Of a stretch of DNA of 64,000 nt, positions 1 through 64,000 are shown one piece after another. The DNA is from an uncultured bacterium (GTDB lineage Bacteria; Verrucomicrobiota; Kiritimatiellia; CAIKKV01): positions 62,001 through 126,000 of the forward strand of contig CALHRZ010000006.1 in NCBI GenBank assembly GCA_938038445.1, given 5' to 3'. Positions within the stretch are counted from its first letter, which is position 1; each line of letters opens with the position of its first letter. The notes beneath the pieces were generated by a model, which was not told the DNA's origin, ran no database searches, and saw nothing but the letters and a program-made list of their open reading frames with translations. Position numbers and translations under genes: made by a program.

Positions 1-3000
1 GAAAACACACCGGTCTGATCGATCGGATGGAAAGAGCCGAATTCCGGATCCTGAACCAGAAAGGTTCGGGGCGAAAAGGGCCGAATTCCGGCGGCATCGG
101 CGATGATCCCCAACCACGATCGCCAGCGGCCGTCTGATAGAATCGGCTCGGCCAGCCGGACAGGCACCGCCTGAGGATGAGGTTCGCTCAGACGGACAAA
201 TCGCCCTCCGCCAAGCGAAAGAGAAATCCGAGTCATGGGATCCTGCGTGGAATAATAGAACTGCAGTAGGGGATGACGGGCGAGTGAAAAAGCAGCGGGA
301 AGAACGGCGCGAAGGCGCTTGTCGCTCGCCGTGTTGCGAACCTCCAAGCAGCGTCCAAAGTTCGTTCCTTGCCAAATGAGACGGGCGCGTTCCAAACCCG
401 CTGGGTCTGTTTCCCTCTCCAGGGGTTCGCGGGCTTCAAAGTTCTGGAGGTAGGGAACACTTCCTTCCAGACGCAGCAGAACAGGCGGGCCTCTTTTTGA
501 TGCTTCGCTCCACGCGAGCGCTTCTCGCTTCTCCCAACCGGCGCCTCGCATCATAACCGTTACCGATTCCTTCCGAAACCGTTCCAGCCTGGGAACTGGA
601 GCCCTCCTGGTGGAAATATGGACGGTCTCAGGACGAATTGCGACGTCGTCAAACAGAACCGAGGCCGTCAAAAAGCGAGGATCTGGATATTCGCCATCCC
701 TGACAAACTCGATCGCATCGGGCGTCTCGGACGACCATCGGAAAGAAACCGCGGGTTCAGGTGGAAGCCGAATCCACGCCATGGGAACACAGGACTCGGG
801 GCGGCCGCGAATCATCCGGCGAATCAGAAGGGCAAAATAACCTGGGTCCCCAAGACTCGCGATCTCCTGCCGAAGACCCGCCATTCCCTGACACTCGGCC
901 AGCAGACGCCCGGTCTTCCAGTCCACAATGGAAAACACGGCGAATTCAGGAACACCGGCAGCAGCCGTCAGCTCCGGCGGATCGCCATATGGGATCTCGG
1001 TAAAACGCCGGACCGCATAGCCGTCGCCCGGCCGATTGCCCGCGACCCCTTGCAGCTCCGTGCAAGGGCTCATAAGTCCGAATCCTTCGGCTCGGATCAG
1101 AAACCCCGAATCCATCGGCAACATGTGGCGAGGAACCCATACCGTCACAGGGGTCCATCCCTTTTCAACAACCGTCCATTCGTTTGAAGAAACGGACCCA
1201 AGGGGAGTATAACCGGTTTCAATTGGTCCCCCTTTAATCCCGCCGGGACCGGAAAGGCGATAGACGAATCGCCGAAAAGGCACATAGGTTCCGTCCGGCT
1301 CCGTTCGCCCGACGGAATAGTGAAAATCGAGCAGAGCTGCGGGCGTACGCTTAATTTCAAAACGCCATCCCGCGCAACGTTCCAGGGGAAGCGGCGGCAA
1401 CGCCGATCGAACCTGCATCGAGGAAGCTCCCATTCGCGCCGTGGCCGCGAAATAAGGACCGCCTTCTCCCGACCCGCCCCATTCCAGCGTGAGCCCTCCT
1501 ACCGGATCCTCCGCGAACCAGTTGGTCTCGCAGGTAAGCGTAACGGGCCGGCTGCCGGCCATAAGGGAAAGCGCAGCGGGAACGGGTCCAGGCGCGGCTT
1601 TCGATTGAGAGGGCTGGAGATCGAGCGGTCGAATGAAGGCCGGCTTCGGACGAATCGCTTGGGCAGATAGTTTGACCCGTGCGACCATCATCGAATTGAG
1701 AAAGGTCCAAATGCCCGCGCCTCCCCTCGGAATGGGATCGGGATCGTTCACTGTAAAGACCAGATCATTATCGAAATAGAATTCGAGACGATCCCCGATC
1801 CGACGAAGCTTGAGGTAATACCATGCGCCATGCACGTCCCGGCCGGGTGCAACCAGGGGCTCATAACCCATACGCCGATTCCCTTCTCGCCGGCGGGGAA
1901 CGAGGTATTGATCCGATCGGGCAATCTCACGGCCGTTGCGGTAGAGAATCGTGTAGAGTTGAGATTGGTCAGGATCCCACGCCGTCGTCGTGACGGTATA
2001 CCCCTCGGCGGGAGTCGGCCCGTTGTTCAGGACGGTCAGATTCAGATCGCCGCACCGTTCATACCAGCCATGCCGTTGGCCCGCATGCATTTCGACACAG
2101 AAATCTCCCTCCAATTGGTACTTGGCCCATAGCAAGGCCGGGCCGTTTGTACTTTCCCCGTTCAGATGGGACCAGCGGGGATCGCACTGAAAACGGTTGA
2201 TGATCTCCCAACGCCCGCCGTGGATTTCCCACTCATAGAGCGATTCGGAAAATAGAAAATCCTTGCATTGAAACCGTTCAACCGTCGTAAGCTTGAGCTG
2301 TTCGGTTGAATAGCCGGCAACCCGGATCCGTCGGCCGCGGATCGGTCGAAGAAGGCTCTTTCGGATCACCACACGCCCGCCGCTTTCAATCCACAGCCAG
2401 TGGCCGTCGTATTGCACCGTCAACCAGGAAAGCCCCCCATCTTGTTCCAGGTCTTCGGCCGACGCCTCTGCGAGGGAGGTGCGCCCCCCTGCGGCAATGC
2501 TGCGAAGCAAGGCAATTCGCTGCCCCTGCATGGCCACAATCCATTCCCCATCCGATTCTCCTTCTGGAACGCCAAGGTGAATCTCACCGGCCGATACGAA
2601 CGGCATCCGAAGAGCAAAGCGGCCGAAAAAGTCGCCCGTGTACCAAATCTTCTTGTCTCGCTCCTCCAGCCACTGCCCTTCCGGGGAGGCCCAGTGACGC
2701 ATGAAGGGATCATTGGCAAAACGATCATTCTTTTCATAGCGGTTCTGATAAAGATCCTCTCGGACTGTGCGATGGCGCGGCAGTCCGGCTCGAAGGCGAG
2801 CACCCTCCTCGGCATACGGACCATATGCACCCGTTGCGTCAGGCGCCCCATGATGCACCAAGACCATTACGCCGTCCCGATAAAGCCGCCACTCGCCAGA
2901 ACGCGTGGCATCCACCATCAAACGAAAACGTCGCCCAGGTGTTTCACCGGAAGGTGACGTCGCCCGGAATTCCTCCAGCACCACCGCTTCTCCACCCCCG

Positions 3001-4415
3001 ATCCGCTCGAGTCGGAACAGCTCGCTTTTGGGCTCTTTCCGACGCAAAAAACGGTAGTAGGGAACCGCATCGCCTTTCCATCCAAAGATCAGTCCTGCCG
3101 AAACATCCGTCTGTTCAAGTTCAAACTCCTCTTCCAGTACGCCAATCGCCTGCCAGGGCGAGCCGGCAACCAACCATTGGGAAGCCCGAGACGAAGGCGG
3201 AGTCAACTCAAAAAGGTCGGTAAGATTCGTCGCACGGCGCCACCAACGGGACGGCCCAAACCATTCCCCTTCTTGACGCCGAACGAACCGTCGCAGTTCG
3301 GCCGCATTTTCAAATTCCCGATCGCGGTTGGATCGAACCTGAATATCGTCAAAACGAAGCGGATTCGCAGATCGGACATAGAGGCCGAACATGCCTCCCA
3401 GGGGAAGCGGCAACCGCTTGTCGAACGCCAACGTCTGGTCGAAATAGCACTGAATCCGGTCATCTTGGATTTTCACGCGGAGATGGACCCATTGACCCGC
3501 TCTTGTTTCAACGACAGCCGCCGCCAAAGGGGTGCGTAACTCGAGATTGGTCGCACAACCTTCCCACAAGACAAGCTGGGCATCGGATGCCCCCTCCTCC
3601 AGCAACACCGTATAACCAAAGCACGAACCCTTGTGTTCGTCGTAATAGAACAGAAGCCCCATTTCGCCGGGATCGAGACGAAGGGCGCTTTCAAATGTAT
3701 AATCGTCGTAAAAGGGATACCCCGTCACAAGAACCGCAGGCTCACCCCAGCCGGCCAGACTATAAAAGTTGGGGCTGAATTCAGGCTGAAGCACCCGTCG
3801 GTTTCCCGTTCGTATCTGACCGAGCTCCAAAGCGGTTTCCGCAACCGTATGCAACTTCCATGCGCCGGTCACCACCATCCATTCACCCAAAGCAGCCTGG
3901 GGATCGTCGGGATCTTCCGGCCGCATGAAGCTGTCGGCAAAGAAAAACGCTTCCGTCCGTTGATATCGAACCGATTCATCCCCCTCCTCGGCAAGCGGGG
4001 CACCTTTCAAGGTGACACGTACAGGAAGAGGAAGCGGTGCGGGCATGTCGGCAATCCGATGGTTTCCGAGGTAGACGGCCCAATACTCAGGCCGAAATTT
4101 GAGCGTCAACCGATCTGAACTGCCTTCCAATCCAGATGGAATTGAATAGAAACGAACTTTTTCGGGAAATTGGGGAGGAAAAACTTCAAAAGGGCGAATG
4201 GCAGTTATCCGTACCCCTCCTCGAGTCCACTCCACGTCAAACCGAGCATCCCTTTCGGCCGCTTCGAACCGAAGAGAAAGGGTGTTCGGAGCATTCTGGA
4301 GCGACAAGGTGACGTTGCCGTAATGAGCGACGGTGGCCAGGGGTTCAGCCCCCGCGCCAGTCCAGGCATACAGAACGAGCAGGATTTGAAGAGACGTGTT
4401 CAGCGGTCGGATCAT
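1..4415 (-). CDS. Giant secreted multi-domain beta-sandwich (LamG-like) protein, C-terminus beyond the window
   Basis: Reading the minus strand from the ATG at 4415 gives an unbroken frame of about 1,471 codons to the window edge. The ORF track omits it because no stop is reached. The first 23 residues (MIRPLNTSLQILLVLYAWTG...) look like a signal peptide. At least four stretches look like concanavalin A/LamG-type sandwiches of the DUF1080 kind: about residues 155-385 (starting FFFADSFMRP), 390-600, 600-770 and 770-970 (ending near FYFDNDLVF), each with a GEW or GRWE strand and a closing strand such as RFDDIQVRSN. A further 500 residues have no family I recognise. The start overlaps the hydrolase stop by ATGA, so translation is probably coupled. 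A glycan-binding or glycan-cleaving surface role is inference; no catalytic motif was found. Confidence 0.85.
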   Translation of the reverse strand, partial: MIRPLNTSLQILLVLYAWTGAGAEPLATVAHYGNVTLSLQNAPNTLSLRFEAAERDARFDVEWTRGGVRITAIRPFEVFPPQFPEKVRFYSIPSGLEGSSDRLTLKFRPEYWAVYLGNHRIADMPAPLPLPVRVTLKGAPLAEEGDESVRYQRTEAFFFADSFMRPEDPDDPQAALGEWMVVTGAWKLHTVAETALELGQIRTGNRRVLQPEFSPNFYSLAGWGEPAVLVTGYPFYDDYTFESALRLDPGEMGLLFYYDEHKGSCFGYTVLLEEGASDAQLVLWEGCATNLELRTPLAAAVVETRAGQWVHLRVKIQDDRIQCYFDQTLAFDKRLPLPLGGMFGLYVRSANPLRFDDIQVRSNRDREFENAAELRRFVRRQEGEWFGPSRWWRRATNLTDLFELTPPSSRASQWLVAGSPWQAIGVLEEEFELEQTDVSAGLIFGWKGDAVPYYRFLRRKEPKSELFRLERIGGGEAVVLEEFRATSPSGETPGRRFRLMVDATRSGEWRLYRDGVMVLVHHGAPDATGAYGPYAEEGARLRAGLPRHRTVREDLYQNRYEKNDRFANDPFMRHWASPEGQWLEERDKKIWYTGDFFGRFALRMPFVSAGEIHLGVPEGESDGEWIVAMQGQRIALLRSIAAGGRTSLAEASAEDLEQDGGLSWLTVQYDGHWLWIESGGRVVIRKSLLRPIRGRRIRVAGYSTEQLKLTTVERFQCKDFLFSESLYEWEIHGGRWEIINRFQCDPRWSHLNGESTNGPALLWAKYQLEGDFCVEMHAGQRHGWYERCGDLNLTVLNNGPTPAEGYTVTTTAWDPDQSQLYTILYRNGREIARSDQYLVPRRREGNRRMGYEPLVAPGRDVHGAWYYLKLRRIGDRLEFYFDNDLVFTVNDPDPIPRGGAGIWTFLNSMMVARVKLSAQAIRPKPAFIRPLDLQPSQSKAAPGPVPAALSLMAGSRPVTLTCETNWFAEDPVGGLTLEWGGSGEGGPYFAATARMGASSMQVRSALPPLPLERCAGWRFEIKRTPAALLDFHYSVGRTEPDGTYVPFRRFVYRLSGPGGIKGGPIETGYTPLGSVSSNEWTVVEKGWTPVTVWVPRHMLPMDSGFLIRAEGFGLMSPCTELQGVAGNRPGDGYAVRRFTEIPYGDPPELTAAAGVPEFAVFSIVDWKTGRLLAECQGMAGLRQEIASLGDPGYFALLIRRMIRGRPESCVPMAWIRLPPEPAVSFRWSSETPDAIEFVRDGEYPDPRFLTASVLFDDVAIRPETVHISTRRAPVPRLERFRKESVTVMMRGAGWEKREALAWSEASKRGPPVLLRLEGSVPYLQNFEAREPLERETDPAGLERARLIWQGTNFGRCLEVRNTASDKRLRAVLPAAFSLARHPLLQFYYSTQDPMTRISLSLGGGRFVRLSEPHPQAVPVRLAEPILSDGRWRSWLGIIADAAGIRPFSPRTFLVQDPEFGSFHPIDQTGVF

Positions 4416-6100
4416 GGAGGAATTCGCCATTGGGGGTCAAAAAAGCCGGCGGCAAGGGCGGTGTTCAACCCTTCAAACTCTGTTTCTGAAGAATAAACGA
4501 TGAAGTCGGGCAAAAAATCGTATTTGTGGTTCGCGGGGATCTGTTCCCCCCAATGGAGACCGCTCTGAACAACAACCACTCGGTTGGAATTCCAGGGGTT
4601 TGGCCGCAACACGTACAGCCCATTTCCAGCACGAGGAAAGCGGCGTTCGCCCACCACAAATGAATCGTTCTCAATCCGAACGGGAGAATCGGCCAAAACC
4701 TGCCGAATCCATGAACTTTCTTCCGGCTCTCCAAAAAGAAAAAGGTTCCAATCCCTATATTCGGAAGGGGGATCGCCACTTGTCTCCCGCCCGAGACGAG
4801 GCATTGCCTGGGCGAATAAGGCCCAATCCTGAACGGCTTTCCGAAAACGTTCAAGGGTATTGGAGGAAGGTGGGTTTCCGGCCAGAATAAAGGCAAAAGG
4901 ATCGAGAAACGCCGCCTTGATGGGGCCCTTCGGTAACCCATCGGGCAGAGGGTTTCCGGAGCGAGCATACCGTGCGCTCCAGGTACGGTAATGGAGAGGC
5001 GGCGGTGCGGCCGATGTAAGAGTCCGAAGCCACTGCCTGACTTCAGGGTCTGCCAGTGTTTTTTCGAAGATAAGGTGTCCTCCCTCCGGAAGTTCCCGGT
5101 AAATCATCGTAGAATTCACCGCACGGACCTTCTCGGCCATATGCCGCGCCTCCTCCACTGGCACAAGATCATCATCCCGAGAATGAACGCTATAAATAGG
5201 AATCCGAGCGAGGTTTTCGATCAGCGAACCGCCAAACTCCGCATCGATCAGGAGTTGCTGCCAGCGGGGCCATTGCGTCGCCGGACGCCGTTTCCAAAAA
5301 TAAAAATCTCCCCTCCCGGAAACTGGAAGCAGTCCGGCAAACCGGTCGGGGTAATGAGCTCCAATGCTCCAGACTCCCATAGCCCCCATCGAATGGCCGG
5401 TCAAAACTATTCGATTCGTATCGGCTCCATGACGAGCAACCATTTCCTCAATGGCACGTAAAACATCTTGCTCGCCGATGCCTTGATAATCGGTGTTTCC
5501 CCGCCCAAACGGTGCAACGACCAGCCAATCATCCTGCTCCGCAAAGGCAACCATCGAAAAAGGAATCCATGCCCAGTTGATCAGGTTCAGTGCGGGAGAG
5601 TAACCGTGCAAAAAAACCAGGAGAGGCCTTTTAAGCTGCCGCGGTTTTCCCGTCGGAATAAACCGAACAAAGGGCTGAAAGGAGCCATCGTTGTCCGCCC
5701 AATAACCTTCCTCCCGGTAACCAGCGGGCGGTTCGATCGGCCCATTCCCTTTCAATCGGATCAACGCCTCTTCGAACCGGTTCAGTTCCCGCGCCATTCC
5801 TTCCCAGGCAAACGTAAGATGGTCGCGTTGATCGTGATAAAACCGTGCTTTTCGAAGGTAGAGCTGCGCGTTGCACCATTCCGCAAAGACATCAGGACGG
5901 TCAGGCTTAGCTGGAAGTTTCCGAATTGCTTCGCGCAGAGATTCGGAAAGGCGATCGGTCCCAGAAGATGAAGAAAGATAGGGATGCGCCGTCCAAACGC
6001 CAAGATCGTCGTCACCAGCCGAAACGACGCTTGAATAAACGATCCCTACCCCCAAGAGACCGACAGAGAACCATGCAAGCGTGCGTGAAATCGTCAACAC
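4412..6100 (-). CDS. Secreted alpha/beta hydrolase (prolyl oligopeptidase/esterase-like)
   Basis: 562 residues. The N-terminus (LAWFSVGLLGVGIVYSSVVSAGD) looks like a signal peptide. The core from about residue 155 to 365 is an alpha/beta hydrolase: FLHGYSP oxyanion region, nucleophile elbow GHSMG (Ser237), acid in HSRDDDLVP (about Asp310) and His342 in EGGHLIF. The 120 residues before the core and the 200 after it are not recognised; the tail ends in a small domain with a likely beta structure. It is probably an ester- or peptide-bond hydrolase acting outside the cytoplasm; the substrate is unknown. The start is GTG at 6100 with no Shine-Dalgarno, but a good promoter lies 8 nt upstream (see 6109-6138). 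It forms a two-gene operon with the giant sandwich protein. Confidence 0.85.
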   Translation of the reverse strand: MLTISRTLAWFSVGLLGVGIVYSSVVSAGDDDLGVWTAHPYLSSSSGTDRLSESLREAIRKLPAKPDRPDVFAEWCNAQLYLRKARFYHDQRDHLTFAWEGMARELNRFEEALIRLKGNGPIEPPAGYREEGYWADNDGSFQPFVRFIPTGKPRQLKRPLLVFLHGYSPALNLINWAWIPFSMVAFAEQDDWLVVAPFGRGNTDYQGIGEQDVLRAIEEMVARHGADTNRIVLTGHSMGAMGVWSIGAHYPDRFAGLLPVSGRGDFYFWKRRPATQWPRWQQLLIDAEFGGSLIENLARIPIYSVHSRDDDLVPVEEARHMAEKVRAVNSTMIYRELPEGGHLIFEKTLADPEVRQWLRTLTSAAPPPLHYRTWSARYARSGNPLPDGLPKGPIKAAFLDPFAFILAGNPPSSNTLERFRKAVQDWALFAQAMPRLGRETSGDPPSEYRDWNLFLFGEPEESSWIRQVLADSPVRIENDSFVVGERRFPRAGNGLYVLRPNPWNSNRVVVVQSGLHWGEQIPANHKYDFLPDFIVYSSETEFEGLNTALAAGFFDPQWRIPP

Positions 6101-6108
6101 AATAAAAA

Positions 6109-6138
6109 ATTATCTTCTATGACCTTTCCTCTCTTCAA
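6109..6138 (-). promoter_or_regulatory. Sigma70-like promoter of the hydrolase operon, giving a near-leaderless mRNA
   Basis: On the minus strand TTGAAG (6138-6133), an 18-nt spacer and GATAAT (6114-6109) match the sigma70 consensus at 4/6 and 5/6. Only 8 nt separate the -10 box from the GTG start at 6100, so transcription would begin at or within about 3 nt of the start codon. Confidence 0.5.
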
Positions 6139-6554
6139 GCACAAACTTGCCGCGGTGGAAATGTTTCCAAGATGACGGATCAAAGTAGAATCCGGATTAG
6201 GACGATGCCGGGCGAAACGGCTTGAACAACGGCTGTTGTCAACGTCCCTGCCAAACAGCCATTGTTTTGGGATCGAGGGCAGGAACTCCGTGCCCACCCG
6301 AATAGGCCCAAATAGATGAAACTCTGGAGTTCTGTTCGCTCCCTGCCAGAAAAGACCCATCTCACCAATATTTTAAGGTTCTAAGGTTCAGGCTCCGCCA
6401 CAGGGGGCGAAACTTCACCCCAGAAAATCCCCTTTCTCGACGTCCTGGCGACTATTTTCTTCGAAACCAGCAAACAACGGCTTCGCGAATGGTGCGGCTA
6501 TTTCAAAATACCGCAATAAGCCAAGCCCAATATAAAATCCGGTTTCCTCCCGTC

Positions 6555-6583
6555 TTGCGCAGCTAAGATCGTGCGGATAGAAT
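6555..6583 (+). promoter_or_regulatory. Candidate promoter of the TIM-barrel isomerase-like gene
   Basis: TTGCGC, a 17-nt spacer, then TAGAAT (5/6 to TATAAT). It is followed by a 30-nt leader containing AAGGAAA just before the ATG at 6614. The -35 box is weak (3/6). Confidence 0.4.
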
Positions 6584-6613
6584 GGACGTTCAAGAATAAG
6601 ACAAAGGAAATTC

Positions 6614-7570
6614 ATGCATATGAAGCGGCAGATTTTTGAAGAAAAACGAGAACGTCTCCTGGCGCGTTTCCGGGCTTTGCTTCAAGAGCACCCCGAATGG
6701 CGGAAAGTGGAGCTCAAACTCTCGTGGAGCAACTGGGGGTTTGGCCTCGAACCTCTTGAACAGTCTGCACGCCGCCTTCACGCAAACGGTATTCGCTGGA
6801 TCGAACTCCATGGAAACCGCTATGGAGCCGATCTGGGCTATCGAAGCCAAGACGTTCTTCAAACACTCGCGCCCTACGAAATCCAAGTGGCCGGCGTCTG
6901 CGGGATGTTCGGTCCCCAGAACGATCTCTCAAGCAATTCCGGGCTGGTTCGACAAGCCGCCGTGGATTACATTCGCCGTCAGCTCGAATTGTGCCATGAA
7001 GTCGGCGGCTCGTATCTTCTGATTGTCCCCGGCGCTGTAGGAAGGCCAACCCCCTACGACGCAAGCGAATTCGACCGTTCGGTGGAAACGCTCCAGCGCG
7101 TGGCCGATGATTTCATCCAAGCCGGCGTCCGGGGCGCCGTAGAACCCATACGCTCCGCGGAAGTTTCGCTTATCCATACGGTCGCCGAAGCCCGCCGTTA
7201 TATCGCCGCCGTCAATCATCCCGGGATTCAGCATATCAATGGAGACGTCTACCACATGCAGGTGGAGGAAAGCAACATAGCAGAAGCCATCCAGGAGGCC
7301 GGCGAACAGCTCATCAACCTCCATCTCGCCGATTCTAATCGTTGTGCGCTAGGTGACGGTTCGCTGGACGTCGACGCGGTGTTGATGGCGCTGTATGTGA
7401 TCGGATATGCGGACGGGTTGCGTTTCGTTACGCCAGAACCATTAGGACCCGGCGGCGACCCATACCCCGCCATGTTTGGCCGCCCTGATCCGACGCTGCT
7501 GGACCGCCTCGTTTCCCGAACCGTTCAGACCTGGCGGGAACGGGAAACACAAATCAAAATCCTTGCATAA
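6614..7570 (+). CDS. Sugar phosphate isomerase/epimerase-like TIM-barrel protein (xylose isomerase-like)
   Basis: 318 residues of the xylose-isomerase/AP-endonuclease-2 TIM-barrel superfamily. Likely metal ligands are the Glu of GAVEPIRS, the Asp of HINGDVYHM, the His of NLHLADSNR and the Glu of VTPEPLGP, in the usual order. Members isomerise or epimerise sugars, and some act as lyases on 3-keto-glycosides. The start is ATG 6614, preceded by AAGGAAA; the second ATG (6620) is possible. It stands alone between the hydrolase operon and rsfS. A sugar substrate is likely but cannot be named. Confidence 0.8.
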   Translation: MHMKRQIFEEKRERLLARFRALLQEHPEWRKVELKLSWSNWGFGLEPLEQSARRLHANGIRWIELHGNRYGADLGYRSQDVLQTLAPYEIQVAGVCGMFGPQNDLSSNSGLVRQAAVDYIRRQLELCHEVGGSYLLIVPGAVGRPTPYDASEFDRSVETLQRVADDFIQAGVRGAVEPIRSAEVSLIHTVAEARRYIAAVNHPGIQHINGDVYHMQVEESNIAEAIQEAGEQLINLHLADSNRCALGDGSLDVDAVLMALYVIGYADGLRFVTPEPLGPGGDPYPAMFGRPDPTLLDRLVSRTVQTWRERETQIKILA

Positions 7571-7593
7571 CCCGATTGTACCCGAAGGCACGC

Positions 7594-7929
7594 TCAGGAA
7601 ATCCGATTGGCCTTGGACCACAGAGATTCGAGGTCGTAATACCGGCGGGCGTCATCATGAAAAAGATGGACCACGACGTCCACGAAATCCAGGCAGAACC
7701 ATATGCCGTCGGGTGCACCGGCGTCCCGATAAACCAGGACCCCTTGCTCCTTCAGACGGCCCCTGACTGCTTCTTGCAGCGCTCGCAAATGAGGGGTGTT
7801 GTTTCCGGAGGCAATGACAAAATAATCCGCAACGGACGAAAGTCGCCTCACATCCAGAATCACGATGTTTTCACCCTTTTTTTCCTCAATCGCCTTACGG
7901 CACAATAACGCCACTTCGAGTCCGGTCAT
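7594..7929 (-). CDS. rsfS: Ribosomal silencing factor RsfS (Iojap)
   Basis: 111 residues, the full family length. It contains the typical core DVRRLSSVADYFVIASGNN and DGIWFCLDFVDVVVHLF. RsfS binds ribosomal protein L14 and blocks joining of the ribosomal subunits, saving energy in starvation. The start overlaps the nadD stop by 4 bases, the conserved nadD-rsfS pair of many bacteria. It converges on the TIM-barrel gene with a 23-nt gap. Confidence 0.95.
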   Translation of the reverse strand: MTGLEVALLCRKAIEEKKGENIVILDVRRLSSVADYFVIASGNNTPHLRALQEAVRGRLKEQGVLVYRDAGAPDGIWFCLDFVDVVVHLFHDDARRYYDLESLWSKANRIS

Positions 7930-8564
7930 TCGGTTCCCTCACGCTTGCTGTACAATCCGCGTTGAGCAAGATACTCCGCCGCTTCGCGGGGCATCAAGAG
8001 ATTAACCTCCAGCCCCGCAGCCGTGCGCTGCCGGATTTCGGTTGATGAAATGCCGATGAGATGCCCGACGCGAATGGCATCGCGCAGCCGTTCCGACCAG
8101 CGCTGTGGAAGATCTTCCATCACGGATTCCGCTTCGAAGCCGGGCCGGGCCAGAATGGCAAGACGGCACAAAGAGAGCAGACGCTCCACCTGATGCCAGC
8201 GGGGCAGATCGCGAAGGGAATCCGAACCAATGATCAAATGAAGAATCCATTCCGGATGGGCATGCCGGAGTGTTTCCACCGTTTCAACCGTGTAGCTGAT
8301 GCCCCCCCGCTGGACCTCGAGATCGGAAACATCCGCCCAAAGGAGCGGCCGAACAGACCGGCGAAGCATTTCAAGCCGGTCCGCCGCAGGGGCAAGATCC
8401 GGATCGTGGAGCTTATGAGGGGAACGGGCGCATGGCATGAAGATCACGCGCTGGAGATGAAACAGTTCCCGGGCATCTTGGGCCAAAATCAGATGGCCCC
8501 AATGAACGGGATTGAAACTTCCTCCCAGAAGGCCGATCGCGATAGCCCCTTGGTCCGAACTCAT
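7926..8564 (-). CDS. nadD: Nicotinate-mononucleotide adenylyltransferase
   Basis: 212 residues from ATG 8564; the track's TTG at 8573 adds three residues and neither start has an ideal ribosome site (GGAG lies 3 nt before the ATG). It carries the nucleotidyltransferase motif GGSFNPVHWGHL and, near the C-terminus, ISSTEIRQR, matching the family's ISSTxIR. IIGSDSLRDLPRWH matches the substrate loop. The enzyme makes nicotinic acid adenine dinucleotide from NaMN and ATP in NAD synthesis. It is translationally coupled to rsfS. Confidence 0.95.
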   Translation of the reverse strand: MSSDQGAIAIGLLGGSFNPVHWGHLILAQDARELFHLQRVIFMPCARSPHKLHDPDLAPAADRLEMLRRSVRPLLWADVSDLEVQRGGISYTVETVETLRHAHPEWILHLIIGSDSLRDLPRWHQVERLLSLCRLAILARPGFEAESVMEDLPQRWSERLRDAIRVGHLIGISSTEIRQRTAAGLEVNLLMPREAAEYLAQRGLYSKREGTE

Positions 8565-8700
8565 AGGCTCCAATCATGGCGCAGCCGACGCCGTTTTTCA
8601 ACGCGATTTTGGCAAACCGTCGTGAAATCGAACAAAGAGGGGATTTCCAAATCATGCAAAAGCATGACAAACAGAACAACCGGTTGTTTCGAGAGAGATA

Positions 8701-8720
8701 GGAAAGGACATGGTATCCCC
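8701..8720 (+). repeat. Inverted repeat, left end of the IS481-like remnant
   Basis: GGAAAGGACATGGTATCCCC; the reverse complement of 9432-9451 is GGAAGGGACATGGTATCCCC, one mismatch in 20, with 15 consecutive identical bases. Confidence 0.7.
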
Positions 8721-8820
8721 TTTGGGGGTAAGGCGCGTATAGGGGGTCGGTCTTCGGGAGCAACTTTTCGAGGAAGAGGGGCGGGAGAAGGCCGATCCGC
8801 AGACCGATCGCGAAATCGCA

Positions 8821-9243
8821 TTAGCGGATGATCGGAATAAGCGTCTGGTGGTTCTTGTAGAAGTTGGTGCGGGTGTAATGGAAGACGAGCGGATAGAGGG
8901 TGACTTGGGCGAGGAAGTCGGAGCGGCAGTGGAACAGCTCGATTATGAAGCGCTCGCGCTCGATGAAACTGTGAAAGGTCTCCCCATCGCTCGGGTAAAT
9001 GTGGGCTGCTGGGGGGATCGTACGATGGGTCGCGTGAGGAGGGTGATTTACCCGCTGAGTGAACGCGCAGGGGCCATTCGGAAGCCAGGAACCCACAAAC
9101 TCGTTGCCGTCGTTGGCCTGGATCGTGACAGTCTGCGGATCCACCCCGCACGCTTTCAGGTGGCTGGTGTATTGGCAGCGAGGCAGGCGACAGCGGGTCA
9201 TGCCGCGCCTAGATTCAGGGATAGCAAACAGATCTGCGGACAC
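8821..9243 (-). pseudogene. Truncated IS481-family transposase (integrase core fragment)
   Basis: The 140-codon frame aligns by eye with the C-terminal half of IS481-type integrases: CRLPRCQYT, then HLKACGVDPQTVTIQANDGNEF (family: TIQTDNGSEF), then HRTIPPAAHIYPSDGETFH and a final RSDFLAQVTLYPLVFHYTRTN. The first DDE Asp and about 40 residues between QYT and HLKACG are missing, consistent with an internal deletion. The family DNG appears as NDG. A fragment resembling the family's C-terminal tail (YPQRGYHV) sits in another frame near 8710-8760. It is a relic, not a functional gene. Confidence 0.7.
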
Positions 9244-9431
9244 TCCTCCGTACGATCATCTGGACTTTTACTGTGACGCATCGTCTCGTAGTATGGGATT
9301 GGACACATGCGGAACTCCTCGGGTGTTCGGGGCACCTTCGATTCTGGGGTGTTTTCGCATCGTATTCACTCTTTTTGCGCGGGCCGCGTGTTTTCCCCCT
9401 TCCCCCCTGGGGACAACCGGATACAAGCCAT

Positions 9432-9451
9432 GGGGATACCATGTCCCTTCC
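9432..9451 (-). repeat. Inverted repeat, right end of the IS481-like remnant
   Basis: Mate of 8701-8720 (19/20). Both copies point inwards and enclose the transposase fragment. Confidence 0.7.
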
Positions 9452-9532
9452 GTGTTCCACGCGTAGAAGGACTCGCCCTTGCTTTGTCTTCCCTTTTGGC
9501 TTATTGTAATCATTCGTATTTTAAGGAGCCCC

Positions 9533-11206
9533 ATGCCCACTTCCGACTATCGAATCGTCCTCGGCGGAGAAGCAGGTCAAGGACTGCAAACCCTGGGCGC
9601 TCTTCTGTCACGTGCCCTCGTCCGCGCTGGCTTCCATCTTGTCGTTACCCAATCCTATCTCTCCCGCATCCGGGGCGGCCACAACGAGTTCGCCATCCGA
9701 TTTTCACTCGCTCCCCTGCACAGTGACCGCGAAGCCTGCGATCTGCTCGTTGCCTTCGACACCGAATCCCTGCCAGCCCAAACCCCGTTCCTAACCCCCG
9801 AAAGCCGCATCATCGCCCCCACATCCCTTGCCCTTGTCCACCCGCGTCTTACGCCAATCCCAACGGACCATTTTGGCCCCCGATCACTCGAAAATACGGC
9901 GATGGCCGGCGTTCTTGGGACTTGGCTCGGCCTTCCCATGTCTCTTCTGCTCGAAACCCTACTGGATCTCCTCGGCAAAAAATCTCAGACCCATGAAAAT
10001 GAAACGGTCCTTCGCGCGGCCGTGGAATGGGCCAATGCTACACCTCCCCCTCTTCGCAACCTCCCGACTCTTCCGCCTTCCCCTCCACGCCGGTTAATGA
10101 TCAACGGAAATGAAGCGTTGGCCCTGGGGGCCATTGCCGGCGGCCTTCGTTTCGCCGCCTTTTACCCCATGACGCCTGCGACATCTCTTTCTCTTGCCCT
10201 GATTCGGCATGCGGACGCGGCCGGCCTAATCGTGGAACAAGCCGAGGATGAAATCGCCGCAATCAACATGGCGATCGGCGCTTCCTTTGCAGGCGCACCC
10301 TCCCTTGTCGCCACCTCCGGCGGGGGCTTTGCCCTCATGACTGAAGGGGTAAGCCTTGCGGCCATGACCGAAACACCCATCGTGATCGTCGTCGCCCAAC
10401 GCCCGGCTCCCGCAACAGGTCTTCCCACCCGAACGGAACAAGGCGACCTCGAATTTGTCCTCCACGCAGGACACGGCGAATTTCCGCGCGCAATCCTAAC
10501 GCCCGGCAATCCCCAACAGTGTTTTGCGCTGGCGCAAAAGGCGATGCTCCTGGCGGAACTGTTCCAAGGTCCGGTTTTTCTATTGACCGATCAGTATCTC
10601 GCTGATTCCTACCGTGCCGTCGACCCCTTTCCCACCGCCCCTTTCGAATTCCCTTCCCGCGTTTCTCCGCCTCAAACCCCCTACCAACGATACGCTTTCA
10701 CCCCCAACGGCATCTCCCCTCGCGCCGTCCCACAGCCGGGTATTCGTTTCGTCGTCGCCGATAGCGATGAGCACACCCCAGACGGCCACATCACGGAAGA
10801 CCTGGAAATCCGCCGCCGAATGGTGGAAAAACGCCTCGCCAAAGCACGCGGCCTTGCCACCCAAGCAATTACGCCCGACCGGTATGGTCCATCCACAGCG
10901 GAACAACTCTTCGTCTGCTGGGGGTCCACCCTCGGCCCTGCCGTGGAAGCGGCGGAACGGCTCACGGCACAGGGTCAGCCCACCGCCGTTCTTCATTTTA
11001 GCCAGGTCTGGCCCCTCACGCCCGAAACAATCGTCCCGCTTCTCCGTGACGCCCGCCATGTCCATGTCGTAGAAGGAAATGCAACGGGACAATTCGCCCG
11101 CCTTCTACGACGGGAAACCGGTCTCGATTTTCCCTCCCGCATCAATCGCTATGACGGCCTTCCCTTCACACCTGAAACTCTTCTGCGAGCCCTGCGCCAT
11201 GAATGA
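9533..11206 (+). CDS. korA: 2-oxoacid:ferredoxin oxidoreductase, fused gamma-alpha subunit
   Basis: 557 residues from ATG 9533, chosen over the track's 9479 because AAGGAG lies 4 nt upstream. Residues 5-185 are the gamma domain (GGEAGQGLQ and SYLSRIRGGHNEF); from about 188 the alpha pyrimidine-binding domain starts (INGNEALALGAIAGG, FYPMTPATS). This gamma-alpha arrangement is that of the two-subunit KorAB class, which oxidatively decarboxylates 2-oxoacids to acyl-CoA and reduces ferredoxin. Substrate (2-oxoglutarate or a branched or aromatic 2-oxoacid) cannot be told from sequence. It overlaps korB by 8 bases. It supports an anaerobic or ferredoxin-based metabolism. Confidence 0.92.
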   Translation: MPTSDYRIVLGGEAGQGLQTLGALLSRALVRAGFHLVVTQSYLSRIRGGHNEFAIRFSLAPLHSDREACDLLVAFDTESLPAQTPFLTPESRIIAPTSLALVHPRLTPIPTDHFGPRSLENTAMAGVLGTWLGLPMSLLLETLLDLLGKKSQTHENETVLRAAVEWANATPPPLRNLPTLPPSPPRRLMINGNEALALGAIAGGLRFAAFYPMTPATSLSLALIRHADAAGLIVEQAEDEIAAINMAIGASFAGAPSLVATSGGGFALMTEGVSLAAMTETPIVIVVAQRPAPATGLPTRTEQGDLEFVLHAGHGEFPRAILTPGNPQQCFALAQKAMLLAELFQGPVFLLTDQYLADSYRAVDPFPTAPFEFPSRVSPPQTPYQRYAFTPNGISPRAVPQPGIRFVVADSDEHTPDGHITEDLEIRRRMVEKRLAKARGLATQAITPDRYGPSTAEQLFVCWGSTLGPAVEAAERLTAQGQPTAVLHFSQVWPLTPETIVPLLRDARHVHVVEGNATGQFARLLRRETGLDFPSRINRYDGLPFTPETLLRALRHE

Positions 11207-12062
11207 GTCACCTGCCCCTGCACTGGCCGACTACGGCCAATACGAAACCGCCTGGTGCCCCGGCTGCGGTAACTTCCATATCCTCAAAGCCCTCAAACAA
11301 GCTCTGCTCGAAGCGCAGCTTCCTCCTGACCACGTCCTGCTGGTATCCGGCATCGGCCAGGCAGCCAAAACGCCTCATTATCTGAACGCTCACGTCTTCA
11401 ATGGTCTCCATGGACGCGCCCTGCCTGTAGCAACCGGTATTGCACTCGCAAACCCCGAACTGGAAATCATCGTCGAAAGCGGCGACGGCTGCGTATACGG
11501 AGAAGGAGGAAATCACTTCCTCGCCGCCATCCGACGCAACGTCAACGTCACCCTTCTCGTCCATGATAACCAGGTGTACGGGCTGACCAAAGGACAAGCC
11601 AGTCCCACCTCTCTGCCCGGGACCGTAACCAAAGCCCAACCCCACGGCGTGTTCTCCGCTCCCTTCAACCCCGTCGGAATTGCCGTTGCCATGCGCGCGA
11701 ATTTCGTCGCCCGCGGATTTTCGGGCGAGCCGGAGGGTCTCTCCGCCCTCATCCGGCAAGCCCTTATGCATCCCGGCTTTTCCTTTGTGGAAATCCTTCA
11801 GCCCTGCGTTTCTTTCAACAAAATCAATACCTTCAAATGGTACAAGGACCATTCCTTTCCCCTTCCCCCCGACTACGATCCAACCGATTGGTCGTCGGCA
11901 ATGAAAATGGCCTTCGAATCGGATCGCCTCCCCCTGGGCGTTCTATGGATGGATCACCGCCCGCCTTTCGAATCCCATTTTCCTGCTGTCCACGAAGGAT
12001 TATGGAAGGTCCGCCTCCCCTCTCCCGCACTCCTCGAGACGCTGTTTGATTCCTACCGCTGA
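11199..12062 (+). CDS. korB: 2-oxoacid:ferredoxin oxidoreductase, beta (TPP) subunit
   Basis: 287 residues from ATG 11199; the track's upstream start would run deep inside korA. It has WCPGCGNF (Cys pair near residues 20 and 23), the thiamine-diphosphate/Mg motif GDGCVYGEGGNHF and NVTLLVHDNQVYGLTKGQ. QPCVSFNKINTFKWYK is typical of the class; the fourth [4Fe-4S] cysteine is probably in the QPC stretch. It forms the catalytic complex with KorA. No separate ferredoxin (delta) gene is present, as expected for this subclass. Confidence 0.93.
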   Translation: MNESPAPALADYGQYETAWCPGCGNFHILKALKQALLEAQLPPDHVLLVSGIGQAAKTPHYLNAHVFNGLHGRALPVATGIALANPELEIIVESGDGCVYGEGGNHFLAAIRRNVNVTLLVHDNQVYGLTKGQASPTSLPGTVTKAQPHGVFSAPFNPVGIAVAMRANFVARGFSGEPEGLSALIRQALMHPGFSFVEILQPCVSFNKINTFKWYKDHSFPLPPDYDPTDWSSAMKMAFESDRLPLGVLWMDHRPPFESHFPAVHEGLWKVRLPSPALLETLFDSYR

Positions 12063-12155
12063 ATCCTTTCCCTCGATAACCGCCTCGGCCATTTTGTCGT
12101 GACACGGTCTTCTTCTCCCATCATAGTATAAACAGTTTCATCCGGAGAATTGCCC

Positions 12156-12896
12156 TTGTCGCTTCTTCATGTGCATTTTTTCAGCCGAGCGCTCATAAAA
12201 AATACCGCGCTGGCGGTTCTGATGCCCGATCAGGGCAATCCGCCGTTCCCTACTCTCTACCTCTTGCACGGCTTGAGCGACGATCACACGATTTGGATCC
12301 GCCGCACCAGCCTCGAACGCTATGTTCAGGAACTTCCCCTCACCGTCGTCATGCCCGCCGCCGATCGCTCCTTTTATGTCAATAACCCACACGTCGAGGG
12401 CGCCGCTTACGCCGATTTCATCGCCGAAGATGTCGTCGACTACTGCGAACGGATCTTCCCCCTCCGGAGAGAGCGAAGTGCACGCGCACTTGCGGGGTTC
12501 AGCATGGGCGGCTACGGCGCCATCATGTTGGCATTACGACATTCGGACCGTTTTGGAGCCGCCGCCTCCCACGCCGGCGCTCTCGGCTTCGGCCATCGGC
12601 CGTACCGCCCCGAATTACAAGCCATCGCAGACGCCGCAGGACCGGGATACGACTGTTTCGAACTGGCCGGCCGGGCGGCCGCCAATCCGGATCTTTCCCC
12701 GCCGCGTCTCCGACTCGACTGCGGTTTGGAAGATTTCCTCCTAGCCGACAACCAGGCTTTTCATCGCCATCTCGAGACGATCGGCTACGCCCACGAATAC
12801 CGGGAAAACCCCGGCGGCCACACCTGGGAATATTGCGATCGCCATATTCAAGACACGATTCGCTTTCTTGTGAATTTCTTTTCCGGCCCCCGATAA
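12156..12896 (+). CDS. Esterase of the esterase D / S-formylglutathione hydrolase family
   Basis: 246 residues. It has LLHGLSDDH, the nucleophile elbow GFSMGGYGA, a candidate acid in CGLEDFLLADN and a His in GGHTWEYCDRH, the PF00756 putative esterase layout with its complete catalytic triad. No signal peptide, so cytosolic. The substrate could be S-formylglutathione or, more likely here, acetylated sugars; this cannot be settled. The TTG at 12156 is preferred over the track's TTG 12150 because GGAG then lies 8 nt upstream; no ATG is available. A TATAAA lies at 12127 but has no good -35. Confidence 0.8.
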   Translation: MSLLHVHFFSRALIKNTALAVLMPDQGNPPFPTLYLLHGLSDDHTIWIRRTSLERYVQELPLTVVMPAADRSFYVNNPHVEGAAYADFIAEDVVDYCERIFPLRRERSARALAGFSMGGYGAIMLALRHSDRFGAAASHAGALGFGHRPYRPELQAIADAAGPGYDCFELAGRAAANPDLSPPRLRLDCGLEDFLLADNQAFHRHLETIGYAHEYRENPGGHTWEYCDRHIQDTIRFLVNFFSGPR

Positions 12897-13008
12897 AACA
12901 TCCAAGTCACTCGCACAGCAAGACTTGTACACTCTGCGATAAAACCTCAGGGGAGCAAGGTCGCGCATTGAAGTTGTCTTTTGCCTATGTTCTGATAAAA
13001 GTAGCCTG

Positions 13009-14124
13009 ATGTTCCTGTTTCTTTCTCTTGCCATCCTCCTCTATGCAGTGCCCCACGCGGCCCTCTATGCTTGGATCCGCCGCGCCCTTCCCCCATGGCC
13101 GCCCCTTCGCATGGCCGTTCTACTGGTCATCCTCGCCCTCATGGCCGCCTTTTACATCGGGTTTGCTCTCTTCCGAGCGGATCATCCAACCGCCCGCTTT
13201 GTTCTCCCTTTGGCCTTCCTCTGGATGGCCCTAGTCTTCTGGGCCTTCTGCGCCGGATCCGTCACAGAACTCTGGAACCTATCCGCCCGCATCGTTCCCC
13301 ATCTCGTTTCCCCGCTCGCTCCCCGTCGCCAGATTCTTTTCATGAGTTACGCCTGCCTCGGAGCCCTTCTGTGGAGCTCCGCCGAAGCCCGCACACTTCG
13401 TATCCGGCGCTTCACCCTCCCCCTGCTTCCCCCCACCACCTCCCCCCTCCGTATCGCCCATTTCTCCGACCTGCATCTCGGCGGACTCGCCCCACGGAAT
13501 CATGCCCTCAGGATCGTCCGCGCCTTGGAGTCCCTCGCCCCAGACATGGTTCTCAGCTCCGGAGATTTCATGGATGCCCCCGTAGCCCATATTACAGCCG
13601 AACTCGACCGGTTCGCCGCCCTGCGACCCCCTTACGGAAAATACGGCGTGCTCGGCAATCACGAGTTTTATCAGGGCCTCGATCAAGCACTCCACGCCCA
13701 CCAACGCGCCGGCTTCCGCCTTCTGCGAGGCGAATGGATCGAAGCGGCACCCGGCCTTCTTCTGGCAGGTGTGGACGATCGCGATGGCCATCGTCTGGGC
13801 CACCCGACGGCATCCGATGAAAACCGCGCCCTTCCCGTTGGCCCTTCCGGCAGCTGCATCGTCATCCTTCTCAAGCACCGCCCCTCCACCACCGCTGCCG
13901 CAGCCTCCCGCGCCGATCTCCAGCTCTCCGGACACACCCATGGAGGACAGATTTTCCCGTTCGATTTCTTTGTCCGCCTCCTCAATCCCCGCCTTGCCGG
14001 CTGGCACACCGTCCCCCCTCGTCTTCGCCTCTATGTCTCCCAAGGGGCAGGATTCTGGGGTCCACCTCTTCGCCTTTTTGCTCCCCCTGAAATCACCCTA
14101 ATCGAACTTACCCACTCCCCATGA
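13009..14124 (+). CDS. Membrane-anchored metallophosphoesterase (YkuE/YaeI-like)
   Basis: 371 residues. Four or five hydrophobic segments fill the first 130 residues; the rest is a calcineurin-like phosphoesterase with all motifs: SDLHLGG, SSGDFMD, GNHEFYQ and SGHTHGGQ, supplying the two-metal ligands. Relatives act on phospholipid headgroups or UDP-sugar lipids at the membrane. No clear Shine-Dalgarno before the ATG. The stop overlaps the next ORF by ATGA, so it heads a small operon with the GH2 relic and a Gfo/Idh/MocA gene. Confidence 0.88.
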   Translation: MFLFLSLAILLYAVPHAALYAWIRRALPPWPPLRMAVLLVILALMAAFYIGFALFRADHPTARFVLPLAFLWMALVFWAFCAGSVTELWNLSARIVPHLVSPLAPRRQILFMSYACLGALLWSSAEARTLRIRRFTLPLLPPTTSPLRIAHFSDLHLGGLAPRNHALRIVRALESLAPDMVLSSGDFMDAPVAHITAELDRFAALRPPYGKYGVLGNHEFYQGLDQALHAHQRAGFRLLRGEWIEAAPGLLLAGVDDRDGHRLGHPTASDENRALPVGPSGSCIVILLKHRPSTTAAAASRADLQLSGHTHGGQIFPFDFFVRLLNPRLAGWHTVPPRLRLYVSQGAGFWGPPLRLFAPPEITLIELTHSP

Positions 14125-14552
14125 ACCGAAGATTTCCCCTCCATCCTACTCGCTCCGTTTTTCCGCTCGACGGCCTGTGGAATTTCCTCCCTGAAGAACG
14201 CCCTCGCCGCCGCACGCCCGCCCCAAACTCCTACCCCGAACCGTTACCGGTCCCCGGCGTATGGGAAATGGCAACTCCTCATTCCCGTAAATGGACGGAA
14301 CCCTATCAGGCCGAACTGCTCCGCCGCCCCCTTCGCCTCCTCTGGACCACGACGGAACTCAGCGGCGTCGCCCTCTGGCATTTCTGCGGTGTCCGGACCA
14401 GCGATCGCCTTCTGAGCCGCATCCGGGAATACAACAACAAAGGGCTCCTGACCGAATACCGCCTCCCCAAAGAATCCTTCACAATCGTCCAGGAGTTTTT
14501 CCAATCAAGCCCGTCGTTTGCGCATCCCGATGCTCAGGAGAATGCTCCATGA
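14121..14552 (+). CDS. Internally deleted glycoside hydrolase family 2 relic (N- and C-terminal ends joined in frame)
   Basis: 143 residues. Residues 1-55 (FPLDGLWNF, PLPVPGVWE) look like the start of a GH2 beta-glucuronidase/galactosidase sugar-binding domain. From about residue 58 (WTEPYQAELLRRPL, GVALWHFCGVRTSD, REYNNKGLLTEYRLPKES) it looks like the last turns and tail of the GH2 barrel. The whole middle, including both catalytic glutamates, is absent, so it cannot be a working glycosidase. It overlaps both neighbours by 4 bases (ATGA), so the reading frame and coupling were kept. Either a decaying gene held for coupling or a small repurposed protein. Confidence 0.65.
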   Translation: MNRRFPLHPTRSVFPLDGLWNFLPEERPRRRTPAPNSYPEPLPVPGVWEMATPHSRKWTEPYQAELLRRPLRLLWTTTELSGVALWHFCGVRTSDRLLSRIREYNNKGLLTEYRLPKESFTIVQEFFQSSPSFAHPDAQENAP

Positions 14553-15583
14553 TTCGCCTCGCCTTTGCCGGATTCCGTCACGGCCATATCTTCTCGCTCC
14601 TTAACCATGCCCGCAAAACCCCCCGCATCGCTATCGTGGCCGCCTGCGAGGAAGACACCGCTACCCGCGAGCAGACGATCCAAAAAGGCAGCGCGCCCAT
14701 CTCCCACTCCTCCTTCGCCCAAATGCTCGAGGAAACGGAATGTGACGCCGTTGCAATTGGGGATTATTACGCCAAGCGTGGCGCACTGGCCATCGAAGCC
14801 CTCCGACGTGGTCTCCATGTTATTTCCGACAAACCTCTCTGCACCCGTCTGGAAGAGTTCGAAACCATTCAAACCCTTTGCCGAGACCGGGGATTGAGCC
14901 TCGGCCTTCAACTCGACCTGCGGGATAACGGTCTGATGCGGCGCGCCCGCCAAATCGTGCGAAAAGGGATCCTCGGCGACGTTCATGCGGTCGTCGTAAC
15001 CGCCGAACATCCTCTCCTGAAAGGCTCGAGGCCGTCCTGGTACTTCGAACCCGGCTGCCACGGCGGTACCCTGAACGACATTGCAATCCATGCCGTGGAC
15101 CTCATCCCCTGGATCACCGGTCTCCCTTTTGATCGCATCGAATCCGCCCGCACCTGGAACATCCAAACCGCCGATACCCCATGGATGAAGGATGGGGCTC
15201 AATTCATGGCGGTCTTGAAGAACGGGGGCGGCGTTCTGGGCGAGGTCTCTTACCTTATGCCGGATTCCCAGGGCTATACCCTTCCACCCTATTGGCGGCT
15301 CACCTTGTTCGGAACACAGGGAGTCTTGGAAGTCGTGCCCACCCGTTCCACATTGTGGTTGGCACGCAAAGGGGAGCAACAAATGACCGAACAGCCCCCC
15401 GATGAACCCTCGCCCGGCGGCTATCTGAACGATTTTCTCGACGAGATTGAAGGCCGGCCCAATCCCGATGGGCTCACCACGGAAACCGTCCTTCGGACCA
15501 CCCGCATCGCACTGCTTCTTCAAAAAGCGGCGGACGAATCATTGACCCGACTTCCGCTCGAACAAGAACTGTCAGATCCGTGA
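14549..15583 (+). CDS. Gfo/Idh/MocA family NAD(P)-dependent oxidoreductase
   Basis: 344 residues from ATG 14549 with CAGGAG 7 nt upstream. The track start (14291) lies in the GH2 relic. N-terminal Rossmann domain (LAFAGFRHGHI, a variant of GxGxxG), HVISDKPL in the place of the usual EKP motif, and NDIAIHAVDLIPW with the candidate catalytic residues. Family members oxidise or reduce sugar hydroxyls or ketones using tightly held NAD(P). The Asp for Glu change in the EKP motif is a known variant. Its 3-prime end overlaps the end of parB by 12 bases (convergent). Confidence 0.85.
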   Translation: MIRLAFAGFRHGHIFSLLNHARKTPRIAIVAACEEDTATREQTIQKGSAPISHSSFAQMLEETECDAVAIGDYYAKRGALAIEALRRGLHVISDKPLCTRLEEFETIQTLCRDRGLSLGLQLDLRDNGLMRRARQIVRKGILGDVHAVVVTAEHPLLKGSRPSWYFEPGCHGGTLNDIAIHAVDLIPWITGLPFDRIESARTWNIQTADTPWMKDGAQFMAVLKNGGGVLGEVSYLMPDSQGYTLPPYWRLTLFGTQGVLEVVPTRSTLWLARKGEQQMTEQPPDEPSPGGYLNDFLDEIEGRPNPDGLTTETVLRTTRIALLLQKAADESLTRLPLEQELSDP

Positions 15584-16522
15584 CAGATCCGCCTCTTCCC
15601 GATGGGGAATCCCCATCAGTTCCAAAATCCGATTAAAATCGGCCGCGCTGCAATATTCGATTTCGATCCGCCCACGTTCTGTTCCATCCCCGGCATCTCC
15701 CCCTCCCAAAGGAACTATCCGAACGAGAGTCCCAAAATGACGCTGAAGCGTCTCCGCCAGATGGGTCATCTGGGGATGAAGGGCCCGGATTTTCCGCGAT
15801 TCCTTCCGCATAGAAGGCTGGCCGCCACGGGCGACTTTCTGTTCCAATTCCCGGACGGACCATCCCCGACGAACGGCATCCCGCGCCAGTTCCTCCCGCC
15901 TTTCCGGGTCTGGAACACTCAACAAAACCTTGGCATGCCCCGCGCTCAGTTGATTCTCAGCGATCAGTTGCCGGATGGAGGGAGAAAGTTGCAATAAGCG
16001 GATCGCATTGGCGACAGAAGCGCGAGCTCGGCCGGTCCGGGCCGCAATCGCCTCCTGGGTCAACCCGAACTTGTCGGCCAGTGCTTGATAAGCCTCGGCC
16101 TCTTCGATGGGGTTCAAGTCTTGCCGCTGAACGTTCTCGACCAGGGCAACTTCCAGGGCATCCTGATCGGCGGCATCGAGCAACAAGGCCGGGACCTCTT
16201 TCAGCCCCGCGTCCCGCGCCGCGCGCCAACGCCGTTCGCCGGCTATCAGCTCATACCGCTCGCCTGAACGCCGCACCAAAAGCGGCTGAAGCACTCCCCG
16301 CTCACGGATGGACGATGTCAGTTCCGCCATCGCCTCAGGGGCGAATTGACGACGGGGTTGCCAAGCGCTGGGTTGAATCTGATCCACCGGAATTTGGAGA
16401 ATAGACCGCCCCCCCATCGCGGTCGCCACAGCGACCTCCCGGCCGGCCAGGGATGGCGAAGACGCCGGGTGTTGCATCAGGACTTTCAATCCCCTCCCCA
16501 ACCCTCTCTTCGGCGTGCTCAT
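15572..16522 (-). CDS. parB: Chromosome-partitioning protein ParB
   Basis: 316 residues. The N-terminus (KRGLGRGLKVLM) is the ParA-interacting box type seen in chromosomal ParB. The ParB/sulfiredoxin CTP-binding domain follows (residues 40-130; PRRQF, GERRWRAAR) and then the helix-turn-helix (LTQEAIAARTGRARASVANAIRLL). The C-terminus should dimerise. It binds parS sites and loads SMC near the origin. GGGAGGAGC lies just before the ATG. No parA is adjacent in the window, which is unusual, and no parS consensus was spotted. It precedes no other partition gene; argC lies upstream on the same strand. Confidence 0.95.
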   Translation of the reverse strand: MSTPKRGLGRGLKVLMQHPASSPSLAGREVAVATAMGGRSILQIPVDQIQPSAWQPRRQFAPEAMAELTSSIRERGVLQPLLVRRSGERYELIAGERRWRAARDAGLKEVPALLLDAADQDALEVALVENVQRQDLNPIEEAEAYQALADKFGLTQEAIAARTGRARASVANAIRLLQLSPSIRQLIAENQLSAGHAKVLLSVPDPERREELARDAVRRGWSVRELEQKVARGGQPSMRKESRKIRALHPQMTHLAETLQRHFGTLVRIVPLGGGDAGDGTERGRIEIEYCSAADFNRILELMGIPHREEADLSRI

Positions 16523-16558
16523 TCAGCTCCTCCCGGGTGATTCCGCCTCGGCCGTCCT

Positions 16559-17617
16559 CTAGGGATACATGCCCGGCATCTTCAACCCTGTTTCCTCGGG
16601 CAGCCCGAGAAGCAGATTCATGTTCTGTAGCGCATTCCCCGCCTGCCCCTTCATCAGGTTATCAATGTGACTGATCACGCGCAAACGCCGCGTCCGTTCG
16701 TCCACATCCACGATTAAGTCACAAAAATTGCTTCCCCGTACATGCTGAGTCCCAATGCCGGAATCCCGGTTGTTCAACCGAACAAAGCGATTGTTCTGGT
16801 GGAACTCCCGGTAGGCTTCCCAGACCTGGGCGAAATTCAGCCCTTCCTTTAACGTGCCGTACAGGCAGGACAGAATACCCCGACAGGCCGGAATCACCTG
16901 CGCGGTGAACGTGACACAAACCGGGCGACCGGCCAGCCTTCCCAACTCTCGCTCCACCTCCATAACATGTTGATGACCGCTCAGGCGATAGGCGTTAATG
17001 AAATCATACCGAGCGGGGTAGTGGTGAAGGGGGGAAGCCTTTTTCCCCGCCCCCGAGACGCCGGTTTTGCAGTCGCAGATCAGGCTGTCGAGTTGCACCA
17101 GTTCGAAGGCCACTGCGGGCGAAAGTCCCAATAGACAACTGATGGCGAAACAACCCGGATTCCCAACCAGCCGGCGATCCAATCCGTATTCGGCTCTCCG
17201 GAGTTCCGGCAAGCCGTAAATGGTCTTTTCCAAAAGTTCGGGCGCCGCATGATGCGGGTCGCGCCCCAGCCGACGGGCATATTCCTCATAGTCGGACAGA
17301 ACGTTGAAGCGAAAATCGCCGCTAAAGTCCACCACCCGAGCCCCCCGCGCCAGTTCCCCCGGTGCCTGCTTCATTCCCACGCCATCCGGTGTGGAGAAAA
17401 AGACGACGTCCGTGGGTTCCTGAGCCCGCGGATCCTCCGGCGCAAGCAGCGGAAGATCGCAAAAACCTCGCAGGTGAGGATAGATCGCGCTCATCGGTTT
17501 CCCCACGTCCTGCGTGTCCACCAGGGTCGTCAGCTTAACTTCGGGATGCCGAAGCAATAGTTCCGTAATGCCCACGCCTCCATACCCCCCCGCTCCAACA
17601 ACCTTTGCCGTGCGCAT
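16559..17617 (-). CDS. argC: N-acetyl-gamma-glutamyl-phosphate reductase
   Basis: 352 residues. Nucleotide-binding GAGGYGGVGITELLLRHPEV, DFSGDFRF, and the catalytic Cys in VGNPGCFA, followed by KTGVSGAGKK and SGHQHVMEVE with the active-site His. ArgC reduces N-acetylglutamyl phosphate to the semialdehyde in arginine synthesis. GGAAAGGAC precedes the start. No other arg gene is next to it; an M20 deacylase 3.8 kb away on the other strand could be ArgE but is not in the same operon. Confidence 0.95.
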   Translation of the reverse strand: MRTAKVVGAGGYGGVGITELLLRHPEVKLTTLVDTQDVGKPMSAIYPHLRGFCDLPLLAPEDPRAQEPTDVVFFSTPDGVGMKQAPGELARGARVVDFSGDFRFNVLSDYEEYARRLGRDPHHAAPELLEKTIYGLPELRRAEYGLDRRLVGNPGCFAISCLLGLSPAVAFELVQLDSLICDCKTGVSGAGKKASPLHHYPARYDFINAYRLSGHQHVMEVERELGRLAGRPVCVTFTAQVIPACRGILSCLYGTLKEGLNFAQVWEAYREFHQNNRFVRLNNRDSGIGTQHVRGSNFCDLIVDVDERTRRLRVISHIDNLMKGQAGNALQNMNLLLGLPEETGLKMPGMYP

Positions 17618-17647
17618 CGCACTTTGTCCTTTCCGCCTTTTTGCCGA

Positions 17648-18619
17648 TTACCGGCTCCCAGAATCCGTTTGGGCCACCGCCGGCCGAGCCGCGGCAGCCA
17701 GATAGGACAATACCCCGCGCGCTACCCCTTCCGCAAGCATCTCCCGATGCTCCCGCTCGATCAGAGCCGCCTCCTCCACAGGGTTCGTCAGAAAACCCAG
17801 TTCCACCAGAACCGTCGGAGCCGGCACATGCTTCAGAAGCAAAAACCGCGCCCGTTTGACACCCCGATCCTCTACCTTCGCATGGCGAATCATCCCCCGC
17901 TGAATTTCATGGGCCAACAACATGCTCAAACCCCCATACCGGTGACCCGGATAAACCGTCGAATCTTGCTTGCCCCCCGCCGTCGATACATACCCGGGAG
18001 CGGTCAACACAAAGGTCTCCACGCCCCGAACCGACGGGTTGGAGGGCGCCGAATTGACATGCAGGCTCACGAACACATCCGGCCGGACCCGTTGGGCGAT
18101 TCCGACGCGGGACTCTAGACTCAAGGTCACATCCCGGTCACGAGTCAAATGGACCATCACCCCCTGCGCTTGAAGAAGGCGCGCGACCCGCCGCGCCACA
18201 TCCAACGTCACCCGTTTCTCCTCCACCCGGCGCGCACTGACCGCCCCTTTGTCCACCCCCCCATGCCCAGGATCCAACAGCACCACAGGCGGCCCCCTTC
18301 GGGGCGGCGGAAATCGGGCCGTCCATCGGAAGCCCAGTCCCTCCGCCCAGTCCACCGGAGCAATCGTCCATCCCCTCCCATCCCACGTCACGACGTCATT
18401 CAGATAAACCTTGGCCCCATTGACACTGGCCAGCCGGCTGTTGTTCTCCACCACCAGCCGGTTCCAACGATTGGTGAAAACCCCGCGTGCCGGCGAACCA
18501 GCCAACGTCGCACCGCGAAGCCCCGCCGCCATCAAATACGGCTCGAGCGCCACACGACTCTGTCCCAAAAGATTCGGCGCCGCACCCAGTGCCAGAATCA
18601 GAAAAAAACAATATCCCAT
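17648..18619 (-). CDS. N-acetylmuramoyl-L-alanine amidase (Amidase_3)
   Basis: 323 residues from ATG 18619, chosen because it gives a signal peptide (MGYCFFLILALGAAPNLLGQ); the track's GTG 18658 adds 13 residues before it. After a 100-residue AMIN-like or unknown region comes the amidase: LLDPGHGGVDKGA (Zn His), VEEKRV (Zn Glu), SLHVNSA (Zn His) and the catalytic Glu in LVELGFLTNPVEE. It cleaves the lactyl-L-alanine amide bond of peptidoglycan in the periplasm. Divergent from the TPR gene. Confidence 0.9.
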   Translation of the reverse strand: MGYCFFLILALGAAPNLLGQSRVALEPYLMAAGLRGATLAGSPARGVFTNRWNRLVVENNSRLASVNGAKVYLNDVVTWDGRGWTIAPVDWAEGLGFRWTARFPPPRRGPPVVLLDPGHGGVDKGAVSARRVEEKRVTLDVARRVARLLQAQGVMVHLTRDRDVTLSLESRVGIAQRVRPDVFVSLHVNSAPSNPSVRGVETFVLTAPGYVSTAGGKQDSTVYPGHRYGGLSMLLAHEIQRGMIRHAKVEDRGVKRARFLLLKHVPAPTVLVELGFLTNPVEEAALIEREHREMLAEGVARGVLSYLAAAARPAVAQTDSGSR

Positions 18620-18695
18620 CGTTGGCCTAAACCGGGCTGGAGGAAAGGGCAACGTCACTTTTTGCCTTTATCTCGCTTCGGAAAAGAAGTATCTT

Positions 18696-20123
18696 ATGAA
18701 ATTGTGCGTTGACGTCAAAAGTTTTCCGCAGGAAATCGCTATGGAGCTCTACTCGGAACCTCGAACGTCCCAAGCTCGCGACCTCTTCAACAAGGGGTTC
18801 GCCGCACTGGAACGGGGCAATCTGGACTACGCAATCGACATGCTGACGGAAGCCCTCCGCCAGGAACCCCATTGCCTTCAAATCCGCAAGTTTCTCCGAG
18901 CCGCCGAAATCAAAAAATTCCGCTCCCTCCCCTTGGCCAAACGTTTGGCCTCTCTGGTCAACGCGGTCCCCCTTTACCTTCGCACCCTCCTCAATCTGCA
19001 GCGCGGACGCGCCGAAGAAGCTTTCCTGACGGCCGAAGCCCTCCTCCGCATCAATCCCCTCCATAACCATTTTCTGATGCTTTATGCCCATGCGGCGGAA
19101 ACGGCCGGCTACGCCGAAGCCGCCATTCAAACGCTCGCCATGGTTCGCGAATATCGTCCTAAGGATCTTTTAATGATCGAACGGCTCGGCCAACTCCAGA
19201 TGAAAGCCGGCCAGGCCCGTCAAGCACGGGAAGTTTTCGAATTCCTCGCCGAGCAGAAGCCCAACGACGGTCGCATTCTTAAAGAACTCAAAGATGCCAT
19301 GGCGCTCGATAGCATGATGAAAGACGGCTGGACCCAAGCGTCCGCCCAACCCGAAGGCTTCCGCAAGGTGATCCGCGACGAAAAAGAAGCCGTCCTTCTC
19401 GAAAAACGAGACAAGGCGGTTCAAACGACCGACGATACCGCGGTTCTGATCGAAGATACTCTGCGAAAGATTCAAGCCGAACCCGCCAATCTCAACTACC
19501 GTCGTGCCTTGGCCAATCTCTATGCTCAAAGCAAAGAGTTCGACAAAGCCATCGAAACCCTCGAAGAAGCCCGGAAAGTCGCGGGCGGCCGAGACCCCCA
19601 AGTGGATGCCGCCATCACCAACATCCGGCTCGCGAAATTCGATTATGCGATCGAACAGTCCCGCGCGGCCGGTAAGATGGAAGACGCCCAAAACCTCGAA
19701 ACCCAACGCGAAGCGTTTCGGTTCGAAAGCCTCCGGGATCGCGTCGCACGCTACCCCAATGACCTCGGACTTCATTTCGAATACGGAATGGCGCTCTTCG
19801 AACGCAAGCAGTGGAATGACGCAATCCGGGAATTTCAGATCGCCCAGCGAAACCCCGCTGAACACGTCCGCGCCCTCTTCTACCTCGGTCTCTGCTTCAA
19901 AGAGAAAAAACAGTGGGATCTGGCCGCCGAACAAATCGCCGCGGCGCTGGCCGAAACGCCCACAATGTCCGACGCTCGAAAAGAGATGATGTACGAGCTG
20001 GCGCTTGTCTATGAAGCCCTCGGCCGGCACGACAAGGCGCTGGAACTCTTCAAAGACATCTATCAGGTCGATATCGGTTTCAAGGACGTCTCCCAACGCA
20101 TCGAAAAAGGGTACAATTCGTGA
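18696..20123 (+). CDS. TPR-repeat protein
   Basis: 475 residues from ATG 18696; ATG 18741 (GGAAATCGCT before it) is a good alternative, and the track's 18411 lies inside the divergent amidase. Several degenerate TPRs are visible: RDLFNKGFAALERGNLDYAI, RRALANLYAQSKEFDKAIET, LHFEYGMALFERKQWNDAIR and MMYELALVYEALGRHDKALEL. No signal peptide, so a cytosolic scaffold. The function is unknown. The stop overlaps the GTG of the next gene (GTGA). Confidence 0.8.
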   Translation: MKLCVDVKSFPQEIAMELYSEPRTSQARDLFNKGFAALERGNLDYAIDMLTEALRQEPHCLQIRKFLRAAEIKKFRSLPLAKRLASLVNAVPLYLRTLLNLQRGRAEEAFLTAEALLRINPLHNHFLMLYAHAAETAGYAEAAIQTLAMVREYRPKDLLMIERLGQLQMKAGQARQAREVFEFLAEQKPNDGRILKELKDAMALDSMMKDGWTQASAQPEGFRKVIRDEKEAVLLEKRDKAVQTTDDTAVLIEDTLRKIQAEPANLNYRRALANLYAQSKEFDKAIETLEEARKVAGGRDPQVDAAITNIRLAKFDYAIEQSRAAGKMEDAQNLETQREAFRFESLRDRVARYPNDLGLHFEYGMALFERKQWNDAIREFQIAQRNPAEHVRALFYLGLCFKEKKQWDLAAEQIAAALAETPTMSDARKEMMYELALVYEALGRHDKALELFKDIYQVDIGFKDVSQRIEKGYNS

Positions 20124-21376
20124 ACCGCACGGTCTCGCTGCTCGTCATCGGCGCCGGCGGCCGTGGAACGGGTTACGCCGCATTCGCCAAAGCTCACGCC
20201 GATCGTGCTCGAGTCGTCGGCGTCGCCGAACCCCGCCCCTTCTACCGCGAACGCCTCGCCCGTGAGCATGACATCCCCCGCTCCCACGTCTTTGCGGACT
20301 GGAAGGAAGCGGCCGAAAAACCCCGTTTCGCAGACGCCGTCCTGATCTGCACCCAGGACGCGATGCATGCGGAACCCGCAATCGCCTTCGCCGAGAAGGG
20401 GTACGCCATCCTCCTGGAAAAGCCGATGGCCCCCAATCCAACCGATTGCCGCCGCATCACGGAGGCCGTCCTGCGCGCCGGCATCCTCTTTGCCGTCTGC
20501 CACGTCATGCGTTATACCGCCTTTACCCGCCGGCTCCGCGAAGTACTCGATGCGGGAACCATCGGCGACCTTGTCAGCGTTCAATTGCTGGAACCAGTGG
20601 GTTATTGGCATCAAGCCCACTCCTTCGTCCGAGGCGCTTGGCGAAACTCCCTCGAGTCCTCCCCCATGCTGCTCGCCAAATCGTGCCATGATCTCGACTG
20701 GCTCCGCCATATCTTCGGCGTCCCTTGCCGGAAGGTCTCCTCGTTCGGTTCCCTCTTCCACTTCCGCCCCGAAAACCGACCCCACGGTGCCGCCGACCGC
20801 TGCCTCGATTGCGCCGTCGAGTCTCATTGCCCCTATTCCGCCCTTAAAATTTACCTCGGCCGACTGGCACGCGGCCATACCGGCTGGCCCGTCAACGTCG
20901 TCGCTCCGGAACCCACCGAATCCTCCCTCCGCGAAGCCCTTCGCACCGGACCTTATGGGCGTTGCGTCTATGCCTGCGACAACGATGTGGTGGACCATCA
21001 AGTCGTCGCCCTGGAATTCGAAGGCCGCCGTTCGGCCGTTTTCACCATGACCGCTTTCACCCAGGCACGCCATCGCCAGGTCCGCCTGTTCGGCACGCGC
21101 GGTGAAATCACCGGCGACGGCGAAACAATCCGGATTTTCGATTTTTTGAGCGATTCGTTCCAAACAATCGAAACAACCAAAGCCGATGGATCCATTCTCG
21201 GCGGCCATGGCGGAGGTGACTACGGGCTGATGGACGCCTTTATACGAGCCGTCGCCGAACAGAACCGTTCTCCCATCCTTTCAGGACCCGAAGAAACGCT
21301 GGAATCCCACCTCATCGTCTTCGCAGCGGAGAAGGCGCGGCTCGAAAAGCGGGTCGTCACGCCCGCCGAAGTCTGA
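20120..21376 (+). CDS. Gfo/Idh/MocA family oxidoreductase with a Cys-rich insert
   Basis: 418 residues from GTG 20120, coupled to the TPR gene. Rossmann motif VIGAGGRGTGYAAFA, LLEKPMAPN (the EKP lysine), and ARSCHDLDWLRHIF-type candidate catalytic site, here KSCHDLDWL. Residues about 230-260 hold DRCLDCAVESHCPYSALK, a four-cysteine pattern shared by a subset of this family and probably a metal site. Acts on an unknown sugar or cyclitol. The context (TPR, M20 hydrolase) gives no clear pathway. Confidence 0.85.
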   Translation: MNRTVSLLVIGAGGRGTGYAAFAKAHADRARVVGVAEPRPFYRERLAREHDIPRSHVFADWKEAAEKPRFADAVLICTQDAMHAEPAIAFAEKGYAILLEKPMAPNPTDCRRITEAVLRAGILFAVCHVMRYTAFTRRLREVLDAGTIGDLVSVQLLEPVGYWHQAHSFVRGAWRNSLESSPMLLAKSCHDLDWLRHIFGVPCRKVSSFGSLFHFRPENRPHGAADRCLDCAVESHCPYSALKIYLGRLARGHTGWPVNVVAPEPTESSLREALRTGPYGRCVYACDNDVVDHQVVALEFEGRRSAVFTMTAFTQARHRQVRLFGTRGEITGDGETIRIFDFLSDSFQTIETTKADGSILGGHGGGDYGLMDAFIRAVAEQNRSPILSGPEETLESHLIVFAAEKARLEKRVVTPAEV

Positions 21377-21398
21377 TACTTGCGGGAGAAATTCCCTC

Positions 21399-22568
21399 AT
21401 GGCGGCCGATCCAATCGCCCTACTGGCTGAACTCGTGGCATGCCCTTCCCCCAACCCACGGGGCACCGCTCCCACGCCCGATCGCCCCGGAGAGGAACCC
21501 CTCCTCCAGTGGCTCGAGCGCTTTTTTCAGCCTCTCGGCGGTATTGCTCATCGCCAGGAGGTCTTTCCAGGCCGCTGCAACCTGCTGGTTCACTTTCCCT
21601 CTCGAAAGGCTGGACCGGCCCTTCTGCTCACCGCCCATGCCGATACCCTTCCCGCCGATGGCATGACCATCCCCCCCTTCGAACCCGTCTTGAGAAACGG
21701 TCGCCTCTATGGGCGAGGAAGTAGTGACCCGAAAGGAGGAATGGCCGCGATGATCGCCGCCCTTGCGGACTTCCTAACCGAACGAAAACAATTCGACCGT
21801 CCGGTCGCGTTCGCCGCAACCTGCAATGAGGAAGCCGGTGCCGATGGGGCCCGCCTCCTTGCGAAAACCTACGGCCATTCCTTCTGGGGCGCCATCGTGG
21901 CCGAACCGACCCAACTCCATATTGTCAACCGCCACAAGGGTGCGCTTCGATACCGCATCGAAGTACAAGGCGTCGCGGCTCATTCTTCCGAGCCGGAAAA
22001 AGGGACCAGTGCCTTGAACGCCGCCGCAAGGCTCCTTCTCGATCTCGAAGGCCCGTACCGCGAATCCCTTTCCGCAATGCCTCATCCGCTCTTGGGCGCT
22101 GCCCGCGTTTCCGTCGGCATCCTCCAGGGAGGAACGCAGGTCAATGTCGTGCCGGATCGGGCCTTTCTCGATGTGGATCGCCGTACCTTGCCCGGAGAGA
22201 AAGAACCCTCGGTGCGGATGGAACTGGAAGAGCGGATCGCCCGCTTCGCCCAAACCGCAGATCCACGATTGCGGTTCGCCATTCGCTTGATCGAACAATA
22301 TCCACCCCTCCAAACGGACCCCACGGCACCCGTCGCCCGGTTGATGGCCGAAGCCTGCCGCAGCGCCTTCGGTTCCGCAGAATTTGAAACGGCAGCTTAT
22401 GGAACCGATGGCGGCGTGTTGTCCGAATCCGGCATCCCAGCAGTCGTTTTCGGACCCGGTTCCATCCGCCAGGCTCATACGGCGGACGAATGGATCGAGG
22501 TCGCCGAGGTTCGCCGCGCTGTAATTGCCTATCACTCCCTTCTGGATCTCTGGACGAAAATGCCTTAA
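21399..22568 (+). CDS. M20 family metallo-deacylase (ArgE/DapE/CPG2-like)
   Basis: 389 residues. Two-zinc peptidase: first His in LTAHADTLPAD, bridging Asp in GRGSSDPKGGMA, catalytic Glu and ligand in ATCNEEAGADG, Glu in VAEPTQLH and C-terminal His in SIRQAHTADEW. The lid domain lies around residues 190-300 (GALRYRIEVQGVAAHSSEPEKG). Likely removes an acyl group from an amino acid; ArgE and DapE cannot be told apart by eye. AGAAATTCCCTC precedes the ATG. Confidence 0.85.
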   Translation: MAADPIALLAELVACPSPNPRGTAPTPDRPGEEPLLQWLERFFQPLGGIAHRQEVFPGRCNLLVHFPSRKAGPALLLTAHADTLPADGMTIPPFEPVLRNGRLYGRGSSDPKGGMAAMIAALADFLTERKQFDRPVAFAATCNEEAGADGARLLAKTYGHSFWGAIVAEPTQLHIVNRHKGALRYRIEVQGVAAHSSEPEKGTSALNAAARLLLDLEGPYRESLSAMPHPLLGAARVSVGILQGGTQVNVVPDRAFLDVDRRTLPGEKEPSVRMELEERIARFAQTADPRLRFAIRLIEQYPPLQTDPTAPVARLMAEACRSAFGSAEFETAAYGTDGGVLSESGIPAVVFGPGSIRQAHTADEWIEVAEVRRAVIAYHSLLDLWTKMP

Positions 22569-22577
22569 AATAGGTTC

Positions 22578-23141
22578 ATGATCGAAGTGACGGTTTTCAA
22601 CCTCTCGCTCACAAAAACGGGCTTTCTCCTTCTGCTGAAACCGAATGAAGGCCCGGCCCATCGTCTCCTTCCCATTCTAATCGGCGTGCCGGAAGCCCAG
22701 TCCATTGCGCTCGCGCTCGCCGGAAAACCCACCCCGCGTCCCATGACCCATGACCTCATGAAACGGCTGCTCGAGCAGCTCGATGTCCGCCTTCACCGCG
22801 TGGAGATTACCCGAATGGAGGAACATACCTTTTTCGCCCGCCTACTGCTTCATCGCGATTCGGGAGAGAAATGGGAGGTGGACGCCCGGCCGAGCGATGC
22901 GATCGCCCTTGCGCTCCGCTGCCAAGCCCCCATCTGGGTCGCGCAAGAAGTTTTCGAAAAAAACGCGATCGTTGTGGAGATGGAAGTCGCCGAACCGGCC
23001 AAGGCGAAACGAGAACCAAAACCCCCTCCACCCGATCCCCGCCGTCAGTTGGAAGAAGAAATGAAACGGGCCATTCAGGAAGAACGTTACGAGGATGCGG
23101 CGCGCATCCGCGATCAACTCAAACAACTCGATCACCATTAG
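22578..23141 (+). CDS. Bifunctional nuclease (DUF151) with C-terminal UVR motif
   Basis: 187 residues. Residues 1-135 are the BFN/DUF151 domain (LLPILIGVPEAQSIALAL, RPMTHDLM, ARPSDAIALALR). After a Pro/Lys linker, residues 155-187 form a UvrB/UvrC (UVR) motif, RRQLEEEMKRAIQEERYEDAARIRDQLKQL, used for protein contact. The combination is typical of several environmental phyla. Role in DNA or RNA metabolism is known only loosely. It starts 9 nt after the M20 gene, so it is in the same transcript. Confidence 0.9.
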   Translation: MIEVTVFNLSLTKTGFLLLLKPNEGPAHRLLPILIGVPEAQSIALALAGKPTPRPMTHDLMKRLLEQLDVRLHRVEITRMEEHTFFARLLLHRDSGEKWEVDARPSDAIALALRCQAPIWVAQEVFEKNAIVVEMEVAEPAKAKREPKPPPPDPRRQLEEEMKRAIQEERYEDAARIRDQLKQLDHH

Positions 23142-23144
23142 CGC

Positions 23145-23191
23145 GTCCGGTTTTTCGCACGACGGGTCTTGACAAAACGGTCCGGTTTTTC
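23145..23191 (+). repeat. Direct repeat of 12 bases upstream of the PUR-domain gene
   Basis: GTCCGGTTTTTC occurs at 23145-23156 and 23180-23191, with starts 35 bases apart. The second copy sits in the spacer of the candidate promoter and the first lies just before its -35. Could be an operator pair; could be chance. Confidence 0.35.
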
Positions 23192-23200
23192 CACGATAAA
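23169..23200 (+). promoter_or_regulatory. Candidate promoter of the PUR-domain gene
   Basis: A perfect TTGACA at 23169-23174 and GATAAA at 23195-23200, but with a 20-nt spacer, which is long. Followed by AGGGAGGG and the ATG at 23240. Confidence 0.35.
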
Positions 23201-23239
23201 CAAGCATCCATAACAAGGGTCAGAAAGGGAGGGTTCGAA

Positions 23240-23494
23240 ATGGCACGGGGGGTATCAGGCAATCAGGAGCGGGAACTGATCAGCGAGCAGATTCAGATCG
23301 AGCGTAAGGTGTTTTCCTTCTCACTTCGGGAAAATCCTCGCGGTCGCTTTCTGCGGATCACGGAAGATGTCGGCGGACGGCGCGATACGATCATCATCCC
23401 TTCCACTGGCCTTCCCCAGGTTGTGGCACTGCTGAATCGGGTAGTCGAGGCGGACGAGGAGGCCGGTCCTCCCCTCATCGCTCCGGAATCTTGA
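23240..23494 (+). CDS. PUR-alpha-like single-domain nucleic-acid-binding protein (DUF3276)
   Basis: 84 residues from ATG 23240, with AGGGAGGG upstream. The track's start (22871) reaches into the nuclease gene. ERKVFSFSLRENPRGRFLRITED and RRDTIIIPSTGLPQVVALLNRV match the PUR-repeat family, small single-strand DNA/RNA binders known from Spirochaetes and Bacteroidetes. It probably binds RNA or ssDNA as a dimer. Its 3-prime end overlaps the convergent lipoprotein ORF by 20 bases. Confidence 0.85.
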   Translation: MARGVSGNQERELISEQIQIERKVFSFSLRENPRGRFLRITEDVGGRRDTIIIPSTGLPQVVALLNRVVEADEEAGPPLIAPES

Positions 23495-23603
23495 TCGGCC
23501 CGGGCTGATAAGGTTTCAAAGGCGCGGAACGCGTCGGTCCTGAAGCGCATCCCGCCGTTAGTGCCCATATCAGCAGAAAAATCCCCCATAGAAATCGCCG
23601 CAT
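23475..23603 (-). CDS. Small putative lipoprotein
   Basis: 42 residues from ATG 23603, with AGGGGAACG as ribosome site; the track start at 23720 runs back into tpx. MRRFLWGIFLLIWALTAGC has a charged N-terminus, a hydrophobic core and the lipobox LTAGC; the remaining 23 residues are rich in Pro, Arg and Lys. Likely an outer-membrane or envelope-anchored peptide of unknown role, downstream of tpx. Confidence 0.5.
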   Translation of the reverse strand: MRRFLWGIFLLIWALTAGCASGPTRSAPLKPYQPGPIKIPER

Positions 23604-23619
23604 CGTTCCCCTTCGTTCT

Positions 23620-24132
23620 TTACGCCTTCCTTTGCCGAAGAACACGGAGAACGGCCTCATAATTGGGCTCTTGCGTGATTTCCGGAACCAACTGGGCGTG
23701 CTGGACAATATGGTCAGCATCCAAAATCCATACCGCCCTCGCCAGAAGGCCGCGCAACGGCCCCCCCTCTATTCGAACCCCATATCGTAAGCCGAATTCA
23801 GGCGCGCGGAAGGCCGATAAGGTCAGAATGCGATCCAACTGCTCCACATCGCAAAACCGCTTTTGGGCAAACGGAAGATCCACCGAAACATTGATCAACC
23901 GAACATTCGAGAACGCCGCAATTTCCCGGTTGAACCGGCGGGCGGATGCAGCGCAAACCCCCGTATCAAGGCTCGGCACCACACTCAAGACCTTCCACTC
24001 CCCTCGAAACGCCGCCAAAGAAACTTCTTCCAACCCCGCATTCGTCAACTCGAAATCGGGAGCCTTTGTCCCTTCAACCGGAAAATCTCCTCCTAAAGGA
24101 ATAGGGACCCCTTTAAACAAAACCGTCCGCAT
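23620..24132 (-). CDS. tpx: Thiol peroxidase
   Basis: 170 residues, full length. The peroxidatic cysteine is in SVVPSLDTGVCAASARRF and the resolving Cys in KRFCDVEQLDRI, the atypical 2-Cys Tpx pattern. It reduces hydrogen peroxide and alkyl hydroperoxides with thioredoxin. It lies 17 nt downstream of the six-gene sugar cluster and may share its transcript, which would tie peroxide defence to that pathway. Confidence 0.93.
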   Translation of the reverse strand: MRTVLFKGVPIPLGGDFPVEGTKAPDFELTNAGLEEVSLAAFRGEWKVLSVVPSLDTGVCAASARRFNREIAAFSNVRLINVSVDLPFAQKRFCDVEQLDRILTLSAFRAPEFGLRYGVRIEGGPLRGLLARAVWILDADHIVQHAQLVPEITQEPNYEAVLRVLRQRKA

Positions 24133-24149
24133 AACAACTCCCTTTTTGC

Positions 24150-25142
24150 TCAGTGTACCACAACAGCCCGGCCCGTTTCCAGAGATTCTACCGCCGCCGC
24201 CAAAACTTTCTGCGCCGCAAGGCCGTCCGCACCGCTCCCGTCAATCTGATCCGGCAGAACACCGGCGGCCACCTGTTCGAGAAACGTATGAATCCGATTC
24301 CGAAACGTGTCCTCGAAATCCCGCATGCCCCCGAACACGGGATTCGTGAAAACCGTCTTTTCCGGATTTCCCGCTGGATACAACGTGACCTCACGCCACA
24401 TGTCTTCCAGAACAAAACGACCCTTCGTTCCGGCCGCTTCCACACGCTCCATCGGATGGCCCCGTTCGATATCGTAGCTCCCTGTAAGGGTCCCTATCGC
24501 GCCGCTCTGAAACTGCATCAGAAATTGGGCCGTGCTCCAAATCGTTCGTCCCGGAGCCCGGGTGGCAAAGCATTGGACCCTTTCAATGTCGCCAAAAAAA
24601 TAACGCAGGATGTCCACCGTGTGGGGATTGAGCGCCTTAATCATGAAATACGGCGAACTTTCGTTGGGATTCTTGATCCACATGCCGACATTCATGAATA
24701 AGGGATGTCCGATCCGACCCTCCTCAACCCACCGTTTTGCAAGACGCGCCGCAGGGGTAAACCGATGGTTGAAATTGATGCCCAAACAGCGGCCCGTTTC
24801 CCGGGCCGCCGCAACCATTGCCTCGGCTTCTTCAATCCGATTGCTGATCGGCTTCTCGCACAAAACATGGGCGCCTGCCTTCAGTGCCTGAATCGTCGGC
24901 TCGGCATGGTCGCTCCCATACTCGATACCTCCCGTCGCCACGCTGCACACATCGGGTCGGATCGTTCGAAGCATTTCCTCTGCATCATAAAAAGCGGGGA
25001 CGTTCAGCGCTTTTGCCGCCGTGTCCGCCCGTTCCCGAATCCGATCGCAGACCGCAACCAATTCCGCCAGCGAGTCCTCCCGGTAAATACGGGCATGCCG
25101 ATTCCCGATCGGTCCCATGCCAATGACCGCTACCCTAAGCAT
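24150..25142 (-). CDS. Gfo/Idh/MocA family oxidoreductase (cluster copy 1)
   Basis: 330 residues from ATG 25142; GGAG lies 8 nt upstream and the track's 13-residue extension is not needed. VAVIGMGPIGNRHARIY (NAD(P) site), HVLCEKPISNRIEEAE (EKP lysine), NFNHRFTPAA and KALNPHTVDILRYFF, with the candidate catalytic His. Its motifs closely follow those of 29205-30335 (TGG.E.GS.H.EPT..AL), so the two are recent paralogues. It overlaps the sulfotransferase end by 13 bases. Probably interconverts a sugar and keto-sugar in this cluster. Confidence 0.88.
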   Translation of the reverse strand: MLRVAVIGMGPIGNRHARIYREDSLAELVAVCDRIRERADTAAKALNVPAFYDAEEMLRTIRPDVCSVATGGIEYGSDHAEPTIQALKAGAHVLCEKPISNRIEEAEAMVAAARETGRCLGINFNHRFTPAARLAKRWVEEGRIGHPLFMNVGMWIKNPNESSPYFMIKALNPHTVDILRYFFGDIERVQCFATRAPGRTIWSTAQFLMQFQSGAIGTLTGSYDIERGHPMERVEAAGTKGRFVLEDMWREVTLYPAGNPEKTVFTNPVFGGMRDFEDTFRNRIHTFLEQVAAGVLPDQIDGSGADGLAAQKVLAAAVESLETGRAVVVH

Positions 25143-25906
25143 CCTCTCCTCTCCGCGCTCATTTCCGCCCCATTCGGGCATTCGTAGCCATACTGCCGCA
25201 TCGCCGGTTCAAAAAAGTCGAACCACGTGTTGCCGGAATCGCTCTTCCAACGCCCGACCGTATCCGGGCGAACGGGAATGCGTACAAGCGGAATCCCGAG
25301 AAAATCCTCGATCCGTTTCAACGTCCGTTCCTGATCCAGCACAAAATCCTCAAACCGGACCTCGATCCAGTGGCGCGGCTTCGGGGTGGCCTGCACCAAA
25401 TCATACTGGTACTTCCAGGAGATCGCCCGCCGCAAACGAAGATCATCCGTTTCCGGATAGGCGATTCCCCACCGCCGCAGATCATCCGTAATATGCCCCC
25501 CCACAATGCAGTCCCGGGGATTCCGAATCCAAAAAATGTATCGGATGTCCGGAAAGATCCGCCGAATCCAAGGAAATACCAGCGTCGTTTCGGGAATTTT
25601 CCATCCCCGCCATGGAGCGTCACTCTCCAAAACCGTCCGAAGATACGTGTGGATCAAATCGCAAAAACGGGCAGGAATCGGGGTCGCTTCCAAAGCGGAA
25701 AAATCCCATTCGAGCGCTCCGTTCCACCGGACATGAGGGGCCAGTTCAAGACAGGCGTCATACATCGGCTGCGGCGGCAGCAAATCCCCCGACTCATTGA
25801 GCGGAGTACCCATAAATACCCCGCTGGCCGAAAGCGTGTGAGAAATGGCGCGCGTGCCGGAGTGGCCGCGACCGATGATCGTGACCAGAAACGGATTGTG
25901 TTTCAC
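25130..25906 (-). CDS. Sulfotransferase family protein
   Basis: 258 residues from GTG 25906, which overlaps the preceding stop as GTGA; the track's longer start lies inside the neighbour. The 5-prime phosphosulfate loop is TIIGRGHSGTRAIS near the N-terminus and the 3-prime phosphate motif is YIFWIRNPRDCIVGG, so PAPS is the likely sulfate donor. RFEDFVLDQERTLKRIEDFLGI matches the P-loop sulfotransferase end. No signal peptide, so cytosolic. The acceptor is unknown, possibly the sugar handled by the cluster. A sulfotransferase is not expected next to a sulfatase in a simple degradation operon. Confidence 0.8.
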   Translation of the reverse strand: MKHNPFLVTIIGRGHSGTRAISHTLSASGVFMGTPLNESGDLLPPQPMYDACLELAPHVRWNGALEWDFSALEATPIPARFCDLIHTYLRTVLESDAPWRGWKIPETTLVFPWIRRIFPDIRYIFWIRNPRDCIVGGHITDDLRRWGIAYPETDDLRLRRAISWKYQYDLVQATPKPRHWIEVRFEDFVLDQERTLKRIEDFLGIPLVRIPVRPDTVGRWKSDSGNTWFDFFEPAMRQYGYECPNGAEMSAERRGCLG

Positions 25907-27309
25907 AGCGTCTTTTGCCCCCGTTGCGTCTGGAGCTCCTGTTGAAGCGCTTTCGCCGCCCCCACGGACCCTATGTGCAGTGTGTCGTAGGCCTGCTGCG
26001 CGCTTTGGAACGGGCCGCAACCTTTGTTGTGCCAATCGAGATTGGTATAGATCGGATTCCGACGCCCGGTTTCTTTTTCCCGCCGCGCAATCCAAGAATT
26101 CATCCGGTTTTCCAAAAAGGCGACCACCTCTTTTTCCTCTTCCGCCAGATTCCGGTTCTCTTCGGGATCGCGAATCAGATCGTACAATTCCACCGCAGGC
26201 TTGAAATGAAAATCAGGCTCTAACGCCCGGATCAACTTCCATTGGGGAGTCCGCCAGCCGTGTTTGCGCATCCAGGTGCATTCCGTAATGTAAAACTCGG
26301 CCTGATTTTCAAACGCCTCCCCCCGCATCAGTGGAACCAAACTGCGCCCATCAAATCGAAGGGAGGTTCGAATCCCCATGATCTCCAGAATCGTCGGCAT
26401 CATATCTTTCATTAATACCGTCTCCCCGTGCCGCCGACCGGCCGGCACAACTCCAGGCTGGACCAAGATTAGCGGAATGCGCAGCGTGCAGTCGTAAAGG
26501 CCATGATGGTCAAAATAGCAGTCGTGATCGTAGAGGGTTTCGCCGTGATCGGAATTGATGACCACCAGCGTATCGTCCTCAAGACCCAGGTCGGCAATCG
26601 CCGTCAACAGGTTCTGAATGCATGCATCCATGTAGGCAACCGCACCGTCATACTGGGCAATGATGTAATCCTTGTCCGTACATCCCGGGGGAAACCACGA
26701 AGCAAAGTAATCTGCAAACGGTTTGAAGGCATACACCGGATCGAGGGATCGGTTGTTCTTGTCGAACTCATCGTCCCCGTAAAAAATCCGCTCATACGGT
26801 CGAGGCGGCAGGTAAGGCGAATGGGGATCCATATGCCGTAGAAAGAGGAAAAAAGGCTTCCCTTCCCCCGCCAGCCGTTTCAGTTCCGGTAGAGTGACGG
26901 CGTTCAGATTCTCCGCCTTCGGACTCCGCCCCTTCTCCCATGAACCCCAGCCTTCGTAATCAATGTATTTCTGGAATCCCCGGGACGCCGGATTGCCGCT
27001 GAATCCCACGCAGGTCGTCGCATAGCCTTCCTGTCCCAACACCTCAGCCAGCGTGGTCACATGAGACCCGAGCCCCCCCTTGTGCCGCAGCGCCACAACG
27101 TCCGTCCCGAAGCAGTCCATCCCCGTGAACATCGTCGCGTACCCCGGCGTGGTGGGGATCGATGGGCTAAACACGTTCTCAAAGACCGTCCCCCTTGCCG
27201 CATAACGATCGATGTAGGGGGTGGTCAGGCGGGAATAACCATAGAGGCTCATGTGGTCCGCCCGCAGGCTGTCAATGCCAAAGAGGATCAGGTTGGGTTT
27301 TCTCTTCAT
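25903..27309 (-). CDS. Sulfatase-fold (alkaline phosphatase superfamily) hydrolase with Thr in place of the formylglycine Cys/Ser
   Basis: 468 residues from ATG 27309, GGAG 7 nt upstream; the track extension is ignored. The fold is clear: LFGIDSLRADHMSLYGY, TPYIDRYAARG.VFENVF, HMDPHSPY and NSDHGETLYDH supply metal ligands. However, the maturation motif C/S-x-P-x-R aligns with TTPGYATMFTG (residues 53-63), so Thr53 sits at the catalytic position and Tyr57 replaces the Arg. It cannot be converted to formylglycine. Thr nucleophiles occur in phosphoethanolamine transferases and NPP phosphodiesterases, so a phosphotransfer or phosphodiester role is possible. No signal peptide. It is coupled to the sulfotransferase. 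Confidence 0.85.
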   Translation of the reverse strand: MKRKPNLILFGIDSLRADHMSLYGYSRLTTPYIDRYAARGTVFENVFSPSIPTTPGYATMFTGMDCFGTDVVALRHKGGLGSHVTTLAEVLGQEGYATTCVGFSGNPASRGFQKYIDYEGWGSWEKGRSPKAENLNAVTLPELKRLAGEGKPFFLFLRHMDPHSPYLPPRPYERIFYGDDEFDKNNRSLDPVYAFKPFADYFASWFPPGCTDKDYIIAQYDGAVAYMDACIQNLLTAIADLGLEDDTLVVINSDHGETLYDHDCYFDHHGLYDCTLRIPLILVQPGVVPAGRRHGETVLMKDMMPTILEIMGIRTSLRFDGRSLVPLMRGEAFENQAEFYITECTWMRKHGWRTPQWKLIRALEPDFHFKPAVELYDLIRDPEENRNLAEEEKEVVAFLENRMNSWIARREKETGRRNPIYTNLDWHNKGCGPFQSAQQAYDTLHIGSVGAAKALQQELQTQRGQKTL

Positions 27310-27311
27310 AA

Positions 27312-28385
27312 TTAGGCTCCGTTTTGTGGGTTGGTTTCCGTCAAAAGGACTCGTCGTCCCGTTTCCGCCGATTCGTAACAAGCCAGAGTCATGCGAAGGA
27401 CTGCGGATCCCTCTTCGGCACTCGCGAGAGCCGGCCGTTGACCGTGCAAAAATTCGGCCAGGGGCTTCGCCAGCCCTGCAATGCGTTCCCCGTGATGACG
27501 AACGCCTCGACGAACTTCCACCGTCCAATGCGGATCGCCTTCACGAATCCACCGGAGCGATACACTTCCCTTCATGCGAGGGGTCGCAGCGCTCACCAGA
27601 TCGCCATACTGCTGCACGATCACACCCCGCTCACAAACAAACTCGGTGGTCAGTTCCCCGGCGGGCGCAACGAAGGTGCAGGAAACCTCCGCCAACCGCC
27701 CGTCATCATACCGGAACAGAACAATCCCGTTGTCGTTCCGAATCGCAGGACTCCGAATCGTGGACAGTTCGGCGTAAATACTCGCCGGCTGCCCAAGCAT
27801 CCAATAAATGAAATCTATCGGGTGCGCCGCATCATCCGCAAACAGATCGCGGTTCAGTTCGGGTCGAAGATGCCAGGAGGTCTCAAACCCGGGCCATCGG
27901 TGGGCATTGAGGCAATGGCGGCGACGCACGAGGTAGACCCGCCCCAGTGTCCCTTCTTCCAAGAGCGCCTTCATGCGAAGATTTTGCGGGTCTGCCCGCA
28001 TCTGCCAGACCAACGTGAACGGTACGCCCCCCCGGCGAACGGCCGTCACAATCCGATCCGCTTGTTCCATCGTCAAGGCAAGAGGCTTCTGGAGCAGAAT
28101 CGGCTTGCCCGCCGCTGCCGCCTCTTCCACCAACTCCGCATGGAAGACCGTTTCGGAAGCGATCAGAACGGCTTCCACCTCCGGAAAACGAAGGGCCTCG
28201 GCAGCCGAGCCCACGGTCGCCAGCCCCCAGGGTTGGGCAAATGATCGGGCCCGCTCCCCCTCTCGATCCCAGACCACGCGGGGAATCACTCCCAAAGCGG
28301 GGTTTCGAATCCAACTCTCGCAATAGGCGCGGGCATGGGAATGCGCACATCCAAGCACCGCCAAGCCAACGCGATGACGCCTCAT
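27312..28385 (-). CDS. Gfo/Idh/MocA family oxidoreductase (cluster copy 2)
   Basis: 357 residues. VGLAVLGCAHSHARAYCES in the nucleotide-binding region, PILLQKPLALTMEQADRI (QKP in the place of EKP), and DDAAHPIDFIYWMLG with the candidate catalytic His. It is a different subgroup from the other two copies of the cluster. A single nucleotide separates it from the isomerase-like gene and 2 nt from the sulfatase-fold gene, so the cluster is one transcript. Confidence 0.85.
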   Translation of the reverse strand: MRRHRVGLAVLGCAHSHARAYCESWIRNPALGVIPRVVWDREGERARSFAQPWGLATVGSAAEALRFPEVEAVLIASETVFHAELVEEAAAAGKPILLQKPLALTMEQADRIVTAVRRGGVPFTLVWQMRADPQNLRMKALLEEGTLGRVYLVRRRHCLNAHRWPGFETSWHLRPELNRDLFADDAAHPIDFIYWMLGQPASIYAELSTIRSPAIRNDNGIVLFRYDDGRLAEVSCTFVAPAGELTTEFVCERGVIVQQYGDLVSAATPRMKGSVSLRWIREGDPHWTVEVRRGVRHHGERIAGLAKPLAEFLHGQRPALASAEEGSAVLRMTLACYESAETGRRVLLTETNPQNGA

Positions 28386-28386
28386 G

Positions 28387-29187
28387 TCATCGAGCTCCCA
28401 ACGCCTTCAGACAGGCGTTCATATAGCCATAACTTTCCGCCGCAATCACCGCGCGCGTCGTCAAATCACAAGCCCCCGCACCGATCACCTCGAGACAGAC
28501 AGGACCCCGATAACCACCCTCGACCATCGCCCGGAAATACCCCGGCAGATTAATGTCCCCCCGCCCGCAAGCCTGGTCCCGCGCATCCCCGGGAGTCGGC
28601 CCCCGCCCTTTACAATCGCGAATATGAATATGGCGCACCCGGCTCAGCACTTTGGGAAGGGCATCCTCCGGGTTTTCCCCCGCCCGAAAAATGTGGCTCG
28701 GGTCCATGTCAATCCCAAACCCGGGAGAGGAAATTCGAGCCATGGCGCGAAGCGTGGTGTCGGTATTGTAAATGCATGCCCCCACATGGGCCTTGACACA
28801 GAGCGAAACGCCGGTCGCCGCCGCTTCATCGGCCATCTGCGCCAGAAGGTCCGTCTGGCGGAAAAAATCCTCTTCCCTTCCGGATTTTCCACCCGGGCCG
28901 ACGTTGACCACAGGAATTCCCAACGCGCGAGCCGCCGCAAAAGCCGGACGCAGCCGCTGCGGGTCGAGCGCCGCCACTTCCATGCTCAGCAGTTTCAAAC
29001 GGCGCTGCTCCGCCTTCGCGCGAATAAGGTTCGCCTGCTCTTGCCACCGATCCAACTCGAGATGCTCGCACATCCCCTTGATCGCCGACAGCTCAACCCC
29101 GTCGTAACCACACGCAGCGATGACCGCCAACGCCGTGTCCAGATCCTGGTTCTGAAAGAGAACGGTATTAACGCCCAGTTCGATCAT
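28387..29187 (-). CDS. Sugar phosphate isomerase/epimerase-like TIM-barrel protein
   Basis: 266 residues from ATG 29187, AAAGGAGCGCGAGG upstream. Metal ligands are likely the Glu of DGVELSAI, the Asp/His pair of IDMDPSHIF and the His of HIHIRDCKGRG, with the final Glu in CLEVIGAGA. Family members isomerise or epimerise sugars, and in known glycoside-cleaving clusters (DgpB/DgpC with the Gfo/Idh/MocA-family DgpA) they eliminate or hydrate 3-keto glycosides. Here it is tightly linked to three Gfo/Idh/MocA genes, so such a role is reasonable inference. Confidence 0.85.
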   Translation of the reverse strand: MIELGVNTVLFQNQDLDTALAVIAACGYDGVELSAIKGMCEHLELDRWQEQANLIRAKAEQRRLKLLSMEVAALDPQRLRPAFAAARALGIPVVNVGPGGKSGREEDFFRQTDLLAQMADEAAATGVSLCVKAHVGACIYNTDTTLRAMARISSPGFGIDMDPSHIFRAGENPEDALPKVLSRVRHIHIRDCKGRGPTPGDARDQACGRGDINLPGYFRAMVEGGYRGPVCLEVIGAGACDLTTRAVIAAESYGYMNACLKALGAR

Positions 29188-29204
29188 CCTCGCGCTCCTT
29201 TCCC

Positions 29205-30335
29205 TCAAATCCGTTCCCGAAGTGGATCACCCTTGAGCGGCGGAAGAGGCACCGGCCGAACCAATTGGCCACCGGCCTCGTAGCTTTCGACCGCCGCCTG
29301 AATAACTTCAAGGGTCGCCAGCGCATCCCGCCCCGACGCCCGCAGGTGTTCCAAGGGAACACCATTCGAAACATCCTCCAAAAAGGCATGAATCCGACGG
29401 GGAAACGTCGCGCCAAACTCCCGAATGCCCGTCTCCAACACCTCTGGCTTCGGGCTCTCCCCCAACCCGTACTTCTCGCCCGGCTTCGGCGCCGGCCAGA
29501 AGGTGAGCCGCTCAATGCAATTCTCGATGCAGAAGGTTCCGCGACTCCCCGCCACCTCGCAACTCCACCACCCTCCCAACCCCCATACGGCGTCCCCTCG
29601 ATGGCTGATCAGATAACCAATCGCCCCGTTGGAAAACCGGACGTGCACACTGTTGACGGAAAGCAGGAGATCCCCTTTGTTCGCTCGAAAGCCAGGGGTC
29701 CGGCAAAAGGCCTGTACATGAGTAATGTCGCCACAGAAATACCGCATCACGCTGAAGGGATGTGTCAAAAACGCTTTCAGATGGGCATACGGTTGATTGA
29801 AGCGAGGGGACGGATTGAACGCGTAGGTCGCTTCGCCCCCCTGAAACCCCATTTTGAACAGGATATAGATCAACTCCCCTACCGCTCCGTCGCTCATGTA
29901 TTGCCGCGCCCGTTCCGCTGTCGGGGTGAAATAGTGGTTCAGATTGCAACCCAGATAACGTTGCTTCTCCGCCGCAAAACGGACCATTTCGCGCGCTTCC
30001 CGAATGTCGCTGGAAAGAGGCTTTTCACACAAAACGTGCTTGCCGGCCGCTAGCGCCTCCATCGTGGGCTCAAAATGCCACGAGCCGTTTTCATAGCCCC
30101 CTGTAGTCACATCCACCACGTCCAGGTCCAAGTCCCTCAACATCTCGCTCAGCCGATAATAGCCTTTTACCCCGTAATCCCGGGCCGCTTGATCGGCTTT
30201 TTCTTTCACTACATCGCATACGCCGCACAGTAGGGCAAGCGGATCGGCTTTGAGCGCCTTCGCATGGGTGTTTCCTATGCCGCCCATCCCCACGACTCCC
30301 ACCCGGAGAGGTTTGTTGTCCGTATCCACGCGCAT
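29205..30335 (-). CDS. Gfo/Idh/MocA family oxidoreductase (cluster copy 3)
   Basis: 376 residues from ATG 30335, with GGAAAGGACGGCG upstream; the track's start at 30413 would leave no room for a promoter. VGVVGMGGIGNTHAKAL, HVLCEKPLSSDIREARE, NLNHYFTPTAERA and FLTHPFSVMRYF. Closely related to 24150-25142 but with extra segments. It is the first gene of the six-gene cluster and faces the araC gene across about 110 bases. Confidence 0.88.
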   Translation of the reverse strand: MRVDTDNKPLRVGVVGMGGIGNTHAKALKADPLALLCGVCDVVKEKADQAARDYGVKGYYRLSEMLRDLDLDVVDVTTGGYENGSWHFEPTMEALAAGKHVLCEKPLSSDIREAREMVRFAAEKQRYLGCNLNHYFTPTAERARQYMSDGAVGELIYILFKMGFQGGEATYAFNPSPRFNQPYAHLKAFLTHPFSVMRYFCGDITHVQAFCRTPGFRANKGDLLLSVNSVHVRFSNGAIGYLISHRGDAVWGLGGWWSCEVAGSRGTFCIENCIERLTFWPAPKPGEKYGLGESPKPEVLETGIREFGATFPRRIHAFLEDVSNGVPLEHLRASGRDALATLEVIQAAVESYEAGGQLVRPVPLPPLKGDPLRERI

Positions 30336-30445
30336 CGCCGTCCTTTCCAAACTCGGGTTTCTGAATTCGATGGAATCAATCCTATCCCGATCCAAGGGGG
30401 AATACCTTGACAATCATTTCATTATTTAGCACTTTTTTTTCATCC

Positions 30446-31327
30446 ATGAAAACCATCCCGGCCAAAGCGGTGTTCTCCGATCCCCGCTTTCCGCTGGCCG
30501 TTCGCCGCCACGATTCTCATGAACCGACGGAGCTTCACAGCCATGACTTCCATGAACTCGTCGTCATTCTGGCGGGCCGTGGCCGCCACTTGACCGAACG
30601 AGGAGACTATCCGATCACCGCGGGCGACGTCTTCCTCATCCGTGGCGAAATGGCCCACGGGTACGCCGATACCAAGGGCATGACGTTGGTCAACATCTTC
30701 TTCGACCCCCGTCGCCTTCGCCTCCCTATCCAGGCCATGGCTGAAGTGCCCGGCTATCAAGCGCTCTTCCGGGTGGAGCCTCGCCTGCGCCACGTCCGCC
30801 GCATCCCCCCGCGTCTCCATCTCCCACCCCACGATCTGGCTCGAGCCGCCGCAATGATCGCGGAACTCTCTTCGGAACTCGAAAAGCGCAACCCCGGCTA
30901 CCGTTTTGCGACAATGGCGGAATTGATGCGCCTTCTCCTCTTTCTCGCCCGCCGTTATTTCCGTTCCGGAGGTTCGGAACGACAACCTCTCCAACCCATC
31001 AGTGAACTCCTTAGCTACATCGAAGCGCATTACCCGGACCGTATCACCTTGGCCGACCTCTGCCGCCGGGCCGGCATGTCCAATGCCACGCTCAACCGAG
31101 CCTTCCATGCGATCATGGGATGCCCACCCCTGGAACATGTAATTCGCGTCCGCCTTGCCCACGCCGCTGAACTGCTCCGGCAACCCAGCATCCGAATCAC
31201 CGAGGCCGCCTTCGAGTGCGGCTTCTCCGATGCCAACTACTTCGCCCGTCAATTCCGATGCCGCATGGGAATGTCCCCCCGAGCCTGGCGTCAACTCCAT
31301 CAATCCTCATCCGGCCGGCGGCCGTAA
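30446..31327 (+). CDS. AraC-family transcriptional regulator
   Basis: 293 residues from ATG 30446. The track's TTG 30407 is the first base of a TTGACA that may be a promoter element. N-terminal cupin effector domain (LHSHDFHELVVILAGRGRHLTERG, GDVFLIRGEMAHGY); C-terminal two-helix-turn-helix domain (ADLCRRAGMSNATLNRAF, RITEAAFECGFSDANYFARQF). AraC-type regulators of this class sense sugars and usually control the adjacent operon. It is divergent from the six-gene cluster, so it probably regulates that cluster. No Shine-Dalgarno before the ATG. Confidence 0.92.
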   Translation: MKTIPAKAVFSDPRFPLAVRRHDSHEPTELHSHDFHELVVILAGRGRHLTERGDYPITAGDVFLIRGEMAHGYADTKGMTLVNIFFDPRRLRLPIQAMAEVPGYQALFRVEPRLRHVRRIPPRLHLPPHDLARAAAMIAELSSELEKRNPGYRFATMAELMRLLLFLARRYFRSGGSERQPLQPISELLSYIEAHYPDRITLADLCRRAGMSNATLNRAFHAIMGCPPLEHVIRVRLAHAAELLRQPSIRITEAAFECGFSDANYFARQFRCRMGMSPRAWRQLHQSSSGRRP

Positions 31328-32883
31328 GAAGGCTCCTGCTCCCCCAACCGCAGCCAGAGCGTCAGCGCCGTGCCCGCCTGCCCGAACCGGGGAATCTCGC
31401 CCGCCAACCGATATCGGCTTCTCAAAGCTTCTTCCAATTTCCGCCGATCCTCTGAGGAAAGTTCGGCGATCTCCGGCGCCGCGATGGCCAGCCCATAGCC
31501 GCTGAACGCCGCCACTGGGGCCGGCCCTTCTCGCAACAACCGCTCCAACCCCGCAGGCGTCAGAACACGCCGTACAGCCGCCTCCGATTCCTTCAAACCG
31601 GGAAAGATACAAAAGGGCCCCAATTCCAAACCCGCAGGAACCGTTCGCCGGGATTCGACCGCCAGATAAAGATCCTGCGTCAACAACATAGTCCCTCCCG
31701 GATCCAAACGCTCGACGGCCCTCGCGGCTTCCCGTAACACCGCAAGCGGCGGCCGATCCTTCATTCGCCACCAGATCCGGTCGCGCTCCCGCACCATCCA
31801 TTCCTGATTCAATGGAGAGGAGATCGCCGCCAAAAGCGCTGCGGCCAGCACAATCGGCCGGAGATATGCCCTCCACGAGGCGAAGGATGCGGCCAATGCG
31901 GCGGCCAACGCCGCCGCGAGGGGAAAAACGGGGACCTGATAGTCATCGTATGGAAATGGAGCCATCGCATGAATCACCGTCATGCCCGCGACCGAAAGCC
32001 CAACAACCATCCTGCACGGATCAAGCGCCTCCTCCCCCCGCCTGGCCTCCTTCCGGAGCACCCACCAGGCCGAGCCGCCCAGCAGAAGGACAAGATAAAA
32101 CGACTGAACCACCCGGCTCGCAAACCCGGCCTTCAAAAGCAGAGACGCTCCCACGCCGCCCGTCACGCGGCCGGCATGATACGCAAACAGGCCAAACCGG
32201 AATCCCTCCGGCGCCGCAAGATAAAAGGGAATAAACAGCGCACCCGCGCCCACCGCCACCCCAAGACAACCCGCGCGAAACGCCCCGCCATATTCCCGCC
32301 GCTTCCAAAACAAAACCGCCAAAGCAGCCCCAACGGCCGCCACCGCCGACAACCGCACCGCAGCCGCGGCCGTCAGAAAAAAAAGCGCCGCAAACGCGCG
32401 AAACGCCCGCCGCGGCTCCACGGGACGAGGAAAAACAGCAACACCTCCCGTGAGCAACAGACCGCAAAGCGCATACGTTTTGACAACCGACATGAAATAC
32501 GCCTGAACCGGATTGAGCAGCGCCAGGCAGAACGTGGCAAAGGCGGCCGCCGAGGCCGCGGAAGAATCCTTCGACAACCGCGCGGCCAGACGGGCCGACA
32601 GAAGAGTCGCCGCCCCCCCAAGCAAAGCGGTGACCACTCGCCCACCGGTCACACCCCACTGATCGACAACGGGTACAAACAAGGAATAAACGAACGGCCA
32701 GAGAGGCCCCTGGGTAAAGGCAAAATCCCGGTAGGGCCAAAACCCCTTTCGCACCAGATTCGCCGCGTAGAGATACCACCCCTCATCCTGATTCAAATCA
32801 CCCCAGAGAAGATGGAAAAACACCAGCCCAACTCCGGCCAAACCGGCGGCCAACCACCCTCCCCGTTCTCGAAGGGACGCCAT
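31300..32883 (-). CDS. Polytopic membrane protein, ArnT/GT39-like glycosyltransferase
   Basis: 527 residues from ATG 32883 (GGGAGGTGTC just upstream; the track start at 32958 reaches into pyrE). About ten hydrophobic segments. The first periplasmic loop has DLNQDEGWYLYAANLVRKG, where the acidic pair in the DxD/DE position is typical of lipid-linked-sugar transferases of the GT39/GT83 fold. It probably transfers a sugar from a polyprenyl carrier to an envelope glycan. Convergent with araC, 28-base overlap of the ends. Confidence 0.7.
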   Translation of the reverse strand: MASLRERGGWLAAGLAGVGLVFFHLLWGDLNQDEGWYLYAANLVRKGFWPYRDFAFTQGPLWPFVYSLFVPVVDQWGVTGGRVVTALLGGAATLLSARLAARLSKDSSAASAAAFATFCLALLNPVQAYFMSVVKTYALCGLLLTGGVAVFPRPVEPRRAFRAFAALFFLTAAAAVRLSAVAAVGAALAVLFWKRREYGGAFRAGCLGVAVGAGALFIPFYLAAPEGFRFGLFAYHAGRVTGGVGASLLLKAGFASRVVQSFYLVLLLGGSAWWVLRKEARRGEEALDPCRMVVGLSVAGMTVIHAMAPFPYDDYQVPVFPLAAALAAALAASFASWRAYLRPIVLAAALLAAISSPLNQEWMVRERDRIWWRMKDRPPLAVLREAARAVERLDPGGTMLLTQDLYLAVESRRTVPAGLELGPFCIFPGLKESEAAVRRVLTPAGLERLLREGPAPVAAFSGYGLAIAAPEIAELSSEDRRKLEEALRSRYRLAGEIPRFGQAGTALTLWLRLGEQEPSYGRRPDED

Positions 32884-32909
32884 GACACCTCCCTCGCGCA
32901 CCTGAACAA

Positions 32910-33485
32910 TCAAGAGCCCGGATGGGTCAGCGGAATTCCCTGCCGGCAAAGCGGACAAGCCTCCGGGGAATACGTCACGGGCGCCATCGCCAACAACCGA
33001 AACAGCGGAACATCGAGCATCGCCTGCCCCGCGCTTCGGTCCACCAAGACCGCCGCCGCCATCACAATGCCCCCCGCCTGCCGAACAATCGCAATGGTTT
33101 CCTGGACCCTTCCCCCCCGCGTCACAACGTCCTCGGCCACGAGATACCGTCGGCCCGATGCAATGCGAAATCCCCGACGCAACACCAGCGTCTGGTTTTC
33201 CTTTTCTGCAAAAATAAAGGGTCGTTTCAAGGCGCGTGCCACCTCGTGCCCAACGACGAGCCCGCCCAGCGCCGGAGCAATCACCTCCTCCACCGAATCG
33301 GCGCCCAGTTGTCCGACAACTTGTTCCGCAAGGGCACGGCCCATCCGCTCCGCCACTTCCGGATCACGCAACACGAGGGCGCATTGAAAGTAATGGGGAC
33401 TATGCAATTTACTGCGCAGCTCAAAATGGCCTTCGAGCAAAGCCCCGGAATCGCGAAATTGTTGCAGAACCTGGCGGTCGTTCAT
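32910..33485 (-). CDS. pyrE: Orotate phosphoribosyltransferase
   Basis: 191 residues. LRSKLHSPHYFQCALVL and the PRPP-binding motif YLVAEDVVTRGG mark PyrE. It joins orotate and PRPP to orotidine-5-phosphate in pyrimidine synthesis. It has a good GGAGG at about 33490. No other pyr gene is near. It lies between an envelope glycosyltransferase gene and a heptosyltransferase-like gene, probably by chance. Confidence 0.93.
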   Translation of the reverse strand: MNDRQVLQQFRDSGALLEGHFELRSKLHSPHYFQCALVLRDPEVAERMGRALAEQVVGQLGADSVEEVIAPALGGLVVGHEVARALKRPFIFAEKENQTLVLRRGFRIASGRRYLVAEDVVTRGGRVQETIAIVRQAGGIVMAAAVLVDRSAGQAMLDVPLFRLLAMAPVTYSPEACPLCRQGIPLTHPGS

Positions 33486-33568
33486 GGGGGAGAACCTCCA
33501 ATCTCCTTGGAAAAACTACCTGCGGATAAGCGGAAAAGCAAGGACAGAACCGTAACACGAGAAATCTG

Positions 33569-34603
33569 TCACGCGCCCGAAGAGAGGAGGCGGACAACGG
33601 CGTCCACAACCTCTTCGGGCTCAATCCCCACCAGACAGGGCGGGGCGTCCTCTTCCAGCCGACACGTCCGCTGAAAACATGGCCGACACGAAAGCCCCTC
33701 TCGGCTCACCACAACAGCCCGCGTGCCAAAAGGACCCGTGCGTTGGGGATCGGTCGGCCCAAAGGCCGCCACCACCGGAACCCCAAGCGCCGCCGCCATG
33801 TGCATTGGCCCTGTATCGCTGGAAATCATCAAATCCATCTGTCCCAAAAGCGACCCCAATTCCGGAAGCGTAACGGCCCCCGCCCAATTAAACGCCATGG
33901 GCTGAAGAGAGGACACAACCCCTTCGTAGAGCGTCCGATCCTGCGCCCCCCCGATGAGATGAAAGGAACCGCCCACCTTCCGTCCTAAGGCGGTCAGAAC
34001 GGCAGTCAGATGCCGTAAGGGCCAATTTTTGCTGGACCAACGCGTCAAAGGCGAAACGGCAATCCGAGGGCGGAACGCATCCGCCGGAACAGAAAGGGGT
34101 GGAAACCGGAACGGATGAATCGGCCGACCGTCTCCCCGTTCCGTCCCCATCGCTTCGCAGAAATCTAGACACGCTTCCACGGCATGACGGGCCCGCGTCG
34201 CCGGCCGCGCGGCAAGCCGCGAATAGAACAGGCGCGTGCCTTCCCGAGCAAAGGAAGGACCAAGCCGGATGTTGCCGCGGGCCAGCATCGCCACCAAAGC
34301 GCTCTTCAGCAACCCCTGAAAATCGAGAATGGCATCGTACCGTTCCCCTCGAAGGGCTCGAAAAAAAGGAACAATGCGCGAACGAAGGTGCCGGCGAGGA
34401 AACATAAGGACTCGCCGAACTCCGCCGAAACAGGCGACCAGATCCGCATATTCAGGCTGGGTTACCCAATCCACCCTCGCGTCCAAATCCTTCTGAATCC
34501 GCTGCACGGCAGGCAATGCATGAAAAAGATCGCCGAGCGAACTCAGCTTGATCACCAAAAGCCGGGGTCCGGCACTCTCCGAAGCCGTCCCGAGAGTGTC
34601 CAT
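33569..34603 (-). CDS. ADP-heptose:LPS heptosyltransferase-like (GT9)
   Basis: 344 residues. GT9 start LLVIKLSSLGDLFHALPAVQRI, then a second Rossmann half with ISSDTGPMHMAAALGVPVVAAFGPTDP, the nucleotide-sugar binding region. WaaC/WaaF relatives add heptose to the lipopolysaccharide inner core, so the cell is likely a Gram-negative with LPS. It follows nifS by 5 nt, so it is in that transcript. Confidence 0.9.
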   Translation of the reverse strand: MDTLGTASESAGPRLLVIKLSSLGDLFHALPAVQRIQKDLDARVDWVTQPEYADLVACFGGVRRVLMFPRRHLRSRIVPFFRALRGERYDAILDFQGLLKSALVAMLARGNIRLGPSFAREGTRLFYSRLAARPATRARHAVEACLDFCEAMGTERGDGRPIHPFRFPPLSVPADAFRPRIAVSPLTRWSSKNWPLRHLTAVLTALGRKVGGSFHLIGGAQDRTLYEGVVSSLQPMAFNWAGAVTLPELGSLLGQMDLMISSDTGPMHMAAALGVPVVAAFGPTDPQRTGPFGTRAVVVSREGLSCRPCFQRTCRLEEDAPPCLVGIEPEEVVDAVVRLLSSGA

Positions 34604-34608
34604 ATCGG

Positions 34609-35784
34609 TCAGCCCCCCTTCGCCGCTGGGCGAGGAACAAAGGGCGAAAGCGCGCGCAACTTGGCCACAATGCGGGGCAATTCGCGCAAGATGGCCTCGA
34701 TGTCAGCCTCTGTCGTAAAGCGGCTAAGACTGAGGCGGATAGATCCATGAACCGCGGTAAACGGCACTCCCATGGCGCGTAAAACGTGCGAAGGCTCCAG
34801 GGAACCGGAGGAGCAAGCCGACCCGGAGGATGCGCAAATCTGAAGATCGCTGAGATGATACAGAATGGCTTCGCCTTCGATGTAGTGAAAGCTGATATTC
34901 GTCGTGTTGGGAAGGCGTTCCACGGAATCGCCGTTGCGGCGGCTGTCTGGACAGGAGGCCAGAATTCCTTGTTCCAACCGATCCCGGAGAGCCGCCATCC
35001 GCCGGGAATCTTCCTCCATTCGCAAACGAGCCAGTTCGCACGCCTTCCCGAGCGCAACGATCCCCGGCACATTTTCCGTACCGCTTCGCCGATTCCGCTC
35101 CTGATGCCCACCAAGAATGAGCGGGGCAAACGGTGTGCCACGCCGGATGTAAAGAGCTCCAATCCCTTTGGGCGCATGAAGTTTGTGCCCAGAAAGCGTC
35201 AAAAAATCCACCGGCACGCGGGAAACATCCACCGGAACTTTTCCCGCCGCCTGCACGGCATCGGTATGAAAAAAGGCCCCGGCGGCCTTGAGACGGGGCG
35301 CCAGGCGAGGGATCGGAAAAAGAACCCCCGTTTCATTGTTCGCCCACATGAGACTGACAAAGACAGGCGCCGATTTCAGCGCTGCGCCCAGTTCCTCCTC
35401 GCGAAGCCGCCCCTCCTCATCAACGCCAAGTTCGATCTCCGTATAACCCTTCTCTTTGAGATGGCGGCAGGGCTCAAGCACCGCCGGATGCTCCACTCGA
35501 CTCGTAATGACGGTCCTCACCGCGGGTACCGCTTCCGTCAGACCCCGAATCGCCGCATTGTCGCTCTCCGTTCCCCCACTCGTGAATACGATTTCCGATG
35601 GGTCGGCCCCCAGAAGAGCGGCAACCTGTTCGCGGGCCTGTTCCACATGGCGGCGAACATTCCCCCCAAAGGCATGCATGCTGGAGGGATTTCCCCAACG
35701 CTCCCGAAGAAAAGGGGCCATCGCCTCAAGCACTTGCGGGTCCGGCTGGGTCGTGGCGTTGTTGTCCAGATAAACGACGCTCAC
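34609..35784 (-). CDS. nifS: Cysteine desulfurase
   Basis: 391 residues. PLP enzyme: YLDNNATTQPDPQVLEAM, TSGGTESDNAAI, the Lys in TLSGHKLHAPKGIGALY (PLP Schiff base), GGHQERNRRSGTENV and the active Cys loop SSGSACSSG. It takes sulfur from cysteine for Fe-S assembly. The longer SSGSACSSGSLEPSHVL loop fits the NifS/IscS type. It overlaps the nifU gene by 4 bases. Confidence 0.95.
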   Translation of the reverse strand: MSVVYLDNNATTQPDPQVLEAMAPFLRERWGNPSSMHAFGGNVRRHVEQAREQVAALLGADPSEIVFTSGGTESDNAAIRGLTEAVPAVRTVITSRVEHPAVLEPCRHLKEKGYTEIELGVDEEGRLREEELGAALKSAPVFVSLMWANNETGVLFPIPRLAPRLKAAGAFFHTDAVQAAGKVPVDVSRVPVDFLTLSGHKLHAPKGIGALYIRRGTPFAPLILGGHQERNRRSGTENVPGIVALGKACELARLRMEEDSRRMAALRDRLEQGILASCPDSRRNGDSVERLPNTTNISFHYIEGEAILYHLSDLQICASSGSACSSGSLEPSHVLRAMGVPFTAVHGSIRLSLSRFTTEADIEAILRELPRIVAKLRALSPFVPRPAAKGG

Positions 35785-36617
35785 GGCCGCGCCTCCTTAA
35801 CCACCATAGAAGGGGACACGAATTCGCGCAACGGTTTCTCAACCAACTCCCGAAGGGTGAACTCCGCCATCTGGCAATTGGCGCACATCCCCCGCAAGGC
35901 CACATAAACCACATCGCCGTCCACATCCACCAGCTCGACATCCCCGCCGTCCTTGCGCAATTTCGGCCGAATGTCCCGATCCAGCACCTCTTCGATCATC
36001 CGAACCTTTTTTACCATCGTCAACCGGCCGACAGAAGAAGGCGGCGCTTCCGCCGGCGGCTTAAGCGATTCCAGTATGCGAGCAATGTCCTCCTTGCATC
36101 GGCCGCATCCTCCCCCCGCCTTCGTGTAATGGGTCACCTGTTCGACCGTGGTCAGATGATTCTCCTGCGCCACACGCCGGATTTCCTCCTCCGTCACACC
36201 GAAACACGTGCAAATCACTTTCCCTTCCAGAATGCGTTTGGACTTTTTTCCGCTTCGGTAGTTTTCGATGGCCGCTTCGAGCGCCTCCCGGCCCATCACC
36301 GAACAGTGCATCTTTTGTTCGGGAAGACCGCCAAGATAGTCGGCAATATCTTGATTCGTAACACGAGACGCCTCCTCGACCGTCATTCCCTTGATCATTT
36401 CGGTCAAGGCGGAGGATGAGGCAATCGCGCTCGCACAGCCAAACGTCTGAAACTTCGCATCAGCGATCCGTCCATCAGGACCAAGCTTAAAGGTAAGCTT
36501 CAGGGCATCGCCGCAGGCCAATGAACCCACTTCTCCCACGCCGTCTGCATCTTCGATAACGCCCACATTCCGGGGGTTACGAAAATGATCGAGTACCTTA
36601 TCGGAGTATTCCCACAT
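35781..36617 (-). CDS. nifU: Fe-S cluster assembly scaffold NifU (full length)
   Basis: 278 residues with all three NifU parts. IscU-like scaffold: ACGDALK, FGCASAIASSS and KMHCSVM give its three Cys. The BFD-like ferredoxin region has ICTCFGV and GGGCGRC. The C-terminal Nfu domain has GMCANCQMAE. It builds Fe-S clusters and hands them to targets, with NifS supplying sulfur. The pair nifU-nifS is coupled. Three-domain NifU also occurs outside nitrogen fixers, so nitrogen fixation need not be inferred. Confidence 0.95.
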   Translation of the reverse strand: MWEYSDKVLDHFRNPRNVGVIEDADGVGEVGSLACGDALKLTFKLGPDGRIADAKFQTFGCASAIASSSALTEMIKGMTVEEASRVTNQDIADYLGGLPEQKMHCSVMGREALEAAIENYRSGKKSKRILEGKVICTCFGVTEEEIRRVAQENHLTTVEQVTHYTKAGGGCGRCKEDIARILESLKPPAEAPPSSVGRLTMVKKVRMIEEVLDRDIRPKLRKDGGDVELVDVDGDVVYVALRGMCANCQMAEFTLRELVEKPLREFVSPSMVVKEARP

Positions 36618-36629
36618 CGTAACCCGCCT

Positions 36630-38216
36630 TCAAGCCTGCGGAAGATCCGCAAGGTTCTTTTTAATGGTCTGATATTCAGGATCCTCGGGTTTGAATTCTT
36701 CGAGGGCTTTCCGGTAATACCGCACGGCTTCACGACGAGCTTCCGCCGCTTCCTCTATTCGACCGGCCTTCTCCAGAAGGCCGGCAATCCGCTTCGCATT
36801 GTAACCCAGAATCATCTCCCGGGTCACCCGTTCGTCCGTGACCGGGTCGCGATGCCCCCCATCGTCCTGTGCTTCTATGACTTTCATAAAGGCGCGAAAC
36901 CGCCGTACCGCTTCCTCCGTATCCCCCCGTTGGAGAGCGGCATGAGCCCGAACCTTATTAAGCATCGTTTCATGCCAGACGGCGTCATGGCCGGGCACCC
37001 CTTCCTGAAGCAACATCTCCAGCAAGGAATAGTTCTCCGTGCGAAACCCCCCATCCAGAATGACGCCAACCACCTGTGCCCGGTCGAGATCGGAGTCCAC
37101 CCGCCCCAGAAGATCACGGGCAAAGGCGATTGCGACTTCAACCGCAGGCACAGGCGTCTCGGGCGCCAAGACCAGATCCGATAGCTGGGTCAAACCGCCC
37201 GCCAAAACCGGCGGAGGAAGCCCCCATGCTTCCAAGCGCCGCAGCCGCTCCACCCCGCCGGCCAGATCGCCGGCTTCTCGCGATCGGCCAATGTACCAGC
37301 GAACCGCACGCCGACGCGCGTTCGCTCGGTCCCGAAACGCCCCCTGCGCAAGAAACTGTTCCATCCAGCGTTCGACCCCTGCCATTGCCTCCGCCTCCTG
37401 CGCGACCCGCACCGCCACGTCCACCAGCCGTGAAAGGGCCGCATCGTCCAGCCGATCCGCCGACCCGACAAGGAGCTCCACGGCTGTCGGGATCTCCCGA
37501 CGATGGAAGGCCAGTTCAATTCGGGTCACCGCAGCGGCCCGAAGAAGAGCGGCCGGCTTCCCCCGCCTCTCCGCCTCCGATAGGGCGCGTTCCACGATCT
37601 CCAGCCGGTTCGCCCCCATCGCGGACTGAACCAGCCAGGACCAAAGACCCACCGCCTGGTCTTCGAGCAGAATTTCCCAAGCGCCCATCAGCGCCTCCAT
37701 CGCCTCCTCATGCCGCTGAAGCGCCTGAAGAGCCGTCAGGCGGTTGCGCAAAACGACGCCGGCCGCTTCCTTTCCCGTTTGGATCCCGTCCAGCCGCTCG
37801 CACCAGGCAAGAACGCGCTCATGGCCGTCTTCTTGGGCGGCGAGCGCTTGTTCGATGATTCCGAATGCCTCGAGAGCGGCCGCTTGATCGCCGGTTTCAA
37901 GAGCTTTGATCAGCCGATTTTGGGCATCCTCGATCCGACCTTCCCCGACGAGAATGCCCAGGAGCAAGGACAAGACCCTCCCTCGACTCTCGCCGGAGAG
38001 AGAGACCATTCCATTTTCAAGAATTGTAATCGCTCCGTCCACATCGCCAAGATTTAATGCCTCTTCCGCCTTCTGCGCCAGTTCCATGGCTGGGTCGGGG
38101 CGTTCGTGCGCCCCTTCATGGCTGGATCCACCACCGCTTTCCCCTTTTCGTCCCCCCCGACACCCCATGGCCAGCGTCAGCGCGATCACCATTCCCATGC
38201 TCCAACATGACTTCAT
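36630..38216 (-). CDS. TPR-like lipoprotein
   Basis: 528 residues. Lipobox GMVIALTLAMGC at residues 8-19, then a Ser/Gly-rich linker and a long helical, Ala/Glu/Arg-rich region with TPR-like repeats: QKAEEALNLGDVDGAITILE, LQALQRHEEAMEAL, VRAHAALQRGDTEEAVRRF and ARREAVRYYRKALEEF. Probably anchored in the outer or inner membrane as a scaffold. The start has AGGAGG and a clear promoter upstream (38252-38280). It heads the transcript that continues into nifU. Confidence 0.8.
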   Translation of the reverse strand: MKSCWSMGMVIALTLAMGCRGGRKGESGGGSSHEGAHERPDPAMELAQKAEEALNLGDVDGAITILENGMVSLSGESRGRVLSLLLGILVGEGRIEDAQNRLIKALETGDQAAALEAFGIIEQALAAQEDGHERVLAWCERLDGIQTGKEAAGVVLRNRLTALQALQRHEEAMEALMGAWEILLEDQAVGLWSWLVQSAMGANRLEIVERALSEAERRGKPAALLRAAAVTRIELAFHRREIPTAVELLVGSADRLDDAALSRLVDVAVRVAQEAEAMAGVERWMEQFLAQGAFRDRANARRRAVRWYIGRSREAGDLAGGVERLRRLEAWGLPPPVLAGGLTQLSDLVLAPETPVPAVEVAIAFARDLLGRVDSDLDRAQVVGVILDGGFRTENYSLLEMLLQEGVPGHDAVWHETMLNKVRAHAALQRGDTEEAVRRFRAFMKVIEAQDDGGHRDPVTDERVTREMILGYNAKRIAGLLEKAGRIEEAAEARREAVRYYRKALEEFKPEDPEYQTIKKNLADLPQA

Positions 38217-38251
38217 ATCAAAACCTCCTGTTTAGGGCAGTTCACACACTT

Positions 38252-38280
38252 ATTGTCAAGAACTTCCCCGTGTCTGTCAA
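38252..38280 (-). promoter_or_regulatory. Promoter of the TPR-lipoprotein/nifUS transcript
   Basis: On the minus strand TTGACA (38280-38275), a 17-nt spacer and GACAAT (38257-38252). Followed by AGGAGG at 38229-38224 and the ATG at 38216. This is a conventional leadered gene. Confidence 0.6.
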
Positions 38281-38317
38281 CTGGCAAAGTCGGCCAAAGA
38301 AAGGGCATTCGCTCCCT

Positions 38318-40828
38318 TTAGGGCAAAGCAGGGCTTGTCGTCTCTCCTTTCAACGTAAAACTTCCCTGTCCTCGAGCGGTTTTCCGATGCTCAACTGCCG
38401 GCGGCTTCCATTTGCAAAGGAGATAAACGGCCAACAATGCTTCCAAAGGATCGGGAGGAGGCTGTTCCAACAATAGGGCCATAAACCAAAGCACAATACC
38501 CCAGCGACGTTCGGCCCATAAGACGGTTTCCGCAAAAGCCATCCCATCCCCCACAAGGGGCAGCTTATGCTTGAGTGCCGCCAGCCGCCGGGCCAGTTCG
38601 TGAGACTCTCGAACAGCGGCCGCATAATCGCGCAGCAGCCAGGCTTGCTCGACGCGATCCACGTCCATCAACAGTTCCTCCCGGACACGGACAAACGCCT
38701 CGTCGGGCAGCATCCGGAGTTCGACGCGGAGCCGGTCCACCAACTGTCCGACCGGTTCCCCATGGGACTGAAGTTCCCCGTTTAATACCTGATAAAATTC
38801 GCCGCGATCCCCCAAAAGATCCGCAATCGCACAAGCCAGCGTGCGCTTGACCACCCGGCTCTTGGCTTGCCGCAGCCGAGGGATCGCACGGAAAATCGCA
38901 TCCAATTCTCCGAGCCGAGCAAGGGCTTCCGCCGCCGCCGCCACCACCCGCTCGTCGTCCGTTCCGTAAAGAACGTCCAACAGCGGACCGATGGACCCGG
39001 AATCCCCCAGGACTCCCAATGTCCGCGCAACTTCTTCACGGATTTCGGGAGTCCCGACGTTGAGTAAACGGATCAACAAAGGAACCGCCCGAGCATCGCC
39101 CGCTTTTCGTAATCCCTTGACAATTTCAGGGCCGATGTCCACGAGAGGGTCCTGCAGCCGCGCCAGCAAAGCATCCACAGCGTCCGGCGTTCCGATTCGA
39201 CCCAACGCCAAGGCCGCCTCCTCCCGGACATCCGCATCCGGGTCTTCCAAAAGCGCAATCAGGTCGGCCACGGCAATCTCGATGCGTGCATCGCCCAGCT
39301 GACGGATTGCCTTGGCACGGCGGTCGGGTTCCGGAGACGACTGTAGCACATGAAGATTCATCATATTGGACACCATTCGGAGAGGATTGGTGGTAATCAA
39401 CCCGAGAATCACATTTCGGAAGGAGACCCCCCGCTCCGGATCTCGAATTCGAAGATGAAGAGGAACCACAACGAAACAGATGAAGAGAATTTGAAGCGTG
39501 ACCAGCACGTGAAAATAGGTGAATCGGCCGAATAGGGGAAGAGGGAGCACCAAGCCGTCGGGCGGCAGAACGCCGCGCCAGGCATCCGCCAACCATCCGC
39601 CCAGGAAGGCGGCTGCAGCTCCCGCCAGCCCGATAAGTCCCTGGTAGATCGCAATCCCGACCGTTCGATGCACCTCGGGGGTCTTCGCCATCAACAGCGT
39701 CGTCTGGCATGCGGCGGCGACGGATGAGAACAACCCCGCCGGAACGTTGGCAAGAATCAGAAGAAAGATCGGTTGGGGAATGCGTAACCGTCCGAAACCG
39801 GGGAAGGCCAACGGAACATCGCCGGCCCTCACGAAAAACCACACCAGGACCACAGCACCGTACAAGAGCAGACAGACCGCGGCTAGCGTCCGCGCCCCGA
39901 TTCGATCCACCACCAGCCGGGCCACAAAGGCGCCGAGAATGCCGCCCACACCCGCCACCATCGTCGTGTACGAAAGATGGGTATAGGTAACGGCAAAAGA
40001 CTCTTTGAGAAATATGGCATGAAAAGGAGCCATAATATAAATGGCAAAGTTCCAGGCGCCAACGGCGTACAGCACACGCCGGTATTCCGCGTGTCGAAAG
40101 GATGCCGTCAGAACAGTCCACAAAGATTCCCTTCCCGTTTCCCGGCGAGGCATCGGTTCCGGAACCCGGCTGTGGATGAACAGGTCCACAATGCCGGCGA
40201 CGGAAGCAATGGTAAAAACCACAATGAACCCCGTGAAATCGAAAAGAGTTAGCCGACCCCGGGGAAAAAAGTCCAGGATCACCCCATACACAAAAACCGC
40301 CGTCAACATGGAACTGTAAATGAACGCATTCCGAAACGCCCAGAACCGGGCCCGAAGGGAATCGGGCAGAAAGTCCGACATCCAACTCAGCCACGGCGCC
40401 GTCCCTATGCTCGCAAAAAAAGAACTGATGCCGATCGTTCCAACAAACAGCATCGGAAGATGAGGGCGAAGGACCGGCATCCAAGTGGTGGACAGCACCA
40501 AGAACAGGGGGATCGCAAGCCACAGCGTCCGATGAATAAAAGCATTCCAGAACCACATGGGCTTCCGGGCGGGAAGCCGTTCGGTAAGAAGAGAACTGAG
40601 AATCTGGAAAAGACCGGCGCCCAGCGAGACCGTAGACAGGAGCCCCACCAGGGTGCCACTGGCGTTCAGCCGCTCCATCAACATGGCCAGCGGCATCCCG
40701 CCGGCCGAAATGAAAAACAAAGCGAAAACAACGGCCAGATTGCTCCGCGCCATCCCATGCCGGATGTCCCGCTCGGTAATCAGCCGACCTGCCGTCGAAT
40801 AGCGGCGTTGGGAAAAATCAGAATGCAT
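38318..40828 (-). CDS. MFS-like permease fused to a HEAT-repeat domain
   Basis: 836 residues. Residues about 30-460 form a 12-helix MFS transporter (AVVFALFFISAGGMPLAML, GTAPWLSWMSDFLPDSLRARFW, YTTMVAGVGGILGAFV). Residues about 500-720 are HEAT repeats: RAKAIRQLGDARIEIAVADL, VREEAALALGRIGTPDAVDA, IREEVARTLGVLGDSGSIGP and VVAAAAEALARLGELDA. About 100 residues follow, of unclear fold. HEAT solenoids serve protein contacts, so the permease may be tied to a cytosolic partner. It lies 22 nt after kdgK, so it is likely the sugar-acid permease of that operon. The start codon is uncertain; ATG at residue 26 is possible. Confidence 0.8.
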   Translation of the reverse strand: MHSDFSQRRYSTAGRLITERDIRHGMARSNLAVVFALFFISAGGMPLAMLMERLNASGTLVGLLSTVSLGAGLFQILSSLLTERLPARKPMWFWNAFIHRTLWLAIPLFLVLSTTWMPVLRPHLPMLFVGTIGISSFFASIGTAPWLSWMSDFLPDSLRARFWAFRNAFIYSSMLTAVFVYGVILDFFPRGRLTLFDFTGFIVVFTIASVAGIVDLFIHSRVPEPMPRRETGRESLWTVLTASFRHAEYRRVLYAVGAWNFAIYIMAPFHAIFLKESFAVTYTHLSYTTMVAGVGGILGAFVARLVVDRIGARTLAAVCLLLYGAVVLVWFFVRAGDVPLAFPGFGRLRIPQPIFLLILANVPAGLFSSVAAACQTTLLMAKTPEVHRTVGIAIYQGLIGLAGAAAAFLGGWLADAWRGVLPPDGLVLPLPLFGRFTYFHVLVTLQILFICFVVVPLHLRIRDPERGVSFRNVILGLITTNPLRMVSNMMNLHVLQSSPEPDRRAKAIRQLGDARIEIAVADLIALLEDPDADVREEAALALGRIGTPDAVDALLARLQDPLVDIGPEIVKGLRKAGDARAVPLLIRLLNVGTPEIREEVARTLGVLGDSGSIGPLLDVLYGTDDERVVAAAAEALARLGELDAIFRAIPRLRQAKSRVVKRTLACAIADLLGDRGEFYQVLNGELQSHGEPVGQLVDRLRVELRMLPDEAFVRVREELLMDVDRVEQAWLLRDYAAAVRESHELARRLAALKHKLPLVGDGMAFAETVLWAERRWGIVLWFMALLLEQPPPDPLEALLAVYLLCKWKPPAVEHRKTARGQGSFTLKGETTSPALP

Positions 40829-40849
40829 TCGCGCGAACGCCAGTTCCGA

Positions 40850-41947
40850 TCAGCGGATTACCCGAGCACCCTTGGCGCTAAGGGCGGCCTCAACCTCTTT
40901 CAGAGTCGCCATGCTCGTGTCGCCCGGCGTGGTCATCGCCAAGGCGCCATGGGCCGCCCCATATTCAACGGCTTCGCGGGGCGTTTTCCCGGCCAGAAAA
41001 CCATAAAGGAGGCCGGACGCGAAACTATCCCCTCCCCCCACGCGGTCGAAGATCTCCAAATCCGGCCGCGGGGTGGCCTCATAAAAACTTCCATCATAGT
41101 AAAGAACCGCCCCCCAGTCATTCCGCGTGGCTGTTTTCGCATTGCGAAGCGTGGTGGCCACAGCTTTGAAGTTCGGAAACATCCGCACCGCCTCGACAAT
41201 CATCTTGCGGAAGTTCGAGGGATCCAGATTGGAAAGGTGGGGATCCATTCCCGGAACCTCAAACCCCAGCGCCGCCGTAAAATCCTCTTCGTTGCCGATC
41301 ATAACATCCACCAGCGGCGCAATCCGCCGGTTGACCTCAACGGCGCGAGCGGTTCCCCCCTGCCCCTTCCATAGCGAAGGGCGAAAATTCAAGTCAAAGG
41401 AGACGATGGTGCCTGCCGCCCGGGCTTCCGCACACGCTTCCAAGATCGTGTCGGCCGTCGTCGGCGAAAGGGCCGCAAAAATCCCCCCCGTGTGAAACCA
41501 CCGAACCCCTTCTTCACGAAAAATCCGTTTCCAGTCAAAATCGCCGGGCTTGATCTGCGAGGCGGCGCTGTTGGCTCGATCCGAACACCCCACGGCAGGC
41601 CGAATTCCGAATCCCCGCTCGGTAAAGTTCAACCCCACCCGGGCCGAGCGGCCAATCCCGTCAAACGGCACCCAACGAACTAGCGATAGATCCACACCGC
41701 CCTGCAACATCAAATCTTCCAGAAGGCGGCCGACCTCGCTGTCTACAATCGCCGTCGCCACGGCCGTCCGCAGCCCAAAACATCGGCGCAAGCCGCGGAC
41801 GACATTGTATTCACCGCCTCCTTCCCATACCTGAAACGATCGGGCCGTCCGAATCCGCCCTTCCCCAGGATCAAGACGAATCATGACCTCCCCCAGCGCC
41901 AAAGCATCCCATCGGCAACTCTCTTTGGGTCGAATCGTCAGGGGCAT
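40850..41947 (-). CDS. kdgK: 2-keto-3-deoxygluconate kinase (PfkB family)
   Basis: 365 residues from ATG 41947 with AGGAGG 8 nt upstream; the track's 16-residue extension enters eda. PfkB kinase: ALGEVMIRLDP near the start, VSFDLNFRPSLW and the ATP/anion-hole motif DRVGGGDSFASGL (catalytic Asp). The link to the aldolase (4-nt gap) supports KDG as substrate, giving KDPG for cleavage. The long insert with RSARVGLNFTERGFGIRP contains a substrate-binding region. Confidence 0.85.
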   Translation of the reverse strand: MPLTIRPKESCRWDALALGEVMIRLDPGEGRIRTARSFQVWEGGGEYNVVRGLRRCFGLRTAVATAIVDSEVGRLLEDLMLQGGVDLSLVRWVPFDGIGRSARVGLNFTERGFGIRPAVGCSDRANSAASQIKPGDFDWKRIFREEGVRWFHTGGIFAALSPTTADTILEACAEARAAGTIVSFDLNFRPSLWKGQGGTARAVEVNRRIAPLVDVMIGNEEDFTAALGFEVPGMDPHLSNLDPSNFRKMIVEAVRMFPNFKAVATTLRNAKTATRNDWGAVLYYDGSFYEATPRPDLEIFDRVGGGDSFASGLLYGFLAGKTPREAVEYGAAHGALAMTTPGDTSMATLKEVEAALSAKGARVIR

Positions 41948-41951
41948 CGCC

Positions 41952-42626
41952 TCATCCTCCTCGTATGCGTCGAATAAGAGCCAAGGTCTGCGCAATTCGC
42001 GCCGCCAAGCCCTTGTAATCCTCTTTTCCCAACAACTCTTTCGTGATCAGATTCGATCCCATCCCCACACAGGCCACTCCGGCACGAAACCAGGCCCGCA
42101 ACGATTCCTCCGTACACTCCACCCCGCCGGTCGGCATCAGCAGCGTCCAGGGGCAAGGACCTAACACCGCTTGGACAAATTCGGGGCCGCCCACCGAAGC
42201 ACCGGGAAAAATCTTGCAGATTTCGCAGCCCATCTCCTCAGCCGCCGATATTTCCGAGGCGCTCCCACAACCAGGCGAATAGGCGACCTTACGACGATTG
42301 CATACACGCGCCACGTCCGGATTGAAAACCGGTCCGACCACAAACGCCGCGCCACAGTTGATATACAACGCCGCGGTCGCAGGGTCCACAACCGATCCCA
42401 CCCCGAGCATCAGATCGGGCAACGCCGCCGCGCAATAGCGTTCCAGCGCCGAGAACACCTCCCACGCGTGATCCCCCCGATTCGTGAACTCGAGAATGCC
42501 GCAGCCGCCTTCCACACACGCCGCCGCGACTTGTTTCGCCTTCTCAAGATCCGCGCTGTAAAACACAGGAACCAGACCCGTTTCGGTCATCCGGTTCAGC
42601 ACATCCAACCGTCGAAACCGTGCCAT
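41952..42626 (-). CDS. eda: 2-keto-3-deoxy-6-phosphogluconate (KDPG) aldolase
   Basis: 224 residues from ATG 42626 with GGGGAGG upstream; the track extension is not needed. KDPG/KHG aldolase barrel: GILEFTNRGDHAWEV (Glu), the Schiff-base Lys in CEICKIFPGASVGGPEF and LMPTGGVE. It splits KDPG to pyruvate and glyceraldehyde-3-phosphate, the last step of the uronate/Entner-Doudoroff route. It lies between gntR (11 nt) and kdgK. Confidence 0.93.
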   Translation of the reverse strand: MARFRRLDVLNRMTETGLVPVFYSADLEKAKQVAAACVEGGCGILEFTNRGDHAWEVFSALERYCAAALPDLMLGVGSVVDPATAALYINCGAAFVVGPVFNPDVARVCNRRKVAYSPGCGSASEISAAEEMGCEICKIFPGASVGGPEFVQAVLGPCPWTLLMPTGGVECTEESLRAWFRAGVACVGMGSNLITKELLGKEDYKGLAARIAQTLALIRRIRGG

Positions 42627-42637
42627 GGTATCCTCCC

Positions 42638-43294
42638 CTATGCAATCTGGGAATTGAAATAAGCGAGCCAAACCGACTGGGCTTCGTCATACTGGCCCTT
42701 CCTGAGCAAATCGAGAATTTGCCGGCCCGGCATCCCCCCCTTCCCCTCTCCCTTTTTCTTCCCCTTCCCCAGCGCATTTTTTAGACACCCCATCACCACG
42801 CTCGCATAAAACGCGACCCCACTGCATCCCAATCGTTCCAGCAGCATCCGCGTGAAGGCCTGCTCGGCTTCCGACCACGCCCCCTCGCTCTCCGCCTTCG
42901 CCGCTTGCGCGGCCAATTCGGTCCAAGCTTCTTCCTTCACCTCCGCCCCCCGGCCCGCTTGCAGCGTTCCCGCCACAAGAACCGACAACGTCTTCAAAAG
43001 CGCCGCAGGCTCAATCCGGGAAAGCGCATAATGAAACGTCAGCAGCTCGCCCAGCTTTCCGTTGTCCATCATCCCCACCGACAACCCCCGCCGGGGCGCC
43101 GCACGAATGATTCCTAAATATCCCAGCGATTTGGTGGCTTCCCGAACCACCACCCGACTGACTCCAAACATTTCGGCAAACTGCTGTTCCGTTGGCAGCC
43201 GATCGCCTGTTTTCAATTCGTTTTCCAGGATGTAATCCCGAATTCGCGAGGCCACTAGCTCGCCCAGCGTTTTTTTGGTAACCAACATGGACAT
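42638..43294 (-). CDS. GntR-family transcriptional regulator (FadR/FCD type)
   Basis: 218 residues from ATG 43294, where GGGAG lies 9 nt upstream; the track's first ATG (43300) is only 3 nt from it. N-terminal winged helix: IRDYILENELKTGDRLPTEQQFAEMFGVSRVVVREATKSLGYLGII. C-terminal all-helical effector domain (FCD-like). It heads the eda-kdgK-MFS genes and is divergent from 43452-45809, so it probably regulates both, with a sugar acid (perhaps KDG or KDPG) as effector. Confidence 0.9.
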   Translation of the reverse strand: MSMLVTKKTLGELVASRIRDYILENELKTGDRLPTEQQFAEMFGVSRVVVREATKSLGYLGIIRAAPRRGLSVGMMDNGKLGELLTFHYALSRIEPAALLKTLSVLVAGTLQAGRGAEVKEEAWTELAAQAAKAESEGAWSEAEQAFTRMLLERLGCSGVAFYASVVMGCLKNALGKGKKKGEGKGGMPGRQILDLLRKGQYDEAQSVWLAYFNSQIA

Positions 43295-43345
43295 TCCCAT
43301 TCACTCCCGATTGGCGCATATTTGCCGCAATTCCTACGACAATAC

Positions 43346-43356
43346 TTCATCATGAA
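43346..43356. promoter_or_regulatory. Candidate GntR operator
   Basis: TTCATCATGAA is a perfect 5+1+5 palindrome in the 160-base region between gntR and the divergent gene, next to the presumed gntR promoter (TTGTCG on the minus strand). Position fits an operator; no second copy was seen, so chance remains possible. Confidence 0.3.
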
Positions 43357-43415
43357 CATTTATATTTTTATTTCAAGCTTCATTTTGTCCGCCGATCCGT
43401 CCCGTCGCTTTTTGC

Positions 43416-43443
43416 TTGACTCCCAACGTTGCACCCTTATGCT
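43416..43443 (+). promoter_or_regulatory. Promoter of the unknown large enzyme, giving a leaderless mRNA
   Basis: TTGACT (43416-43421), a 16-nt spacer and TATGCT (43438-43443). The ATG at 43452 lies 8 nt beyond, so transcription starts at about 43450, leaving no room for a ribosome site. The track's TTG start at 43416 is in fact this -35 box. Confidence 0.5.
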
Positions 43444-43451
43444 CACTCGCC

Positions 43452-45809
43452 ATGAAAACAAGCCCAGTATCTTGTACCCCGCTTCTGCGAAAACTCATCT
43501 TGTCGCGGGTCACCCCTTCGGAAGATGCGGGACTCGCCCTCTGTTCGCTCCCCCTTCCGCGGGAAACGCTTTCGACGCTTTCAATCGGTGGGCGTCCGAC
43601 GTGGCGTCAGGATATCGGCCAGTGGCCGAATGCCAAGCATCCCCTGCCCCGCCGGGCGTTTCTCGCTGCGGACCTCGAGAATCACGCGCCCTCCGCCCTT
43701 CCCCTTCGACTTGCTGCCCAAAAAACCAATCGAACAGAGCGCCCGGCTTCGGCCGAGCTGGTTCTTTTTGAAAAAAGCCCGGAACCCCACTTTTTTTGGG
43801 AACGCCATGCCGTGCGCTTGCGCTGGGAAAACCAAACGGTGGAATTTCTGATGGGACTTCGGGTCCGCGACGAAATTCACTGGTGGGAAGCCTGCCACCT
43901 CGTCGTTCGCGAGGAAAGTAACCTCTGTCGCGTGGTAGAAGTCGGCGGAGCCATCCCCCACGTCCAGACGGGATTCAAGGAACTCCAAAGCTTTCCGGGC
44001 TATACCAACCCCTTTCTCCATCGGCACAACTGGCTCAATGGGCACCTGTATCTCCGTCTGCATGCCAACGGCATTTGCGAAGTGTTCGCCCACCATATCA
44101 ACGCGAAATTTTTTGACGACGGACTGCCTCTTTCAGATGCCGTTCCTGTGCTTGGAATCCGTATTCCCGACGATCCGATGTCGCTGGGAAGCTGGGAAGG
44201 CACATGGACCGGCGACCTCCCCCTGCGCGAAGCGGGGAAGGTGCGCTTCGACCTTTCTGAATCCGCCTTCCTCGCAACGCCCGAGAAGCCAGGCAGATTC
44301 CGTTTTGACCGCGCTGCGGGAGTCTTGGTTTGGCAACCCTATCTCGGAATGGAACTGTTCGGCGGCGTTTGCCCAAACAGCAAAACGGGCGACCCATGGA
44401 TCTTCAAGGCAGAACAGCAGATCATACCAAGGGGTATGGGGCGAACTCTCCGTTTCTCCTTCAGCCTCAACCCTCGCCGCTCCCCCCGTATCGCTCGCTA
44501 TCTCGCCCCAAACTGGTGGTACGGACACTGCGAAGAACTGACCACAGCCCCCTTTCTACCCGTTTTCAATGAATACGACGGCGATCTCAATCGTTCGATG
44601 CAGTGGGTCCTCGCCACACAGGTTCAAACCGGCTTCGAAACGGGATCCATCCCCCGCGGAGCACGAGCCGACCGTCCCGGCCCCCACGAACCGGGGTGGG
44701 AAGGCGAAGTCGGCTATGCCGTTTTTCTCCAGGCCTGGCGAACATGCAGCGGCCCTCTTCTGGACGCCGCGCAGCGTAATGCCTATTTCTTTGCGGACGT
44801 CGCCGTGGACCACGCCGCCTTTCAGGTCCGAATGCACGGATATCCGCCGCACGCTTTCTCGGTTCCCATGCAGCGCATCCACGTCCTCGTCGCTTGTTTC
44901 CTCGAAACCGGTGACCCCTATCTGCTCCAGACCGCCCGGTCGGTGATCGAAAACGCCTACTGGATTCACAAAAACTCCTGGCCCCGGTTGTGCGTCGGTC
45001 GAGATGCCTGCTTTATCCGAGGTCTGATGATGCTCTATCGCTACTTCGGGCAGCAAACCGACCTGGAACGCGCCCATGACGCGGGACTGGATGTCTGGTC
45101 GACTCAACGGCCAAACGGCAGTTTCGGCGATCAGGGAGGAGGGTCCGGAATTCATGCATGGGGCGCTTATATCACAAAACCTTGGATGGGTTTTATGGCC
45201 GTCGGGGGACTCCTCGATTATCTCGAACTCGCGCCGGAAGAAGAACCCCGCTTCGTCGAAACAATCCAACGGTTCGCCGATTGGCTCATGCGGGAACGAT
45301 ACGATCACAAAGGCGTCATGGGATGGGGCTACCAGCATGACTACAATGGAAGCCGCCGCATGTATAATCCCGTTTCGGCCAACTGGACCGAATTGCCAGG
45401 CCCCACGCTCTGGCACAGCAATTACATCGCCCGGTTCATGACCTTCTGCGCGCTCCGCTTCAACCACGCCCCGTACTTCGATGCGTGGGCCGAAAGCGAG
45501 CGCGCTTCGATGGAATCCAAGGAAGACCGAGAAACACTCTCCGGAGGGGATCACTCGACGGCCCAGAACGGACAGTATCTTCCCTGGACACAGGCGCGCT
45601 TGTGGAACGCGCGGTTGAAGCCCGACGGCCGAATCGTTTGCGAACCCGTCTGGGCCGGCCCCCGCACACCCTCGGAAGGCGTCCTCTCCACACCCGTTGG
45701 AACCGTTCGCCTGTATTGGAAGGACGGGCGCCCCGCGGCAGAAGGAAAAGCCAAAGTGCTCTTCCGCAAAATTCGCCGCCTTCCCGGCCTCGACTCCTCC
45801 CCGGACTGA
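43452..45809 (+). CDS. Large protein of unrecognised family, probable alpha/alpha-toroid glycan enzyme
   Basis: 785 residues from ATG 43452. No signal peptide or lipobox, so cytosolic. Residues 1-350 are beta-rich with many Trp and Phe (HWWEACHLVVREESN, WQPYLGMELFGG). From about 370 the sequence is mainly helical with pairs spaced like a six-hairpin toroid: WEGEVGYAVFLQAWRTC, AFSVPMQRIHVLVACFLETG, CFIRGLMMLYRYFG, GSGIHAWGAYITKPWMGFMAVGGLLDYLEL. This layout occurs in unsaturated-uronyl hydrolases and polysaccharide lyases, but no family match is claimed. Divergent from gntR, facing KDG catabolism genes, so a uronic-acid-containing substrate is likely inference. Confidence 0.7.
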   Translation: MKTSPVSCTPLLRKLILSRVTPSEDAGLALCSLPLPRETLSTLSIGGRPTWRQDIGQWPNAKHPLPRRAFLAADLENHAPSALPLRLAAQKTNRTERPASAELVLFEKSPEPHFFWERHAVRLRWENQTVEFLMGLRVRDEIHWWEACHLVVREESNLCRVVEVGGAIPHVQTGFKELQSFPGYTNPFLHRHNWLNGHLYLRLHANGICEVFAHHINAKFFDDGLPLSDAVPVLGIRIPDDPMSLGSWEGTWTGDLPLREAGKVRFDLSESAFLATPEKPGRFRFDRAAGVLVWQPYLGMELFGGVCPNSKTGDPWIFKAEQQIIPRGMGRTLRFSFSLNPRRSPRIARYLAPNWWYGHCEELTTAPFLPVFNEYDGDLNRSMQWVLATQVQTGFETGSIPRGARADRPGPHEPGWEGEVGYAVFLQAWRTCSGPLLDAAQRNAYFFADVAVDHAAFQVRMHGYPPHAFSVPMQRIHVLVACFLETGDPYLLQTARSVIENAYWIHKNSWPRLCVGRDACFIRGLMMLYRYFGQQTDLERAHDAGLDVWSTQRPNGSFGDQGGGSGIHAWGAYITKPWMGFMAVGGLLDYLELAPEEEPRFVETIQRFADWLMRERYDHKGVMGWGYQHDYNGSRRMYNPVSANWTELPGPTLWHSNYIARFMTFCALRFNHAPYFDAWAESERASMESKEDRETLSGGDHSTAQNGQYLPWTQARLWNARLKPDGRIVCEPVWAGPRTPSEGVLSTPVGTVRLYWKDGRPAAEGKAKVLFRKIRRLPGLDSSPD

Positions 45810-46154
45810 CACCCGGGGTTGCCGTGTGAAGCGCGTTCCATTCGCCTGGCGGCGGGGGCAGGTCGCAGCGGCGACGGTGTAGTCGTGCTATCCCTCGCTC
45901 CCGTCGAAACGGTCTTCCTGGAGGCCGAACGCTTCGTCAGGTGGGTGGAGTAGCGGCCGAAGAAGCTTATCGGCCTGAAGCGGACGAGGTTCCGCTGGGA
46001 GGCGGACGGGCGGTTGACGCGAAATGACTAAGATCTGGCGCGGCCGTGTGCGCGAGCAGACGCCATGCAACGGGACTGAGGGCAGAGCCGGAAAATGTCA
46101 TCGCGTAGGCGACCTGACGGTTGGGTGAGAACCAGAACCGTGGTAAGAACCAGG
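45810..46154. other. Intergenic segment before the IS630 relic
   Basis: 345 bases after the large enzyme. The short ORFs have no recognised family. The segment may contain eroded 5-prime parts of the IS630 transposase, but I cannot see conserved residues. Confidence 0.4.
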
Positions 46155-46601
46155 CATGACCTCAGCACGCAGGGTATTTCTTGCATGGCCACCTCCCGTA
46201 CACTTTGATTCTGTTGATCCGTGTCCGCTTCATGTTCTATCGAGACGCCATGAACGCCCGTACCTTGACGGGATTCTTCGGCCGCTCGCTTCTCACAGTG
46301 GATGGCAAAGTCTTTCTGATCTTCGACAACCTGAAGGTCCATCATGCCCGGCCCGTGAAGAGTTGGCTGGCGAAGAACGCCCAGCGCATCGAACTGTTTC
46401 ACTTGCCGAGTTATTCGCCCGACCTCAATTCCCGATGAAGAGCTCAATTGCGACCTCGGGGCGCTGGTCGGCAGCAAGCCGGCTGCCCGATACAAAGGGC
46501 AATTGAAGCGCAATGCCCTTCGGCCCATGAGAAGCATCCCCAAGCAGCCTCAGCGAGTGCGCAAATACTTCAAACACAAGTCCATTGCCTTTGCAGCATA
46601 A
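46155..46601 (+). pseudogene. IS630-family transposase relic with frameshift
   Basis: The 46181-46438 frame (RVRFMFYRDAMNARTLTGFF, KVFLIFDNLKVHHARPVKSWL, IELFHLPSYSPDL) matches the DDE C-terminal half of IS630-type transposases. After SYSPDL a 1-base shift continues it as DEELNCDLGAL... KGQLKRNALRPM... VRKYFKHKSIAFAA and a TAA at 46599-46601, the normal family end. The first half, including the first DDE Asp and the helix-turn-helix, is missing. Non-functional. Confidence 0.8.
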
Positions 46602-46691
46602 TTTATGGCCGGATGAGTAATGAAATCCATCTCTTTTCGATCCGGCTCATCCTCTTTGAACTCGAGCCCTGGAAACCGATCGTCTGGGATT

Positions 46692-47330
46692 TTATATAAA
46701 CCCCGCATCGCCCAGCCGTTCCCAAGTAATTCCCAACTCCCCTTTCCGTATCGCCATTCGTCGGACATACTTGGCCAGAAGGTCCGTTTCCAAGTTGAGC
46801 AAATCTCCAACCGCAAGTTCCGGAAAAGACGTGTTCTCCCACGTGTGGGGAATAAGGTGAACTTCAAACCGATCGTCAAACAGTCGAGCAACCGTGAGGC
46901 TCACCCCGTTCACGGCAATCGAACCTTTCGGAACAATCTCCGCCATGAGCTCAGGAGGAGGCTGGATCTCCATAACTCGGTCGGCCCCTGCCCATCGGAG
47001 GGCAATCAAGACACCGACCCCGTCCACATGCCCGGTCACAAAATGGCCGCCTATTCGAGAGGACGGTGTGAGTGCCCGCTCCAAATTGAGACGCCGTCCG
47101 GGTGCAATCTGACCGAGTGTCGTTCGTTCGCAGGTTTCCAGAAGCAAATCGCAGACAAATTGGTCTTCCTCACACTCCGTAACCGTCAAACATACTCCCT
47201 CGACCGACACACTCTCCCCTCGCACCAGCGAGGACGACCATCCCCGGCAAGCAATCCGAACTCGTGCCCCCTCCGAACGGGATGTGCGGACGACCAATTG
47301 CCCGGTTGTTTCAATCAATCCCGTGAACAT
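46692..47330 (-). CDS. ribE: Riboflavin synthase alpha subunit
   Basis: 212 residues from ATG 47330 (GGAGG just before); the track start is upstream. Two similar lumazine-binding halves: MFTGLIETTG... VSVEGVCLTV and TGHVDGVG, then VKGSIAVNGVSLTV-type (here IVPKGSIAVNGVSLTV). It turns two 6,7-dimethyl-8-ribityllumazine into riboflavin. Last gene of the rib operon; it overlaps ribD by 16 bases. No stop-associated terminator was recognised. Confidence 0.95.
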   Translation of the reverse strand: MFTGLIETTGQLVVRTSRSEGARVRIACRGWSSSLVRGESVSVEGVCLTVTECEEDQFVCDLLLETCERTTLGQIAPGRRLNLERALTPSSRIGGHFVTGHVDGVGVLIALRWAGADRVMEIQPPPELMAEIVPKGSIAVNGVSLTVARLFDDRFEVHLIPHTWENTSFPELAVGDLLNLETDLLAKYVRRMAIRKGELGITWERLGDAGFI

Positions 47331-48445
47331 TTGTCCTCCCCCCATGCCGGGATGAAGTGAACCATCCAATCGGAGCCGACCCGGCGCATCGGACCCATGC
47401 GGCCCCGGATCGCGCGTTGAAGCGGCAGCGGTTCCCCTTGAAACCCACTGGTTCCGCCCAGCAGAATCGCCGGCGCATAAAAGAGGATCATATCATCCAC
47501 CAGTTTCCTCCAAAGCAAGTTGGCCGCCAACCGACCACCCCCTTCACACAAAACATGGAGAAAACCTTCCCGCCCCAGCCGCCGCAACACCGCTCCCAAA
47601 TGGATCCCCAACCGGCTTCTTCTAAACTTCCATACCGTGGCCCCGTTCGCGCTCCAAGCCCTAACGGAATCGGGAGAAACATCACCAGGCGCCGCCACAA
47701 TGGTCCGCGTTGCGGCCGTATCGCAAAACACTCGGGCGCCCGCCGGCAAATCGCCGTCGCCCGCCACCACAACGCGGAAAACAGGGGGCGCATTGGGGTC
47801 CCGGGGGAGCAGGGTCGGATCATCCGCTCGGATGGTACCGGCCCCCACCAAAATCGCATCCACACGCCGCCGTATCGCATGCACACACCGGCGCGCCGCT
47901 TCGCCGGTAATCCAACGGGAGCATCCCTTCGCATCCGCAATACGGCCGTCCAGCGTCAGGGCCAGTTTGAGGGTGACGTGTGGCCGACCGTTCAGAACCC
48001 ATGTTCGGAACGGCCTGATGAGCGCTTCGCACTCCTCTGCACACACCCCCGAAAGGACTTCGATTCCCGCGCGATCGAGAAGCGAGCGCGCCCGCCCCGA
48101 ATGCCTCGGATTCGGGTCCTCAGCGCCGTAAACCACACGGCGTATCCCCGCCCGAACAATCGCGTCTGTGCAAGGGGGAGTTCGCCCATACGTGGAACAC
48201 GGTTCCAACGTCACATACAAACACGCACCACGGGCCCGATCTCCCGCAGCTTTCAACGCTTCGATTTCCGCATGAGCGGCACCCGCTTTCCGATGCCACC
48301 CCTCCCCGACCCGATGGTCATTCCGCACCACAACCGCCCCGACCGGAGGATTGGGCCGCGTCCATCCCTCCCCCTTCCGAGCTAACGCAATCGCCCTTCG
48401 CATCCACCGGCAATCGGCCCCACTTTCGCCTCCTCTCGCACCCAT
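47315..48445 (-). CDS. ribD: Bifunctional riboflavin deaminase-reductase
   Basis: 376 residues. N-terminal deaminase: AGAAHAEIEALKAAG (Zn His and Glu), EPCSTYGRTPPCTDAI (Zn Cys pair). C-terminal reductase from about residue 150: VTLKLALTLDGRIA, GAGTIRADDPTL. It deaminates and reduces the pyrimidine intermediate in riboflavin synthesis. Its ATG shares a base with the ftsY stop (TAATG). Confidence 0.95.
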   Translation of the reverse strand: MGARGGESGADCRWMRRAIALARKGEGWTRPNPPVGAVVVRNDHRVGEGWHRKAGAAHAEIEALKAAGDRARGACLYVTLEPCSTYGRTPPCTDAIVRAGIRRVVYGAEDPNPRHSGRARSLLDRAGIEVLSGVCAEECEALIRPFRTWVLNGRPHVTLKLALTLDGRIADAKGCSRWITGEAARRCVHAIRRRVDAILVGAGTIRADDPTLLPRDPNAPPVFRVVVAGDGDLPAGARVFCDTAATRTIVAAPGDVSPDSVRAWSANGATVWKFRRSRLGIHLGAVLRRLGREGFLHVLCEGGGRLAANLLWRKLVDDMILFYAPAILLGGTSGFQGEPLPLQRAIRGRMGPMRRVGSDWMVHFIPAWGEDKCSRD

Positions 48446-49347
48446 TACACCTCCCCCTCAGAAGCACCCAGGATCGCCTGAACAAACGCATCAGGATCAA
48501 AAGGGACCAGATCGTCCATCCCTTCCCCAAGACCGGCATACCGAACCGGAATATTCAATTCTCGGCGAATTCCCAACACAAAACCCGCTTTAGCCGAACC
48601 GTCCAGTTTCGCCACAATCAGCCCCGTCAACGGCAGCGTGGCATGAAAATGGCGCGCTTGCGACAAGGCATTCGCTCCTATCGTCGCATCCAAAACCAGC
48701 CAGACCTCATGCGGTGCGCCCGGTAATGCCTTCCCCACACTACGACCCACTTTCTGAAGTTCGGCCATCAGCGCGTCGCGTGTATGCATGCGCCCGGCCG
48801 TGTCCACGATCACCGCGTGCGCACCACGGGAAACGGACGCCCGTACGGCATCGAACGCTACCGCAGCCGGATCTGCCCCCATCGGTCCCCCCACGCATTC
48901 GCAAGGCACACGCTCTGCCCATATCTGAAGTTGCTGCGAACCGGCCGCTCGAAAGGTATCCGCCGCCGCCAATAACGGTTTTCCGCCCGCCTTCAAAAGC
49001 CGTCGGGCCAGCTTGGCTGCCGTCGTGGTCTTCCCCGCCCCATTAACTCCTGCCAAAAGAATTACCCGTATCGCCCCCTGAGGGGCAGAAAGAAGGTCCG
49101 GTGATGGCGCCCCTAACGCGCGCTTCATCGCAGCCGAAAGACGATCTGAAAAACTTTCCCCCTCCCGCACCTGGCGGGCCTCCTCTAACAAGGCCGAAGC
49201 AACCCGCGGCGGAACGTCGGCCCTAATCAGCGTTTCCTCCAGTGTTTCCATCGTTCGCTCATCCGGCCGCCCCGCTCGAAAAAGCGCCCGAAGTCCCTCC
49301 GCCATCGCGCGCCGCGTCCGAGATAATGCGTTTCGCCACCCCATCAT
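48445..49347 (-). CDS. ftsY: Signal recognition particle receptor FtsY
   Basis: 300 residues. SRP GTPase NG domain: P-loop GVNGAGKTTTAAKL, DTFRAAGSQQL, DTAGRMHT, AKLDGSAKAG and GEGMDDLVPFD. The short N-terminus (about 20 basic residues) lacks the acidic A domain, a common shorter form. With Ffh it targets nascent membrane proteins to the translocon. It is embedded between nusB (4-base overlap) and ribD. Confidence 0.95.
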   Translation of the reverse strand: MMGWRNALSRTRRAMAEGLRALFRAGRPDERTMETLEETLIRADVPPRVASALLEEARQVREGESFSDRLSAAMKRALGAPSPDLLSAPQGAIRVILLAGVNGAGKTTTAAKLARRLLKAGGKPLLAAADTFRAAGSQQLQIWAERVPCECVGGPMGADPAAVAFDAVRASVSRGAHAVIVDTAGRMHTRDALMAELQKVGRSVGKALPGAPHEVWLVLDATIGANALSQARHFHATLPLTGLIVAKLDGSAKAGFVLGIRRELNIPVRYAGLGEGMDDLVPFDPDAFVQAILGASEGEV

Positions 49348-49835
49348 GAGATGGATGCTCCTTTTTCATGCGGCGACTCGGGAAGCCGCGGAGTCATATC
49401 CGGCTCAAGAGCCGTCCTCAGAGGGCGCATCAGCGTTTTGCCGATCCGGTCCAAGACGCCATTGACGAATTTCGCCGAAATCTCCCCCGAAAAATCGCGC
49501 GCCATGTCTACCGCCTCGTCAATCGAAACCACCGGGGGAATATCCTCTCGATAAAACATCTCATACGCCGCCAGACGAAGAATGTTCCGATCCACTCGGG
49601 ACATCCGCCGAAGATCCCAGTTTTCCGCCGCACTTCGGATGGCAAGATCCAACCGATCTTGACGTTCAAGAACGCCCCAGATCAGCCCTTCGGCCATCTC
49701 TCGCATTTTCGGAGGAACCGGCTCATCCTGCATCTCCCAAAAATCCCGCAGGGCAACGGTCGGATCATCATGCGGATATTCCAGGGCGTATAGAAATTGA
49801 ACGGCGCATTCCCGCGCCCGACGGCGCCACTTCAT
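49344..49835 (-). CDS. nusB: Transcription antitermination factor NusB
   Basis: 163 residues. RRRARECAVQFLYALEY at the N-terminus and SRVDRNILRLAAYEMFYREDIPPVVSIDEAV and FVNGVLDRIG near the end are typical NusB. With NusE/NusA it supports antitermination of rRNA operons. The frequent ribH-nusB pairing is kept here with a 4-base overlap. Confidence 0.95.
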   Translation of the reverse strand: MKWRRRARECAVQFLYALEYPHDDPTVALRDFWEMQDEPVPPKMREMAEGLIWGVLERQDRLDLAIRSAAENWDLRRMSRVDRNILRLAAYEMFYREDIPPVVSIDEAVDMARDFSGEISAKFVNGVLDRIGKTLMRPLRTALEPDMTPRLPESPHEKGASIS

Positions 49836-50305
49836 CCCGAAATCCCCGGTTGCTTGAACAAATTCGCCATCTCAATCGCCGCCAAAGCTGCCGTCCACCC
49901 TTTGTTGCCCGCCTTTGTCCCCGACCGCTCGATGGCCTGATCCAAATTTTCTGCCGTCACCACTCCGTTGATCACCGGAACCCCCGTGTCCAACGCGATC
50001 TTGGCCAGTGACCGCGAAACTTGTCCGTTGATCAGTTCGGCATGCCGGGTCGCCCCCTGAATCACGCAGCCCAATACGATTACCGCATCGTACCGACCCG
50101 ATCCGGCCATTTTTTGCGCGGCCAGCGGGGATTCATTGGCCCCTGGAACCCAGGCAACCGTAATGGCATCGGCGTCCACCCCATGCCGGACCAACGCATC
50201 TTCCGCGCCGGCCAAGAGTTGACGGGTAAACAGATCATTGAACCGGCTCACCACCACGCCGATCCGAAGCCCTTTGCCCTCGAGATGTGCACTGATTTCC
50301 TTCAT
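49832..50305 (-). CDS. ribH: 6,7-dimethyl-8-ribityllumazine synthase
   Basis: 157 residues from ATG 50305, AAAGGGAATCCCAC before it; the track adds 9 residues into the ribBA end. IGVVVSRFND, WVPGANESPLAAQKM and VLGCVIQGATRHAELI with the catalytic His. It condenses the pyrimidine and 3,4-dihydroxybutanone-4-phosphate; such proteins form icosahedral shells. Confidence 0.95.
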   Translation of the reverse strand: MKEISAHLEGKGLRIGVVVSRFNDLFTRQLLAGAEDALVRHGVDADAITVAWVPGANESPLAAQKMAGSGRYDAVIVLGCVIQGATRHAELINGQVSRSLAKIALDTGVPVINGVVTAENLDQAIERSGTKAGNKGWTAALAAIEMANLFKQPGISG

Positions 50306-50331
50306 GTGGGATTCCCTTTCCTGCTGGTTCA

Positions 50332-51576
50332 CTACAACAGATGACCCAGTTTCTTCTTCTTCGTTCGAAGGTAGGCCCGATTGTGGGGAGTCGCCGGCAC
50401 GATCAGAGACTCGCGTCCCACCACCCGCAGACCATATCCTTCAAGCCCAATGATCTTTCGGGGATTATTCGTCAGAAGCCGAATGCGGCGAAGACCAAGA
50501 TCGGCCAAAATCTGTGCACCAATCCCATAATCCCGCAAATCCGCTGGAAACCCCAGCCGTTCATTCGCCTCAACCGTGTCCAACCCCTGTCGTTGCTGCA
50601 GAGCATAGGCGTGAATCTTGTTGATCAACCCAATCCCCCGGCCTTCTTGACGCATGTACAGCACCGCGCCACACCCCTCCGCATTGACCCGCCGCAATGC
50701 TTGGCGCAACTGTTCGCCGCAATCGCACCGACAGGAACCGAACACATCTCCCGTCAGGCATTCGCTGTGAACCCGGACCAGCGGCGCCTTGGCTGCCGCC
50801 ACATCGCCTTTGACAAGCGCCACGTGACTCTCCCCCGTAGGCTTCTCACGGTACAGCACCAGCCGAAAATCCCCATACTGCGTCGGCAAATCCACCGACT
50901 CCACCCGCTCGATCAGCTTCTCCCGCAGCCGCCGATAGGCGATGAGATTGCGGATGGTCGTCATCCGAAGACCATGCCGCTGCGCAAATCGACGCAGTTC
51001 AGGATAACGAGCCATGTGGCCGTCTTCTCGCAAGATTTCACAAATCACGCCGCCGGGCGGCAATCCCGCCAACCGGGACAAATCCACTGCTGCCTCCGTG
51101 TGCCCCGCGCGGCGTAAAACCCCTCCCTCGCGCGCCTCCAACGGAAAAATATGACCCGGACTTACCAAATCATCACGGGTCGCCTTGGGGTCCATCAGAA
51201 CCTGGATCGTCCGCGCCCGATCGTGCGCGCTGATTCCGGTCGTCACCCCTTTCCGCGCATCCACCGACTGCAAAAAAGCCGTCCCATGATGATCCCCACC
51301 TCCTAACCGGGGCATCGGTGTCAAACCAAGCCGCATGACCCGATCCGAAGGAAGCGCCACACACAATAAACCACGACCATTTTTCAACATGAAGTTGATC
51401 GCTCGGGCACTGACCTTGGCGGCCGCTAAAATGAGGTCTCCTTCATTCTCCCGCCTCTCATCGTCCGTCACCACCACCATCTCCCCACGGCGGACAGCAG
51501 CCAGGACCGATTCGATTTCCCCCACAAGCGTTTGCTCGTGGGTTGCCTGCTCGACTTTCGTTTTCAAAGAGGACAT
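50332..51576 (-). CDS. ribBA: Bifunctional 3,4-dihydroxy-2-butanone-4-phosphate synthase / GTP cyclohydrolase II
   Basis: 414 residues from ATG 51576; the track start (51651) lies inside the riboswitch. Residues 20-220 are DHBP synthase (DDERRENEGDL, SPGHIFPL, AGHTEAAVDL). Residues 225-414 are GTP cyclohydrolase II with the Zn cysteines in HSECLTGDVFGSCRCDCGEQL and the RQEGRGIGL loop. First gene of the rib operon. Its ATG directly follows the T-run of the terminator, and no Shine-Dalgarno is visible. Confidence 0.95.
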   Translation of the reverse strand: MSSLKTKVEQATHEQTLVGEIESVLAAVRRGEMVVVTDDERRENEGDLILAAAKVSARAINFMLKNGRGLLCVALPSDRVMRLGLTPMPRLGGGDHHGTAFLQSVDARKGVTTGISAHDRARTIQVLMDPKATRDDLVSPGHIFPLEAREGGVLRRAGHTEAAVDLSRLAGLPPGGVICEILREDGHMARYPELRRFAQRHGLRMTTIRNLIAYRRLREKLIERVESVDLPTQYGDFRLVLYREKPTGESHVALVKGDVAAAKAPLVRVHSECLTGDVFGSCRCDCGEQLRQALRRVNAEGCGAVLYMRQEGRGIGLINKIHAYALQQRQGLDTVEANERLGFPADLRDYGIGAQILADLGLRRIRLLTNNPRKIIGLEGYGLRVVGRESLIVPATPHNRAYLRTKKKKLGHLL

Positions 51577-51604
51577 AAAAAACCCGAAACAAGAGTGTTT
51601 CGGG
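51577..51604 (-). terminator. Intrinsic terminator of the FMN riboswitch
   Basis: On the minus strand CCCGAAAC-ACTCTT-GTTTCGGG forms an 8-bp stem with a 6-nt loop, followed by TTTTTT. It is 35 nt downstream of the aptamer and immediately upstream of the ribBA ATG. Confidence 0.85.
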
Positions 51605-51639
51605 AACGACGGTGCAATGTCGACCGGCGGCAAGGGCCA

Positions 51640-51774
51640 ACCTTCTCCCATCCCGACTGTACGGTCGGCTCCGGATTTTCACCGGATCAGTCCGCCCAAG
51701 GCGGAGTCGCGGGCTATCACCGCCGGTCAGGACTTTCCCGCGCCACCGGCGCGGAATCACCCGTTCCCGAAGAC
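51640..51774 (-). promoter_or_regulatory. FMN riboswitch (RFN element)
   Basis: The minus-strand sequence has the conserved RFN blocks: CTTCGGGAACGGGTG, CCTGACCGGCGGTGATAGC, CGCGACTCCG, GATCCGGTGAAAATCCGGAGCCGACCGTACAGT, CGGGATGGGAGAAGG, with outer stem CTTCGG... GGAGAAGG. FMN binding would favour the following terminator and stop transcription of the rib operon. A weak promoter (TTGCCA, 15 nt, TATGAA) lies just upstream at 51802-51828. Confidence 0.92.
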
Positions 51775-51849
51775 AACTCCTCTTGCCTTTATGTCTCCTA
51801 TTTCATATTTTATTGAAAGGTTTGGCAAGAAAAAAACAGGGATAATCCC

Positions 51850-53337
51850 ATGAACACGTTCCGGAATACGCCTTCAATCAAAATCGGCCTTATCGGAGTT
51901 AGCCGCGACTGTTTCCCGCTCGAGCTGACCCGCCGGCGGCTTCAAGAAGTGCTGGCGGAATGCCGAAAAATCAAAGTGCCCGTCGTCGCCTGCAAACGGA
52001 TCATTGAAACGGAAACGGACGCCCTGGCGGCCGCCAACGAAATGAAAGAACAGGGTGTCCACGCCGCCGTATTCTATCTCGGGAACTTCGGCCCCGAAGG
52101 CCCTATTACGATCGGCGCGCAGAAACTCGGCCTTCCCTTTATGCTCTGCGCCGCCGCCGAAGAAAGCCGCAAAACCTTGATCGAAGGACGCGGGGATGCT
52201 TTTTGCGGCCTTCTGAATGCCTCGTTCAACTGCGGTTTGCGCAGGCTGCGCCCCTACATTCCCGAACAACCCGTCGGATCCCCCAAAGCGATTGCACGCC
52301 TGATAGCCGACTTCATTCCGGTTGCACGCGTGGTGATCGGCATCCGAAACCTCAAGGTGTTTGCCTTCGGACCTCGACCACAGGATTTCTACGCTTGCAA
52401 CGCCCCGATTCAGCCGCTCTACGATCTCGGCATCGAAGTGATGGAAAATTCCGAATTGGATCTCTTCGAGCTGTTCCGTGCCGCGGCAGACCGGAAAAAA
52501 GAGATCGAGGCCGTTGCCGCCGATATGGCGCGTGAACTCGGCGCCGGGAACCGAATGCCCCAAAAACTGGCAGCGCTGGCCCAGTATGAACTGGCCCTCA
52601 TGTCGTTCTTCGAAAACAACCTCGGTTCCCGCCTTTACGGCGTGTTCGCCAATAAATGCTGGCCCGCCTTCGAAAAGGCGTTCGGTTTCGTTCCCTGCTA
52701 CGTCAACAGCCGACTGGCTACCCGCGGAATCCCGGTCGCATGCGAGACAGACATTTATGGCGCCGTTTCCGAATATCTCCTTCAACTCGCCACGGCAAAG
52801 CCGGTCACCCTGCTTGATGTCAACAATACGGTGCCCGAGGATCTCCCCATCAAAAACCTCCGTGGCGCCACACGGGCCGACTTGTTCATGGGGTTCCACT
52901 GCGGCAATACCCCGAGCTGCTGCCTTTGCCAAGATTTCTGCATGAAATACCAGTTGATCATGCACCGCTTGATGGAACCCGGCAGAGAACCCGAAATCAC
53001 GTGCGGAACGCTGGAGGGACGGATCAAACCCGGCCCCGTCACAATCGCTCGACTTGGCAGCACACCGGAAAATCAATTGAAAGCCTATCTGGCCGAAGGC
53101 CATGTACTGGATGCCGATCCATCCTCCTTCGGCAGCATCGGTGTTTTTGCCATTCCGGGTTTCGCCCGCTTCTACCGGCATGTGTTGATCGAACGGCAGT
53201 TCCCTCACCACACCGCCGTCGGGTTCCAACACGCCGGCGCCATCCTGTTCGACGCCCTGCGCATGCTGGAAATTCCCGAAATCTACGCCCCACGGCCCGC
53301 GTCCGTGGCCTACCCAACCGAAAACCCTTTCCGCTGA
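51850..53337 (+). CDS. L-fucose/L-arabinose isomerase-family protein
   Basis: 495 residues. FucI/AraA-type ketol isomerase: ARELGAGNRMPQK in the middle, CETDIYGAVSE with a candidate metal Glu, LLDVNNTVPE with a candidate metal Asp, FHCGNTP and RQFPHHTAVGF with a candidate metal His. It matches the COG2407 FucI-like group better than classical AraA. Followed by araB (35-nt gap) and araD, so its substrate is probably L-arabinose, giving L-ribulose. AGGGATAATCCC before ATG 51850. Confidence 0.75.
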   Translation: MNTFRNTPSIKIGLIGVSRDCFPLELTRRRLQEVLAECRKIKVPVVACKRIIETETDALAAANEMKEQGVHAAVFYLGNFGPEGPITIGAQKLGLPFMLCAAAEESRKTLIEGRGDAFCGLLNASFNCGLRRLRPYIPEQPVGSPKAIARLIADFIPVARVVIGIRNLKVFAFGPRPQDFYACNAPIQPLYDLGIEVMENSELDLFELFRAAADRKKEIEAVAADMARELGAGNRMPQKLAALAQYELALMSFFENNLGSRLYGVFANKCWPAFEKAFGFVPCYVNSRLATRGIPVACETDIYGAVSEYLLQLATAKPVTLLDVNNTVPEDLPIKNLRGATRADLFMGFHCGNTPSCCLCQDFCMKYQLIMHRLMEPGREPEITCGTLEGRIKPGPVTIARLGSTPENQLKAYLAEGHVLDADPSSFGSIGVFAIPGFARFYRHVLIERQFPHHTAVGFQHAGAILFDALRMLEIPEIYAPRPASVAYPTENPFR

Positions 53338-53372
53338 ATCTCCGAACCCACCCCCCCTTTGGAGGATTGGCC

Positions 53373-55112
53373 ATGGCCACTCCCAACAAACGATATGCCT
53401 TGGGTCTCGACTACGGCACCAACTCCTGCCGCTGTCTTCTTGTGGACCTCACCGACGGAACAGAAATTGCCGACGCCGTTTTCCCCTACCCCAGCGGCGA
53501 TGCCGGCATCCTGCTCGACCCCAAAAATCCCAACCTCGCCCGCCAACACCCCGCCGATTACCTCCAAGCCGCCGAACAATCGGTCCGCGCCGCACTTGAA
53601 CAAGCCCGCCACAACGATGCCGCATTCGACGCGCAATCCGTGATCGGAATCGGCGTGGATACCACCGGCAGCACCCCCCTGCCCGTTGATGCAACGGGAA
53701 CCCCCCTCGCCCTTACCCCAAAATTCCAGAACCGGCTGGCCGCCATGGCGTGGCTTTGGAAAGATCATACCGCCTACGCAGAAGCCGAAACCATCACCCG
53801 AAAAGCATCGCGGCTCCGCCCGCATTATCTGGCAAAATGCGGGGGCGTTTATTCCTCCGAATGGTTCTGGAGCAAAATCTGGCACTGCAAAAAGGAAGAC
53901 CCCGCCGTCTTCCAAGCCGCGCATTCCTGGGTGGAACTTTGCGATTGGATCCCCGCGGTTCTGTGCGGCAAAACACGACCCGATCGGATCGCCCGAAGCG
54001 TCTGTGCGGCCGGCCATAAGGCCATGTTTAATGCGGAATGGGGCGGGCTGCCCGATGCGCGATTCCTCGCCTCCCTCGATCCCGACCTCGCCGCCCTCCG
54101 CAGCCGCCTCTATTCCCAAGCCTTCACCGCCGATCATCCGGCAGGCCGTCTCTCCCCCGAATGGGCCCTACGTTTGGGGCTTAAACCAGAAATCCCGGTC
54201 GCCGTCGGCGCGTTCGACGCCCACATGGGCGCCGTCGGTGCCGGAATCAAGCTCGGAACGCTGGTAAAGATTCTGGGAACCAGCACGTGCGACATGATGG
54301 TCTGGCCCGCCAACCGCTCCCTGGCCGATATCCCCGGCGTCTGCGGAATCGTCAAAGGTTCCATCCTCCCCAATGCCTACGGCATCGAAGCCGGGCAGTC
54401 CGCCGTCGGCGACATCTTCCTTTGGCTTATCCGATGCTTGACACCCGAAAGCTTCGGAAAAACGTTCGACGACAAATTCGCTGCGCTCGCGGATGCCGCG
54501 GCCCGTCTTAAGCCCGGAGAGCATGGCCTCCTCGCCCTCGATTGGAACAACGGCAATCGGACAATTCTCGTGGATGCCCGCCTTTCCGGACTCCTCGTCG
54601 GCCAAACCCTTCACACCACCGCGCCGGAGATCTACCGGGCGCTTATCGAGGCAACCGCCTTCGGCGCCCTTACGATCATCAACCGGATCGCCGAATTCAA
54701 GGTTCCCGTGCGCGAAATCGTCAACTGCGGCGGCCTCGCCGTAAAAAATCCCCTCCTGATGCAGATTTACGCTGATGTGACCGGCCGGCCGATGAAAATC
54801 TCCCGCAGCGACCAGACCTGCGCCCTCGGTGCCGCACTTTTCGGAGCCGTCGCCGCCGGTCCCATGCATGGAGGCTTCGCCTCCGTCGCGGAAGCGCAAG
54901 CCGTTCTTTGCGGTGTCCGAGAAACCGTTTACAAACCGGATCCCGTAGCCCACCGCGTCTATGCGAAATTGTACGCCCTATACCGCCAGATGCATGACGC
55001 ATTCGGAACCCGCGAATGGCAAGGCAATCTCTCCCATGTGATGAAAGAATTGATTGCCATTCGAGAAAAGGCGCGTTCGTCCGGAACAGAGAGCGTCCAC
55101 CATGGCCGATGA
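53373..55112 (+). CDS. araB: Ribulokinase
   Basis: 579 residues from ATG 53373, GGAGG 7 nt upstream; the track adds the isomerase region. FGGY kinase of the ribulokinase type: ALGLDYGTNSCRCLLVDL, GIGVDTTGSTPLPVDATG, AMAWLWKDHTAYAEAE, CEYSSEWFWSKI-type (here GGVYSSEWFWSKIWH) and the C-terminal CGGLAVKNPLLMQIYADVTG. It phosphorylates L-ribulose to L-ribulose-5-phosphate. Overlaps araD by 11 bases. Confidence 0.93.
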   Translation: MATPNKRYALGLDYGTNSCRCLLVDLTDGTEIADAVFPYPSGDAGILLDPKNPNLARQHPADYLQAAEQSVRAALEQARHNDAAFDAQSVIGIGVDTTGSTPLPVDATGTPLALTPKFQNRLAAMAWLWKDHTAYAEAETITRKASRLRPHYLAKCGGVYSSEWFWSKIWHCKKEDPAVFQAAHSWVELCDWIPAVLCGKTRPDRIARSVCAAGHKAMFNAEWGGLPDARFLASLDPDLAALRSRLYSQAFTADHPAGRLSPEWALRLGLKPEIPVAVGAFDAHMGAVGAGIKLGTLVKILGTSTCDMMVWPANRSLADIPGVCGIVKGSILPNAYGIEAGQSAVGDIFLWLIRCLTPESFGKTFDDKFAALADAAARLKPGEHGLLALDWNNGNRTILVDARLSGLLVGQTLHTTAPEIYRALIEATAFGALTIINRIAEFKVPVREIVNCGGLAVKNPLLMQIYADVTGRPMKISRSDQTCALGAALFGAVAAGPMHGGFASVAEAQAVLCGVRETVYKPDPVAHRVYAKLYALYRQMHDAFGTREWQGNLSHVMKELIAIREKARSSGTESVHHGR

Positions 55113-55806
55113 TCTGCGGGAAGCCGTCTGCGAAGCCAATCGTGAACTCGCACGGCTCCGTCTGGTTACGCTAACCTGGGGCAACACCAGCGGCGTAGAC
55201 CGAACCCATGGCCTCTTCTATATTAAACCCAGTGGGGTCCCTTACGAAGCCCTGACCCCCGATCATATGGTCCCCGTCTGTCTCGAAGACGGCAAACCCC
55301 TCGACAGCCGCTGGCGTCCCTCGTCCGATACCCCCACCCATTGGCACCTTTATCGGGCTTTCCCCGATATCGGCGGAATCACCCACACGCATAGCCCTTA
55401 TGCCGTCATGTTCGCACAGGCACGCACGCCCATTCCATGCCTTGGTACCACGCACGCCGACACGTTCCGCGGCGAAGTGCCGCTGACGCGCCTGCTCACG
55501 GAAACGGAAGTGGACGAAGACTATGAAGGGTGGACAGGACGAATCATTCTCGAACGATTCAAAGCCCTCGACTACCACGCAACGCCTGCCGTCCTCGTCG
55601 CAGGGCACGCGCCCTTTACCTGGGGAAAAACACCTCTGGAATCCGTCCACCACAGCCTGATTCTCGAAGAAGTCGCCCGCATGGCCTGGGGAACGCAAAT
55701 GCTCCGACCCAATACGCCTCCCCTCCCCTCATGGATCGCACGCAAACATTACGAACGAAAGCACGGTCCCCACGCAACTTACGGCCAACGCCCCGTAGAT
55801 TGTTGA
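55102..55806 (+). CDS. araD: L-ribulose-5-phosphate 4-epimerase
   Basis: 234 residues from ATG 55102. Class II aldolase/epimerase fold: LVTLTWGNTSGVD, IKPSGVPYEALTPDHMV, RPSSDTPTHWHLYRAF, THTHSPYAVMFAQ (Zn His pair) and LGTTHADTFRGEVPLTR. These closely match AraD rather than FucA. It makes D-xylulose-5-phosphate, completing the pathway to the pentose phosphate route. Convergent with murC. Confidence 0.93.
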   Translation: MADDLREAVCEANRELARLRLVTLTWGNTSGVDRTHGLFYIKPSGVPYEALTPDHMVPVCLEDGKPLDSRWRPSSDTPTHWHLYRAFPDIGGITHTHSPYAVMFAQARTPIPCLGTTHADTFRGEVPLTRLLTETEVDEDYEGWTGRIILERFKALDYHATPAVLVAGHAPFTWGKTPLESVHHSLILEEVARMAWGTQMLRPNTPPLPSWIARKHYERKHGPHATYGQRPVDC

Positions 55807-55842
55807 ATCTTGCGGCTTTCCCCGACTTGCTGCACCAATTCT

Positions 55843-63516
<7,674 letters not shown>

Positions 63517-63532
<16 letters not shown>

Positions 63533-64000
63533 GTTTTCACTCCCTCGCTTGGTTCTCGTAAACACTCCTGAGCCAGATGAAGCCCGCGCGCGCTCGCAAA
63601 CGTTCCAAGAGTCTCCCAGTTCAGATCCTCAACGAGCGTGTCCGGTCGGGTGACGCTGAACGCAGCCGCCAGGTTCCCGAACTCCAAGGCCGAACAAATA
63701 AACTTTTCCTCTCGATCCGTGGGAGGAAGAAAAAAACCCCCAGCCGACAGCCATGCCAACACCGCCCCCAAAAACGTGTCGCCCGCCCCGGCCGTACTGA
63801 CCACAGGCGCCTCAACGATAGGCAAGTGGACCCATCGCCCCCCTTCATAACCAACGGCCCCCTCCGCTCCCAGCGTCACCACGAGCCTCATATCCTGGGC
63901 CGCCTCATCCAACCGGTGCTGAAGCGCCGACCGAAATGAATCGCCCCACCGCGGCGTCCCTTCATAATCAGCCCAAACGGCTGCTTCCTCTTCATTGAAC
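63517..64000 (-). CDS. PfkB-family carbohydrate kinase, N-terminus beyond the window
   Basis: The last 160 residues of a kinase; the frame stays open past base 64000, so the track's TTG 63912 is not the start. APVVSTAGAGDTFLGAVLAWL is the PfkB ATP/anion-hole motif with the catalytic Asp. LVVTLGAEGAVGYEGG precedes it. It phosphorylates a sugar, perhaps the product of the following glycosidases. Its stop overlaps the next start by 16 bases. Confidence 0.85.

Follow-up and report, generated by a model that had tools for sequence, protein, structure and literature searches.

Introduction

What is a sulfotransferase doing in an operon that otherwise encodes sugar-type enzymes, and is that operon a conserved unit or a chance arrangement of genes? 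The question is raised by six minus-strand genes and a facing araC gene in a window of 64,000 nucleotides (the whole stretch of DNA analysed here) from an uncultured bacterium. The genes encode three Gfo/Idh/MocA oxidoreductases (GfoA, GfoB and GfoC), a TIM-barrel protein (TIM), a sulfatase-fold enzyme (SULF) and a sulfotransferase (ST).

Results

Organization of the operon and its regulator

The original prediction described six tightly packed genes, and the open reading frames and junctions were found as claimed (Table 1), the consecutive junctions being a 17-bp gap, a 1-bp gap, a 2-bp gap, a 4-bp overlap and a 13-bp overlap when the best starts are taken. A thiol peroxidase gene follows as the seventh minus-strand gene (23620-24132) after another 17-bp gap and lies outside the conserved gene set. 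Pfam agrees with the families that had been named (three PF01408 proteins, PF01261, PF00884, PF13469 and AraC). No NCBIfam equivalog was found among the Gfo, TIM and SULF proteins, every score being far under the curated cut-offs, which places none of them in a characterised family.

Table 1. Features of the operon and of the facing regulator, with positions in the window
Feature	Position	Strand	Description	Evidence
GfoC	24150..25142	-	Gfo/Idh/MocA oxidoreductase, last of the conserved set	PF01408, 100.6 bits
ST	25130..25906	-	Sulfotransferase, GTG start	PF13469, 60.6 bits (cut-off 27)
SULF	25903..27309	-	Predicted soluble alkaline-phosphatase-superfamily enzyme, Thr at the nucleophile position	PF00884, 162 bits
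GfoB	27312..28385	-	Gfo/Idh/MocA oxidoreductase, canonical D-x3-H motif	PF01408
TIM	28387..29187	-	AP_endonuc_2 / xylose-isomerase-like barrel, proposed eliminase or isomerase	PF01261, 92.7 bits
GfoA	29205..30335	-	Gfo/Idh/MocA oxidoreductase, first operon gene	PF01408, 92.6 bits
Conserved regulatory element	30405..30431	-	araC-GfoA intergenic region	Once in each of 12 intergenic regions
araC	30446..31327	+	AraC-family regulator, cupin-like sensor domain	Pfam; NCBIfam RhaR/RhaS closest, below cut-offs

A divergent araC homologue occupies the same place in PVC loci, and the intergenic regions between araC and GfoA (the window and 11 PVC loci) share an exactly spaced element of the pattern T[GC]C[TA]-N16-[GA][TA]CAAGG. 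This pattern occurs 20 times in 2.5 Mb of both-strand sequence, 11 of the occurrences being within the intergenic regions, and hence about 0.008 would be expected by chance in 12 such regions. Because the element covers 30405-30431, the araC start is probably the ATG at 30446 rather than the TTG at 30407. Read towards araC, the element contains TTGAC followed by a 17-bp spacer, for which reason it may represent the promoter of araC, overlapped by an operator. Scans for consensus promoters and terminators found nothing, and a genome-wide search for a regulon past this operon gave 6 matches to the spaced pattern compared with 4 for a reversed control, and so reveals no wider regulon.

Conservation of the gene set

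The ST sequence was searched in 117 and then in 388 genomes of relatives, and roughly 5% of the genomes sampled from the phylum had an orthologue, with 52-69% identity. A scan of GTDB species genomes gave 373 ST relatives, and the best 80 of these 373, examined as loci, belonged to Lentisphaerota, Verrucomicrobiota, Planctomycetota, Chloroflexota, KSB1, Poribacteria, Hinthialibacterota, Spirochaetota and Deinococcota. In most of these 80 loci, ST has SULF, GfoC, TIM and another Gfo gene as same-strand neighbours. In the 44 full-flank loci (at least 6.5 kb on each side), SULF was present in 36, TIM in 35 and at least two Gfo genes in 35, while ST, SULF, TIM and at least two Gfo genes occurred together in 30, figures that favour close kin since the 80 loci are those nearest the ST of the window. 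Linked loci span PVC bacteria, Chloroflexota, KSB1, Poribacteria and others, and this recurrence in many genomes of several phyla indicates that the clustering is more than chance. The genes therefore stay linked in related genomes, where unlinked genes would have spoken against the original prediction of a single coordinated unit facing araC; the six-gene cluster is real and conserved as a regulated unit.

The complete order araC<>GfoA-TIM-GfoB-SULF-ST-GfoC is kept in four loci (L043, L044, L045 and L051), and the Chloroflexota order is mostly SULF-Gfo-ST-GfoC-TIM. GfoB is mostly confined to PVC-group loci. The core module is thus composed of two Gfo proteins, TIM, ST and SULF, and the predicted set of three oxidoreductases holds for the window, with GfoB being dispensable outside the PVC group. 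Identities in linked loci were 63-77% for GfoA, 50-70% for TIM and, in most loci, 66-75% for GfoC; for ST they were 52-73% across phyla. In the ST tree, phyla are intermingled more than single origins would require, with binning and paralogues as caveats to this observation. Some Victivallales-type genomes have ST without SULF or TIM alongside, and at some of the Victivallales-type loci that lack the rest of the module ST lies beside an MFS gene. In three loci (L057, L058 and L062) ST is fused to a glucuronoyl-esterase-like domain and the rest of the module is absent.

The sulfotransferase and PAPS supply

ST belongs to PF13469 by score and by fold. The top 34 Foldseek matches of its AlphaFold2 model (pLDDT 89.8) were all PAPS sulfotransferases, the best being PAP-bound tyrosylprotein sulfotransferases (TPST) and the CurM and OLS sulfotransferases, and on this modelled fold ST is likely a PAPS-dependent sulfotransferase. 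Its 5'-phosphosulfate loop deviates (GRGHSGTR); in the 3'-phosphate motif Arg128 is invariant, but the usual Ser position is Gly in 66 of 80 family members. A strong APS-kinase match was present in 39 of 40 carrier genomes, the exception being a genome that is 89% complete (G001). Within the phylum of the window, APS kinase was found in 17 of 18 carriers versus 58 of 187 non-carriers (Fisher p ~1e-7, uncorrected for kinship). Besides, GfoC, RhaM, CysD and CysNC are continuous on one strand in L044, and CysD-CysNC lies downstream of the operon in L072. Replacement of rhamnulokinase by ST was ruled out, given the RhaB-like kinases found in 27 of the 29 carriers tested (355-531 bits, one above the cut-off of 528 and the others below).

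The active site of SULF

SULF shares its overall fold and PF00884 with the formylglycine (S1) sulfatases, in which Cys, Arg, a second Asp/Gln and Lys stand where SULF has Thr, Tyr, Ser and His, positions that are invariant over 53-57 homologues. The alignment pairs T53 with the formylglycine position, Y57 with the Arg of CxPxR, S14 with the second metal-binding Asp/Gln and H268-H269 with Lys-Arg in the sulfatase 5g2v. Residues 53-57 of SULF are TTPGY, and T-T-x-x-Y was present in 53 of 53 module homologues covering the nucleophile site, in contrast to the Cys-X-Pro-X-Arg of sulfatases, while other sulfatase-fold proteins in the same genome carry C-x-P-x-R. SULF has no Cys/Ser-X-Pro-X-Arg motif, no Asp-Asp/Gln pair and no sulfate-binding Lys, and its active-site residues rule out a formylglycine sulfatase.

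Eight residues (D13, S14, T53, Y57, D254, H255, H268 and H269) are invariant among more than 50 homologues, and four of them, D13, T53, D254 and H255, match the acidic residue, Thr, Asp and His metal ligands of the phosphoethanolamine-transferase/LtaS-like alkaline-phosphatase superfamily (MCR-1/EptA, LtaS). In MCR-1, one zinc is held by Glu246, Thr285, Asp465 and His466 and another by His478 (PMC5175174); the second-site His lies about 13 residues past the Asp, as does H268 in SULF. MCR-1/EptA and LtaS have an N-terminal membrane domain, whereas SULF has 12 residues ahead of the first catalytic Asp and hence no such domain. These residues suggest that the chemistry of SULF would be phospho-ester rather than sulfo-ester, with Thr as the nucleophile; its AlphaFold2 model (pLDDT 66.8) was too poor for use. 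The coupling of a sulfotransferase to a sulfatase-fold enzyme, as originally predicted, is thus upheld for the sulfotransferase, which is likely genuine, and fails for SULF, which is devoid of the formylglycine-sulfatase hallmark residues.

The oxidoreductases and the TIM barrel

At the position where Gfo proteins usually have Asp-x3-His, GfoA and GfoC carry an invariant or nearly invariant Lys-Ala-x-x-x-His, and GfoB retains the Asp of D-x3-H. An anionic substrate could be accommodated by the additional Lys. The top PDB relative of GfoA was DgpA (7xr9, E 3e-22), chiefly over the NAD domain. In linked loci TIM has six invariant residues (E70, H134, D160, H186, H188 and E233), and its profile weakly matched IolI, IolE and the O-glycoside beta-eliminase AtOGE (8bvk, E 2e-5), the likeness to IolI and other isomerases being at least equal to the likeness to the eliminase. 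The conserved His134, in the motif of strand 5, is reminiscent of the His that serves catalysis in AtOGE (PMC10628242). Oxidation-elimination by Gfo and TIM proteins, for which there are precedents (PMC7676230, PMC10628242, PMC8563793), is still the best analogy for these genes, as had been proposed.

Linkage to L-rhamnose genes

In 16 Chloroflexota loci, genes for L-rhamnose isomerase (RhaA) and rhamnulose-phosphate aldolase/dehydrogenase (RhaD/SDR) lie directly 3' of the module and score over the curated cut-offs. L-rhamnose mutarotase (RhaM) is encoded near the module in 12 further loci, exceeding the TIGR02625 equivalog cut-off in four loci (L044, L052, L060 and L142), and one locus (L064) has a GH78-type rhamnosidase gene near the module. 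Neighbours of this kind (mutarotase, isomerase and aldolase) suggest the catabolism of L-rhamnose. The linkage to RhaM, RhaA and RhaD was observed in relatives and not in the window, where no rhamnose gene or transporter lies beside the operon; in the genome of the window, RhaA is encoded about 61 kb from the operon on the same contig, and RhaM and a RhaB-like kinase elsewhere. Of 20 carriers in the phylum, 19 have RhaA, but its background frequency is high (115 of 195, 59%), so that its adjacency, and not its presence, counts as evidence; RhaA was unmatched in 11 of the 38 carriers tested, mostly of the Chloroflexota type. The Chloroflexota copies are flanked by ABC importers and LacI regulators, which suggests uptake and catabolism. 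Moreover, the hydrolases of the module vary: L080 and L113 carry a serine hydrolase of PF00144, L134, L135 and L143 a true sulfatase of the formylglycine type, and Lentisphaeria an esterase fusion, a variation that fits substrates of varying ester decoration.

Discussion

A possible route through L-rhamnose

Our preferred reading, which we advance tentatively and rate somewhat short of probable, is that of an AraC-controlled operon by which an L-rhamnose conjugate decorated with esters is broken down inside the cell through oxidation, elimination and reduction. The data show how the operon is built and conserved, the shared intergenic element, the sulfotransferase fold with its PAPS supply, the missing sulfatase active site and the rhamnose linkage; the substrate, the regiochemistry, the order of the steps and the role of sulfate as a leaving group are what we infer. 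The substrate would contain, or be converted to, L-rhamnose and would carry ester groups. One Gfo protein (GfoA or GfoC) would turn a hydroxyl of the ring into a ketone. TIM, as a metal-dependent enzyme, would then break a glycosidic or other C-O bond in a beta-elimination accompanied by rehydration or isomerisation, and the second Gfo would reduce the product and keep the redox balance neutral, after which L-rhamnose would enter the ordinary RhaM/RhaA/RhaB/RhaD route. SULF, with its putative Thr nucleophile, would remove or move a phospho-type ester, and ST, presumably PAPS-dependent, would sulfate a hydroxyl of the substrate or of an intermediate. We favour a role in which this sulfation may create the leaving group for the elimination, by analogy with the CurM and OLS sulfotransferases. 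That sugar breakdown proceeds by PAPS-driven sulfation of a hydroxyl, Gfo oxidation of the neighbouring carbon and elimination of sulfate or aglycone by a TIM lyase is a possible course, if a somewhat unlikely one. Spending PAPS on sulfation is unusual for a catabolic route and weighs against this proposal.

Alternative explanations

PAPS sulfotransferases commonly conjugate small hydroxyl compounds, and the sulfate could lie outside the sugar chemistry, with rhamnoside catabolism running as proposed and ST conjugating a released aglycone such as a phenol for export. Systems of Gfo and TIM proteins free flavonoid aglycones (PMC8563793, PMC10628242), and MFS or export-type genes adjoin ST in L053 and L054, but the main loci have no constant exporter and ST is as conserved (52-73%) as the pathway enzymes, a better match to one fixed substrate than to varied aglycones, which leaves aglycone conjugation unlikely.

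Quite unlikely, in our judgement, is a biosynthetic operon for a sulfated glycan or small molecule with 6-deoxyhexose in it, in which the rhamnose genes would tune the sugar pool. Sulfated exopolymers and PF13469 sulfotransferases occur in Kiritimatiellae (PMC7356697), and DegT-like and PhyH-like genes are close to ST in L049 and L050. However, the module has no conserved association with glycosyltransferases, nucleotide-sugar genes or export machinery, and its neighbours are rhamnose catabolism genes, ABC importers and AraC/LacI regulators.

The similarity of GfoA to DgpA, its best PDB match, and the weak reach of the TIM profile to AtOGE would also agree with a new glycoside-cleaving system of the DgpABC or levoglucosan type, with ST and SULF merely trimming substituents. 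Against this reading, which we consider improbable, there is a single TIM gene and no gene for a small beta-subunit, the LgdA model match reaches 79 bits of a cut-off of 650, and no CGE alpha-subunit is named among the PDB relatives listed. Finally, inositol-type catabolism, in which Gfo would serve as inositol dehydrogenase and TIM would be an inosose dehydratase or isomerase, the substrate being a phospho- or sulfo-inositol, is hardly credible despite IolG (125 bits) and IolE (33 bits) being the best NCBIfam matches and IolI and IolE being among the PDB relatives of TIM, given that these scores are far under the curated cut-offs (355 and 290 bits) and the neighbours are rhamnose genes, not iol genes.

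Significance

Sulfation is normally biosynthetic or detoxifying, which makes a likely PAPS-dependent sulfotransferase fixed in a conserved, regulated and probably sugar-catabolic operon of several phyla unexpected. In carbohydrate breakdown, activation is normally by phosphorylation; if sulfation belongs to the chemistry of degradation here, it would represent a new activation strategy for the breakage of sugar bonds, akin to the role of phosphorylation. Additionally, the SULF family comprises more than 50 soluble members with a putative Thr nucleophile that are annotated as sulfatases and, judging from their active-site residues, are probably sulfatases in annotation only and not in function, which calls for caution in sulfatase counts of PVC and Chloroflexota genomes. 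Because rhamnose genes are linked to the module, the question of its substrate can be tested directly.

Comparison with known systems

The original prediction knew of no described cluster that joins a sulfotransferase, a sulfatase-fold enzyme and Gfo oxidoreductases, and we found no described equivalent of the six-gene system in the open-licence literature, a scope that does not prove absence. For ST, the nearest functional parallel would be the CurM and olefin-synthase sulfotransferase domains (Foldseek ranks 3 and 7), in which PAPS-dependent sulfonation primes a beta-hydroxyl to leave during decarboxylation (PMC3903477), as proposed here for a hydroxyl of the substrate or intermediate; those domains are part of a polyketide megasynthase and act on acyl chains, whereas ST stands alone with sugar-type enzymes.

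Membership in the DgpABC system and in the levoglucosan pathway was ruled out, as defining features of each are absent. The levoglucosan pathway LgdA-LgdB1-LgdB2-LgdC (PMC7676230) combines two Gfo proteins with TIM proteins, a combination also found here that could give oxidation, elimination, hydration and reduction, but it has two TIM proteins compared with one here, and ST and SULF have no counterpart in it. In DgpA-DgpB-DgpC and the CGE/OGE enzymes (PMC8563793, PMC10628242), Gfo and TIM-barrel proteins are encoded in one cluster as in the window, and the resemblance extends to GfoA, nearest to DgpA in the PDB, and weakly to TIM, which is like AtOGE. The DgpABC/CGE eliminase is a heterodimer with a small beta-subunit, whereas the six-gene cluster, whose junctions range from a 13-bp overlap to a 17-bp gap, has no separate open reading frame for a small subunit. 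Compared with DgpABC, the cluster has two or three Gfo proteins and adds a sulfotransferase and a Thr-type enzyme of the alkaline-phosphatase superfamily, and its relatives have neighbouring genes for rhamnose and for PAPS supply.

Features surrounding the operon and the sulfotransferase genes of relatives

The thiol peroxidase gene, separated from GfoC by 17 bp and on the same strand, is possibly co-transcribed with the operon in the window, and its conservation with the module is absent in relatives. No Pfam or NCBIfam match was obtained for the membrane-type protein adjoining araC. Elsewhere in the window, the FMN riboswitch was the only Rfam match, and a peptidase-like ORF follows the fourth oxidoreductase gene.

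Features in the window, beyond it and in related loci
Feature	Position	Strand	Match
Thiol peroxidase	23620-24132	-	NF001808, 206 bits
Membrane-type protein, 552 aa	31300-32958	-	
FMN riboswitch	51636-51778	-	RF00050, 84.9 bits
Fourth Gfo/Idh/MocA oxidoreductase, outside operon	20120-21376	+	
Sulfotransferase (ST) and glucuronoyl-esterase-like domain fusion	L057:8649-10619		PF22244
Same fusion	L058:9252-11282		PF22244
Same fusion	L062:9547-11571		PF22244
Formylglycine-type sulfatase series, beyond window	G000:C6:140-147 kb (L148, L149)		

Among relatives, a calcineurin-like phosphoesterase often adjoins the fusion gene (L057, L058, L062). In genome G000, the sulfatase series lies approximately 6 kb ahead of the L-rhamnose isomerase gene. 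In the Caldilineaceae loci L134, L135, and L143, a true formylglycine-type sulfatase lies immediately 3' of ST, and L143 also carries an L-fucono-lactonase-like amidohydrolase in the order SULF, amidohydrolase, ST.

Follow-up and report, generated by a model that had tools for sequence, protein, structure and literature searches.

The window analysed here, a stretch of 64,000 nucleotides from an uncultured bacterium of the Kiritimatiellia, encodes a sulfatase-fold protein that carries threonine at the position where sulfatases form formylglycine. We refer to this protein and its relatives as family A, and conclude that they are a new, widespread member of the Thr-type group whose database name, sulfatase, is very likely wrong. 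Our preferred reading, to which we assign a probability of roughly 0.6, is that the protein is soluble and cytosolic and acts in a sugar pathway as a metal-dependent phosphoesterase (or transferase) with a threonine nucleophile. Its gene belongs to a set of six minus-strand genes that run without gaps from 30413 to 24150, an operon for which we found no description in the literature; they are listed here with the neighbouring regulator and the Thr53 codon:

30407–31327, plus strand: divergent AraC-type regulator (best NCBIfam matches RhaR/RhaS, far below their cut-offs)
29205–30413, minus strand: GFO1, a Gfo/Idh/MocA dehydrogenase (PF01408, 92.6 bits)
28387–29208, minus strand: ISO, a xylose-isomerase-like TIM barrel (PF01261, 92.7 bits; present in 78 of 81 loci)
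27312–28385, minus strand: GFO2, a Gfo/Idh/MocA dehydrogenase (Pfam, 79 and 58 bits)
25903–27309, minus strand: family A, Thr-type sulfatase-fold protein of 468 residues (reading frame, Pfam and AlphaFold2)
27151–27153, minus strand: codon of Thr53, the predicted nucleophile (Thr in 80/80 relatives; aligned to EptA by hhalign)
25130–25906, minus strand: sulfotransferase (Sulfotransfer_3, 60.8 bits, cut-off 27) of about 258 residues with a GTG start
24150–25181, minus strand: GFO3, a Gfo/Idh/MocA dehydrogenase (GFO_IDH_MocA, 100.6 bits), likely starting at an ATG near 25142

The family A frame opens with ATG at 27309 and closes with a stop codon at 25905–25903, which the GTG start of the sulfotransferase gene overlaps as GTGA. 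The N-terminus (MKRKPNLILFGIDSLRADH) has neither a signal peptide nor a membrane segment. PGAP labels the product a sulfatase, Pfam recognizes Sulfatase (163 bits) and SGSH_C (63 bits) domains, and AlphaFold2 returns a confident sulfatase-fold model (mean pLDDT 91.9, pTM 0.92). Among solved structures, phosphonate monoester hydrolase (4uph/2vqr, TM 0.71) and S1 sulfatases come closest in fold; that these are formylglycine enzymes, and not EptA or LtaS, counts against a phosphate role. Elsewhere in the window, at 51850–55112, a ribulokinase gene (672 bits, cut-off 428) adjoins one for a protein weakly like sulfoquinovose isomerase.

Residues 50–63 (SIPTTPGYATMFTG) align without gaps to the sulfatase signature C/S-x-P-x-R, with T53 at the C/S position, P55 at the proline and Y57 at the arginine, so that the formylglycine motif itself is missing. 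This confirms the earlier note, which had placed Thr53 at the formylglycine site and a tyrosine at the arginine site; its residue number is correct, as are its coordinates (27121–27180, residues 44–63), and the metal-ligand positions are indeed kept, as D13, D254, H255, H163 and H268/H269. In the model, T53 lies just ahead of helix 54–62, at its N-terminal end. The second aspartate of the sulfatase DD pair is replaced by S14, and neither of the two catalytic lysines is present.

Of 507 stretches matched in a scan of genome contigs, tblastn confirmed 498 as relatives. We assessed conservation in the best 80 loci, which are near full length and 64–78% identical to the query. All 80 are identical at D13, S14, T53, T54, Y57, N106, R158, H159, D161, H163, D228, D254, H255, E257, H268 and H269, and the same columns are identical in a separate alignment of 51 rows. 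Because the active-site columns do not vary, Thr53 is not a chance substitution. The site motif reads T-T-P-[GA]-Y, with P55 changed to serine in five of the 80 sequences. In a paralogous group, family B, the T53 position is kept and the T54 position is occupied by Glu or His; the catalytic position is therefore T53, and T54 is ruled out as the nucleophile. Family B proteins (IPTEVAHTGIFTG; for example L066 7514–9025) have Thr at the site (IPTEVAH), are annotated as sulfatases and are encoded next to APS kinase in Bacilli. A pseudoenzyme retained for binding or regulation might also have shed the sulfatase nucleophile and further sulfatase active-site residues, as family A has, but every Thr-type active-site position is invariant across the 80 sequences, and we regard this explanation as highly improbable.

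Threonine at this position is in itself ordinary: among the 59 seed sequences of Pfam PF00884, the SulfAtlas paper counts 30 that have it (PMC5066984), which leaves nothing new in the substitution as such. The same source does not expect threonine to be converted to formylglycine, as oxidized threonine would yield a ketone (PMC5066984). The 35 canonical Cys sulfatases in a maximum-likelihood tree of 65 proteins group together as one clade (97/99). Outside it lie family A (100/100), family B (100/100), a haloarchaeal Thr protein, EptA and YejM. The branches of EptA and YejM are very long and their exact position is unsure, so we rely only on the exclusion of family A from the canonical clade. 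Together, the tree and the invariance of the site rule out that an ordinary sulfatase recently exchanged its Cys for Thr. The reverse case also occurs: two proteins, encoded in the genome of the window's own organism (L030, C3:191139–192137) and on a Natronosalvus plasmid (L133, 4001–5548), have the formylglycine motif intact, as CLPSR, yet show the residues of Thr-type enzymes (D-S/T and DHGE...DH), lack the sulfatase lysines and sit outside the canonical Cys clade.

We then asked where maturases occur, searching 20 family A genomes for FGE (PF03781) and anSME (TIGR03942) over their cut-offs. Both were absent over cut-off from seven of the 20 (L037, L046, L060, L065, L075, L085 and L104); some of these are metagenome bins, and L060, L075, L085 and L104 are isolates. 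All five tested genomes with an adjacent Cys sulfatase, family C, carry a maturase (L048, L061, L082, L092 and L102). A host formylglycine-generating enzyme is thus not a constant companion of family A, although the window's own genome carries FGE-family genes. The earlier claim that formylglycine cannot form at this site is supported. A canonical sulfatase, matured by some unknown route from Thr53 or a neighbouring residue, would fit the PGAP name and an overall fold close to that of sulfatases; given the chemistry of oxidized threonine and the presence of family A in genomes without known maturases, we give it almost no credence.

Thr-type members of PF00884 are well known, and family A has their characteristic combination of a Sulfatase domain, a threonine at the nucleophile position and D and D-H metal ligands. 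In an hhalign comparison with Escherichia coli EptA, T53 pairs with the second threonine of SCGTATAVS, H163 with the histidine of GSH, and D254-H255 with DH. In MCR-1, Thr285 is the nucleophile, and Thr285, His395, Asp465 and His466 hold phosphothreonine and zinc (PMC5031297); the equivalences are D13/E246, T53/T285, D254/D465, H255/H466, H163/H395 and H268 or H269/H478. Unlike these phosphoethanolamine transferases, family A lacks a membrane domain, its catalytic domain starting at residue 5 of a soluble 468-residue protein with an SGSH_C-like C-terminal region and a place in a sugar operon, and it scores 39 bits against an NCBIfam cut-off of 500. YejM/LapC and LtaS share the Thr-type sulfatase fold and a conserved metal site but are membrane proteins of the envelope, and in YejM several ligand positions deviate from those of family A; YejM is a magnesium-dependent phosphatase whose activity drops when the threonine is mutated (PMC7576196). 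Phosphonate monoester hydrolase/PehA, the best fold match, acts on small-molecule esters, but with formylglycine in CxPxR where family A has T-T-P-G-Y, and the PehA score is 115 against a cut-off of 900. S1 sulfatases such as choline sulfatase have the same fold and the same Pfam Sulfatase and SGSH_C domains, whereas in family A, outside their clade, the nucleophile, the arginine, the second aspartate and both lysines are replaced. NPP phosphodiesterases use a threonine nucleophile, and family A matches Phosphodiest (PF01663) at 38 bits (cut-off 23), but the best stretch covers only the 40 residues 221–260, and there is no full-length NPP-type domain.

Family A is common and patchy. The best 80 loci span Lentisphaerae, Verrucomicrobia, Planctomycetes, Armatimonadota, Chloroflexi, Spirochaetes, Clostridia and Bacilli, a spread from which we infer horizontal transfer. 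Within the phylum, 14 of 289 sampled genomes encode it, each at 750 bits or more and each with Thr; in one phylum genome the family A gene (L117 1178–2728) is split by a single stop codon. The window's own genome holds about 36 PF00884 loci, of which family A is the sole Thr member, all other readable sites being Cys. Two of these loci (C5:84770–85743, L146; C7:157017–158069, L010) are split or interrupted by stops and are probably pseudogenes, and Cys-type sulfatase genes cluster densely at C6:139699–146889, a cluster that lies about 14 kb past the window end, and at C10:124386–133608.

A survey of gene neighbourhoods at 81 family A loci, 43 of them in Bacilli, revealed a tight, conserved operon. 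The core GFO1–ISO–A–GFO3 recurs across the loci, although Gfo genes are overcounted because paralogues cross-match, and GFO3 lies downstream of family A in most of them. Sulfate genes are frequent companions: a sulfotransferase in 23 of 81 loci, APS kinase in 34 of the 43 Bacilli loci and two others, ATP sulfurylase in six, and at least one of the three in 58. The APS kinase is a true one, scoring 205 bits with TIGR00455 (cut-off 138.7). A Cys-type sulfatase (family C) is present in 32 loci and family B (more than 380 bits) in 34. In Bacilli, where the family-profile search found no sulfotransferase at these loci, APS kinase, family B and the Cys sulfatase usually take its place. The public annotation of Paenibacillus cellulositrophicus illustrates the arrangement, with a sensor kinase, a sugar ABC transporter, Gfo/Idh, isomerase and a 'sulfatase' (A) followed by Gfo/Idh, cysC, a 'sulfatase' (B), AraC and a sulfatase-like protein (C). 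In Armatimonadota, the core stands without any sulfate gene nearby. A gene for a small ASRT-fold protein (Anabaena sensory rhodopsin transducer, PF07100) adjoins the Bacilli operon at L098 5696–6070 and 12 other loci.

The earlier note had proposed that the protein may move phosphate or phospho-alcohol groups rather than remove sulfate. The first half holds up, because the place of family A with Thr-type members and outside canonical sulfatases, as seen in the tree, the maturases and the EptA alignment, fits a phosphate or phospho-alcohol enzyme. The exclusion of sulfate is less secure: 58 of the 81 loci have sulfate genes beside family A, so a sulfate-linked role keeps some weight. With its threonine and without formylglycine, the enzyme might hydrolyse or transfer a sulfate ester as a step of the same sugar pathway. 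In keeping with this, family A is translationally coupled in the window to the sulfotransferase, whose P-loop GRGHSGTR and WIRNPRD motifs are conserved among 20 homologues, and sulfate genes or a Cys sulfatase are found at many other loci. PAPS synthesis is probably within reach of the own genome, which encodes an APS kinase and a CysD-like protein of the PAPS_reduct family and, at C7:311–315 kb, has a long frame that includes an APS kinase domain. We know of no Thr-type superfamily member that acts on sulfate esters, however, and the core operon without nearby sulfate genes and the loss of the sulfatase lysines and arginine weigh in the same direction; we consider sulfuryl chemistry unlikely. 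The fullest version is slightly less likely again: family A would be the first enzyme to hydrolyse sulfate esters or transfer sulfuryl groups with a plain threonine instead of formylglycine, alongside a PAPS-dependent sulfotransferase in a cytosolic sugar pathway that has moved horizontally across many phyla.

The PAPS genes also invite a third possibility, an NPP-kind nucleotide hydrolase acting on PAPS, APS or PAP and so controlling the sulfate-activation branch. It would share the threonine nucleophile of NPPs, its Phosphodiest score exceeds the Pfam cut-off, and neighbouring genes make or use PAPS. But the core operon is also found without PAPS genes, the dehydrogenases and the isomerase would be left unexplained, and the match is confined to residues 221–260; this we judge improbable, more so than sulfuryl chemistry.

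Under the preferred phosphoesterase reading, Thr53, activated by a metal at D13/D254/H255, would attack the ester, with H163 and H268/H269 holding a second metal or the leaving group. It would take a phospho group, rather than sulfate, from an imported or intermediate sugar or cyclitol derivative in the cytosol, and the Thr-bound intermediate would then be handed to water, as we would favour, or to an acceptor. By analogy with other pathways that pair Gfo/Idh dehydrogenases with a TIM-barrel isomerase/lyase, these enzymes may oxidize, rearrange and reduce the sugar skeleton, presumably in that order. The products of the sulfate genes may add sulfate to the same compound or remove it, or a sulfate ester may be the substrate of the Thr enzyme itself. 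The sugar setting is suggested by the dehydrogenases and isomerase in the operon and, in P. cellulositrophicus, by a carbohydrate ABC transporter encoded upstream of it; when the isomerase, two of the dehydrogenases and the sulfotransferase were compared with their nearest solved relatives, no specific substrate emerged. Genes of L-rhamnose metabolism offer one lead, the mutarotase genes following GFO3 in three loci (149–160 bits, cut-off 99.6):

L031 4027–4341: L-rhamnose mutarotase
L033 11209–11532: L-rhamnose mutarotase
L044 5161–5469: L-rhamnose mutarotase, overlapping GFO3
L060 6373–9805 and L075 10585–15417: L-rhamnose isomerase, rhamnulokinase and rhamnulose-1-phosphate aldolase genes, adjoining the operon

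Although rha genes adjoin these five loci, family A genomes of the phylum show no enrichment of the mutarotase (5/14 versus 83/275). We therefore reject L-rhamnose as a certain substrate and keep an L-rhamnose derivative as one candidate.

Family A is thus common, with 498 confirmed relatives in one scan, highly conserved across phyla and very likely misannotated as a sulfatase. The sugar operon that it flags is unstudied, has spread by horizontal transfer and brings phosphate-type and sulfate-type chemistry together. Knowing what family A acts on would put a name to a new pathway and test whether Thr-type members are confined to phosphate.
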